From: a bacterium
GTDB lineage: Bacteria; Myxococcota_A; UBA9160; UBA6930
Direction: 5' to 3'
Assembly (NCBI GenBank): GCA_024228115.1
Contig: JAAETT010000428.1
Coordinates: 1-42,222, forward strand
DNA: 42,222 nt
The stretch's first letter is position 1. The number at the start of each line of letters is the position of its first letter. The notes under the pieces are model-generated. The model saw nothing but the letters and a program-made list of their open reading frames with translations. It ran no database searches and was not told where the DNA came from. The translations under genes and the position numbers were made by a program. Shown one piece after another: positions 1 through 42,222 of the stretch.

Positions 1-136
1 GATGAGTTACGTGGACGGACACAACGATGATCCCACTCCCTTCGTCTGGTCCAAGACAGCAGAAGAGATCATCGAAAAGGTTGGCAGAGCCAGGCGCGCG
101 CTGGATAATGCCCCAACAGCGTGAATCACATCACTA
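1..136 (+). mobile_element. Right part of an IS630-type insertion sequence (cut by window edge)
   Basis: The window opens inside the last codons of an IS630-type transposase. The reading frame stops at 124, and a CTAG lies at 134-137. IS630 elements insert at TA, in the founding element within CTAG, so the TA at 135-136 is the likely outer boundary. The boundary is inferred; the matching end lies outside the window. Confidence 0.55.
2..124 (+). CDS. IS630 family transposase, C-terminal fragment (5' end outside window)
   Basis: The open frame from base 2 to the TGA at 122-124 encodes 40 residues resembling the C-terminus of IS630-family (Tc1/mariner-like DDE) transposases. A His-Asn, then Pro-Phe-Val-Trp, then a Lys-Thr-Ala-Glu-Glu-Ile-Ile helix and a basic Arg/Ala tail are the recognisable elements. 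The catalytic DDE residues lie upstream, outside the window, so it cannot be said whether the gene is intact. The in-frame ATG at base 2 is almost certainly an internal Met and not a start. Confidence 0.7.
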   Translation: MSYVDGHNDDPTPFVWSKTAEEIIEKVGRARRALDNAPTA

Positions 137-175
137 GCTCGTGGGCCAATTGTCTCGTTTCCTGCTCATGGCCTC

Positions 176-1390
176 ATGAGCGAAGACATCGTCGCCGCGG
201 AAGGCATCTTCGATCCGGAACGGCACCAGGCCCTGGCGGGGATGCCCTGGGATGCGAGCCTCGCAAGGGCCGCGATCGGCGAGATCGTGGCGGATTTCGT
301 GGCCTCCCGGCGCGCAGACGGCAGCTGGCCGACCCATCTCCTCGACGGCGGCGAGCTACCGGGCAACGAGCGGCATTGGACTTCGTACTTCGGAGCAGCG
401 GGGGCGGTCAGCAGCCTTCGCATCCTGGGCGCCGCGGGTTACGACGCTCCGGATTTTTCGTCTTCGCTCGTGGAAATCGCAGACGCCTATCGGAAGCAGC
501 CGGATCGCGAACTCGAAACGGGGCTTCAGATGGGGGAGATCGGAATCCTCGCGCCAGCCGTGCTTGCGAATCCGGCCAGCCGGCTGCTCGGCGATCGGAT
601 GGAACACGCGATGGACGAGACCCTCGGGCATCCGGCGCGAGAGATCACCTCCGGCGAGACCGGTGCGCTGCATGCAGCGCTGACGTTGTTCCGTGCCACG
701 GGCCACGAACGCTGGGAGCGGCAGGCCGAGCGACTTGCTCGCTCGTTGGTGGATAGCTGGGAGGAGCGAGCGAACGGCCACTGGCATTGGACGAGTCACG
801 TGTTCGGTTTCCAGCGTTCGTACTATGGCGCCTGCCATGGTGTGGCGGGAAACGGCGGCGCTTTGTTGCGCGCGCTGGAATTCTTGCCGGAGCTCGATGC
901 GGAGACGATCGTCAGGCGGGTCACGCGAACGTTGGTCGGCGGTGCGCTCGAGGAGGGTGAAGGCCTGAACTGGCCGGTCAGCGAGGACGCTTCGGGAACA
1001 CGACGCCTCGTTCAGTGGTGCCATGGCGCGCCGGGTGTCGTGACGGCGCTCGCCGCCGCTCCGCCAATGGAGGAATTGGACCGACTGCTGCTCGGGGCCG
1101 GCGAACTCGTCTGGAAGGCCGGCCCGCTGCGCAAGGGTCCGAGCCTCTGCCACGGAACGGCAGGGAACGGGTACGCCTTGCTCGGCCTCGTTCAGCGAAC
1201 CGGGGATGCCAGCTGGCTCGATCGCGCCCGTGCCTTCGCGATGCATGGGATTCGTCAGCGGCAGCGCGCCCGATCCCGCTACGGCCAGGGTCGATTCACG
1301 TTGTGGACGGGTGATGGGGGACTGGCGGTGTTTCTCAGCCACTGCCTGGAACCCGAGCGGATGGCGTTTCCTGGGCTCGAACTGCTCTAA
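176..1390 (+). CDS. LanC-like cyclase/glutathione-adduct family protein (orphan)
   Basis: This 404-residue protein belongs to the LanC/LanC-like alpha-toroid family, which binds one zinc ion and adds thiols to dehydroamino acids. The three family motifs are present in order: GACHGVAGNG around residue 220, WCHGAPG at 281-287 and LCHGTAGNG at 324-332. The zinc ligands would be Cys282, Cys325 and His326, matching NisC Cys284, Cys330 and His331; His221 matches the NisC catalytic His212. Length fits stand-alone LanC or LANCL proteins. No LanB/LanM dehydratase, precursor peptide or exporter is nearby, so a LANCL-like role is at least as likely as lanthipeptide making. The ATG at 176 has no clear Shine-Dalgarno; an out-of-frame ATG at 168 opens a three-codon ORF that would stop just past the start. 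An IS fragment sits immediately upstream. Confidence 0.85.
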   Translation: MSEDIVAAEGIFDPERHQALAGMPWDASLARAAIGEIVADFVASRRADGSWPTHLLDGGELPGNERHWTSYFGAAGAVSSLRILGAAGYDAPDFSSSLVEIADAYRKQPDRELETGLQMGEIGILAPAVLANPASRLLGDRMEHAMDETLGHPAREITSGETGALHAALTLFRATGHERWERQAERLARSLVDSWEERANGHWHWTSHVFGFQRSYYGACHGVAGNGGALLRALEFLPELDAETIVRRVTRTLVGGALEEGEGLNWPVSEDASGTRRLVQWCHGAPGVVTALAAAPPMEELDRLLLGAGELVWKAGPLRKGPSLCHGTAGNGYALLGLVQRTGDASWLDRARAFAMHGIRQRQRARSRYGQGRFTLWTGDGGLAVFLSHCLEPERMAFPGLELL

Positions 1391-1461
1391 CGGGGCATCC
1401 GGACCTCGAGAAGGCTCCGTGGCTCCGGCTGGCAGAAATCGATGAGCTGGGCCCTTTTTGC

Positions 1462-1490
1462 TTGAAAATCTGCCTGCGCGCAGGTAGAAA
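1462..1490 (+). promoter_or_regulatory. Leaderless sigma-70-type promoter of the TetR gene
   Basis: TTGAAA at 1462-1467 (5 of 6 to the -35 consensus) is separated by exactly 17 bp from TAGAAA at 1485-1490. Start of transcription would fall at about 1497, which is the A of the TetR start codon. There is no Shine-Dalgarno before that codon. An AT-rich stretch here stands out from the GC-rich surroundings. Confidence 0.6.
1469..1488. promoter_or_regulatory. Palindromic operator candidate for the TetR-family regulator
   Basis: A 20-bp palindrome with 9 of 10 base pairs matched (mismatch at 1472/1485) surrounds the perfect 12-bp core CCTGCGCGCAGG at 1473-1484. It fills the spacer between the -35 and -10 elements of the promoter of the downstream TetR gene. 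Size and position are those of a TetR-family autoregulatory operator; binding is inferred. Confidence 0.6.
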
Positions 1491-1496
1491 ATAGAC

Positions 1497-2138
1497 ATGT
1501 CCGCCGCGCTCGAACTGACGCCCAAGGCCGAGCGGACCCGCGCCGCAATTCTGGCAGCTGCAGAAGACCTGTTCGCCCAGCACGGGTTTCGCGGTACTCG
1601 CCTCGAGGACGTGGCCCTTGCCGTAGGGATCCGGCGTGCGTCGATCGTCTACTACTTTCGCGGGAAGCCCGAGCTCTACGACGCGGTCCTTGGGGACGCC
1701 CTGGGTGGCCTGTTGGATCAGCTGCGTGAGGCGCTGGTTGCCGATGGCCCGCTCGCAGAGCGGATCGAGGCTGCGGTATCGGTTTGGGTCGGATTCCTCG
1801 GCGGCCGCCCGAACCTCGCGCGTTTGCTGCTGCGCGACGCCGTCGAAGCGGAACCCGGTGCGGCCCCTGGCGTCGTGGCACACACGAAGCCCTTTCGGGT
1901 TCTCGCCGAGTCGATGGTCGATCAAGCCGGAGCGGGTGGAGAGCGTCCGAGTGCCTCCGGCATCGACGCCGCGCATCTCGCAAGTGCGATCGCTGGCGCC
2001 ACGCTCTTCTTCCTTGGCGCGATGCCGGCGTTGGTTCCCGATCTCGAGTTCGATCCTTCTTCAGCGGAGCACCTGGAAGCCCATCGGCAGGAGCTGCTTC
2101 GCATCACCCGTCGGCTACTGGGCGAGGAAGCCGGCTGA
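1497..2138 (+). CDS. TetR family transcriptional regulator
   Basis: The 213-residue protein has the N-terminal TetR helix-turn-helix at about residues 11-58: an initial Arg-Ala-Ala-Ile-Leu helix, Leu-Phe-Ala-Gln-His-Gly-Phe, and a recognition helix ending in Tyr-Tyr-Phe-Arg-Gly-Lys. The C-terminal two thirds is a helical ligand-binding domain typical of the family. It is followed 16 bp later by a cytochrome P450 gene on the same strand, so the two are probably co-transcribed. A palindrome in its own promoter suggests autorepression relieved by a ligand, perhaps the P450 substrate. The start at 1497 lies where transcription is predicted to begin, so it may be translated leaderless. Confidence 0.9.
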   Translation: MSAALELTPKAERTRAAILAAAEDLFAQHGFRGTRLEDVALAVGIRRASIVYYFRGKPELYDAVLGDALGGLLDQLREALVADGPLAERIEAAVSVWVGFLGGRPNLARLLLRDAVEAEPGAAPGVVAHTKPFRVLAESMVDQAGAGGERPSASGIDAAHLASAIAGATLFFLGAMPALVPDLEFDPSSAEHLEAHRQELLRITRRLLGEEAG

Positions 2139-2154
2139 CACCACGAGGTTCCCC

Positions 2155-3387
2155 ATGGCCGCCCCCCATCTCACACCGAACGACGCCTTCGATCGCTTCA
2201 ATCATCTGCAAGATGCCAGCGCAGCGCCTGATCCGTATCCCGAATGGGCGAAGAAACGCCGTGAGACACCGGTCTGGCTGGTCTCACCTTCCGATTTCTT
2301 CGAGTCGGGAACGCAGACACCGGGAAGCCCGGAGCAGATCGCGGTCCCCCTGTCCTTCGATGCGGTCGTCGATGTGCTGCGCGATGGGGAGACCTTTTCG
2401 TCCTCGGCGTACGCCAACACGATGGGCCTCGTGATGGGCCATTCGATTCTGGAGATGGATGAGCCCGAGCACTTCCGATACCGCCGGTTGATCCAATCGG
2501 CGTTCAAGCGGCGCCAGCTCGCCCGCTGGGAGAACGAGCTCGTGCGCCCGCTCGTCGAGAGCTGTGTTGCGGAGATCCGCTCCAGGGGCCGGGGCGATCT
2601 GGTACGCGATCTGACCTTTCCGTTCCCGGTGCGCGTCGTCTGCGGGATGATCGGCCTGCCCGAAAAGATGCACGCGACCTTCCATCGCCTGGCCCTCGAG
2701 CTGATCATGATCTCGTTCGATCCGGCGCTCGGAATGGCAGCTTCGGCCGGCTTGCGTGAACTCTTTTCCGGTGTGCTCGCAGAGCGGCGGCGGGCTCCGC
2801 GCGACGATCTGATCAGCCATCTCGCCACGGCCGAGCTCGACGGAACCCGGCTCGACGATGAACAGATCTATGCCTTCCTGCGGCTGCTTGCGCCGGCGGG
2901 TGCCGAGACGACCTTTCGGTCGTCGAGCAATCTGCTCGTGGGTCTTCTCTCGGATCCGGAACAATGGGAAGCCGTCCGGTGCGATCCGGGCCTGGTTCCT
3001 GCGGCGATCGAGGAGGGGCTCCGCTGGGAAAGCCCGCTGACCGGCATCCAGCGGACGGCGGTTCGAGATGCGGAAGTTCGTGGCGTGAAGATCCCGGCCG
3101 GTACACCGGTCCACGTCTGCCTCGGCGCGGCCAACCGGGACGAAACCCGTTGGGAGAATCCAGACCGATTCGACATCCATCGCCCCCACATGCACCATGC
3201 GTCCTTCGCATTCGGGCCGCATACCTGTATGGGAATGCACCTCGCGCGAATGGAGACCCGGGTTCTACTCGAGACGCTCATCGAACGATTGCCCGGCCTG
3301 CGTTTGGATCCGGAGGCTCTGGGCGTTCAGATCACCGGCCGGATGTTCCGTTCTCCCCTCGCACTGCCTGTCGTGTTCGACGCCTGA
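2155..3387 (+). CDS. Cytochrome P450
   Basis: A 410-residue soluble bacterial class I type P450, a heme monooxygenase. The heme-binding loop FGPHTCMG carries the axial Cys358. The I-helix oxygen-activation motif Ala-Gly-Ala-Glu-Thr-Thr lies near residues 248-253, and the ExxR pair is Glu287/Arg290. The frame is open upstream through the TetR gene, but the ATG at 2155, 16 bp after the TetR stop, gives the right length and N-terminus. No ferredoxin gene adjoins it; the nearest possible electron donor is the reductase at 12921. The substrate cannot be told from sequence. Confidence 0.92.
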   Translation: MAAPHLTPNDAFDRFNHLQDASAAPDPYPEWAKKRRETPVWLVSPSDFFESGTQTPGSPEQIAVPLSFDAVVDVLRDGETFSSSAYANTMGLVMGHSILEMDEPEHFRYRRLIQSAFKRRQLARWENELVRPLVESCVAEIRSRGRGDLVRDLTFPFPVRVVCGMIGLPEKMHATFHRLALELIMISFDPALGMAASAGLRELFSGVLAERRRAPRDDLISHLATAELDGTRLDDEQIYAFLRLLAPAGAETTFRSSSNLLVGLLSDPEQWEAVRCDPGLVPAAIEEGLRWESPLTGIQRTAVRDAEVRGVKIPAGTPVHVCLGAANRDETRWENPDRFDIHRPHMHHASFAFGPHTCMGMHLARMETRVLLETLIERLPGLRLDPEALGVQITGRMFRSPLALPVVFDA

Positions 3388-3419
3388 GGCCGCGCCAACC
3401 TCGCTATCCTTCCCGGTCG

Positions 3420-4499
3420 ATGTCGATCTACGAATGGCTCTTCCCCTGCATCCGTCCGCTGCCTACGGAACTGGCCCATCAGCTGGGGCATTGGACGCTA
3501 CAGCTGCCCATCCCATGGGGTGGGAGTCCGCCCAAGGATCCGTTCGTGTGGAAGGGGGTCCGTTTCCGCAACCGCGTCGGAATCGCAGCGGGCTTCGACA
3601 AGAACGGCATGGTCCTCCCGGGCATCGCCCGCATGGGAGTGGGGTTCGTCGAGGTCGGCACCATCCTGACCGAGCCCTGGTCTGGCAATCCGAGGCCGCG
3701 CATGAGTCGGCTTCCGGAGGAACGGGCGGTCTGGAACCGCCTGGGTTTTACGAGCGATGGTCTGGAGCCCGTGGCCCAACGCCTGGGCGAGTTCCAACGA
3801 AGGGATCGGAGCGGTCTGGTGATCGCGTGCAACATCGCGCCCCATCCGCGCACGGTGAAGACGGCCGGCGATGATCCGAACTTCCTGGACCGTGCCCGCG
3901 AAGAACTGGCCTGCCTCGCACGCGGCCTCCACGCGGAGGCGGATCTCTTCGTCGTCAACTTGAGTTCGCCCAACACCCGGGGCCTACGGGATCTCCTCTA
4001 CGGCCCGGGTTTTCGCGACGAGTTGATCGAGCCGCTCGGTGAGGAGATCCGAGCGCTGGACGTGGCAGCGGGCAAAACGGATCGGACCCCTCTTCTCGTG
4101 AAACTTCCGCCGGAAGACGCGGACGGCAAGCCCTGGACGCCGGACAGCATCGCCGCTTGTGCCGGGCCGCTTTCGCAGCCGGGTGCCTGCGATGGCTTCG
4201 TGGCGGTGAACACGTCGATCGGCCTTGCCCGTGACCGTTCGCTCAGTCCGGATCCGCAGCTTCCCGGTGGCCTTTCGGGCGCGCCTCTGCTGCCGCTCGC
4301 CGTGGCCGGGGTCAAGATGCTCGGAGAACTCCGACGCGAGGATCAGCTGCTGATCGGCGTCGGCGGCGTCGATCGTCCGGAAGACGCCGTGGCGCTCCAC
4401 CGGGCCGGTGCGGATCTGGTGGAGGTCTACACCGGAATGATCTACCACGGGCCGGGCTTTCCGGCGGACTGTGCGCGGGCGTTGGCGGGGGTTGGTTAG
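3420..4499 (+). CDS. pyrD: Dihydroorotate dehydrogenase (quinone), class 2
   Basis: This enzyme oxidises dihydroorotate to orotate in pyrimidine synthesis, passing electrons to membrane quinone through FMN. The 359-residue length fits class 2. An N-terminal helical segment for membrane association is followed by the FMN barrel. Visible motifs are Gly-Phe-Asp-Lys-Asn near residue 58, Trp-Asn-Arg-Leu-Gly-Phe, and NLSSPNT around residues 180-186, whose second Ser is the expected catalytic base. The frame is open far upstream inside the P450 gene, but ATG 3420 begins the usual class 2 N-terminus. No Shine-Dalgarno precedes it; TATCCT at 3405-3410 could drive a nearly leaderless mRNA. Its 3' end overlaps the convergent hydrolase gene by 4 bp. 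Confidence 0.92.
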   Translation: MSIYEWLFPCIRPLPTELAHQLGHWTLQLPIPWGGSPPKDPFVWKGVRFRNRVGIAAGFDKNGMVLPGIARMGVGFVEVGTILTEPWSGNPRPRMSRLPEERAVWNRLGFTSDGLEPVAQRLGEFQRRDRSGLVIACNIAPHPRTVKTAGDDPNFLDRAREELACLARGLHAEADLFVVNLSSPNTRGLRDLLYGPGFRDELIEPLGEEIRALDVAAGKTDRTPLLVKLPPEDADGKPWTPDSIAACAGPLSQPGACDGFVAVNTSIGLARDRSLSPDPQLPGGLSGAPLLPLAVAGVKMLGELRREDQLLIGVGGVDRPEDAVALHRAGADLVEVYTGMIYHGPGFPADCARALAGVG

Positions 4500-5551
4500 G
4501 CGGGGGGAGTTCCGCTTTCAGGGAACGCGTGCACCGCATCCGCCAGGGCTTGGACGACATTCTGCCGCAGGGATTGGTCCGTTCCGCCGAGCCGCACCAT
4601 GACGAGATCCCGGGCAGGGTCGACCACGATGTATTGGCCCCGGAAGCCGCTGGCGTAGAAGCGGCCGGAGCGATCCTGGGCGAGCCACCAATGGGCTCCG
4701 TATTGATCGAAGGAGGCGGGTGTCAGCCGACGCCCGTGATCGACCCAGCCTTCTGGCAGGATGCGTTTGCCGTCCCAGATGCCGTCCCGCAGGTAGAGGA
4801 GGCCGAAGCGGGCGAAGTTCCGAGCGGTGGTGAAGACGTAGGACGAGCCGATGAAGGTTCCGGCTGCGTCGAAACGCGGCTCGGCACCCCGTATGCCCAG
4901 AGGCTCGAAGAGCTCCCGTTCCATGAAGGCCCGCATTCCTGCTTCGCCGCCACCAACCGTTTCGCAGAGAACGCGGGAGACGATGTTGGATGTGCCGCTC
5001 GAGTAGTTCCAGAAGCTCTCAGGCGCATGCTTGGCCGGGCACGCCGCTGCATAGCCCGCGACGTCTTGCTTGCCTGTCTCGAAGAGCATGTCGATGACAT
5101 TGGAGTTTCCGCCCGGCAGGTAGTCCTCGACGAAGTCCAGGCCGTCCACCATCCGGAAGAGGTGCTCCAGGGTGATGGCACCGCGTGGGTCGCCCGGCTC
5201 GCGCCAGGCGGGAATCGGGAGAGGCGCCTCCGGGTCGAGCTGCTGCTCGCGGACGAGAATGCCGGCGAGCGCGTGGGTGATGCTCTTCGCCATCGACCAG
5301 GAGGTGAGTTGGGAGTCCTGATCGTGTTCGGCGTCGTAGGCCTCCGCAACCAGTCGGCCGCGGTGCACGAAGAGCAGCGCGTGCGTCTTGCCGGTCCGCT
5401 CTTCGTCGTTTTCATGGATCAAGGTGCGATAGACACGAGCCAATGCGTCGCGGTCGACGTCTTTGTCGGGCTCGCCGGAGGGCCACGCGGCGGTCGGCCA
5501 CGGCACCTCGGCGGATTGCGCCGGGAGCGGCGGCATCGGGTTCAGGGGCAC
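4496..5551 (-). CDS. Serine hydrolase, class C beta-lactamase family
   Basis: A 351-residue protein of the penicillin-binding-protein-like serine hydrolase family (COG1680 type). The catalytic SxxK tetrad is Ser86-Met-Ala-Lys89, and the second motif is Tyr183-Ser-Ser185 in place of Tyr-x-Asn, as in many esterase-like members. The C-terminal third has the HWW and Gly-rich strands of the fold. No signal peptide is evident, which argues against a classical periplasmic beta-lactamase and for an esterase or amidase. The start is GTG at 5551; an in-frame ATG five codons later is an alternative. It lies 34 bp behind argF on the same strand and may be its operon partner. Confidence 0.82.
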   Translation of the reverse strand: MPLNPMPPLPAQSAEVPWPTAAWPSGEPDKDVDRDALARVYRTLIHENDEERTGKTHALLFVHRGRLVAEAYDAEHDQDSQLTSWSMAKSITHALAGILVREQQLDPEAPLPIPAWREPGDPRGAITLEHLFRMVDGLDFVEDYLPGGNSNVIDMLFETGKQDVAGYAAACPAKHAPESFWNYSSGTSNIVSRVLCETVGGGEAGMRAFMERELFEPLGIRGAEPRFDAAGTFIGSSYVFTTARNFARFGLLYLRDGIWDGKRILPEGWVDHGRRLTPASFDQYGAHWWLAQDRSGRFYASGFRGQYIVVDPARDLVMVRLGGTDQSLRQNVVQALADAVHAFPESGTPPA

Positions 5552-5585
5552 GACGGGTCTCTCGCGTTCGAAGAAAGAAGGAGGT

Positions 5586-6560
5586 CTATCCGACCGAGAG
5601 CACCATCACCGCCTTGGCGGTGTGCATGCGGTTTTCCGCCTGTTCGAAGACGCGGCTCTGCGGATGCTCGAAGACTTCATCGGCCACCTCGCAGACCTCC
5701 GGGTTTGCCGCCGCAAATTCGGTCGAGAGATCGTGAAGCGCAGGCAAGCAGTGCATGTAGATCGTGTCGGGCCGTCCGGTGAGCGCCATCAGCTCAGGGG
5801 TGACCTTGAAATCGTGGAGCAAGGCGATTCGCTCCTCGATCAGGTCCTCTTCTCCCATCGAGACCCAGACATCTCCGTAGACGGCCTCGCAGCCTACCAG
5901 GGCGCGTTCGGGGTCCGAGGTGACCGTGATGTTGGCGCCGACCGAGGCTTCGGTGAGAAGCTCCTTGACCAATGCCTCCGAAGGCGCGAGCGGCTCGGGT
6001 GCAAGGATGCGTAGATCGACGCCCATCTTTGCCGCGCCGATCATCAGCGACGTGGCCTGGTTGTTTCGCCCATCGCCCACGTAGCCGATCCGGACGCCGC
6101 GAAGCCGTCCGAAGACTTCGCGCACGGTCAGCAGATCGGCCAGCACCTGGGTCGGGTGGTAGGCATCCGAAAGCGCATTCCAGACCGGGACGCCGGCATG
6201 CTCCGCCAGTTCCTTGACGATGTCGTGCTCGAAGCCACGCCAGACGATGCCGTCGAAGAGCCGCCCCAGAACCCGGGATACGTCCTTGATCGATTCCTTG
6301 CGGCCGAAGCGGATTTCTTCCGGCGGCAGCACTTCGAGGTTCGCACCCTCGTCGGATGCGGCAACCGCGAACGAAGCCCGCGTACGGCAGGACGGCTTCT
6401 CGAAGATCATGGCGATATTTCGATTGGCGAGCCGGCGCGGGAACACACCGCTCCGCTTCGCCGCCTTCAGGTCGGCGGCCGTATCGACCATCAGCCCAAT
6501 CTCGTCCGGCGTGAAATCTCGGAGTGTGAGCAGGCTCCGGCCCTTGAGGCTGATCGGCAT
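5586..6560 (-). CDS. argF: Ornithine carbamoyltransferase
   Basis: Converts ornithine and carbamoyl phosphate to citrulline in arginine synthesis; cytosolic. The 324 residues cover the whole enzyme. The carbamoyl-phosphate loop reads FEKPSCRTR at 53-61, where the usual Thr (or Leu) of S-T-R-T-R is Cys58. His135-Pro-Thr-Gln138, the ornithine-binding SMG loop at 234-236 and His270-Cys-Leu-Pro273 are all intact. The SMG and HCLP motifs separate it from aspartate and acetylornithine carbamoyltransferases. A Shine-Dalgarno (GGAGG) precedes the ATG. It is divergent from the hypothetical gene at 6616 and upstream of the serine hydrolase. Anabolic rather than catabolic function is inferred from the absence of arcA/arcC. 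Confidence 0.92.
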   Translation of the reverse strand: MPISLKGRSLLTLRDFTPDEIGLMVDTAADLKAAKRSGVFPRRLANRNIAMIFEKPSCRTRASFAVAASDEGANLEVLPPEEIRFGRKESIKDVSRVLGRLFDGIVWRGFEHDIVKELAEHAGVPVWNALSDAYHPTQVLADLLTVREVFGRLRGVRIGYVGDGRNNQATSLMIGAAKMGVDLRILAPEPLAPSEALVKELLTEASVGANITVTSDPERALVGCEAVYGDVWVSMGEEDLIEERIALLHDFKVTPELMALTGRPDTIYMHCLPALHDLSTEFAAANPEVCEVADEVFEHPQSRVFEQAENRMHTAKAVMVLSVG

Positions 6561-6615
6561 CGAACCGTCCTCCAGGGGGAAGGAAGAAACCTAGCCTCAG
6601 GCTAAACTTCTGGCC

Positions 6616-7095
6616 ATGTGGGATTCGCGAGGGGGCATCGCCTCGCCCGAACCGATCGTGCTCGAGGCGCCCCCGGCGGAGGCGCACCCGGAGCTACGCG
6701 TGGGTGAGGCGGGCTGGGTGTGGGAAGATGAGGCCTCCGAGCTGACGACGAATACCCGGGTTCGGCTCTCGCCCAACACGACCCACGCGCTGCTCGGACA
6801 CGGGGTGGTGGATGAGCTGAATCGGCTCGATCTCGAGTTGGGCCCGGTCGGAAGTGGCCGCGACGCGCTGATTCCCCAGGCGGCGATGGACGAAGCTTCC
6901 GCGATTTTGTACGAGGCCGATCGAAAGACCTATGGGGCCGTCTGGGAGTTTCCGTTTGCAGAGGATCCTGGCCCACCGCCCCGACGGCTGCATCTGCGCA
7001 TCGACAACCGGGAATACCAGCGCTCCCTCGCACGGCTCCAGGATCTCGTGCGAGGGGCGAGTCGCTCCGGGTACGCGGTCCGAATTCGGATCTGA
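6616..7095 (+). CDS. Hypothetical protein
   Basis: A 159-residue protein that I do not recognise. It is predicted soluble, without signal peptide or membrane segment. The N-terminal 60 residues are acidic and Pro-rich; a Leu-Leu-Gly-His-Gly-Val-Val-Asp-Glu-Leu segment and an Arg/Leu-rich C-terminal helix stand out. Third-position GC matches its neighbours, so it is probably a real gene. It is divergent from argF across 55 bp. TAAACT at 6603-6608 lies 7 bp before the ATG and no Shine-Dalgarno is seen, which suggests a leaderless transcript. Confidence 0.6.
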   Translation: MWDSRGGIASPEPIVLEAPPAEAHPELRVGEAGWVWEDEASELTTNTRVRLSPNTTHALLGHGVVDELNRLDLELGPVGSGRDALIPQAAMDEASAILYEADRKTYGAVWEFPFAEDPGPPPRRLHLRIDNREYQRSLARLQDLVRGASRSGYAVRIRI

Positions 7096-7138
7096 GGCCG
7101 ATCGTTCTCCCGATCAGACTCCCTTCGAGAGGTAGACC

Positions 7139-8005
7139 ATGTCCGAAACGTCACGCCGCGTCGCGTTCGTCACGGGGGCAAGCCGTGGGATCGGCAAGGT
7201 CACGGCGCAGACACTGGCGGCACGGGGTTACTCCGTCGTGTTGACGGCGCGAACGCTGAAAGCAGGAGAACAGTTCGAGTATTCGAACGTCGCGAAGCTG
7301 TCCGAGGTCAAGGCGATGCCCGGAAGTCTCGAAGCCACCGAGCAGGCGATTCGTACCGCCGGCGGAGAAGCCCTTTCGATTCGGATGGATCTGCTCGATC
7401 GGGATTCGGTCTACGCGGCCGTGAAACAGGCCGAGGCGGCTTGGGGCCCGATCGATCTGCTGGTGAACAACGCGATCTACCAGGGCCCGGGAACGATGGA
7501 TACGGTGCTCGATCTTCGGGTGGAGGATCTGGAGCACTTGTTGCTCGGCAATGCGGTGAATCAGCTGGCGCTGGTTCAGGCGGTGTTGCCTTCGATGCTG
7601 GAACGTGGAAAGGGTTGCATCGTGAACATGGTCTCGCAGGCGGCGATGATGGATCCGCCGCGGCCAACCGGGCAGGGCGGCTGGGGTTACGGTTATGCCG
7701 GTTCCAAAGCCGCGTTCCTGCGCCTGGCCGGCGTGCTGGCGACGGAGCACGCGGGCCGGGGCGTGCGTTTCGTCAACGTCGAGCCGGGCCTGGTCCTCAC
7801 CGAGACGATGGAAGCGCGGGGCATGACCGAGCAGTTTGCGAAGCAGTGGGGCGGAGCGCCGCCCGAAGTTCCTGCCGCGGTGATCGCGTGGCTCGCCGAC
7901 GATCCAGAAGCGGAGGCGTGGCAGGGGCAGACCGTTCACGCCCAGGAGTTGTGCAAGACGCAGGGGCTCCTCGAGGGCTGGCCTCCGCCGCGGAAGCCGA
8001 GTTAG
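7139..8005 (+). CDS. Short-chain dehydrogenase/reductase (SDR)
   Basis: A 288-residue NAD(P)-dependent oxidoreductase with a Rossmann fold. The cofactor loop TGASRGIG is at residues 12-19, the structural Asn-Asn-Ala at 110-112, the catalytic Ser at 166 and Tyr186-x3-Lys190. An inserted stretch at residues 40-60, after the second beta strand, is longer than in most classical SDRs. It is followed 25 bp later by an ABM-domain protein, likely in the same transcript. The substrate is unknown; a hydroxy or keto lipid or aromatic intermediate would be a guess. Confidence 0.88.
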   Translation: MSETSRRVAFVTGASRGIGKVTAQTLAARGYSVVLTARTLKAGEQFEYSNVAKLSEVKAMPGSLEATEQAIRTAGGEALSIRMDLLDRDSVYAAVKQAEAAWGPIDLLVNNAIYQGPGTMDTVLDLRVEDLEHLLLGNAVNQLALVQAVLPSMLERGKGCIVNMVSQAAMMDPPRPTGQGGWGYGYAGSKAAFLRLAGVLATEHAGRGVRFVNVEPGLVLTETMEARGMTEQFAKQWGGAPPEVPAAVIAWLADDPEAEAWQGQTVHAQELCKTQGLLEGWPPPRKPS

Positions 8006-8030
8006 GATCGCCGCCCAAAGGAGGCTGGAA

Positions 8031-8333
8031 ATGCTCGTCGTCGCTGGTCATGTGAGCCTGGACCCCACCAAGATCGAGAACGCTCGTGCGGCCACCGAAG
8101 AAATGGTGCGTGAGACCTTGAAGGAAGAGGGCTGCAACACCTACTGCTTCGCGGTGGATCTCGCAGAGGAAGGTCGAATTCGGATCTTCGAGGAATGGGA
8201 GAGTCAGGATGCCCTCGATCTCCATTTCAAGACGCCGCATATGGCGGCTTTTCAGGCGGCCATGGGTGGGCTCGACATCAAGGAAATGGTCGTTCACAAG
8301 TACGAGATCAGCTCGAAGGGGCCCCTTGGCTGA
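8031..8333 (+). CDS. ABM-domain protein (putative quinol monooxygenase, YgiN-like)
   Basis: A 100-residue single-domain ferredoxin-like (dimeric alpha-beta barrel) protein of the antibiotic biosynthesis monooxygenase family. Family members act as cofactor-free oxygenases on quinols or related phenols. The Glu-Gly-Cys-Asn-Thr-Tyr strand, the Phe-Glu-Glu-Trp motif near residues 60-63 and the following Ala-Leu-x-x-His-Phe helix are typical. A strong AAGGAGG Shine-Dalgarno lies 6 bp before the ATG. It sits directly behind the SDR. Confidence 0.82.
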   Translation: MLVVAGHVSLDPTKIENARAATEEMVRETLKEEGCNTYCFAVDLAEEGRIRIFEEWESQDALDLHFKTPHMAAFQAAMGGLDIKEMVVHKYEISSKGPLG

Positions 8334-8371
8334 GGACACCGGCCCCACCGAAACGCAGCTGCGGTTCTAGG

Positions 8372-8429
8372 GGCGAGGCGGCCGATCGATGAGGCCCTCT
8401 GCGCGGGCGGAAAGCCTGCGCCCCTCGCC
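8372..8429. terminator. Hairpin between convergent genes, possible terminator
   Basis: GGCGAGG at 8372-8378 pairs with CCTCGCC at 8423-8429. Nested inside, GCGCGGGC at 8401-8408 pairs with GCCTGCGC at 8414-8421 (one mismatch) across a 5-nt loop. It lies in the 135-bp gap between the ends of two convergent genes. There is no U-tract, so rho-independent action is uncertain. Confidence 0.35.
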
Positions 8430-8468
8430 GACCCAGCGAGGCATCGGGGTGGTGGATGAAGCGTAGGC

Positions 8469-8882
8469 TCAGCGCGGCGCGGGGTCGAGCCGAACCGGGA
8501 TCCGCTTGGAAGCATCACCCGAAAGCGCAACGATCTTGTTGGCCTGGCCGTACTTCATCGCGAAGACTTCGTTGACCTCTCCGATCAAGGGCTTCTCGCG
8601 GACGGGAACGGCGATCCGTTGGCTCTCCGATCCGGATCGCTCGATGGTGACGTCCGGGTTGGACATCACGTCTACGAACCATCCCTTCCCCTCGTGGCCG
8701 GTCCGCACCCACTCCGCACCCGCATAGTCAACCACCCAGAGACGCGTCACGCGGGTGTCGCCGGCGGGCGTGCGGGTGTGCAACGTCACGACCTCTCCTG
8801 ATTCCGATGCCAGGATGACGATTCCAAAGAAAGCAGCGACGAGGGCCAGGGCCCCGCCGACGAGGAGCGCTGCTGTTCTCAT
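8469..8882 (-). CDS. Membrane-anchored split-barrel-like protein (deazaflavin nitroreductase-related)
   Basis: A 137-residue protein with one N-terminal hydrophobic segment (about residues 4-25) acting as signal or anchor. The rest resembles the small split beta-barrel family related to F420/flavin nitroreductases: a Val-Val-Thr-Leu-x-Thr strand, Arg-Leu-Trp-Val-Val-Asp, then a Gly-Trp-x-x-Asp/Asn-Pro segment. It is recognisably similar to the exported protein at 11273. Whether it binds a flavin or F420 is unknown. It lies 66 bp behind the MATE gene on the same strand and could be its last operon member. Confidence 0.6.
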   Translation of the reverse strand: MRTAALLVGGALALVAAFFGIVILASESGEVVTLHTRTPAGDTRVTRLWVVDYAGAEWVRTGHEGKGWFVDVMSNPDVTIERSGSESQRIAVPVREKPLIGEVNEVFAMKYGQANKIVALSGDASKRIPVRLDPAPR

Positions 8883-8948
8883 TCGGCGGTGGTCCTTTCT
8901 TTGCGCGAAGCGTTGAAGTCGAAGTGTAGGAAATCGCCTTGCGTAGCC

Positions 8949-10322
8949 TCAGATCGCGTGCTTCCAGCGTCCGTTGCGAAAGCGGAGAACCAGGCCGATG
9001 GATTTGATCACGTAGTCCGCCAGGAGGGCTGCGAAGACCCACTCGACGCTCCAGCCAAGCCAGGCGAGAACGAGGGCCAGAGGGATGCGGCCAAGGAAGA
9101 AGCCGGCGAACACGATCCACAAGGGAAAGCGTGTATCGCCGGCACCACGGAGCGCCCCGCCCAAAGCGAATTCGATGCCCATCAGGGCCTGTACCGAGCC
9201 CAGCAGCCAGATGAAGATGACCGCGAGGCGGACCACCTCATCGTCGTCGATCAGGAAGCGGGCGAAAGGCTCGGCCACCGAGATGATCACCGCGCCGAAG
9301 ACCACCATCACGCTGATCGACAAGAGCATGGCCCGCCAGCCGCTTCGCTCGGCAGCGTCCGGGTCGCCTGCGCCGAGGTTCTGGCCGACGAGCGTCGATG
9401 CCGCGATGGAGAATCCGAAGCCCACGAGGAATGAGAAGGAGAGGATGTTCACGCCGATGCTGTAGGCGGCGTAGGGCGCCTCGCCGTAGCGGGCGACGAT
9501 CAACAGGAAACTCATCAAGCCCGCCTGGAAGACGAACTGCTCGAGCCCGGAGGGGTAACCGATGTGCAGGATCTTCCGAATGCGGCTGCGCTCGAAGTCT
9601 CCGCCGCTCGGGCCCCAGCGAATCACCAGGACGCGACCGAGCCACAGACCTAGCGTGAGAACGGCACCGAACACGAAGGCCAGGCCATTCGCCATGGCGG
9701 CGCCGCGCACTCCGAGCTCCGGCAAGCCGAATTGGCCGAAGACCAGGCCGTAGAGCAGGAATACGTTGACCAGGTTCGTCGCCACCGCGATGAGCAATGG
9801 TGTGCGCGTGTCGCCCGCCGCTCGCAGTGCAGTGCCGAGCACGATGTTGATCGCGAAAGCCACATTGAAGAGCGAGATCGTTCGAATGAAGCTGGCCGCG
9901 AGGGTCATCGTCTCCGAATCCAGCCCCTTGAAGAGCCCGGCCATCTCTTCGGCGAAGAAGACGCCGGGTGCGGTCAGGGTTCCGGCGAAGGCCAGGCAGA
10001 GCCAAAGCGACGTCCGGGTGACCCGCTCAGCTTCGCCTCGGTCTCCGGCGCCCCAGGAGCGAGCCACGAGGGCCGTGGTGCCCGCCGTGACGGCCATCAT
10101 CACCCCCTGCAGGATGAAGAAGACACGGTGGCCGGTGGTCACTGCGGCAACGGCGGATGCACCGAGCGAGCCGACGACCTTGATGTCCACCATGCCGACG
10201 ATCGAATGCAGGAGGTTGGTGGCAATGGCCGGCCAGGCCAGGCTCCAGATGCGCTGGGTCGTGCCCGTGTTGCGACGCTTCGGCGCCTCGCCCTCGGCGG
10301 GGCGGAGGGGGGCGTCGTTCAT
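8949..10322 (-). CDS. MATE family efflux transporter
   Basis: A 457-residue inner-membrane protein with about 12 hydrophobic segments arranged as two homologous six-helix halves, the MATE layout. These proteins export cationic drugs or metabolites using H+ or Na+. The first half contains the Gly-Met-Val-Asp region and the Ala-Arg-Ser-Trp-Gly-Ala-Gly-Asp loop; the repeat in the second half reads Gly-Gln-Asn-Leu-Gly-Ala-Gly-Asp. The cargo cannot be told. It follows a seven-helix membrane protein gene by 68 bp on the same strand. Confidence 0.9.
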   Translation of the reverse strand: MNDAPLRPAEGEAPKRRNTGTTQRIWSLAWPAIATNLLHSIVGMVDIKVVGSLGASAVAAVTTGHRVFFILQGVMMAVTAGTTALVARSWGAGDRGEAERVTRTSLWLCLAFAGTLTAPGVFFAEEMAGLFKGLDSETMTLAASFIRTISLFNVAFAINIVLGTALRAAGDTRTPLLIAVATNLVNVFLLYGLVFGQFGLPELGVRGAAMANGLAFVFGAVLTLGLWLGRVLVIRWGPSGGDFERSRIRKILHIGYPSGLEQFVFQAGLMSFLLIVARYGEAPYAAYSIGVNILSFSFLVGFGFSIAASTLVGQNLGAGDPDAAERSGWRAMLLSISVMVVFGAVIISVAEPFARFLIDDDEVVRLAVIFIWLLGSVQALMGIEFALGGALRGAGDTRFPLWIVFAGFFLGRIPLALVLAWLGWSVEWVFAALLADYVIKSIGLVLRFRNGRWKHAI

Positions 10323-10390
10323 GGCCCTGTCCGTAGCGGGGCTGCCCGTGGAAGGTCAAGCCCGATGAGGTGAGGTGACGGGCCCGGGCT

Positions 10391-11128
10391 TCAGTGGACG
10401 CGGGCGACCGGTGCGGTGTGCTTCGGACTGTCCCCACGAAAGGCCGTGGAGAGACAGAGGGCCGCCATGAATCCGAAGGGCCCGATCACCAATGCGCCGG
10501 CCGTGGACTTCGCCGGGTCGAGGCCGATCGCATGTAGGGTGAGGCTGACGCATGCGATCAGGGTCGCTGCGCCTGTAGCGATTCCCCACAGCTCTACCTG
10601 GCGCGCGACCCGTGGCTCGGCGAGCCCCAGGGGAATCCGGCGTCGAAGAAGCGCGGAGTAGCGAAGAGACTCGAGAGCGGTCCAGCCCATGGCCACCGCG
10701 GCGAGGCCGTTGATCGCGACGATCGCCAGGCCCTCCTTGGCGAGGGCTCCGGCCTTGTAGCCCGGCGAAACCCCCTGCCAGATGAAGCAGGCGACGAGCG
10801 CCACGACGATCCCAACCACCCCGCGCCGAGCGGCCGGGCTCGCGGGCCGGAAGACCTTCCAGGTGAAGATCGCGATGCAGCTGATCCCGATCACCATCAG
10901 GACGTGGGCGGCGATCATCAACAGGGTTCGCGTCTCGTCCGAAAGGGCCTGGGCCTGGCGCGCCACGCTGGTGAGCGGGTAGGCGAGCCCGCCCATCAGG
11001 GCCAGGCCGAGCCCCAGGGTCGTCTCGGGCAGCGCCCGCGTGCGAATGGCAAGGAGGAGGAGGCGGGTTCCGACCGCCAGGCTCGCCAGGACGAAGGCCC
11101 CGCCGCCGAATGCTGCAATCCAACGCAT
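10391..11128 (-). CDS. Seven-transmembrane hypothetical protein
   Basis: A 245-residue protein with seven hydrophobic segments (about residues 3-25, 36-54, 66-88, 99-115, 130-150, 175-196 and 208-226). No family motif is recognised. The frame stays open further upstream, but the ATG at 11128 begins at the first membrane segment; the upstream part is Arg/His-rich, non-protein-like and would run into the divergent gene region. It is divergent from the exported protein at 11273 and upstream of the MATE gene. Confidence 0.65.
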   Translation of the reverse strand: MRWIAAFGGGAFVLASLAVGTRLLLLAIRTRALPETTLGLGLALMGGLAYPLTSVARQAQALSDETRTLLMIAAHVLMVIGISCIAIFTWKVFRPASPAARRGVVGIVVALVACFIWQGVSPGYKAGALAKEGLAIVAINGLAAVAMGWTALESLRYSALLRRRIPLGLAEPRVARQVELWGIATGAATLIACVSLTLHAIGLDPAKSTAGALVIGPFGFMAALCLSTAFRGDSPKHTAPVARVH

Positions 11129-11272
11129 GGCTTCCGAATCGGCTTCTCGCTGCCAAGCCTTTACCTTGCGTTCAGCCGTCGGTCGGCTCGAGGTGGCCGG
11201 GCGCCGTCGGCGACGGATGTGCCGATGCGCTTGTCCCGCGATAGCGTCAGCGCCCCAAGGAGAACGGTGCAC

Positions 11273-11701
11273 ATGAAAACAGGCTTCTCGATGTGGCTCA
11301 TGCTGGTGGCCGTCGCGCTCGGGGGCGCCCCGGCCCATGCGGACGATCTCTGGTCGGCGTTCGATGCCACGGATACGATCGAAATCTCGACCTTGGACGA
11401 AGACGGCGATGCGCGAGACACACCGGTCTGGATCGTCGTCGTGGATGCAGTCGGCTACATCCGCACGAATGATTCCACCTGGCTGGCGAATATCCGGCGG
11501 GGTTCCGAGGTGAAAATCCGCGCGGGCGATATCGAACTCGACGTCCTGGCCGAGGAGGAAGAAGACGTTGACGTGTACGACCGGGTGGAGGAAGCCTTCA
11601 AAACCAAATACGGCTGGATGCAGCGGCTCATGAGCAGGTTCCGCACCACGCGTCCCACGGTCCTGCGCTTGACCCCCCGCTCAGCCGCTCCGGCCGAGTA
11701 G
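11273..11701 (+). CDS. Exported DUF2255-like split-barrel protein
   Basis: A 142-residue protein with a clear signal peptide: Met-Lys, a hydrophobic core at residues 6-19 and an Ala-His-Ala cleavage site near residue 23. The mature part follows the DUF2255 pattern: an Ile-Ser-Thr strand, a Thr-Pro-Val-Trp-Ile-Val-Val strand, Tyr-Ile-Arg-Thr-Asn, then Trp-Leu and a Gly-Ser-Glu-Val strand. A run of six Glu/Asp residues precedes the last helix. AAGGAG precedes the ATG. The GST start codon lies 2 bp beyond its stop, so the two are translationally coupled. Function unknown. Confidence 0.65.
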   Translation: MKTGFSMWLMLVAVALGGAPAHADDLWSAFDATDTIEISTLDEDGDARDTPVWIVVVDAVGYIRTNDSTWLANIRRGSEVKIRAGDIELDVLAEEEEDVDVYDRVEEAFKTKYGWMQRLMSRFRTTRPTVLRLTPRSAAPAE

Positions 11702-11703
11702 AG

Positions 11704-12315
11704 GTGCTTCGGCTCTACGACTACCTGGAGTCGGGAAACGGCTACAAGGTTCGCTTGTTGCTGACGCAACTCGGTGTCCCCTTCGAACGTGTCGAGCTGG
11801 ACATCTTGAACGGAGAGACGCGGACGCCGGAGTTCCTCGCGAAGAATCCGAATGGCCGGATCCCGCTGCTCGAGCTTTCTGATGGCACGACCCTGGCGGA
11901 ATCGAATGCCATCCAGTGGTACATGGCCGAGGGGACCGACTTCCTTCCCGACGATCGGTTGGAGCGAGCGCAGGTACTTCAATGGATGGCGTTCGAGCAA
12001 TACAGCCACGAACCGTTCATCGCGGTTCTACGTTTCTGGCATCACGCCGGAACACTCGCTGCCCACTCGGAACAGGAGATCGAGGTAAAGCGTACTGGCG
12101 GGGACGCCGCCCTTGGCGTGATGGAACACCATCTCGATCAGGAGCCATTCTTCGTCGGCAGCTGCTATTCGATTGCCGACATTGCGCTCTACGCGTACAC
12201 CCACGTGGCAGGAGAGGGCGGTTTCGAGCTGGCGAACTATCCGGCGGTCCAAGCATGGCTGGAGCGCGTCCGTAGCCGGCCCGGCCATGTGCCCATCACC
12301 GAGCGGGTCGGTTAG
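11704..12315 (+). CDS. Glutathione S-transferase family protein
   Basis: A 203-residue cytosolic GST. The N-terminal thioredoxin-like domain (residues 1-78) shows a Ser-Gly-Asn-Gly-Tyr-Lys-Val active-site region, the cis-Pro in Arg-Ile-Pro-Leu-Leu, and Glu-Ser-Asn-Ala-Ile for the glutathione gamma-glutamyl group. The C-terminal helical domain ends with the Ser-Ile-Ala-Asp-Ile-Ala N-capping motif. The GTG at 11704 is the start, 2 bp after the preceding stop. Confidence 0.9.
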   Translation: MLRLYDYLESGNGYKVRLLLTQLGVPFERVELDILNGETRTPEFLAKNPNGRIPLLELSDGTTLAESNAIQWYMAEGTDFLPDDRLERAQVLQWMAFEQYSHEPFIAVLRFWHHAGTLAAHSEQEIEVKRTGGDAALGVMEHHLDQEPFFVGSCYSIADIALYAYTHVAGEGGFELANYPAVQAWLERVRSRPGHVPITERVG

Positions 12316-12360
12316 TTCGCGCCTGGCCGAGGGGCCTTCTGCACAAGCTCGCTCGCCAAG

Positions 12361-12837
12361 CTAGGTAAGCGCGCGGAAGATCTGGACCAGGATTCCGCAG
12401 GCGGTCAGCAACCCGAGGGCTGAGCAGATGACGCCGACCCAGCCGACACGTCTGTGGGCCTGGAGGGCTGAAGGCTCCGCCGCGGGATCGTCGAGGCTGC
12501 CCGTCACCCGGCGGGTGTGCGCCAGGCGACGGCCTCGAACGAGCGCCATGCCGCCGCCAATCAGCATGCCTGCCACCATGGTCTCGTGGATCCATAGATT
12601 GATCAGGGCCCCTCGGCTCCACAGATCGAGATCTTCCGGACCGATCCACAGGCGCTTGAGCACGTAGGCGACCAGGAATGCCAAGACCAGGCCGCAGGCG
12701 GCCCGCATGGAGCGCCGGTGGGAGTCCACCTGGCCGCGCCGGATCTGGCGCACTCCGTACGCCGCGAGCCCCACCACGACGGCCATGTTCATCAGGGCCC
12801 CGGTCCAGAAGGCGACTCTTGCGTCCACGGCCTGCAC
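12361..12837 (-). CDS. DUF420-like small membrane protein
   Basis: A 158-residue protein with four hydrophobic segments (about residues 10-28, 46-62, 84-100 and 132-153). The spacing of an Arg-Arg-Gly-x-Val-x-x-His-Arg-Arg loop, a second membrane helix and a His in helix three, with a later His-Arg-Arg-Val-Gly, resembles the DUF420/YozB family linked to cytochrome oxidase assembly in some bacteria. That assignment is tentative. The start is GTG 12837; ATG at residue 17 is an alternative. It is convergent with the GST gene and divergent from the reductase gene. Confidence 0.6.
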   Translation of the reverse strand: MQAVDARVAFWTGALMNMAVVVGLAAYGVRQIRRGQVDSHRRSMRAACGLVLAFLVAYVLKRLWIGPEDLDLWSRGALINLWIHETMVAGMLIGGGMALVRGRRLAHTRRVTGSLDDPAAEPSALQAHRRVGWVGVICSALGLLTACGILVQIFRALT

Positions 12838-12883
12838 GGTAGCGGGCCGCTCGAGGTCGAGCCGCTCGAACTTCCGGGGACCG

Positions 12884-12912
12884 TTGAAAGGACGGGCTCT
12901 GTCACCTACATC
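12884..12912 (+). promoter_or_regulatory. Leaderless-type promoter of the flavin/2Fe-2S reductase gene
   Basis: TTGAAA at 12884-12889 lies 17 bp before TACATC at 12907-12912. Transcription would begin at about 12919-12920, directly before the GTG start at 12921, which lacks a Shine-Dalgarno. Confidence 0.45.
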
Positions 12913-12920
12913 CCAGGTTC

Positions 12921-13955
12921 GTGTCCTACCACAAGCTGACGCTCGCCCGGGTCGTCGATGAAACCCCGGAGGCCCGCTCCTTCATTCTCGACGTGCCAGG
13001 AGAGCTCGAAGAAGGCTTCGCCTATCGAGCGGGCCAATTCCTGATCTTTCGTATTCCGTGGGCGGGCGGAGAGCTGGTTCGCTGCTACTCGCTGGCGAGC
13101 TGCCCGGACACCGAGAAGATCTGGAAGGTGACGGTCAAGCGGGTGGAGGAGGGCCGCGTCTCCAACTGGTTTCACGATCGGCTGCGGGCCGGGGATACAC
13201 TCGACGTGCTTCCCCCGGCCGGTCGGTTCGTGTTGCGCGACGCGGCCGAGCCTCTGGTGTTGTTCGGGGGTGGTAGCGGCATCACTCCCGTGATTTCCCT
13301 CTTGAAGAGTGCACTCGCAACCACCCGTCGTCGGATCCGTCTGGTGTACGCCAATCGCAGTCGCGCCGGGATCATCTTCGGTGACGAGTTGGAAACACTG
13401 GCGCGAATGCATGCGGGTCGTTTCGAGTTGCTGCACCACGTGGACGACGAACGGGGCCTTCTCGGTACGGCCCAGGCCGCGGCACACGTTCGCGGCCTGC
13501 CAGGCGCCCACTGCTACCTGTGTGGGCCCAGCCCTTTCATGGATGTCGTCGAAGGCGCGCTCCGTCAGGAGGGGTTCGATCCGGATCGGATCTTCATCGA
13601 ACGCTTCGAATCCACTGAGACGAGCGGGATGCCGGCAGAGGCTGAGGATGCAACGCGGACAGGTGCCGATGCCACGGCGCAGCAGGAGATCGTCGTGCAC
13701 CTCAACGGGAAGACCCATCGGGTTCCCTGCGCCCCCGACCAGTCGATCCTGCGGGCAGTTCGGGAAGCGGGCCACGATCCGCCGTCGGCGTGCGAAGAGG
13801 GCTATTGCGGTTCCTGCGCAGCGAAGCGTATGGCTGGCGAAGTGCGTATGGACGTGAACGATGTCTTCAATCAGGCCGAGGTGAGGGAAGGGTGGGTCCT
13901 GACCTGCCAGGGTCGACCGGTCGGGGCCGGCGTTGAAGTGCGCTACGACGACTAG
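12921..13955 (+). CDS. PaaE/HmpX-type oxidoreductase (FAD, NAD(P)H, 2Fe-2S)
   Basis: A 344-residue electron-transfer reductase that carries electrons from NAD(P)H through FAD to a plant-type 2Fe-2S cluster and on to an oxygenase. Domains in order: FAD-binding barrel with RCYS at 54-57, NAD domain with GGGSGITP at 116-123 and CGPSPFM at 201-207, and a C-terminal ferredoxin from about 255. The cluster ligands are Cys291, Cys296, Cys299 and Cys329. The partner oxygenase is not next to it; the P450 at 2155 is one possibility. The start is GTG 12921. The nitroreductase follows after 26 bp. Confidence 0.9.
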   Translation: MSYHKLTLARVVDETPEARSFILDVPGELEEGFAYRAGQFLIFRIPWAGGELVRCYSLASCPDTEKIWKVTVKRVEEGRVSNWFHDRLRAGDTLDVLPPAGRFVLRDAAEPLVLFGGGSGITPVISLLKSALATTRRRIRLVYANRSRAGIIFGDELETLARMHAGRFELLHHVDDERGLLGTAQAAAHVRGLPGAHCYLCGPSPFMDVVEGALRQEGFDPDRIFIERFESTETSGMPAEAEDATRTGADATAQQEIVVHLNGKTHRVPCAPDQSILRAVREAGHDPPSACEEGYCGSCAAKRMAGEVRMDVNDVFNQAEVREGWVLTCQGRPVGAGVEVRYDD

Positions 13956-13981
13956 GCGGGATGCGAGGAGAAGGAATCGAC

Positions 13982-14644
13982 ATGGATCTCCATGAGGCTC
14001 TCTACACCACCCGCGCGATGCGCCGGGTGAAGACGGATCCGATCGCCTACGACGTTCAGGAGCGGATTCTCGACGCGGCGATCCGCGCGCCGAGCGGCGG
14101 CAACGCGCAGATGTGGCGCTTCCTGCTCGTCGATGATCCAGACGTGAAGGCCAAGCTCGGCCCGATCTACCGCGAGTGCATGGGCAGGCTTTGGGAAACG
14201 ATCTACAAGCCCCGCGCCGAAGCGGCCGCGGCCGACCCGGAAGCCCCGGACAGCAAGGAATTCCTGAAGGTCCAGCGTTCCGCCCAATGGCTGGCGGACC
14301 ACTTCGAGGGCTACCCGCTCCTGCTCTTTGCGTTCTCCCAGTTCGACAGGAGCGGCGGCTCGATCTTCCCGGGTGTCTGGAGCGCGATGTTGGCGGCGCG
14401 GGCTGAAGGCGTGGGCTCCGCCCTGACGAGCGTCTTCAACTCACAGATCGAGCCCGTGCTCGAGATCCTGGGTGTGCCCAAGGAGGCTGGCTGGAAATTC
14501 AACGCCTGCGTGACGATGGGCTACCCGTCCGGACGCTGGGGGGTGGCTCCGCGGAATCCGGTGCACGAGGTCGCGGCCCGAAATCACTGGGATACGCCCA
14601 TCGGCTTCGAGATACCCGAGCCCCTATGGCCTGGAAAGGGCTGA
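13982..14644 (+). CDS. Nitroreductase family protein
   Basis: A 220-residue FMN-dependent oxidoreductase of the nitroreductase superfamily, likely a homodimer. The N-terminal Tyr-Thr-Thr-Arg-Ala-Met-Arg-Arg motif (in place of R-R-S-x-R) and Ala-Pro-Ser-Gly-Gly-Asn near residues 37-42 bind FMN. The C-terminal half has the Gly-Val-Gly-Ser-Ala and Gly-Tyr-Pro-x-Gly strand. The ATG at 13982 is preferred because AGGAG lies upstream; the frame is open from an ATG 21 bp earlier. It follows the reductase gene on the same strand. Confidence 0.85.
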   Translation: MDLHEALYTTRAMRRVKTDPIAYDVQERILDAAIRAPSGGNAQMWRFLLVDDPDVKAKLGPIYRECMGRLWETIYKPRAEAAAADPEAPDSKEFLKVQRSAQWLADHFEGYPLLLFAFSQFDRSGGSIFPGVWSAMLAARAEGVGSALTSVFNSQIEPVLEILGVPKEAGWKFNACVTMGYPSGRWGVAPRNPVHEVAARNHWDTPIGFEIPEPLWPGKG

Positions 14645-14665
14645 TTCCGGCCATTCAGATCCCAC

Positions 14666-14693
14666 GTGACGCTCGCCGCCAGGACGGTACCCT
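14666..14693 (+). promoter_or_regulatory. Candidate leaderless promoter of the MoxR ATPase gene
   Basis: GTGACG at 14666-14671 (4 of 6 to -35) lies 16 bp before TACCCT at 14688-14693, which is 8 bp before the ATG at 14702. No Shine-Dalgarno is present. The -10 match is weak (3 of 6), so this rests mainly on the position shared with other genes here. Confidence 0.3.
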
Positions 14694-14701
14694 CCCGCGC
14701 C

Positions 14702-15586
14702 ATGAATGACGTGAACGACGATTTCCTCCGCTTCACCGGAACCGAGGGCTATATCGCCTCGCCGGCGCTGGTGGAGGCGGTGAATGCTTCCATTGCGCTC
14801 GAGCGGCCCTTGTTGATCAAGGGCGAACCGGGCACGGGCAAGACCCTGCTGGCCCGCCATGTGTCCGAGGGCCTCGGCCTCCCCATGGAGCAGTGGCACA
14901 TCAAGTCCACGACCAAGGCCCAGGCGGGCCTCTACGTCTACGACACAGTCCAGCGCCTCAACGACGCCCGCTTCGGCGAGGGCGACGTGGCCGATATCCG
15001 TACCTACATCAAGCATGGGCCCCTCGGGCGGGTGTTTGCCACCGGCGATCGCCAGGTGTTGCTGATCGACGAAATCGACAAGGCGGATCTCGAATTTCCG
15101 AACGACATCCTGCGTGAGCTGGACGAGATGCGCTTCACCGTGATGGAGACCGGCGACGAGGTGGTCGCACAGCAACGGCCGATCGTGCTCATTACGTCGA
15201 ATAACGAGAAGGAGCTGCCGGACGCATTCCTGCGTCGCTGCGTGTTCCACTTCATCGAGTTCCCGGATCCGCAACTGATGCGACAGATCGTGGATGTGCA
15301 CCATCCGCACCTGGATACGCAGCTCCTCGATCAGGTCCTGCTGCGGTTCTACTGGCTGCGCGAGCAGAGCGAACTGCGCAAGAAGCCGTCGACTTCCGAG
15401 CTGATCGATTGGATCTCGGTGCTCCTGCGTTCGGGCATCTCCCCGGATCAGATCGAGGCGCAGATTCCTTTCCTTGGTTCCCTGCTCAAGAACGAGCAGG
15501 ATACCGAGGCCCTGCAGCTCTACAGCGAGCGCGGTGGGCGCTATCCGGAGAGCTGGAGCGACCTCGGCCCGCGCTACAACAACTAG
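14702..15586 (+). CDS. MoxR family AAA+ ATPase
   Basis: A 294-residue AAA+ ATPase of the MoxR group, which acts with VWA-domain partners in assembling or activating protein complexes. Walker A GEPGTGKT is at 41-48, Walker B Leu-Leu-Ile-Asp-Glu at 120-124, sensor 1 Thr-Ser-Asn at 165-167, and a Phe-Leu-Arg-Arg-Cys arginine-finger segment follows. The ATG at 14702 is preferred over the GTG at 14666, which falls on a probable -35 element. A CoxE-type VWA gene follows after only 8 bp, the usual partner for this family. Confidence 0.9.
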   Translation: MNDVNDDFLRFTGTEGYIASPALVEAVNASIALERPLLIKGEPGTGKTLLARHVSEGLGLPMEQWHIKSTTKAQAGLYVYDTVQRLNDARFGEGDVADIRTYIKHGPLGRVFATGDRQVLLIDEIDKADLEFPNDILRELDEMRFTVMETGDEVVAQQRPIVLITSNNEKELPDAFLRRCVFHFIEFPDPQLMRQIVDVHHPHLDTQLLDQVLLRFYWLREQSELRKKPSTSELIDWISVLLRSGISPDQIEAQIPFLGSLLKNEQDTEALQLYSERGGRYPESWSDLGPRYNN

Positions 15587-15594
15587 GGGCCAGC

Positions 15595-16797
15595 GTGTTC
15601 CTCGATTTCTTCTACGAGCTCCGCGAAGAGGGCGTCCCGGTCGGGATGCAAGAGTGGATGATGCTGATGGAGGCCATGAAGAAGGGCCTCCACGGCTCGA
15701 ACCTTCGCCGCTTCTACAATCTCTCCCGTTCACTCCTCGTCAAGAGTGAGACCTACTTCGATGCCTTCGACCGGGTTTTCCTCCACGTTTTCGAGGGGGT
15801 AGAAGGGGAACTCCAGATCGAGGACGAGGTGTTGGAGTGGCTGAAGGATCCGAAGAACTTCCAGGAGCTGACCGAAGAGCAGAAGCAGATGCTCGAAATG
15901 CTGAACGGTGACGAGCTGATGCAGCAATTCCTCGAGCGCCTGGCCGAGCAGACCGAGCGCCACGATGGGGGCGGCAAGTGGGTGGGCACGGGCGGCCGCT
16001 CGCCCTTCGGTCACGGCGGCGAGCATCCGACCGGGATCCGTGTCGGGGGTCAGAGCCGCAACCGCTCCGCCATGAAGGTGGCCCAGGAGCGTCGCTTCCG
16101 GGACTACCGCACCGATGCTTCCCTCGACATCCGGCAGATCCAGATGGCCCTGCGCAGGCTTCGGCAGCTTACCCGGGTCGGCCCCGCAACCGAGCTCGAT
16201 CTCGAGAGCACCATCGACGAGACCTGCAAGAACGCCGGCGAGATCGAACTCGTGTTCGAACCGGAGAAGCGCAACAACGTACGCCTGCTCCTGCTCATGG
16301 ATGTGGGTGGAACGATGGATCCCTACTACGAGCCGGTGAGCCGCCTGTTGACCGCTCTTCACGAAGAGCGCGGGCTCCGCGAGTTCAAGGCCTACTACTT
16401 CCACAACTGCCCCTACGAGCTACTCGGCACGACGGCCGCCTTGCTGCGCCGGGACGCCATCCCTACGGGTGACGTGCTGCGCAAGCTCGACCCCCGCTGG
16501 AAGGTGATGATCGTGGGCGACGCAGCCATGCATCCCGCGGAGTTGATGGAAGAATTCGGCAACATCGACCCACGCAAGACGGCCGAAACCAGTGGAATCG
16601 ATTGGTTGCATCGCATCAACGATCATTTCGATCGGGCCGTCTGGCTGAATCCGGATCCCCAGGACGTCTGGAACCAGACTCACACGACGAACATCATTTC
16701 GAAGCTCTTCCCGATGTTCCATCTCTCGGTCGATGGCATTGCAGACGCCGTGCGGGCGCTGATTGGCGCCAAGACCCTGGGAGAGACGGTTCACTGA
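15595..16797 (+). CDS. CoxE-type VWA domain protein
   Basis: A 400-residue protein of the CoxE/VWA family that works with MoxR ATPases. Residues 1-130 are helical, rich in Glu and Met. A Gly-rich linker (about 122-150) precedes the VWA domain. The metal-ion site reads Asp236-Val-Gly-Gly-Thr240 in place of Asp-x-Ser-x-Ser; the Gly form is common in this subfamily. The GTG at 15595 gives the expected N-terminus. Its stop overlaps the start of the DUF4212 gene (TGATG), so the two are translated together. Confidence 0.85.
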   Translation: MFLDFFYELREEGVPVGMQEWMMLMEAMKKGLHGSNLRRFYNLSRSLLVKSETYFDAFDRVFLHVFEGVEGELQIEDEVLEWLKDPKNFQELTEEQKQMLEMLNGDELMQQFLERLAEQTERHDGGGKWVGTGGRSPFGHGGEHPTGIRVGGQSRNRSAMKVAQERRFRDYRTDASLDIRQIQMALRRLRQLTRVGPATELDLESTIDETCKNAGEIELVFEPEKRNNVRLLLLMDVGGTMDPYYEPVSRLLTALHEERGLREFKAYYFHNCPYELLGTTAALLRRDAIPTGDVLRKLDPRWKVMIVGDAAMHPAELMEEFGNIDPRKTAETSGIDWLHRINDHFDRAVWLNPDPQDVWNQTHTTNIISKLFPMFHLSVDGIADAVRALIGAKTLGETVH

Positions 16798-17087
16798 TGG
16801 CCGCCGATCCCAAGGGCTACTGGCGCGCCAACCTGCGCTTGATGGCGGGCTTGTTGGTCGTCTGGTTCTTCGTCTCCTACGGCCTCGGAATCCTCCTGGT
16901 CGAGCCGCTCAACCAGTTCAAGCTCGGCGGTTTCCCGTTGGGCTTCTGGTTCGCCCAACAGGGCTCGATCTACGCCTTCGTCGTGTTGATCGCCATTTAC
17001 GCGGTGGCGATGGATCGGCTCGATCGGCAATACGGTGTCGCTGAAAGCCCGCAAGACGGGCCCGGCCCGGCGCGCAGCGAGCCGTAG
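16797..17087 (+). CDS. DUF4212 small subunit of a sodium:solute symporter
   Basis: A 96-residue membrane protein with two hydrophobic helices (about residues 15-35 and 55-75), matching DUF4212, the small partner of VC_2705-type solute symporters. The Tyr-Trp-Arg-Ala-Asn-Leu-Arg opening and the Gly-Phe-Pro-Leu-Gly-Phe-Trp-Phe-Ala-Gln-Gln segment are family hallmarks. It overlaps the VWA stop by 1 bp and is followed after 26 bp by the large subunit. The C-terminal tail is hydrophilic. Confidence 0.88.
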   Translation: MAADPKGYWRANLRLMAGLLVVWFFVSYGLGILLVEPLNQFKLGGFPLGFWFAQQGSIYAFVVLIAIYAVAMDRLDRQYGVAESPQDGPGPARSEP

Positions 17088-17113
17088 GCGAGCGAAGAAA
17101 AAGAAGAAGAGAC

Positions 17114-18809
17114 ATGGACGTCCAGGGCTGGACCTATCTGTTCGTCGGGCTGACCTTTTCGCTCTACGTCGGGATCGCCGTCTGGAGCCGCGTGCGCTCC
17201 ACCGAAGGCTTCTATGTGGCCGGCCGCGGTGTGCCGGCCCTGGCCAATGGCATGGCGACCGGCGCCGATTGGATGAGCGCAGCCTCGTTCATTTCGATGG
17301 CCGGCCTCATTTCGTTCATGGGCTACACCGGCACCATCTACCTGATGGGCTGGACCGGGGGCTATGTGCTCCTGGCGCTGCTGTTGGCGCCGTATCTGCG
17401 CAAGTACGGCAAGTTCACCACCTCCGAATTCCTGGGGAGATCGTTACCACTCGCAGTTGGCACGGCTGGTCGGCGCCTTGTGCACGATCTTCATCTCCTT
17501 CACCTACATCGCTGGCCAGATGCGCGGCGTCGGGGTCGTGTTTTCGCGTTTCCTCGAGGTGGATGTGAACACCGGGGTGCTCCGGGGAATGGGCATCGTG
17601 CTCGTCTACGCCACGCTCGGTGGTATGCGCGGGATCACCTACACCCAGGTGGCCCAGTACTGCGTGTTGATCGTGGCGTATCTGATCCCCGCCGCTGCGA
17701 TCTCGTGGAAGATCACAGGCAACCCGATTCCCCAGCTCGGCTTCGGCGGCACCGTGTCCGAGGGGGCCAACGCCGGGCACTTCCTGCTCGAGACGCTCGA
17801 CGCCCTGCATCGCGATCTCGGCTTGCCGGAATACACGGGTGCATGGGTGCCAGGCAAGAAGAGCATGGTCGACGTCTTCGCCATCACCGGCGCGTTGATG
17901 GTAGGCACCGCTGGGCTACCCCATGTCTTGATCCGTTTCTATACGGTGCCGAGTGCGAGGGCTGCCCGCTGGAGTGCGCTCTGGGCGTTGGTCTTCATCT
18001 CGCTCCTGTATACGACGGCGCCCGCCATCTCGGCCTTTGCCCGCGTCAACCTGATCGAAGACCTGAACGGTGTGGCCTACGAAGACGTGCCCGAATGGTT
18101 CAGCAGCTGGGAAACCACCGGCCTGATCGGCTTCGAGGACAAGGATGGCGACGGACGCATCCGCTACAGCGGAGACCCGGAGACGAACGAGCTGCGGGTG
18201 GATCGCGATATCATGGTGCTCGCGAACCCGGAGATCGCACGATTGCCGGCCTGGATCGTGGCCCTGGTAGCGGCCGGCGGGCTGGCCGCCGCCCTCTCGA
18301 CGGCTGCCGGCTTGCTGCTCGTGATCTCGTCGGCGATCTCTCATGACATCGGCAAGAGCTGGCTCTGGCCTTCGATGAACGAGGCGAGGGAACTCCGGCT
18401 CGCCCGCGGTACGGCGGGCGTGGCGGTCGTCATCGCCGGCCTCTTTGGCATCTACCCACCGGGCTTCGTCGCCCAGGTCGTGGCCTTCGCATTCGGCCTG
18501 GCCGCCTCGAGCTTCTTTCCTGCGCTGGTGTTGGGAATCTTCACGACGAGCACGACGAAATGGGGCGCGATCTCCGGGATGCTCTCCGGAATCGGCTTCA
18601 CCGCCACGTACATCATCTGGTTCAAGTACATCGATCCGACGGCGGGGCCCGATGCCTGGTGGTGGGGCATCAGCCCCGAAGGCATCGGGAGCGTGGGAAT
18701 GTTGCTGAACTTTGCCGTGGCGCTGGCTGTCAGCCGCTTCACGGAACCACCGCCGGAGGACGTTCGTGCCCTGGTGGAGGAGATCCGCTTGCCGCGCCGC
18801 GCAACGTGA
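17114..18809 (+). pseudogene. Sodium:solute symporter large subunit (VC_2705/ActP type), one-base frameshift
   Basis: The protein should be about 564 residues with some 13 membrane helices, an importer of small carboxylates such as acetate. Frame 17114 reads well up to Glu-Phe-Leu-Gly near 17437; the family sequence then continues in another frame from Gly-Asp-Arg-Tyr at about 17436 to the stop at 18809. One extra base lies at about 17435-17438, beside a GGGG run. The rest is intact, including Ala-Gly-Gln-Met-Arg-Gly-Val-Gly and an acidic DKDGDGRI loop between helices that looks like an EF-hand and recurs in this subfamily. A sequencing error or a very recent mutation is most likely, because no other decay is visible. 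A purine-rich GAAGAAGAG lies before the ATG. Confidence 0.85.
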
Positions 18810-19768
18810 GCGCGGTTCCGGTGCACCCGGTCCGACGAGTACCGGGGCCCGGGTGGGCCCTGGGAACCGTCGCCCTGGGCCTTGCCGGCGCAACCGCACT
18901 GGGTCGGATGGGCGGGATTTCCTGGCCCCTCGATCTGCTGAGCCATTTCCCTCTCCAGCTTGGCCTGGCCGCGCTCGGGCTGGCATGCATCGCGGCGGCC
19001 CGCGGTGCCGTGCTTTGGATGCTCGTGGCCGCCGCGGTCGTCTTGGCAAACGCCATGACGCTACGAATGCCAGCCGGTGAGGAGGCCCCTGCGGGTGCAG
19101 CCAGGTTGCGCGTGGCGATGGCCAACCTGTCTCTCACCAATCGGAATGGCTTCCTGCCCGACGCCTTGATGGCGGGCCGGGATCCGGACGTGCTGGGCTT
19201 CGCGGAGGTGAACGCCCGCTGGGTTGCCGACCTCGACGCGGCGCTGCAGAGCCACCCCCACCGGTTGGTGGCTTCCCGGGAGCACCATTTCGGCATCGCG
19301 CTCTACAGTCGGCTTCCCTTCGAAAGCAGCGAAACGCGTTTGCTAGGTGGCGACCCACATCATCCCGCACTCCTGGCTCGCGTGCGGGTCGCTGGAAAAC
19401 CCGTGCAGCTGATGGTGGCGCATCCCCATCCACCGCTGACGGCCTTCGTTGCCAGTCTTCGAGACCGACAGCTCGCGGAGTTGTCGCGCATCCGCCAGGA
19501 GAAGCCGGGGCCCTTCGTGCTCCTCGGCGATCTGAATGCCACGCCATGGTCCCAGGCCTTCGCTCGGTTGCTGCATTCCTCGGGCCTGCGGGATTCTCGT
19601 GCGGGCCACGGCCAGCAGGCAACCTGGCCCGCTTCGCTCGGCCTCATGGGGCTTCCTCTCGACCACATCTTGATCAGCTCGGACTGGATCGTGACCCGGC
19701 GGAACGTGGGTGTCGGCGTCGGCTCGGACCATCGCCCGGTCTTTGCCGAGCTGTCGTTCCGACCCTGA
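18806..19768 (+). CDS. Endonuclease/exonuclease/phosphatase family protein with N-terminal membrane helices
   Basis: A 320-residue protein with three hydrophobic segments in residues 15-85, then an EEP domain. Catalytic residues are Glu134 (Phe-Ala-Glu-Val-Asn), His206, Asp242 and Asn244 in Gly-Asp-Leu-Asn-Ala, Asp286-His287, and the final Ser307-Asp308-His309. The layout matches the YafD-like (COG3021) membrane-anchored group; the substrate, nucleic acid or phospholipid/inositol phosphate, is unknown. The GTG at 18806 overlaps the symporter stop by 4 bp (GTGA), so it is coupled to that gene. Confidence 0.82.
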   Translation: MSAVPVHPVRRVPGPGWALGTVALGLAGATALGRMGGISWPLDLLSHFPLQLGLAALGLACIAAARGAVLWMLVAAAVVLANAMTLRMPAGEEAPAGAARLRVAMANLSLTNRNGFLPDALMAGRDPDVLGFAEVNARWVADLDAALQSHPHRLVASREHHFGIALYSRLPFESSETRLLGGDPHHPALLARVRVAGKPVQLMVAHPHPPLTAFVASLRDRQLAELSRIRQEKPGPFVLLGDLNATPWSQAFARLLHSSGLRDSRAGHGQQATWPASLGLMGLPLDHILISSDWIVTRRNVGVGVGSDHRPVFAELSFRP

Positions 19769-19771
19769 GAG

Positions 19772-20149
19772 CTAAGCCTCCGGGTCTTGTTGAAGCTCGA
19801 CCGTGTTTCCGGCGGGATCGCTGAACCACACGATGCGGCCAGCGCCTTCGCCCATCGCGGCGCTGAGGGTGATGCCGTTGGATGTCAGTTCGCTCTCGGC
19901 GCTGGCCAGGTCGTCGACGAAATAGGAGACGTGCGGGCCGAGCGGTGCGCCGGGGCTTCCGTCGTAGGGCGCGTCGATCACGTGGACCTGGCCATTCGGG
20001 AGTTGGAGCCAACAGCCACCGATCGCCTTCTCGATGAACTCCGGTCGGGGGCTGGTCTCGATGCCGAGGAGTTGCGTGTAGAAGACACGGGTCTCTTCCC
20101 ACTTTCCCTGGCAATTGATGGCGGCGTGGTTGAGGCGGGTGATCTTCAT
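19772..20149 (-). CDS. Glyoxalase/VOC family protein
   Basis: A 125-residue single VOC fold. The first half begins with the typical Asn-His-Ala-Ala strand (His8) and a Phe-Tyr-x-x-Leu-Leu-Gly helix; the second has Pro-His-Val-Ser-Tyr-Phe-Val-Asp-Asp and ends with Asp-Pro-Ala-Gly-Asn-Thr-Val-Glu-Leu. His and Glu metal ligands appear retained. GGAGGA precedes the ATG. It is convergent, 3 bp apart, with the EEP gene. Substrate unknown. Confidence 0.85.
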   Translation of the reverse strand: MKITRLNHAAINCQGKWEETRVFYTQLLGIETSPRPEFIEKAIGGCWLQLPNGQVHVIDAPYDGSPGAPLGPHVSYFVDDLASAESELTSNGITLSAAMGEGAGRIVWFSDPAGNTVELQQDPEA

Positions 20150-20248
20150 GGGTCCTCCGTCCCCTTGGGGATCGTCGGGGCGGGCGAATTGCCGAAAGAA
20201 GGCCGGTCGGAGGCTTGGGGAGGGGCCGCCGGCGCCGGGCTGGAATCA

Positions 20249-20265
20249 TGGTAGGTTGTCTACCA
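20249..20265. promoter_or_regulatory. Inverted repeat TGGTAG-N5-CTACCA, operator candidate
   Basis: A perfect 6-bp inverted repeat with a 5-bp spacer lies between the divergent VOC and small exported protein genes, 47 bp before the latter's ATG. Its size suits a TetR- or GntR-type repressor site. No regulator gene adjoins it. Confidence 0.35.
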
Positions 20266-20311
20266 CGCTTCCAGGCTGTCTGATGAGAATCGACCGCAGG
20301 AGAACAGATCC

Positions 20312-20560
20312 ATGCCGCGTCCGCGCCATTCCCTTCGCACGCTTCTCTGCTCGGTCGTCGTGGCTCTCTCGTTGGTCGCCGCCGGTAGCCCCGCGCTGGC
20401 CCACGATCATGATTCGACTCGCTCCGGCCACCCGCTTCGAATCGTTGCCTATGTGTTGCACCCCGTCGGCGTCATCCTGGATACGCTGATCCTGAAGCCG
20501 GCCCACTGGCTCGGCTCCATCGAGCCGATCTCCACCCTGGTTGGTCACGACGAGGACTGA
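20312..20560 (+). CDS. Small exported protein of unknown function
   Basis: An 82-residue protein with a signal peptide: Arg-rich start, hydrophobic core at about 10-24 and an Ala-Leu-Ala cleavage site near residue 30. The short mature part starts His-Asp-His-Asp and contains an amphipathic stretch with Val-Leu-His-Pro-Val-Gly, which may sit on the membrane. I recall similar short proteins from deltaproteobacterial genomes, but no function. AGGAG lies before the ATG. It is followed after 92 bp by lptC, with a separate promoter between them. Confidence 0.6.
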   Translation: MPRPRHSLRTLLCSVVVALSLVAAGSPALAHDHDSTRSGHPLRIVAYVLHPVGVILDTLILKPAHWLGSIEPISTLVGHDED

Positions 20561-20617
20561 GCGGGGCCGGCCCCCGAGGCCGCGCCGACCCCTTCACTCC
20601 GCCCTCATCTGAGCTGG

Positions 20618-20645
20618 TTGCTGCCAGCCTCAGTGCGGGTAATAT
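20618..20645 (+). promoter_or_regulatory. Leaderless-type promoter of the lptC-lptA-lptB operon
   Basis: TTGCTG at 20618-20623 is 16 bp from TAATAT at 20640-20645, an AT-rich island in GC-rich DNA. Transcription would start near 20652, adjacent to the ATG at 20653. No Shine-Dalgarno precedes that ATG. Confidence 0.45.
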
Positions 20646-20652
20646 CTGCAAA

Positions 20653-21219
20653 ATGAGTGCCAAAAGCTGGGGGATGCGGCGCGGGCGTGGGCCCCAGAGG
20701 CTGGTTTCAGCTCTTGCCCAAGCTGCTGCGGCCACCGGTTGGCTTCTGCTCCTGGCTGGGATCGCTGCTGCTGATGAAGACAAACGCACCCTCGATCTCG
20801 AGGGCATGACGTACGTCTCCAGCCATGGCGCGTTCAACGAGTTGGTGCTCGATGCCGAGCAGGCCAACATCAAGCCCGCGGATGACACGGCCCTTCTCGC
20901 GGGCGTGCACGTCATCCTGGCTTCGGCTGTTGCCGGTCCGCGGGGTCGCGGGGGGCTCGATATGACCTGCGATACGGGAACCGTGTTTCTGGATAGCGGA
21001 GATTTCGTCGCCGAAGGCGATGTGCGGGGCACGACCGGCGACGGCCGGCGCTTCCGTACGACCCGGCTCCGCTACAACCATGAGAAGGGACTGGTCATCA
21101 CGGATGTACCGGTCTCGATCCGAGACAGGGCCGGAACCTATCGCGGAGGTGGGTTCCAGTATTGGGTTCGCGAGAACCGCTTCAAGCTTTCGGGCGGAGC
21201 ATCGGTGGTAGCGCAATGA
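20653..21219 (+). CDS. lptC: LPS export protein LptC
   Basis: A 188-residue LptC-type protein that passes lipopolysaccharide from the LptBFG transporter to LptA in the periplasm. A hydrophobic segment at about residues 25-40 serves as anchor or signal. The beta-jellyroll shows the family pattern: an Asp-Thr-Gly strand, a Gly-Asp-Val-x-Gly turn, then Thr-Asp-Val-Pro-Val and a final Leu-Ser-Gly-Gly strand. It starts a run of overlapping genes: its stop overlaps lptA by 4 bp. If the leaderless start is wrong, ATG 20674 is the next candidate. Confidence 0.82.
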   Translation: MSAKSWGMRRGRGPQRLVSALAQAAAATGWLLLLAGIAAADEDKRTLDLEGMTYVSSHGAFNELVLDAEQANIKPADDTALLAGVHVILASAVAGPRGRGGLDMTCDTGTVFLDSGDFVAEGDVRGTTGDGRRFRTTRLRYNHEKGLVITDVPVSIRDRAGTYRGGGFQYWVRENRFKLSGGASVVAQ

Positions 21220-22208
21220 AGGACGGGGTAATGATGCAGCGATACGGGACCATGCGATGGTTAGGCGTGTTATTGGTGCTTGGCCTGGCCATGCCGGCGG
21301 CCGCGGAGGTTGCGATTGGCGTCGCGGCGTTCGAGCGGGTCGCGGCGCGGGGGCAGGTCGTGCCTGATGTGGCGACAAGATTGGCCCAGCGCCTCGGAAC
21401 CCGGGGTGTCGACAAAGTGGTCGGACCGTCCGAGATGGGCGTGGCACCGGTCTCGGAGCCGTCCTCCCAAGATGTCGCGGGTTGGGCGAAGGGCGCTGGC
21501 GTCGCGGCTGTGGTCGTCGGCAAGACCACGCGCCTCGGCCGATCTCTCTCGGTCGATGCACGGCTCTACGATTCGGGGGGCAATCTACTCGGCGGTCCGC
21601 TGGTCGAGGAAGTCACCCGCGTCGAGGATCTCGGCCGGGCGATCGAAGCCCTTGCGGACCAGGTCGTCGAACGGGTCGGGGAGGGCGATTCCGGGCCGCC
21701 CCAGGTCGCAAGCCAGCCCCCGGGCGCGGCCGCACCGGAGGCGTCTTCCAGCAGCGACAGCGGAGGACGCTACTCCGACAAGAGTCCGATTTCGATCAAG
21801 GCCGATCAGCTCGAATCCCTGAGTGATGGCGATCGCCGCAAGTTCGTCTTCCGCGGGAACGTACGTGCGGTGCAGGACGATCTGATCGTCAACTCCAGGA
21901 AGATGGTGGCGTTCTATCCGCCCGGAAGCAGTTCGCCGGATCGCATGATCGCCACAGGCCGGGTACGCCTCGAGCAGACCGATCGCGTTGCCCATTGCAA
22001 GAAGGCCGTGTTCTTCCGCTCCGACCAGCGGGTGGAATGCACGGGCACGCTTGCTGTGCTGGAGCAGGGCTGCGACCGGGTTCGGGGCGAGAAGATCATC
22101 TTCCATCTCGATACGGAAGTGATGCACGTCGAGGGCGCTGCGGATGTCCAGATTCGACCCGACGAGCCTGGCTGCAGTAGCGGGCAGGTCGCCGGGGGCG
22201 GCCAATGA
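21216..22208 (+). CDS. lptA: LptA/OstA-domain protein with extra N-terminal TolB_N-like domain
   Basis: A 330-residue exported protein. A signal peptide ends at about residue 30 (Ala-Ala-Ala). Residues 31-155 look like the N-terminal TolB/FlgO-type alpha-beta domain: Val-Ala-Ile-Gly-Val-Ala-Ala-Phe, then a Leu-Ala-Gln-Arg-Leu helix and a Gly-Val-Ala-Ala-Val-Val-Val-Gly strand. A Pro/Ala/Ser-rich linker (156-187) leads to the OstA/LptA domain at about 188-320, which would form the LPS-carrying periplasmic bridge. Ordinary LptA is some 170-200 residues and lacks the first domain. It overlaps lptC and lptB by 4 bp on each side. Confidence 0.82.
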   Translation: MKDGVMMQRYGTMRWLGVLLVLGLAMPAAAEVAIGVAAFERVAARGQVVPDVATRLAQRLGTRGVDKVVGPSEMGVAPVSEPSSQDVAGWAKGAGVAAVVVGKTTRLGRSLSVDARLYDSGGNLLGGPLVEEVTRVEDLGRAIEALADQVVERVGEGDSGPPQVASQPPGAAAPEASSSSDSGGRYSDKSPISIKADQLESLSDGDRRKFVFRGNVRAVQDDLIVNSRKMVAFYPPGSSSPDRMIATGRVRLEQTDRVAHCKKAVFFRSDQRVECTGTLAVLEQGCDRVRGEKIIFHLDTEVMHVEGAADVQIRPDEPGCSSGQVAGGGQ

Positions 22209-22936
22209 CGGGAACCCGGATCACGACCCAGGGGATCACCAAGCGCTACGGCGACCGGAATGTGGTGGATGGGCTCGATCTGGACATCGGTCCGGGTGAG
22301 ATCGTGGGGCTCCTCGGGCCGAACGGTGCGGGCAAGACGACCACGTTCAACATGATCGTGGGTGGTATCCGGCCGACTGCGGGCAGGGTGATCCTTGGCA
22401 AGCAGGACGTGACCGACCTCCCGATGTTCCAGCGGGCACGCCTGGGTGTGGTGTATCTACCCCAGGAACCCTCGGTCTTTCGAAAACTCTCGGTTGCAGA
22501 CAACGTGAACGCGATCTTGGAGACGGTCGAATCGGAATCGTCCCGGCGCCGGGAACGCCTGGAACAACTGCTGTCAGAGCTCGGGATTGCCGATAAGGCT
22601 GGGCAGCGGGCGGACTCGCTCTCCGGCGGTGAACGGCGGCGAGTGGAGATTGCCCGGGCCCTGGTCCTGGATCCGAAATTCCTGTTGCTGGACGAGCCGT
22701 TCACGGGGATCGACCCGATCGCCGTGATCGACATCCAGAAAATCATCGAGCAGCTCAAGATGCGAGGCATTGGCATCGTGATTACCGAACACAAGGTCCG
22801 AGAGACGCTCGAGATCTGTGATCGCGCCTACATCATCAAAGACGGCCGGATCATCCGGCACGGAACGCCCGACGAGATTGCAAGCGACCCCGAGATTCGC
22901 GAGATCTACCTGGGCGAGAACTTCCAGCTCCGTTAG
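22205..22936 (+). CDS. lptB: LPS export ABC transporter ATP-binding protein LptB
   Basis: A 243-residue ABC ATPase that powers LPS extraction with LptF/LptG, which are not in this window. Walker A GPNGAGKT is at 38-45, the signature LSGGE at 139-143, Walker B ending Asp163-Glu164, and the H-loop His196 in Thr-Glu-His-Lys. The Pro-Phe-Thr-Gly-Ile-Asp-Pro-Ile-Ala stretch after Walker B is diagnostic of LptB. It overlaps lptA by 4 bp and is followed after 23 bp by rpoN. Confidence 0.95.
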   Translation: MTGTRITTQGITKRYGDRNVVDGLDLDIGPGEIVGLLGPNGAGKTTTFNMIVGGIRPTAGRVILGKQDVTDLPMFQRARLGVVYLPQEPSVFRKLSVADNVNAILETVESESSRRRERLEQLLSELGIADKAGQRADSLSGGERRRVEIARALVLDPKFLLLDEPFTGIDPIAVIDIQKIIEQLKMRGIGIVITEHKVRETLEICDRAYIIKDGRIIRHGTPDEIASDPEIREIYLGENFQLR

Positions 22937-22959
22937 GCGCCAGGGGAACCGCTGAACCC

Positions 22960-24420
<1,461 letters not shown>

Positions 24421-24449
24421 CCTCGCCGCCGCACGCTCGGGAGACTCCC

Positions 24450-24911
24450 ATGAAGATCATGGACATCCTCGTCAAGGACGCCGTGATCCTGGACATCGAA
24501 TCGCAAGAGAAGGACGCGGTTCTTCTCGAGCTTGCCAAACGGCTGGCAGCGGCAGAGCCCGTGCTCGATGAGGAACGCCTGCACAAGGTTCTCGTCGAGC
24601 GAGAGGCGCTCCAGAGCACGGGCATCGGGGACGGGGTGGCCATTCCCCACGGCAAGCTTGCCGGCCTTTCCCGACTGGTGGCCTCCTTCGCTCGCAGCAA
24701 GGCCGGAGTGGATTTCCAATCCATCGACGGCCAGAAAACCCATTTGTTCTTCCTCCTGGTGGTACCGGAGCACTCCGGGGGCCAGCACCTGAAGGCACTG
24801 GCCCGCATTTCACGATTCTTCCGGGACGCCTCGTTTCGCAAGGCGCTCGAGGAGGCCTCGACCACGGAGGATGTCCTCCAGGCGATCGAGGAAGAGGACG
24901 GCAAGTTCTGA
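24450..24911 (+). CDS. ptsN: PTS IIA-like nitrogen regulatory protein PtsN
   Basis: A 153-residue EIIA-Ntr/fructose-type domain that takes phosphate from HPr-like proteins and regulates rather than transports. The phosphorylated His67 lies in Val-Ala-Ile-Pro-His-Gly-Lys, and the Gly-Gln-His-Leu-Lys-Ala-Leu-Ala segment is present. GGGAGA precedes the ATG. It is followed after 26 bp by hprK. Confidence 0.9.
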   Translation: MKIMDILVKDAVILDIESQEKDAVLLELAKRLAAAEPVLDEERLHKVLVEREALQSTGIGDGVAIPHGKLAGLSRLVASFARSKAGVDFQSIDGQKTHLFFLLVVPEHSGGQHLKALARISRFFRDASFRKALEEASTTEDVLQAIEEEDGKF

Positions 24912-24937
24912 GCGGCGAAGGCGCTGGCTCGGCGAAC

Positions 24938-25456
24938 GTGCCGGCGCGGATCCATGCCGCGCTGGTTCAGGTGCTCGGCGTGGGAGTCCTGATCCGGGGC
25001 CCCAGTGGCGTGGGAAAGAGCGAGACGGCGCTCGAACTGATCCAACGGGGCCACCGCCTGGTGGCAGATGACGTGGTCGAGATCGAAACGTGTGGCGATG
25101 GATTCCTGATGGGTCGGTCGCCGGAGCTGATCCGGCACCACATGGAGATTCGCGGAATCGGTTTGCTCTACGTACCCGAGCTGTTCGGCGAAAAGGCCGT
25201 CCTCGAACGGGCGCGAATCGAATTGATCTGTCGCATGGAGCAGTGGCAGGAAGGCGAGGGCTACGAGCGCGTCGGCCACGACCGTCCCCGCGAGAGCATC
25301 GCGGGGCAAGAACTGCCTGCAGTCGTTCTGCCCGTTCGACCCTCCGGCAATATGGCGACGCTGGTCGAGGTTGCGGTCCGCGACCATCTCCAGCGGGGGT
25401 TGCGCGGGAGCGCTGCAGAGCGCTTCGACCAGCGATTCCGGGCGGGTTCCTCGTGA
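24938..25456 (+). CDS. hprK: HPr kinase/phosphorylase, kinase domain only
   Basis: Phosphorylates HPr on a regulatory serine and can reverse this. At 172 residues it has only the C-terminal kinase domain; the N-terminal domain of the 310-residue Gram-positive enzyme is absent, as in the short alphaproteobacterial form. Walker A GPSGVGKS is at 21-28, Asp44-Asp45 follow, and the HPrK signature Met-Glu-Ile-Arg-Gly-Ile-Gly lies at 69-75 with Leu-Phe-Gly at 82-84. The GTG at 24938 is the only start that leaves the domain whole. Its stop overlaps rapZ by 1 bp. Confidence 0.9.
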   Translation: MPARIHAALVQVLGVGVLIRGPSGVGKSETALELIQRGHRLVADDVVEIETCGDGFLMGRSPELIRHHMEIRGIGLLYVPELFGEKAVLERARIELICRMEQWQEGEGYERVGHDRPRESIAGQELPAVVLPVRPSGNMATLVEVAVRDHLQRGLRGSAAERFDQRFRAGSS

Positions 25457-26325
25457 TGCATGCTGCAGACCAGCGAATCGTCTTCGTGAGCGGGCTCTCG
25501 GGAAGCGGCAAGAGCACGGCCATGGCTGCGCTCGAGGATCTCGCGTTCTATTGCGTCGACAATCTGCCGGCGCCCCTCACGCCCCAGTTTCTCGATCTAT
25601 GTGCGGGCTCGACGCCCCCGATCACCAAGGTCGCACTGGCCATCGATACCCGGGAGAGTGCGTTCCTGAACGCGATCCCGGCGGTGGTCGAGGATCTGCG
25701 GCGATCCGGCGCGGCGGTCACCGTCGTCTTTCTCGAGTGTGCCACCGAAGTGCTCGTGAATCGCTACCGGGAGACGCGGCGCGTGCATCCCCTGGCCCAG
25801 GACGGCTCCGTCACGACCGGCATCGAAACCGAACGGGAGCTGTTGACCGATGTCTCCAGGCTGGCGGATGTGACCATCGATACCAGCCAGCTGAACGTTC
25901 ACGAGCTGCGTGAGACGATCGTGGGGGCCGTTGCGGGGCACACCCGCCAGACCATCGTCAACCTGACTTCCTTCGGTTTCCGCTACGGCGTTCCCACGGC
26001 CGCGGAGCTGCTCTTCGATGTGCGGTTCCTTCCGAATCCCCACTTCGAAGCCGGGCTGCGGCCTGGTACGGGCATGGACGAGCCAGTCGCCGCATTCGTC
26101 CTGAAGGACGCGCGGACCAGCACCCTCTTGAACCATCTGCACCAACTGCTCGAGTTCCTGCTCCCTTGCTACGACGACGAAGGAAAGGCCTATCTTACGG
26201 TGGGCGTCGGCTGCACGGGCGGCCGACACCGCTCGGTGGCGATCGTCGAGACCCTGCGCGGCTGGCTCGATGAGCTGGGCCGCGAAGTGAACGTGACCCA
26301 TCGGGATGTAGGCAAGAGCACATGA
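25456..26325 (+). CDS. rapZ: RNase adapter RapZ
   Basis: A 289-residue nucleotide-binding protein of the RapZ/YvcJ family. In E. coli it steers RNase E to the small RNA GlmZ, controlling glucosamine-6-phosphate synthesis; the role outside enterobacteria is unclear. Walker A GLSGSGKS is at 13-20, followed by Val-Asp-Asn-Leu-Pro. The C-terminal domain keeps Phe-Gly-Phe-Arg-Tyr-Gly, Arg-Phe-Leu-Pro-Asn-Pro and Gly-Cys-Thr-Gly-Gly-Arg-His-Arg-Ser-Val. It overlaps hprK by 1 bp and the EIIA gene by 4 bp. Confidence 0.94.
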   Translation: MHAADQRIVFVSGLSGSGKSTAMAALEDLAFYCVDNLPAPLTPQFLDLCAGSTPPITKVALAIDTRESAFLNAIPAVVEDLRRSGAAVTVVFLECATEVLVNRYRETRRVHPLAQDGSVTTGIETERELLTDVSRLADVTIDTSQLNVHELRETIVGAVAGHTRQTIVNLTSFGFRYGVPTAAELLFDVRFLPNPHFEAGLRPGTGMDEPVAAFVLKDARTSTLLNHLHQLLEFLLPCYDDEGKAYLTVGVGCTGGRHRSVAIVETLRGWLDELGREVNVTHRDVGKST

Positions 26326-26810
26326 AGCTCGCGGCTTCCGACAACGGAGAAAACGAATTGAAGACCGGCGTGATGATCGTGTCCCACTACCGCCTCGGCG
26401 AGGAGATGCTGCAGGCTCTGCGCTTGATCGTGCCCGAGGCACCGCCGTTCCAAGCCGTAGGAATCGAACCCAAGCAGGCGGTGGACGACATGCGCGCGGC
26501 CATCGCAGAGCGCCTGGAAACGGTCGATCGGGGCGAGGGCGTGCTGATCCTGACGGATATGTTCGGGGGAACGCCGTCCAATATCAGCCTGTCCTTCCTC
26601 GACGAGCACCGGGTCGAGGTGGTGACCGGCGTCAATCTCCCGATGCTGATCAAGCTCGCCACCTGGAGCGATCCGCCGCCCCTCGAGGAGTTGGCTCGCA
26701 GGATCCGTGACTACGGCCAGCGCGATATCAAGGTCGCGAGCGAGCTCCTACCGGATCGGTCAGGCCCCCAGGAAGATCGGTCAGGCTCCCAGGAGCCGGC
26801 CGGAGGATGA
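26322..26810 (+). CDS. PTS mannose-type EIIA domain protein
   Basis: A 162-residue EIIA-Man-like protein. The phospho-accepting His22 is in Ile-Val-Ser-His, and the Asp79-Met-Phe-Gly-Gly-Thr-Pro-Ser-Asn loop is intact. A 14-residue N-terminal extension precedes the usual first strand. The C-terminal tail holds a duplicated seven-residue unit, DRSGPQE then DRSGSQE. No EIIB, EIIC or EIID genes are near, so a regulatory rather than sugar-transport role is likely. It overlaps rapZ and the HPr gene by 4 bp each. Confidence 0.88.
   Translation: MKLAASDNGENELKTGVMIVSHYRLGEEMLQALRLIVPEAPPFQAVGIEPKQAVDDMRAAIAERLETVDRGEGVLILTDMFGGTPSNISLSFLDEHRVEVVTGVNLPMLIKLATWSDPPPLEELARRIRDYGQRDIKVASELLPDRSGPQEDRSGSQEPAGG
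26754..26795 (+). repeat. 21-bp tandem duplication inside the EIIA gene
   Basis: Two direct copies, 26754-26774 and 26775-26795, differ at two positions. Each is exactly seven codons, so the frame is kept. It lies in the tail beyond the folded domain. Confidence 0.9.
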
Positions 26811-27082
26811 GCGGGAGGGTGGAGAAGGCGTTCGTCGTGGCCAGCGAGCTCGGCCTGCATGCCCGTCCCGCAGGGGAATTCGCCAATCTGGCCGGCCGGT
26901 TCGACGCAGAGGTCGAAGTCTCCCGGGGCGGCGAGTGGGTGAGCAGCCGAAGCGTTCTCTCGCTCCTCTCCCTGGCGGCCTCTCAGGGGACGTCTCTCCA
27001 GCTCCGAGCCGAGGGGCCGGACGCCGCGGCCGCCGTCGAGGCCCTGGGCACCCTCATCGAGCGTCCGGAACTGCCCGCCTGA
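26807..27082 (+). CDS. ptsH: HPr family phosphocarrier protein
   Basis: A 91-residue HPr. The catalytic His18 is in GLHARPA, and Ser49 stands exactly 31 residues later, as Ser46 does from His15 in classical HPr, so the site for HprK is present. The Leu-Leu-Ser-Leu-Ala helix follows. The start overlaps the EIIA stop by 4 bp. The expected next gene, ptsI (Enzyme I), is not here; metK follows. Confidence 0.92.
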
Positions 27083-27139
27083 GGGCCGTTCCGCCAAGCC
27101 CTCCGCGACAGCTCCTCGCCCCGTATCCCCTTGTTTTCA

Positions 27140-27168
27140 TTGCCGTCCGGGGCCCCTTCTCCTACGAT
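27140..27168 (+). promoter_or_regulatory. Candidate metK promoter
   Basis: TTGCCG at 27140-27145 and TACGAT at 27163-27168 (each 4 of 6) have a 17-bp spacer. Transcription would begin near 27175, leaving a leader of about 65 nt that contains a small hairpin (GCCACA at 27177-27182 with TGTGGC). No known SAM or SAH riboswitch was recognised. Confidence 0.35.
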
Positions 27169-27239
27169 CCGCGCCCGCCACAACGCCGCTGTGGCCCGCC
27201 TATCCCCTCTTGGCGCCGCTTTCCAAGGAGTCCAACGAT

Positions 27240-28394
27240 ATGGCTGCCCGTTCCGTTTTCACGTCCGAATCCGTTTCCATGGGTCACCCGGACAAGCTTT
27301 GCGACCAGGTCTCGGATGCGGTTCTCGATGCCATGCTCGCCCAGGATCGGAACTCGCGGGTCGCCTGCGAGACGCTCACCACGACCGGCCTGGTGATGAT
27401 TGCCGGTGAGGTCACGACCAACGCCCAGGTGGAGTTGGCGCCTCTGATCCGCAGCGTGGTCCATGACATCGGCTACACGAGCTCCGAGATGGGCTTCGAC
27501 GCCGCGACATGCGCCGTCCAGATCGCGCTGGGCCAGCAGTCGCCGGATATCTCCCAGGGTGTGAGCGAGGGCGAGGGCCTGCACAAGGAACAGGGTGCCG
27601 GCGACCAGGGCATGATGTTCGGCTTCGCCTGCACCGAAACGCCCGAGCTGATGCCCGCGCCGATCCACTTCTCCCACAAGCTGATCGAGTCGCATCGCGG
27701 AAAGCTGGAGAGCGGAGAGCTCGACTACCTGCGGCCCGATGCCAAGAGCCAGGTCTCCATCGAGTACGAAGACGACGTTCCCGCGCGCATCTCGGCGGTC
27801 GTGCTCTCCACCCAGCATTCGCCGGATGTCAGCCACAACCAGCTGAAGAAGGAGATCGCCGAGCAGGTGATCCGGCCGACGCTACCGGCCGAGCTCCTCG
27901 ATGACGACACCGTGTTCCATGTCAACCCGACCGGCCGCTTCGTGGTCGGTGGCCCGATGGGCGATGCCGGCTTGACCGGTCGCAAAATCATCGTGGATAC
28001 CTACGGGGGGATGGGCCGTCACGGCGGAGGCGCCTTTTCCGGCAAGGACCCGAGCAAGGTCGATCGCAGCGGTGCCTACGCGGCCCGCTGGGTGGCGAAG
28101 AATCTGGTGAAGGCCGGTGTGGCGACCCGCTGCGAGGTGCAATTGGCCTACGCGATCGGTGTGGCCGAGCCCGTGTCCGTGCGGGTCGACACGTTCGGTA
28201 CCAGCACGGCCGATTGGGTCGAGCTCGAGCGCCTGGTCCGCAAGCATTTCGATCTGACGCCTGCGGGAATCATCGATGCCCTGGGCCTCCGTGCACCGAT
28301 CTACCGGCCGACGTCGTATCACGGCCACTTCGGCCGAGAGGGCTTCCCCTGGGAGGCCACCGACAAGGCCGACGCGATCCGGGGAGACTCCTAG
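27240..28394 (+). CDS. metK: S-adenosylmethionine synthetase
   Basis: Makes S-adenosylmethionine from methionine and ATP; cytosolic tetramer. At 384 residues it matches the standard length. His16 and Asp18 in Ser-Met-Gly-His-Pro-Asp-Lys bind ATP and Mg. Gly-Ala-Gly-Asp-Gln-Gly is present, and the Gly-Gly-Gly-Ala-Phe-Ser-Gly-Lys-Asp loop binds triphosphate. The ATG at 27240 with AAGGAG upstream is preferred over the in-frame ATG at 27210. The yajC gene follows after 3 bp. Confidence 0.96.
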
Positions 28395-28397
28395 GTC

Positions 28398-28724
28398 ATG
28401 GTAGGCGGCGGCTGGATCCTCCTTCAGGCTCAGGGTGGCGGCAGCGCACTCGAGTTCCTGTTTCCCATGGCCATGATCTTCCTGATCTTCTACTTCCTGC
28501 TGATCCGTCCGCAGCAGAAGAAGCAGAAAGAGCATGACGACATGCTCAAGGCTGTCGAAAAGGGCGATCGGGTCGTTACGACCGGAGGCCTTCACGGCGA
28601 GGTCGTCGGCAGCTCCGAGGAGGTCCTGACCCTCGACGTGGGCACCCAGAAGGGGCAGTTGAAGGTGAAGGTCGATCGCACCCGCATCGAGCGGCGAATC
28701 GAAAAGAAGGGGGCCCCGGAATGA
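28398..28724 (+). CDS. yajC: Preprotein translocase subunit YajC
   Basis: A 108-residue single-helix inner-membrane accessory of the Sec translocon, acting with SecD and SecF. One transmembrane segment (about residues 19-37) ends in Leu-Leu-Ile-Arg-Pro-Gln-Gln-Lys-Lys, the family hallmark. A soluble domain with Gly-Asp-Arg-Val-Val-Thr-x-Gly-Gly-Leu follows. It overlaps secD by 4 bp. Confidence 0.95.
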   Translation: MVGGGWILLQAQGGGSALEFLFPMAMIFLIFYFLLIRPQQKKQKEHDDMLKAVEKGDRVVTTGGLHGEVVGSSEEVLTLDVGTQKGQLKVKVDRTRIERRIEKKGAPE

Positions 28725-30295
28725 GCCTGCGCTTGCGTCTCGGGGCCGTCGTGGCCCTGGTGCTGTTGCTCGGCTGGCAGGCGGTCGGTGGCTTCTTCGA
28801 ACCGGACCAGCGCGAGGCGGCCTGGTGGCTGCCCGACGACGCCGTCCGTCTTGGGCTCGATCTGCGCGGCGGGATCCACATGGTCCTCTCGCCGGATCTC
28901 GAGGTTGCCCTGGACCGGGAACTCAACTCCCTGAAGGACGGCTTCGAGCAAACCCTCACCGACGAGTCGGTTACTGGCGTCAAGCTGTTCGTCAGCGATC
29001 GGGAATTCCACATCCAGCCTTCCGCACCGGCCGATGCGGCGAAGGTCGAGGAACTCCTGGCCGATTGGAACGTGGTGGATATCGCACGGCCGGACGCGAT
29101 CGAGTTCGTACTCACGCTCACGACCGAAACAACGGAACGCGTGCGCAACGAGGCGATGGGACAAGCGCTCGAGGTCTTGCGGCGACGCATCGACGATCCT
29201 CAGACGGGCATCCCCGAATCCGTGATCACCAAGCAAGGCAAGGAACGGATCCTCATCCAGATTCCCGGCATGGACCGGGTTCCGGACATCCTCGGCACGA
29301 CCGGTTTCCTCGAGTTCAAGATCGTGCAGGACGTGGCGCCTACAGAGGATCTGCTGCGGGCGAAGTACGAATCCGGGCTTCCCGACGGGATGATCATCGG
29401 GTTCGAGAGGGATCGGGAATCGGATCGGATCCTGAATGCCTATCTGATCCCCGCCAATGCGGATATCACCGGTGAGCGCTTGACCGACGCGCGGGTCGGG
29501 TTCGACAACCGTCGCAACGAGTGGCTGGTGACCTTCACCTGGGATGCGGAGGGTGGACGGGTCTTCGGCGAACTGACAGAAGCGAACCTGCAGAAGCCTC
29601 TGGCGATCATTCTCGACGGGAGCGTGTTCAGCGCGCCGACGATTCAGTCGCGGATCTCACGCAATGGGCAGATCACGGGGCGCTTCACCTCCCAGGAAGC
29701 CACCGATCTGGCAATCATCCTGCGCGCCGGTGCGCTGCCGATTCCGCTGCGGATCGAGGAGGAGCGCACCATCGGGCCCGCGCTCGGCGCCGATTCGATC
29801 CAACGCGGCTTGCGTGCCTCGTTCGCCGGTTTGCTGATGATCGTCGTGTTCATGCTCGGCTACTACCGGCTCTCCGGCGGTTACGCGAGCATCGCGTTGT
29901 TCGTCAATCTGGTGATGATCGGCGGTCTGATGTCGATCTTTCAAGGCACACTCACCGTACCCGGTATCGCGGGGCTGGTGCTCACGGTCGGTATGGCGGT
30001 CGATGCCAACGTGATCATCTTCGAGCGGATTCGCGAGGAGGTCAAAGCGGGCCGCACGCCCCGTGCCGCGATTGCGGCGGGCTTCCAGAAGGCGCGCTGG
30101 ACGATCCTCGATGCGAACATCACCACCCTCGGCACCGCGATCATCCTGTACAGCTACGGCACCGGCCCGATCAAGGGCTTCGCCGTGACCCTCTCCGTGG
30201 GCATTCTCACCAGCGTGTTCGCAGCGCTCGTACTCACTCGGCTGCTCTACGAGGTCCACCCCGGCCAGAAGAGCGTGTCCGAGCTTTCGATCTAG
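28721..30295 (+). CDS. secD: Protein translocase subunit SecD
   Basis: A 524-residue RND-type membrane protein that uses the proton gradient to pull exported proteins across. One N-terminal helix, a large periplasmic domain beginning Leu-Gly-Leu-Asp-Leu-Arg-Gly-Gly, and five C-terminal helices. The helix-4 motif Gly-Met-Ala-Val-Asp-Ala-Asn-Val holds the proton-relay Asp. It overlaps yajC and is followed after 9 bp by secF. Confidence 0.95.
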   Translation: MSLRLRLGAVVALVLLLGWQAVGGFFEPDQREAAWWLPDDAVRLGLDLRGGIHMVLSPDLEVALDRELNSLKDGFEQTLTDESVTGVKLFVSDREFHIQPSAPADAAKVEELLADWNVVDIARPDAIEFVLTLTTETTERVRNEAMGQALEVLRRRIDDPQTGIPESVITKQGKERILIQIPGMDRVPDILGTTGFLEFKIVQDVAPTEDLLRAKYESGLPDGMIIGFERDRESDRILNAYLIPANADITGERLTDARVGFDNRRNEWLVTFTWDAEGGRVFGELTEANLQKPLAIILDGSVFSAPTIQSRISRNGQITGRFTSQEATDLAIILRAGALPIPLRIEEERTIGPALGADSIQRGLRASFAGLLMIVVFMLGYYRLSGGYASIALFVNLVMIGGLMSIFQGTLTVPGIAGLVLTVGMAVDANVIIFERIREEVKAGRTPRAAIAAGFQKARWTILDANITTLGTAIILYSYGTGPIKGFAVTLSVGILTSVFAALVLTRLLYEVHPGQKSVSELSI

Positions 30296-30304
30296 GAGTC
30301 CGCT

Positions 30305-31339
30305 GTGTCCGTCGAGATCATCAAGTCCGACACCCATATCGATTTCCTCTCGAAGTGGCGTATCTGCGTGGCGCTCTCGGTGGCGCTCATCGTCGCCGGC
30401 CTCATCGGCGTGGCCACCCGCGGCGTCCAGCTGGGAATCGATTTCGCGGGCGGGACCGAGGTCCAGATCCGCTTCCACGAAGGCGTGATCGCGGACGAGG
30501 GTGCGATTCGCGAGGTCGTCTCAGGGCTCGACATCGAGGGCGCGAGCGTCATTCGCTACGGCACGCCGGAAACGAACGAGTTCCTGATCAAATTCCCGGG
30601 CGAGCGGCGCATCGAGCACGAAGAGGAGTCGCAGGAAGGCACCCTGGCCGCCACCAACGACCGGATCATTGCGCTCGACGAAGCGCTCACCGGTGAGATC
30701 GGCGCCCACGATCGCCAACGTGTGGAGTTCGTCGGCCCCAAGGTCGGAGCGGAACTGCGCGATGATGGCCTTCGCGCGATGGGCATCGCCGGCCTTCTGA
30801 TCCTCGCCTACATCGCCTTCCGTTTCTCCACGCGCTTCGCGCCAGGAGCCGTCGTGGCTCTCGTCCACGATGTCTTGATCACCTGTTCCATCTGGGTCTT
30901 GCTCGGGCTCGAGTTCGATCTGCGGGTGCTTGCGGCCCTGCTGGCCATCATGGGCTACAGCCTGAACGATACGATCATCGTCTACGACCGGGTGCGCGAG
31001 AACATGGAGCTCCGCACGAAGCACGACCTGAAGGAAGTGCTGAACCGAAGCGTGAACCAGACCCTCTCGCGAACCTTGTTGACGTCGATCACCACCCTGA
31101 CGGCGGTGCTCTGCCTGCTCTTCCTGGGCGGCGATGTCGTGCTGCCCTTCGCGCTGGCCATGGCCATCGGCGTCGTCATCGGCACCTATTCTTCGATCTA
31201 CATCGCGAGCCCGACCCTGCTGTGGCTCGAGACCTATATGGCAGGCGGGGCCGCCGGTGGGGCCTCTCCCGGGGATGCGAAGAAGCCGAAGGGCGGCAAG
31301 AAGAAAGGCCGGGGGAAATCGGCCAAGGCGGCCCTCTAG
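30305..31339 (+). CDS. secF: Protein translocase subunit SecF
   Basis: A 344-residue partner of SecD with six membrane helices. Motifs include Gly-Ile-Asp-Phe-Ala-Gly-Gly-Thr near residue 45 and Tyr-Ser-Leu-Asn-Asp-Thr-Ile-Ile-Val-Tyr-Asp-Arg, typical of SecF. The periplasmic part has an acidic insertion around residues 105-135 (including Glu-Glu-Glu-Ser-Gln-Glu), and the tail is Lys/Gly-rich. The start is GTG with GGAG upstream. Confidence 0.94.
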   Translation: MSVEIIKSDTHIDFLSKWRICVALSVALIVAGLIGVATRGVQLGIDFAGGTEVQIRFHEGVIADEGAIREVVSGLDIEGASVIRYGTPETNEFLIKFPGERRIEHEEESQEGTLAATNDRIIALDEALTGEIGAHDRQRVEFVGPKVGAELRDDGLRAMGIAGLLILAYIAFRFSTRFAPGAVVALVHDVLITCSIWVLLGLEFDLRVLAALLAIMGYSLNDTIIVYDRVRENMELRTKHDLKEVLNRSVNQTLSRTLLTSITTLTAVLCLLFLGGDVVLPFALAMAIGVVIGTYSSIYIASPTLLWLETYMAGGAAGGASPGDAKKPKGGKKKGRGKSAKAAL

Positions 31340-31351
31340 CCATGGAACGCG

Positions 31352-31374
31352 GGGGCATTCCTTAGGAAATCCCC
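31352..31374. terminator. Hairpin behind secF, terminator candidate
   Basis: GGGG-CA-TTCC, a TTA loop, then GGAA-AT-CCCC gives two 4-bp stems with a 2x2 internal loop. It lies 13 bp past the secF stop, between convergent secF and the PilZ gene. There is no U-run. Confidence 0.4.
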
Positions 31375-31466
31375 GGTCACTCGCGCCGCTGGCTGGACCA
31401 TCCTTCAAGGCGTACGCGGTATCTTCCGATTCGAGGGAGATGGACCGATCCACCGAAGGCGAAGGC

Positions 31467-32060
31467 CTAGACCGGACGGAGATCTAGGATCTCCCAACGG
31501 TCTCCAACCTCTTCGAGCGCGTATCGGGAGGCCTCCGCCTTGCAGCCGCCGGCGACGGAGAGCAGACGCACGCTGTGGTTCTCCCGGTGTCGAACTCGGA
31601 CGCGAAACCACCGGTTGATCTTTGGTTTCGGTAGAAGGCTCGATGCGGGCCGAGAGGCAATGCGGGGTGCTGCACCTTGGCGAGGATGCGTGCCGGAGCG
31701 TTGCTGACTTCTCTGCGCCTCGAAGGCGACGAGTTCCAGGAAATCGTTCCCGGCCTCGTTGATCACCATGCCGAGCGTCCAAGCCTCGGTGAGGCGGCTC
31801 GTCCGAGCCGTTCGCATCCGCCAGACGATGCCCTGAAGGCGAACCTGCTTTCGGCCGGGAGCGTCGATTCGGACGTGGATCGGGTCGCCCTCGTCCGCTC
31901 GGAACGGACTCTCCACTGCCAGGCCAGAGAGGGACACGTTGACCAGGATGCCCTTCTCCCAGCGGCGTCCTCGACGCAATTGGCAGCGAATCCGGCAGGA
32001 GTGGCGAGCGTTGTTCCTGCGTTCGCTGGCCCGTGCGGCGGAGCTGAGCCCATCATGCAT
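31467..32060 (-). CDS. PilZ domain protein with C-terminal module (paralogue of 32327)
   Basis: A 197-residue protein with an N-terminal PilZ domain that should bind cyclic di-GMP: Arg-Arg-x-x-Ala-Arg near residue 14-19 and Asn-Val-Ser-Leu-Ser-Gly. After a variable, basic linker, about 45 C-terminal residues open with Phe-Arg-Val-Arg-Val and end Trp-Glu-Ile-Leu-Asp-Leu. The same module ends the divergent neighbour. The frame is open far upstream, but the ATG at 32060 has GGGAGGAATTC before it and sets the natural N-terminus. Target of signalling unknown. Confidence 0.8.
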   Translation of the reverse strand: MHDGLSSAARASERRNNARHSCRIRCQLRRGRRWEKGILVNVSLSGLAVESPFRADEGDPIHVRIDAPGRKQVRLQGIVWRMRTARTSRLTEAWTLGMVINEAGNDFLELVAFEAQRSQQRSGTHPRQGAAPRIASRPASSLLPKPKINRWFRVRVRHRENHSVRLLSVAGGCKAEASRYALEEVGDRWEILDLRPV

Positions 32061-32326
32061 CCAGAATTCCTCCCAATCCGGAGTCGGCCACGTGGGTGGG
32101 GGACTTGAGGCCCTTCCCCTGCCCGCGAAATACTGGCTCGATCCGAAATGTCCCCGAAGATCAACAGGTTGCAGCGGTTCTTGCCAGATAGACGCAAGCT
32201 TTCGAAGGTGCTCAGTTTTTCGGCGCCAAGCCGGAATCTTCTGGGCCCAGCCAGGCCTTTCAGGTCCTCGAGGGAGCCCGGGGGGCGAGTGGTAACGCTT
32301 CGTCTTGGGCGACCGATAGGTAGTTG

Positions 32327-32917
32327 ATGGACCGAAGAAAGAATGGCCGGCGCATCCAGCGGCGGGCGCAATCCACGATTCGCCAGCGTGACGCGGACTA
32401 TCAGGGCATGATCCTGGATCTTTCCGAAGGCGGTCTGGCGGTCGTCTGCCCCGCCGATCTCGAGATCGGTAGCTCTGCGGAAATCGAGTTCCCCGGGTTG
32501 GGCCAGCCCGTCGTCGTGAAGGCCATGATCTGGAATCAACGCAAGGTGCGGTACCGCAGGGGCGAGAGCTTTGCCTACGGCTGCATCGTCGAGAATCCCG
32601 GAGCGGATTTCCTGGATCTGATACCTGACGAGAAACCCCACCAGGCAACCAAAATCGATTCGGCGGTCGCCGCTGCCGGCCAGACTGAAGGGCTCGAGGA
32701 AGCGCGCGCTGATCTGTCGGAGGCCCTGGAAGAATCAGCGGCTGCAGTTGAGCCCCGGAGCTTTCGAGTGCGGATTTGCCAACGTGCTGGCACGCGCACG
32801 AAGACGTTGACGCTGGTGGCCGCGAATGAGGACGAAGCCCGCGAAGAGGCCCAGGCGTCCCTGGGCCCCGAGTGGGATGTCCTCGAAGTGCTCGCCGGCC
32901 GCCAGAAGAGGCAGTGA
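32327..32917 (+). CDS. PilZ domain protein with C-terminal module (paralogue of 31467)
   Basis: A 196-residue protein. The PilZ domain keeps Arg-Arg-Ile-Gln-Arg-Arg near residues 8-13 and Asp-Leu-Ser-Glu-Gly-Gly near 31-36, both needed for cyclic di-GMP. An acidic Ala/Glu linker (about 105-143) leads to the C-terminal module that opens Phe-Arg-Val-Arg-Ile and ends Trp-Asp-Val-Leu-Glu-Val. It differs from its divergent paralogue in linker charge (acidic here, basic there). ATG 32327 is preferred over the TTG one codon earlier. A 39-nt hairpin overlaps its end. Confidence 0.8.
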   Translation: MDRRKNGRRIQRRAQSTIRQRDADYQGMILDLSEGGLAVVCPADLEIGSSAEIEFPGLGQPVVVKAMIWNQRKVRYRRGESFAYGCIVENPGADFLDLIPDEKPHQATKIDSAVAAAGQTEGLEEARADLSEALEESAAAVEPRSFRVRICQRAGTRTKTLTLVAANEDEAREEAQASLGPEWDVLEVLAGRQKRQ

Positions 32918-32948
32918 AGGAAGGGTTTTCCCCCGACCCTTCACTGCC
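32910..32948. terminator. Bidirectional terminator-like hairpin
   Basis: GGCAGTGAAGG at 32910-32920 pairs perfectly over 11 bp with CCTTCACTGCC at 32938-32948 across a 17-nt loop that can itself pair GGG with CCC. It spans the stop of the PilZ gene and the gap to the convergent bactofilin gene, so it could end both transcripts. U-tracts are poor. Confidence 0.6.
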
Positions 32949-32952
32949 AGTC

Positions 32953-33501
32953 TCAGCCTTCTGCGCTGGCTCCAGCGGAACTGCTGCCGCTGGGGACAGG
33001 CTTCGGAGCGGAAGCCGATGCGGCGGGTGCGCTGGCGGCCTTGGCCCCCATCTCCACGGCACCGTTCAGCACGGCACCTTCCTGGATGATGAGCCGGGGA
33101 GCGCGGACGTCGCCGTCGACGATGCCGGCGCCTTCGACCTCGATCTTGTCCGTTGCGTTCAGGTTGCCCGTCACATGCCCGATCACGCTGACGGCCTTGG
33201 CGGTCACTTCTGCCTTGACCTCGCCATCGGCGCCGATCGTGAGCTGGTTGTTCGGAAGATCGATGCGGCCTTCTACCGTGCCGTCGATCTGGAGATCCTC
33301 GTTTCCGGTGAGATCTCCCTTGATGGTGATGGACTTGCCGATGTTGGCCACGCTGGCCCCTCCTTGGATGTGCTCTCGTTCCCGTCCGGATGTACTCGGC
33401 ACCGGCCTCTCGGCCGGCGTTTCCGCCAAGACCCCGGGCGTAGTTGCGGGAGCTTCCGAATCGGGCGTGGAGTCGCGTTGACTCTTTCCGAACAGGCTCA
33501 C
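32953..33501 (-). CDS. Bactofilin family cytoskeletal protein
   Basis: A 182-residue polymer-forming protein. The central right-handed beta-helix (about residues 55-148) has repeating Gly-x-Val/Ile turns: Ile-Lys-Gly-Asp-Leu-Thr-Gly, Ile-Asp-Gly-Thr-Val-Glu-Gly and Val-Ile-Gly-His-Val-Thr-Gly. Pro/Ser-rich tails flank it; the C-terminal one is Ala/Ser/Pro-rich. Bactofilins place cell-wall or motility enzymes in related bacteria. The start is GTG with GGAGG 5 bp before it. Confidence 0.92.
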   Translation of the reverse strand: MSLFGKSQRDSTPDSEAPATTPGVLAETPAERPVPSTSGREREHIQGGASVANIGKSITIKGDLTGNEDLQIDGTVEGRIDLPNNQLTIGADGEVKAEVTAKAVSVIGHVTGNLNATDKIEVEGAGIVDGDVRAPRLIIQEGAVLNGAVEMGAKAASAPAASASAPKPVPSGSSSAGASAEG

Positions 33502-33531
33502 AACGACCTCCGGTGAAGGCGAAGGCGGATC

Positions 33532-35283
33532 TTAACGCAGCGGACGCGCCTCTTCGACGATCACGCCGCGATCTTCGAGAATCGTTCCCTGCGCCCGGTC
33601 CAGGCTCGCGACCGAACTGTGGTAGATCTGCAGCGCTCCGATCTTCTGGCTCTCCGCTTCGACCAGGTCTTCTTCGCGCTGCAGCACGTCGAAGGGCGTG
33701 GATTCACCATGCTCGAGCCGGATCTGCTCGGCCCGGTGCTGCTCCTGGGCCGCCACCCGACGACGTTCCGCGGCTTCGATTCCCAGCTGTGCGGACCGCA
33801 GGTCACGCACGGATTTCCGAACGTCGATCACGATCTGTTGCTCGAGGCGCCGCAAGAAGGTGCGCGCCTTGCGTAGCTCGAGGTGAGCCTTGTCCACGCC
33901 GCCCCGGCCCGCGCGGTTGCCGAGTGGAATCGTGAGCCGGGCGCCGCCAGTCCACTGCTTGGCGCCGTCCGCAGAGAAGTAGTCGTCGTCCGCGCTCGAG
34001 AAGGTGCGGCTGGCCGCTGTGGGCTGGCGGACGCGCTCGCCTTGCGCATTCAGGACGGGGACTTGTTCCACCGTGGTCCGGTTCGCAACAGCAATGGGGG
34101 CTCCTCCTCCGAGTGGGCTCACCGGGATGGGTTCGGTCACGACCTGAGGTTGCGTCACGCCACCGAAGATCGGCTCGGCAGGATTCGTGGCGCCTGCCAG
34201 GCCCTGGTAGCCGTAGCTCCCGACCAGGTCGAGCTGCGGCAGCCGCTGGTTTCGCGCGAACTTCAGGCTGATCCGGGTCTGCTCCAACTGCCTACGGGCG
34301 ATCTCCAATTCCGGCCGCTTCTCGAACGCCTTGCGGGCGCTCTCTTCGCGGTCGAGCTCGAAGGTGGTGTATTCCTCCGGCTTGTCGGTGGGGATGATCT
34401 TCAGGCTCGACGTGGGGGACAGATACGGGCCCAGAACGGCGTCGATCAAGTCGTCCTGCGCGGTGAGGTAGCGATTGTCGGCGCCGATCTGGCGAAACTC
34501 CCGATCGGCGACACCGGCCTCGGATTCGGTGACTTCGACCCGCGAGACGACGCCGACTTCGTATTGGGCATTCGTCTGGCCAAGCAAGGCGCGGGACGTC
34601 TCGAGGCTCTTGTTGGCAACGGCCCGGTTCTCCTTCTGGGCGGCCAGGTCCCAGTAGGCGTTCTCGATGCCGCGCACCACATCCATCAGTTGCTGGCGGA
34701 ACTCCTCCTGGGCGATTTCGCTGCCGAGCCCGCTGATCTTCACCTGTGTCCAGGCCTGGCCCCAGAGAAAACCCTTCAGGATGGGCATCGTGACCGATCC
34801 CGTGATGCCGGAGTTGTACTCGGGAGAGAGCTCCGAAATCGAAGACGTGGTCGTGATACGCCGGCCCGTGAAGCCAAGGTCGTAGGTCCAACCGAGCTTG
34901 GGGAGCAGGCCACGCAGCCCACCACTTCCGGTGGTCTCGCGTTCGACGAGGCGCCCCCCCGCTTGCAGCGCGCTGGCGATCGGTGTCTCGCGGCTCGCGT
35001 AGTCGAAGGTGCCGTAGAGGTTCGGGTCGTGCGCTCCGCGGGCGATGCGGTGGTCCTGCTCCGCGATCATCGGATCGTGCCGCACGATTTCCACGTCGAG
35101 ATTGTTCTCGATCCCCATGGCGATCGCGTCGGTCAGTGAGAGCGCAAGCTCGCCACGCAGATCGGGCTGGAGTCCACCCGGTAACGGGGTGGCCTCTGCC
35201 ACGGCCGCATCCGGCGGATCTTCCGCAAACGCAGGCAGGGCAAGTGCAAAGGTGAGCAGGGCCGCGAACAAGTGGCGAGCCAT
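33532..35283 (-). CDS. TolC family outer membrane efflux protein
   Basis: A 583-residue outer-membrane channel protein with a signal peptide (about residues 1-20, Ala-Phe-Ala cleavage). The long alpha-helical repeats with Ala-x-x-x-Asn-Leu start in each half. It is about 100 residues longer than usual; the extra part (about residues 370-450) is Pro/Val-rich with a Ser-Ala-Asp-Asp-Asp-Tyr stretch. No inner-membrane or adaptor partner is adjacent. GGAGGGG lies before the ATG. Confidence 0.88.
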   Translation of the reverse strand: MARHLFAALLTFALALPAFAEDPPDAAVAEATPLPGGLQPDLRGELALSLTDAIAMGIENNLDVEIVRHDPMIAEQDHRIARGAHDPNLYGTFDYASRETPIASALQAGGRLVERETTGSGGLRGLLPKLGWTYDLGFTGRRITTTSSISELSPEYNSGITGSVTMPILKGFLWGQAWTQVKISGLGSEIAQEEFRQQLMDVVRGIENAYWDLAAQKENRAVANKSLETSRALLGQTNAQYEVGVVSRVEVTESEAGVADREFRQIGADNRYLTAQDDLIDAVLGPYLSPTSSLKIIPTDKPEEYTTFELDREESARKAFEKRPELEIARRQLEQTRISLKFARNQRLPQLDLVGSYGYQGLAGATNPAEPIFGGVTQPQVVTEPIPVSPLGGGAPIAVANRTTVEQVPVLNAQGERVRQPTAASRTFSSADDDYFSADGAKQWTGGARLTIPLGNRAGRGGVDKAHLELRKARTFLRRLEQQIVIDVRKSVRDLRSAQLGIEAAERRRVAAQEQHRAEQIRLEHGESTPFDVLQREEDLVEAESQKIGALQIYHSSVASLDRAQGTILEDRGVIVEEARPLR

Positions 35284-35417
35284 CGACAGTTCCCCTCCAA
35301 ACGCCGCGCCGCGGGTCGGATCCCGGGCTACGGCTTCGACACGTCGGTCGAAAACGCGCTGCAGTACCGTAGCAACCCCGGGGGGGAAGGCACGTTGGTT
35401 CCGCTATCCTGCGGGCC

Positions 35418-36140
35418 ATGAGCGTGGCCGCTCTCGTGCTGGCCGCCGGTCGAGGCCAGCGCCTGCGCCGCAGCCTGACATCACCCGGTGGCGCTGAGAA
35501 CGACCTGCCGCCGAAGGCGTTCCTTCCGGTGGCGGGGCGGACCCTGCTCGTCCGCTCGCTGCTGAGGATGGCCGAGGCGGAGGAGATCGATCAGCTGATC
35601 CCTGTCGTTCCCGAGGCCTGGTTGGCCCGCTTCGAGGCGGGCGTGGGCGAGATGGACCCGGTTCCTGGCCTGCTGCCCTCCGTCGTAGGCGGGGCCGAGC
35701 GTCAGGATTCGGTGGCGGCCGGGCTCGAAGCGCTTCCGGCGGAGGTGAGCCATGTGGTCATCCACGATGCGGCTCGTCCGCTGGTCCCCGCCGAAGATGT
35801 CCGCCGCGTGGTGCGAGCGGCTCTCGACTGCGGCGCGGCGCTCCTCGCCACGCCGGTGACCGATACGATCCATCAGGTCGAAGGCGAGCGCCTTCGGGAG
35901 ACCCCTGCGAGGGAAGGGCTCCGGGCCGCGTTGACACCCCAGGCGTTTCGGGTGGATTGGCTGAGGGAGGCGCTGGCCAAAGCCCGAGCGGATGGTGTGT
36001 ACGGAACGGATGACGCGGCGCTGGTCGCGCGCCTGGGCGTGGAGGTCCGTGTGGTCGAGGGCGATCCCATCAATCGAAAGATCACGACCGCCGCGGATCT
36101 GGCCTGGGCCGAAGCCGTGCTTCAGGGGGAGTCTTCATGA
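35418..36140 (+). CDS. ispD: 2-C-methyl-D-erythritol 4-phosphate cytidylyltransferase
   Basis: Adds CMP to methylerythritol phosphate in non-mevalonate isoprenoid synthesis. The 240 residues hold Ala-Ala-Gly-Arg-Gly near residue 9-13, a Pro-Lys at the end of a 10-residue longer loop, His-Asp-Ala-Ala-Arg-Pro, Thr-Pro-Gln-x-Phe and Asn-Arg-Lys-Ile-Thr. TATCCT at 35405-35410 lies 7 bp before the ATG with no Shine-Dalgarno, another probable leaderless start. It overlaps ispF by 4 bp and heads the ispD-uvrC run. Confidence 0.93.
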
Positions 36141-36622
36141 GTGTTCGCGTGGGGCAGGGCTTCGATGTCCACGCTCTGGCGGAGGGTCGCAAGCTGGTGT
36201 TGGGTGGCGTGGAGATCCCGTCGGATCGCGGGCTCGCTGGCCACTCGGATGGAGACGCGCTGCTGCACGCGGTGACCGATGCCGTGCTCGGCGCGCTCGG
36301 AGAAGGCGATCTCGGTCGCCACTTTCCTTCGTCGGACGAACGTCTGCGCGGGGTCGCCTCTCGGGAACTGCTGCTCCGGGCGATGGCCCTGGCACGGGAA
36401 GCGGGCTTCCGCATCGGAAACTGCGATGCGACCGTGATCGCCCAGGCACCGAGGCTGGCGCCGTACCAGGCCAGCATGCGCAAGGTCCTGGCAGAGTTGC
36501 TGGGGGTGCCGGAGGCGCAGGTGAACGTCAAGATCACCAGCACCGATGAACTCGGAGCGATCGGTCGTGGGGAAGGGATCGCCGCGCAGGCGGTCGTGCT
36601 GCTGGAGACGAGCGACGGATGA
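36137..36622 (+). CDS. ispF: 2-C-methyl-D-erythritol 2,4-cyclodiphosphate synthase
   Basis: A 161-residue trimeric zinc enzyme of the same isoprenoid pathway as IspD. Metal ligands Asp10 and His12 lie in Gly-Phe-Asp-Val-His, and His44 in Leu-Leu-His-Ala-Val-Thr-Asp. The Ala-Gly-His-Ser-Asp-Gly-Asp loop and the C-terminal Ser-Thr-Asp-Glu-Leu-Gly motif are present. It overlaps ispD and cysS by 4 bp each. Confidence 0.95.
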
Positions 36623-38031
36623 CCGACGGGCTTCTTCTCTACAACTCGCGCACGCGCAAGAAAGAACGTTTCATCCCCATCGAGCCGGGCCGTGCTGGCG
36701 TGTATTCCTGCGGGCCGACGGTCTATTCAGCCCAGCACATCGGCAACCTGCGGCCCTACCTGTTTGCAGATCTGCTCGTCCGCGCGTTGAAGGCGCATGG
36801 CTTGGAGGTCACCCACGTCATCAACGTGACCGATGTGGGCCACCTCACCGATGATGCGGACGCGGGCGAAGACAAGATGGAGAAGGCCGCCGCACAGAGC
36901 GGGCGTCGTGCCGAGGAAATCGCGGCGGAGTACACGGAGCAATGGCTGGTGGATCGGCGCAGACTCGGGATCCCCGATCCGGACGTGTTGTGCAAGGCGA
37001 CGGATCATATTCCGGAGCAGATCGAGATGATTCGCCAGCTGGAGGCGAAGGGTGCGACGTATCGGATCGCGGATGGGATCTACTTCGATGTCGCGAAGTT
37101 TCCCCGCTACGCCGATCTTGCTCGCCTGGATCTCGCCCAACAAGAAGGCGCGAACCGGATCGAAGAGGTGACCGAGAAGCGCCAGCCGGCGGATTTTGCA
37201 CTCTGGAAGTTCGCAGAGAAAGGCGTCCAGAGGCAGCAGGAGTGGGATTCTCCCTGGGGCGTTGGCTTTCCCGGCTGGCATATCGAGTGCTCGGCCATGA
37301 GCACGAAGTACCTGGGGAAGACCTTCGACATCCATACCGGCGGGATCGACCATCTGCCGGTGCATCACTCGAACGAGATTGCCCAGAGTGAGACGGCACT
37401 CGGTGTCGACCCCTGGGTCAACGTCTGGATGCACGAGGAGTTCATCGATTTCCAGGGTGAGAAGATGTCGAAGTCTCTTGGCAACGTGTACATCCTGCAG
37501 GATCTGGTGGATTCGGGCTTCCTGCCGCTTTCGTTCCGATACTTCTTCCTCCAGGCCCACTACCGGAAGCAACAGACCTTCACCGATGACGCGATGGCGG
37601 CGGCGGATCGCGGCTACCGAAGGCTGGTCGCCCAGGCCCAGGCCTTGACGGAAGAGGGCGGAGTGGACGAACAGGCGGTGGAGAATTGCGGCGCCGAATT
37701 CCGAGCCGCGATGAATGACGATCTGAACGCGCCGCGCGCGCTCGCTGCAGCGACGCAGCTCGTTCGGGACGAAAGCCTGTCTCCTGCGACTCGCCGCGCT
37801 CTGCTGACGGAATGCGACGCCTGGTTGGGCCTCGGCCTCTTGACCGCGGAGCTCCCGCAGGCGATTCAAGAAGCAGACCCGCGCATCGACGACCTGGTGG
37901 CGGCTCGGCAAGCGGCCCGGGATGCGAAAGAATGGGCGGAAGCCGATCGCATCCGCGACGAGTTGACGGCCGAAGGTGTGACGATCGAGGATACGCCGGA
38001 CGGGCCGATCTGGAGACGCAGCGAGCCATGA
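36619..38031 (+). CDS. cysS: Cysteinyl-tRNA synthetase
   Basis: A 470-residue class I synthetase charging tRNA-Cys. The zinc-binding Cys31 is in Ser-Cys-Gly-Pro-Thr-Val-Tyr; other ligands fall in Trp-His-Ile-Glu-Cys-Ser and His-His-Ser-Asn-Glu. The HIGH motif is His-Ile-Gly-Asn at 40-43, and Lys-Met-Ser-Lys-Ser is at 282-286. It overlaps ispF and uvrB by 4 bp each. Confidence 0.96.
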
Positions 38032-40025
38032 GCGAGCCCTTCAAGCTCGAGAGCGAATTCCAACCCGCGGGCGATCAGCCCCGGGCGATCGCCGAGCTTG
38101 TCGAAGGCATTCAGCGGGGCCAGACCCACCAGACGCTGCTCGGTGTGACCGGGAGCGGCAAATCGTTCACGATGGCCTGTGTGGTCGAAGCGCTGAATCG
38201 GCCGGCCCTGGTCATGGCACCGAACAAGACATTGGCGGCCCAGCTCTACGCAGAGTTCAAGCAGCTCTTCCCGTCGAATGCTGTCGAGTACTTCGTTTCC
38301 TACTACGACTACTATCAGCCCGAAGCCTACATCCCCTCGACGGATACCTACATCGAAAAGGACTCGTCGATCAACGATGAGATCGACAAGCTGCGCCACT
38401 CGGCAACCCACTCACTCCTGACCCGGAAGGATGTGCTGGTGGTGGCGAGTGTCTCCTGCATCTACGGGCTGGGCTCCCCGGAAGCCTACGGGGCGATGCA
38501 TGCCTTCGTGGAGGTCGGAACCGTCATCGACCGTGATGCCTTCCTGCGTCATCTGGTCGACATGCTCTACGACCGCAACGATCACGATTTTCAACGGGGC
38601 ACGTTTCGCGTGCGGGGCGACGTGGTCGAGGTGATCCCCCAGTACGAGAGCGAGCGGGCCCTGCGTATCGAGTTCTTTGGCGAGGAAGTGGAGAGCATCG
38701 CCGAGATCGATCCGCTGCGCGGAAAGGTCCTCGCGCGGCCAAAGCGAGCGATGATCTATCCCGCCAGCCACTACGTGGCCACCGAGCAGCGCATCAAGCA
38801 GGCCTGCGAAGGCATCAAGGGGGAGTTGGCGGAGCGGCTCGATCTGTTCCACAAGGAAGGGAAGCTCCTCGAAGCCCAGAGGCTCGAGCAGCGCACGCTG
38901 TACGACTTGGAGAGCCTGGTGGAGATGGGCTTCTGTCACGGGGTCGAGAACTACTCGCGCTGGCTCGATGGGCGCCAGGAAGGCGAAACGCCCTACACCC
39001 TCTACGACTACTTCCCCGACGACGGAATGGTCTTCCTGGACGAGAGCCACGTCTCGGTGCCCCAGATCGGCGGGATGTCCCGGGGCGATCGGGCGCGCAA
39101 GGAGACCCTGGTCGAATTCGGCTGGCGCCTGCCTTCGGCCCTGGACAACCGGCCCCTCCGCTTCGAGGAGTGGGAGGAGCGCGCGCCTACCCGGGTCTAC
39201 GTTTCTGCGACACCGGGCGATTTCGAGATGGAGAAGTGCAAGGGTGTCGTCGTCGAGCAGATCATCCGGCCCACGGGTTTGATCGATCCGTCCGTCGAGA
39301 TCCGCCCTGCCCAGGGCCAGGTCGATGATCTGCTGGGCGAAATCCGGATCCGCGTCGAAGCCGGCGAGCGCGTGCTCGTGACGACGTTGACCAAGCGCAT
39401 GGCCGAGGAGCTGACCGACTACTACGCCGATCACGGCGTGAAGGTGCGCTACCTGCATAGCGACATCCAGACCATCGAACGCACCGAGATCATTCGCGAG
39501 CTCCGCGAGGGAGTATTCGATGTATTGGTGGGCATCAATCTGCTGCGCGAAGGACTCGATATTCCCGAGGTCTCCCTGGTCGCGATCCTCGACGCCGACA
39601 AGGAAGGCTTCCTGCGATCGACCCGCAGTCTGATCCAGACGATCGGGCGGGCGGCGCGAAACATCCGGGGCACGGTATTCCTGTACGCAGACAAGGAGAC
39701 CGGCTCCATCCGCGACACCCTGGCCGAGACGGGCCGGCGCCGGAAGACGCAGCTCGCCTACAACGAGGAGCACGGCATCACCCCGCGTTCCGTCGAGAAA
39801 GCGATCGTTTCGCTTCGAGATTCGATCTGGGAGAGTGATTACGTCACGGTCCCGAAGAAGGAGGAGCGATCCGAGCCCGAGATCCCGCTCCACGAACTGC
39901 CTTCGGTTCTCGGGGCTCTCCGCGATGAGATGAAGAAGGCCGCTGACGCACTCGAATACGAGCAGGCGGCCGCGCTACGCGATCGCATCCGGGAGCTGGA
40001 GACCGAACGCCTCCAGTCGAGCTGA
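38028..40025 (+). CDS. uvrB: UvrABC system protein B
   Basis: A 665-residue nucleotide-excision-repair helicase-like ATPase that verifies damage and recruits UvrC. Walker A GVTGSGKS is at 39-46, the beta-hairpin Tyr-Tyr-Asp-Tyr-Tyr-Gln-Pro follows near residue 93, the DEAD-like box reads Asp-Glu-Ser-His-Val-Ser, and helicase motif VI Gln-Thr-Ile-Gly-Arg-Ala-Ala-Arg is intact. A C-terminal UVR coiled coil for UvrC ends the protein. The frame is open upstream inside cysS, but the ATG at 38028 overlaps the cysS stop by 4 bp. Confidence 0.96.
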
Positions 40026-40033
40026 AGCCTGCC

Positions 40034-41965
40034 ATGGCTGTCGACGAACCCCTCGCCCAACGGATCGCCGAACGCATCGCCAGCCTGCCCACGGGCCCGG
40101 GCGTCTACCTGATGAAGAGCGCCCGGGGCAAGGTGCTCTACGTGGGCAAGGCCCAGAACCTTCGAACCCGTGTCCGGTCGTACTGGAATGCCGGGGGGGA
40201 TGGACGCATTCAGGTTCCAAAGCTCGTCGCCAGGGTGGCCGACGTCGGGGTGCTGGTCACGCCCACGGTCAAGGATGCTCTTCTGCTCGAGAACGAGCTG
40301 ATCAAACAGCACAAGCCGCCGTTCAATGTTCGGCTGCGGGACGACAAGCAGTACCTGGCGTTGCGGCTCGATCCGCGAGATCACTGGCCACGGCTCACGA
40401 TGGTGCGTCGGTTCAAACGCGACGGTGCCCAGTATTTCGGACCGTATACGTCTTCTTCGGGCATGAAGCACGCGCTCTCGAACCTGCGCAGGATCTTCCC
40501 GCTGCGCACCTGCAGTGACGGTGTGTTCAAGGACTACGAGCGGCGCGGGCGTCCGTGCATCGAGTTCGAGATCGGGCGCTGCCCTGGGCCCTGCTGCGGC
40601 AAGGTCAGCGAGGACACCTACCGGGAGTTGCTCAAGGGCACGGAACTCTTCTTGCGTGGCCGTTCCGCGGAATTGGTGAAGGTTCTCGAGCGACGGATGC
40701 AGGATGCAGCGAGCGAAGAGCGCTTCGAGGATGCGGCACGACTGCGGGACCGTATCCAGGCTGTCGAAAATACGGTCGAGCGCCAGCAGATCGTCAGCGA
40801 TCGCCAGGTGGATCGCGATGTCTTTGGTCTCGCACGGACGGGAGGTGAGGCACTCGTGCAGGTCCTCCACGTCCGGGAAGGCCGGGTTGTCGGCTCAGCC
40901 GAGTACCCGTTCTCGGACGTTCGCATCGACGATGGTGACGTGGTGAGCTCCTTCCTTGGCCAGTACTACGGCCTGGATCAGGAGCGACAGGTGCCGGCGG
41001 AAGTGCTGGCCTCCGCCAGTGCGGGAGACGAGCCCGCGTTGGAAGCGCTGCTCTTCGAACGGGCTGGGCGAAAAGTGGCGGTTCGCGTTCCGAAACGCGG
41101 GGCTGGCCGGGAACTGGTCGTCATGGCGATCAAGAATGCCGAGCTGGCCCTTGCCCAGAGGATTCACAACCGGGAGAGCGTCGAAGCGGCCCTCGAGGAG
41201 CTACAGGAGAAGCTCTTCTTGTCCGAGCGGCCGCGGCGGATCGAGTGCTACGATGTGTCGAACCTTCAAGGTACGCTGGCCGTCGCGAGCCGAGTGACCT
41301 TTCAAGACGGGCTGCGAGACAAGAGCGGCTATCGGCGATACCGCATCAAGGATGCGCCGGCTGGGGACGATCTGGCGTGCATGCGCGAGGTGATCGCGCG
41401 GCGATTCGAGAGGATCGACAAGGAGCCCCTCCCGGATCTGTTGGTGGTCGATGGCGGGCGCGGCCAGCTGGCCGTGGTGACGGCGCTGGTCCGGGACGCG
41501 GACCTTGCGCTGGATCATGTGGGGATCGCGAAGGAGCGCGACGCGGAAAGTCCCTCGGAGCGGGTGAAGCGTTCCGGTGGGTTGAAAGCCGAACGCTTGT
41601 TCCTGCCGAATCGGGTGAATCCGGTGCTGCTCCTGCCGAGTTCGCGCGGGCTCTTGTTGCTGCAGCGGGTGCGCGATGAGGCGCACCGCTTCGCCATCGA
41701 GTTTCAACGCTCGCTGCGTCAGAAGATCGGTTTGACTTCGATCCTCGAGGAGATCCCCGGCATCGGTCCGGGCAAGCGTCGTGCTCTCCTGCGAGAGCTC
41801 GGTTCGTTGCGGCAGATTCGCGAGGGAACGCCCGAGGAGTTGGAGGCCGTGTCGGGGGTGTCTCGAAAGGACGCCCGCCGGATCCACGGATTCTTTCGTG
41901 CGGTGGCGAGTCTGGACGAAGGGGGCGAGGGAATGTCCCCCGTGGAAGGGGATTTCCGCGAATGA
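40034..41965 (+). CDS. uvrC: UvrABC system protein C
   Basis: A 643-residue dual nuclease that cuts on both sides of a lesion held by UvrB. The N-terminal GIY-YIG domain shows Gly-Val-Tyr at 23-25 and Tyr-Val-Gly-Lys at 36-39; four Cys of a possible Fe-S site lie around residues 157-197. A UVR motif follows near 215-245. The RNase-H-like half has Glu-Cys-Tyr-Asp-Val-Ser and Val-Val-Asp-Gly-Gly-Arg-Gly-Gln; two helix-hairpin-helix motifs end the protein. It starts 8 bp after uvrB. Confidence 0.96.
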   Translation: MAVDEPLAQRIAERIASLPTGPGVYLMKSARGKVLYVGKAQNLRTRVRSYWNAGGDGRIQVPKLVARVADVGVLVTPTVKDALLLENELIKQHKPPFNVRLRDDKQYLALRLDPRDHWPRLTMVRRFKRDGAQYFGPYTSSSGMKHALSNLRRIFPLRTCSDGVFKDYERRGRPCIEFEIGRCPGPCCGKVSEDTYRELLKGTELFLRGRSAELVKVLERRMQDAASEERFEDAARLRDRIQAVENTVERQQIVSDRQVDRDVFGLARTGGEALVQVLHVREGRVVGSAEYPFSDVRIDDGDVVSSFLGQYYGLDQERQVPAEVLASASAGDEPALEALLFERAGRKVAVRVPKRGAGRELVVMAIKNAELALAQRIHNRESVEAALEELQEKLFLSERPRRIECYDVSNLQGTLAVASRVTFQDGLRDKSGYRRYRIKDAPAGDDLACMREVIARRFERIDKEPLPDLLVVDGGRGQLAVVTALVRDADLALDHVGIAKERDAESPSERVKRSGGLKAERLFLPNRVNPVLLLPSSRGLLLLQRVRDEAHRFAIEFQRSLRQKIGLTSILEEIPGIGPGKRRALLRELGSLRQIREGTPEELEAVSGVSRKDARRIHGFFRAVASLDEGGEGMSPVEGDFRE

Positions 41966-42087
41966 GGAGCTGGCGACCCACCTCCGGGTTGGCGGTCTGG
42001 GGAACCCGAGACGTGGAAGGTGCTTTGGGGTCGCGGGAGTAGGGCGGCCGTTGCCGGTTGGAATGGTCCGGCACGGCGCTTGCTCTC

Positions 42088-42222
42088 TAGTCCCTTGTCA
42101 CACCAAAAGCTGGGGGTAGAGTCGTCGCAGTTTCACGCGGGCTTGTTGGGTCGTGAATTGCCAGTCGACGCCCTTCGTCGTTCGGTTGCGATCGTCTTGC
42201 CAGGCTTGGACTTGGCGCGTGA
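42088..42222 (-). mobile_element. Part of a second IS630-type insertion sequence (cut by window edge)
   Basis: The last 125 bp encode, on the minus strand, a transposase C-terminus. A CTAG lies at 42087-42090, 7 bp beyond its stop; TA at 42088-42089 would be the duplicated target. The 120 bp between uvrC and this point hold no gene that I can see. Confidence 0.5.
42098..42222 (-). CDS. IS630 family transposase, C-terminal fragment (5' end outside window)
   Basis: Reading leftward from 42220, 40 residues end at the stop 42098-42100. They show the C-terminus of IS630-family transposases: Trp-Gln-Asp-Asp-Arg-Asn, then Val-Asp-Trp-Gln-Phe-Thr-Thr-Gln-Gln-Ala-Arg-Val-Lys-Leu and Leu-Tyr-Pro. It differs clearly from the transposase end at the left edge, so it is a different element. 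The DDE residues lie outside the window. Confidence 0.7.
   Translation of the reverse strand, partial: TRQVQAWQDDRNRTTKGVDWQFTTQQARVKLRRLYPQLLV

Follow-up and report, generated by a model that had tools for sequence, protein, structure and literature searches.

Two genes lying head to head in the window (the whole stretch of 42,222 nucleotides analysed here), called A and B, each encode a PilZ domain, a linker and a C-terminal unit of about 47 residues, which raises the question of what this unit is and what such proteins do. PilZ proteins are among the commonest receptors of cyclic di-GMP (c-di-GMP) and, to our knowledge, the signal output of most of them is unknown. An earlier note on this DNA had proposed that A and B are a duplicated sensor pair acting, beside a bactofilin, on envelope or polarity functions. 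The positions of the features considered are presented in Table 1.

Table 1. Genes and domains discussed in the text; positions preceded by an L label belong to other loci, all others to the window.
Feature	Position	Strand	Basis
Gene A, PilZ, basic linker and C-terminal unit, 197 aa	31467..32060	-	ORF, RBS-like GGAGG, Pfam PilZ
PilZ domain of A (Pfam-matched part), RxxxR and NxSxxG	31794..32024	-	E 6.2e-11, window-genome PilZ search
C-terminal unit of A, residues 148-197	31470..31619	-	unit profile
Divergent intergenic region between A and B, 266 bp	32061..32326	.	sequence
Gene B, PilZ, acidic linker and C-terminal unit, 196 aa	32327..32917	+	ORF (ATG at 32327), Pfam PilZ, orthologs
PilZ domain of B (Pfam-matched part), RxxxR and DxSxxG	32330..32557	+	E 1.1e-10, window-genome PilZ search
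C-terminal unit of B, beta-beta-alpha-beta	32753..32893	+	profile match, AlphaFold
Short PilZ-free unit-only gene	L114:1546-1950	-
Short PilZ-free unit-only gene	L115:1609-2151	-
Short PilZ-free unit-only gene	L176:2194-4668	-
Short PilZ-free unit-only gene	L180:1032-2015	+
PilZ part and unit in different frames	L109:1474-1913	-
C269, fourth unit protein of the window genome	L116:1134-1838	+
Gfo/Idh/MocA oxidoreductase gene of congener G003	L118:7075-8154	-
Unit-PilZ gene in AmtB-GlnK-like neighbourhood	L155:4654-8432		names read from sequence
Unit-PilZ gene in AmtB-GlnK-like neighbourhood	L156:6601-10439		names read from sequence

Both proteins match the Pfam PilZ model (PF07238) above its curated cut-off of 22.5 bits, A with 45.7 bits (E 8.7e-12) and B with 42.9 bits (E 6.5e-11), and both carry the c-di-GMP motifs that had been read from the sequence, namely RNNAR and NVSLSG in A, and RKNGR and DLSEGG in B. 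The RxxxR and (D/N)xSxxG motifs are retained together in 55 of 60 relatives, and given this conservation c-di-GMP is, judging from the motifs, the likely input of these proteins. Upstream of gene A, GGAGGAATTCTGG precedes the ATG, and there is a strong RBS-like GGAGG; Rfam and tRNA scans of the whole window gave no matches. Membership in TIGR02266, a Myxococcus paralogous PilZ-type domain and the sole NCBIfam model to give any match, was rejected, as A and B score 17.4 and 14.3 bits against a cut-off of 68.7.

A and B are 24% identical over an end-to-end alignment (BLASTP E 3e-13). The unit had been placed at about residues 148-197 of A and 144-192 of B, which is correct to within one or two residues, and its similarity between the two proteins goes far beyond chance, contrary to the refuting outcome named in the earlier note: the local alignment scores 62, compared with 20.9 +/- 4.1 for shuffled sequences, and none of 5000 shuffles reaches 62. 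A unit profile made without A and B matches B with E 1.5e-19 and A with 5e-11, the best of 2000 shuffled versions giving 0.057. Run on the window genome, the profile of the unit matches A at 31473-31616 with E 4.6e-17 and B with E 1.2e-19. With B and A as queries, full-length relatives were retrieved from a set of 61 related genomes, and in their alignment the PilZ domain is followed by a Pro/Ala-rich linker of varying length (8-75 residues) and then by the unit, whose consensus is F-R-V-R-V-K-Q-x-x-G-P-R-[TS]-R-x-L-x-V-x-A-x(5)-A-R-x-x-A-L-x-x-L-G-x-G-W-x-V-L-E-V. The opposite linker charges noted earlier do hold for A and B themselves (net +6 and -8), but not as a meaningful trait, given that linkers of the family range from -11 to +12 with a median of -1 (60 members).

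Structures were predicted with AlphaFold for B together with seven relatives. The model of B presents a confident six-stranded PilZ barrel, a disordered linker at residues 102-139 (pLDDT < 50, block value about 44) and, apart from the PilZ domain, a compact beta-beta-alpha-beta unit with strands at 144-152 and 158-165, a helix at 168-179 and a last strand at 183-190. Block pLDDT is about 84-91 for residues 144-190, and the isolated unit of B is predicted with a mean pLDDT of 89.3. When the whole B model was searched against the PDB, MapZ, BcsA and YcgR came first and MotI was also among the best, the best PilZ structure matches having E values of 1.3e-4 to 2.3e-4.

As had been supposed, the unit belongs to no named Pfam or NCBIfam family: Pfam gave nothing significant in the C-terminal parts of full A and B, and searches of Pfam, NCBIfam, PHROGs and PDB sequences returned no convincing family for it. 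The best PHROG is an unnamed family, matched with E 2.7e-4 from two of 32 members, and tblastn of the unit consensus in phage records yielded no match. The DpnD/PcfM-like family (PF14207), similar to the unit in size, gives the best of the weak Pfam matches, with five of the 32 units and E 0.0056 for the strongest, and was rejected because the curated cut-off is not reached and full A and B remain unmatched up to E 10. The PF14207 model also has no match at E 0.01 in 141 genomes of the phylum, including the window's, which is weak evidence of absence as control genomes were silent too. PaaB (PF06243) was likewise rejected as a homologue, with an hhalign profile-profile probability of 0.1 obtained from only four PaaB sequences.

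Fold searches of the unit against the PDB and viral models gave nothing below E 0.001. Its best PDB resemblances are to ribosomal LX/L18a, PaaB, a phage portal-vertex protein and T7 Gp2, none of them significant. Ribosomal LX/L18a and PaaB have the same beta-beta-alpha-beta layout, with TM-scores of about 0.6-0.8 and E values that are not significant; for the archaeal LX and eukaryotic L18a domains, TM is 0.64-0.80 by query length and the best E is 0.058. Among viral models, the unit resembles many small uncharacterised phage proteins, none at E 0.001. Given that beta-beta-alpha-beta is a small and common fold, these matches are taken as resemblance rather than as evidence of kinship.

The window genome has four unit copies (A, B, C54 and C269), each behind a PilZ domain, and only noise beyond these. 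In a search of 91 genomes of the class, the unit was found in 52, comprising 51 of 80 genomes of the window's order and one of 11 of the class's other genomes, with a single copy in many genomes and several paralogues in some. An even sample of 237 genomes of the phylum, in which the best 29 candidates per genome were scored, produced 27 positives, all in the window's class, and none outside it among those candidates. A scan of a genome collection with a five-row alignment gave nine loci, and the named relatives come mostly from metagenome-assembled genomes of Myxococcota or 'Deltaproteobacteria'. The unit is a real, uncatalogued and lineage-restricted domain.

The profile search for units without PilZ, suggested as a check in the earlier note, did find such copies, and they are rare. 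PilZ lies upstream and in frame in 72 of the 79 distinct unit ORFs identified; four (in G026, G229, G276 and G277) are PilZ-free, and the other three are incomplete, L109 being broken, with a PilZ remnant in another frame, and two running into contig ends. No PilZ was found in any frame of the flanking DNA fetched around the four PilZ-free genes. Their GC3 is 0.81-0.92 inside, and upstream this codon pattern is faint or absent, so that they seem to be short genes in their own right and not the tail ends of PilZ genes. One genus accounts for three of the four, and within it G229 and G277 have an upstream motif, TWDTQM, in common; the one at L115 lies just downstream of a groEL-like gene, in opposite orientation. 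The L109 case reflects either a frameshift in the gene or a faulty assembly. In C269, no RxxxR region is recognisable in the open frame, and its divergent PilZ domain is missing from the Pfam PilZ list of the window genome; this protein may be ligand-independent, or its start may be frameshifted or mis-assembled.

In 63 units compared for conservation, the core comprises F/Y/W4, V6, L19, V21, A29, A33, G38 and W41, and Lys or Arg occupies positions 5, 7, 9, 15 and 17 in 84, 90, 68, 87 and 89% of units, respectively, with acidic residues in 0-2%. By sequence alternation, residues 5, 7 and 9 of strand 1 would face away from the helix, and this, together with the conserved Lys/Arg, leads us to propose a basic docking face. 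B has Cys at unit position 9. The hairpin of A is degenerate (ENHSVR), with part of the R15/R17 pattern lost (HSVR), so the output of A may be changed or weakened.

We slightly favour the reading that A and B are lineage-specific, soluble and cytosolic c-di-GMP receptors, in which the linker-tethered unit docks on a partner through its basic face under the control of c-di-GMP. The N-terminal PilZ domain would bind c-di-GMP through RxxxR and (D/N)xSxxG, and the disordered linker would tether it to the beta-beta-alpha-beta unit as the output part. The unit would dock on a partner macromolecule by an exposed basic sheet face made of R5, R7 and K9 of strand 1 and R15 and R17 of the hairpin, and c-di-GMP binding would alter whether or how it docks. 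A and B would be old relatives placed head to head by happenstance, and the bactofilin a bystander. Support for this receptor family comes from the PilZ matches, the separately folding unit, the conservation of its core and basic positions, the predominance of units behind PilZ and the four standalone units.

The unit might instead be a nucleic-acid binding domain for RNA, the ribosome or DNA, making these proteins c-di-GMP-gated RNA- or DNA-binding regulators. This is unlikely; in its favour are the ribosomal LX/L18a-type domains among the best PDB folds, a weak Pfam Ribosomal_L18A match (0.2) in one unit member, and conserved basic residues with few acids. However, every fold match falls short of E 0.001, the fold is small and common, with phage proteins and PaaB among the matches too, the median net charge of the unit is merely about +1, and the weak sequence matches are no better than chance. 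We regard as rather improbable the further step that the order uses a c-di-GMP-gated family binding RNA or the ribosome, with an LX/L18a-like unit, and that the copies free of PilZ compete with the others or are ungated. The unit could also serve only oligomerisation or stability. That it is a homo- or hetero-oligomerisation module, joining PilZ proteins to one another (A with B) or to PilZ-free copies, is a shade less probable than nucleic-acid binding: several paralogues in one genome (the window's has four), PilZ-free units in some genomes and an open three-strand sheet able to pair are consistent with it, but many genomes have a single copy, and basic residues at the conserved exposed positions disfavour self-pairing of like faces.

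The earlier proposal of a recently duplicated head-to-head sensor pair working with the bactofilin in envelope or polarity functions was weighed against ancestry and neighbourhood, and now appears highly improbable. A tree of 60 rows divides the family in two with strong support (100/100), and the half that holds both A and B has 21 rows. B joins the orthologs of two congeners (100/99) and then members from other families, whereas A sits apart on a long branch within the same clade as B, and the two, at 24% identity, are not sisters in the best tree. Nevertheless, a tree constrained to unite A with the B group is worse by 6.3 log units (p-AU 0.154), so sisterhood is not formally rejected, and a single local duplication as the origin of A and B is neither supported nor excluded. 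B has orthologs in congener G003 (73% identity) and in G001 (46%), and no A ortholog was detected in four congeners, whose assemblies are incomplete. The gene order in G003, the nearest relative, runs metK-yajC-secD-secF, a Gfo/Idh/MocA oxidoreductase, B, bactofilin, a tolC-type gene, ispD and ispF, with the oxidoreductase between secF and B, the place A has in the window. The adjacency of A and B in the window and the B-bactofilin adjacency retained in G003 fit a functional pair, yet the bactofilin gene is convergent with B, and this adjacency was seen in the window and G003 only, the neighbours of other members examined being unrelated. Given the other gene in A's place in G003, the lack of an A ortholog in congeners and the varied neighbours of relatives, the bactofilin next to B is likely incidental. 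Since neighbours vary between members, there is no fixed operon partner among about 20 loci. The sole repeated neighbourhood besides the window's was seen in two genomes belonging to a single genus, with a unit-PilZ gene flanked by an AmtB-GlnK-like pair on one side and an amidohydrolase-like gene on the other.

Returning to the receptor reading, A and B resemble the PilZ receptors YcgR, MapZ, MotI/DgrA, MrkH and PlzA (PF07238) in having a PilZ domain, here the N-terminal half, with both c-di-GMP motifs. In YcgR, MotI, MrkH and PlzA, PilZ is joined to an N-terminal YcgR-N or PilZ-like domain; in A and B, by contrast, its partner is the small C-terminal beta-beta-alpha-beta unit. Myxococcus xanthus, which shares its phylum with the unit family's named relatives, has 24 PilZ proteins, including PlpA, PixA, PixB and Pkn1 (PMC8316039), and many PilZ proteins per genome are found in both, the window genome having 30 PilZ matches. 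The PilZ partner domains given in the portions of that source covered by a limited literature search are kinase, receiver, acetyltransferase and DnaK/DnaJ, and the unit is not named there (PMC8316039).

A and B are PilZ receptors of a known kind, and the novelty is the C-terminal unit, a real but modest extension. The A/B gene pair itself is nothing special, and it is the unit that merits its own family entry. Present in roughly two thirds of the genomes from a single uncultured Myxococcota-type order, and nearly always behind PilZ, the unit is a candidate output domain, open to modelling, mutation and use as bait.
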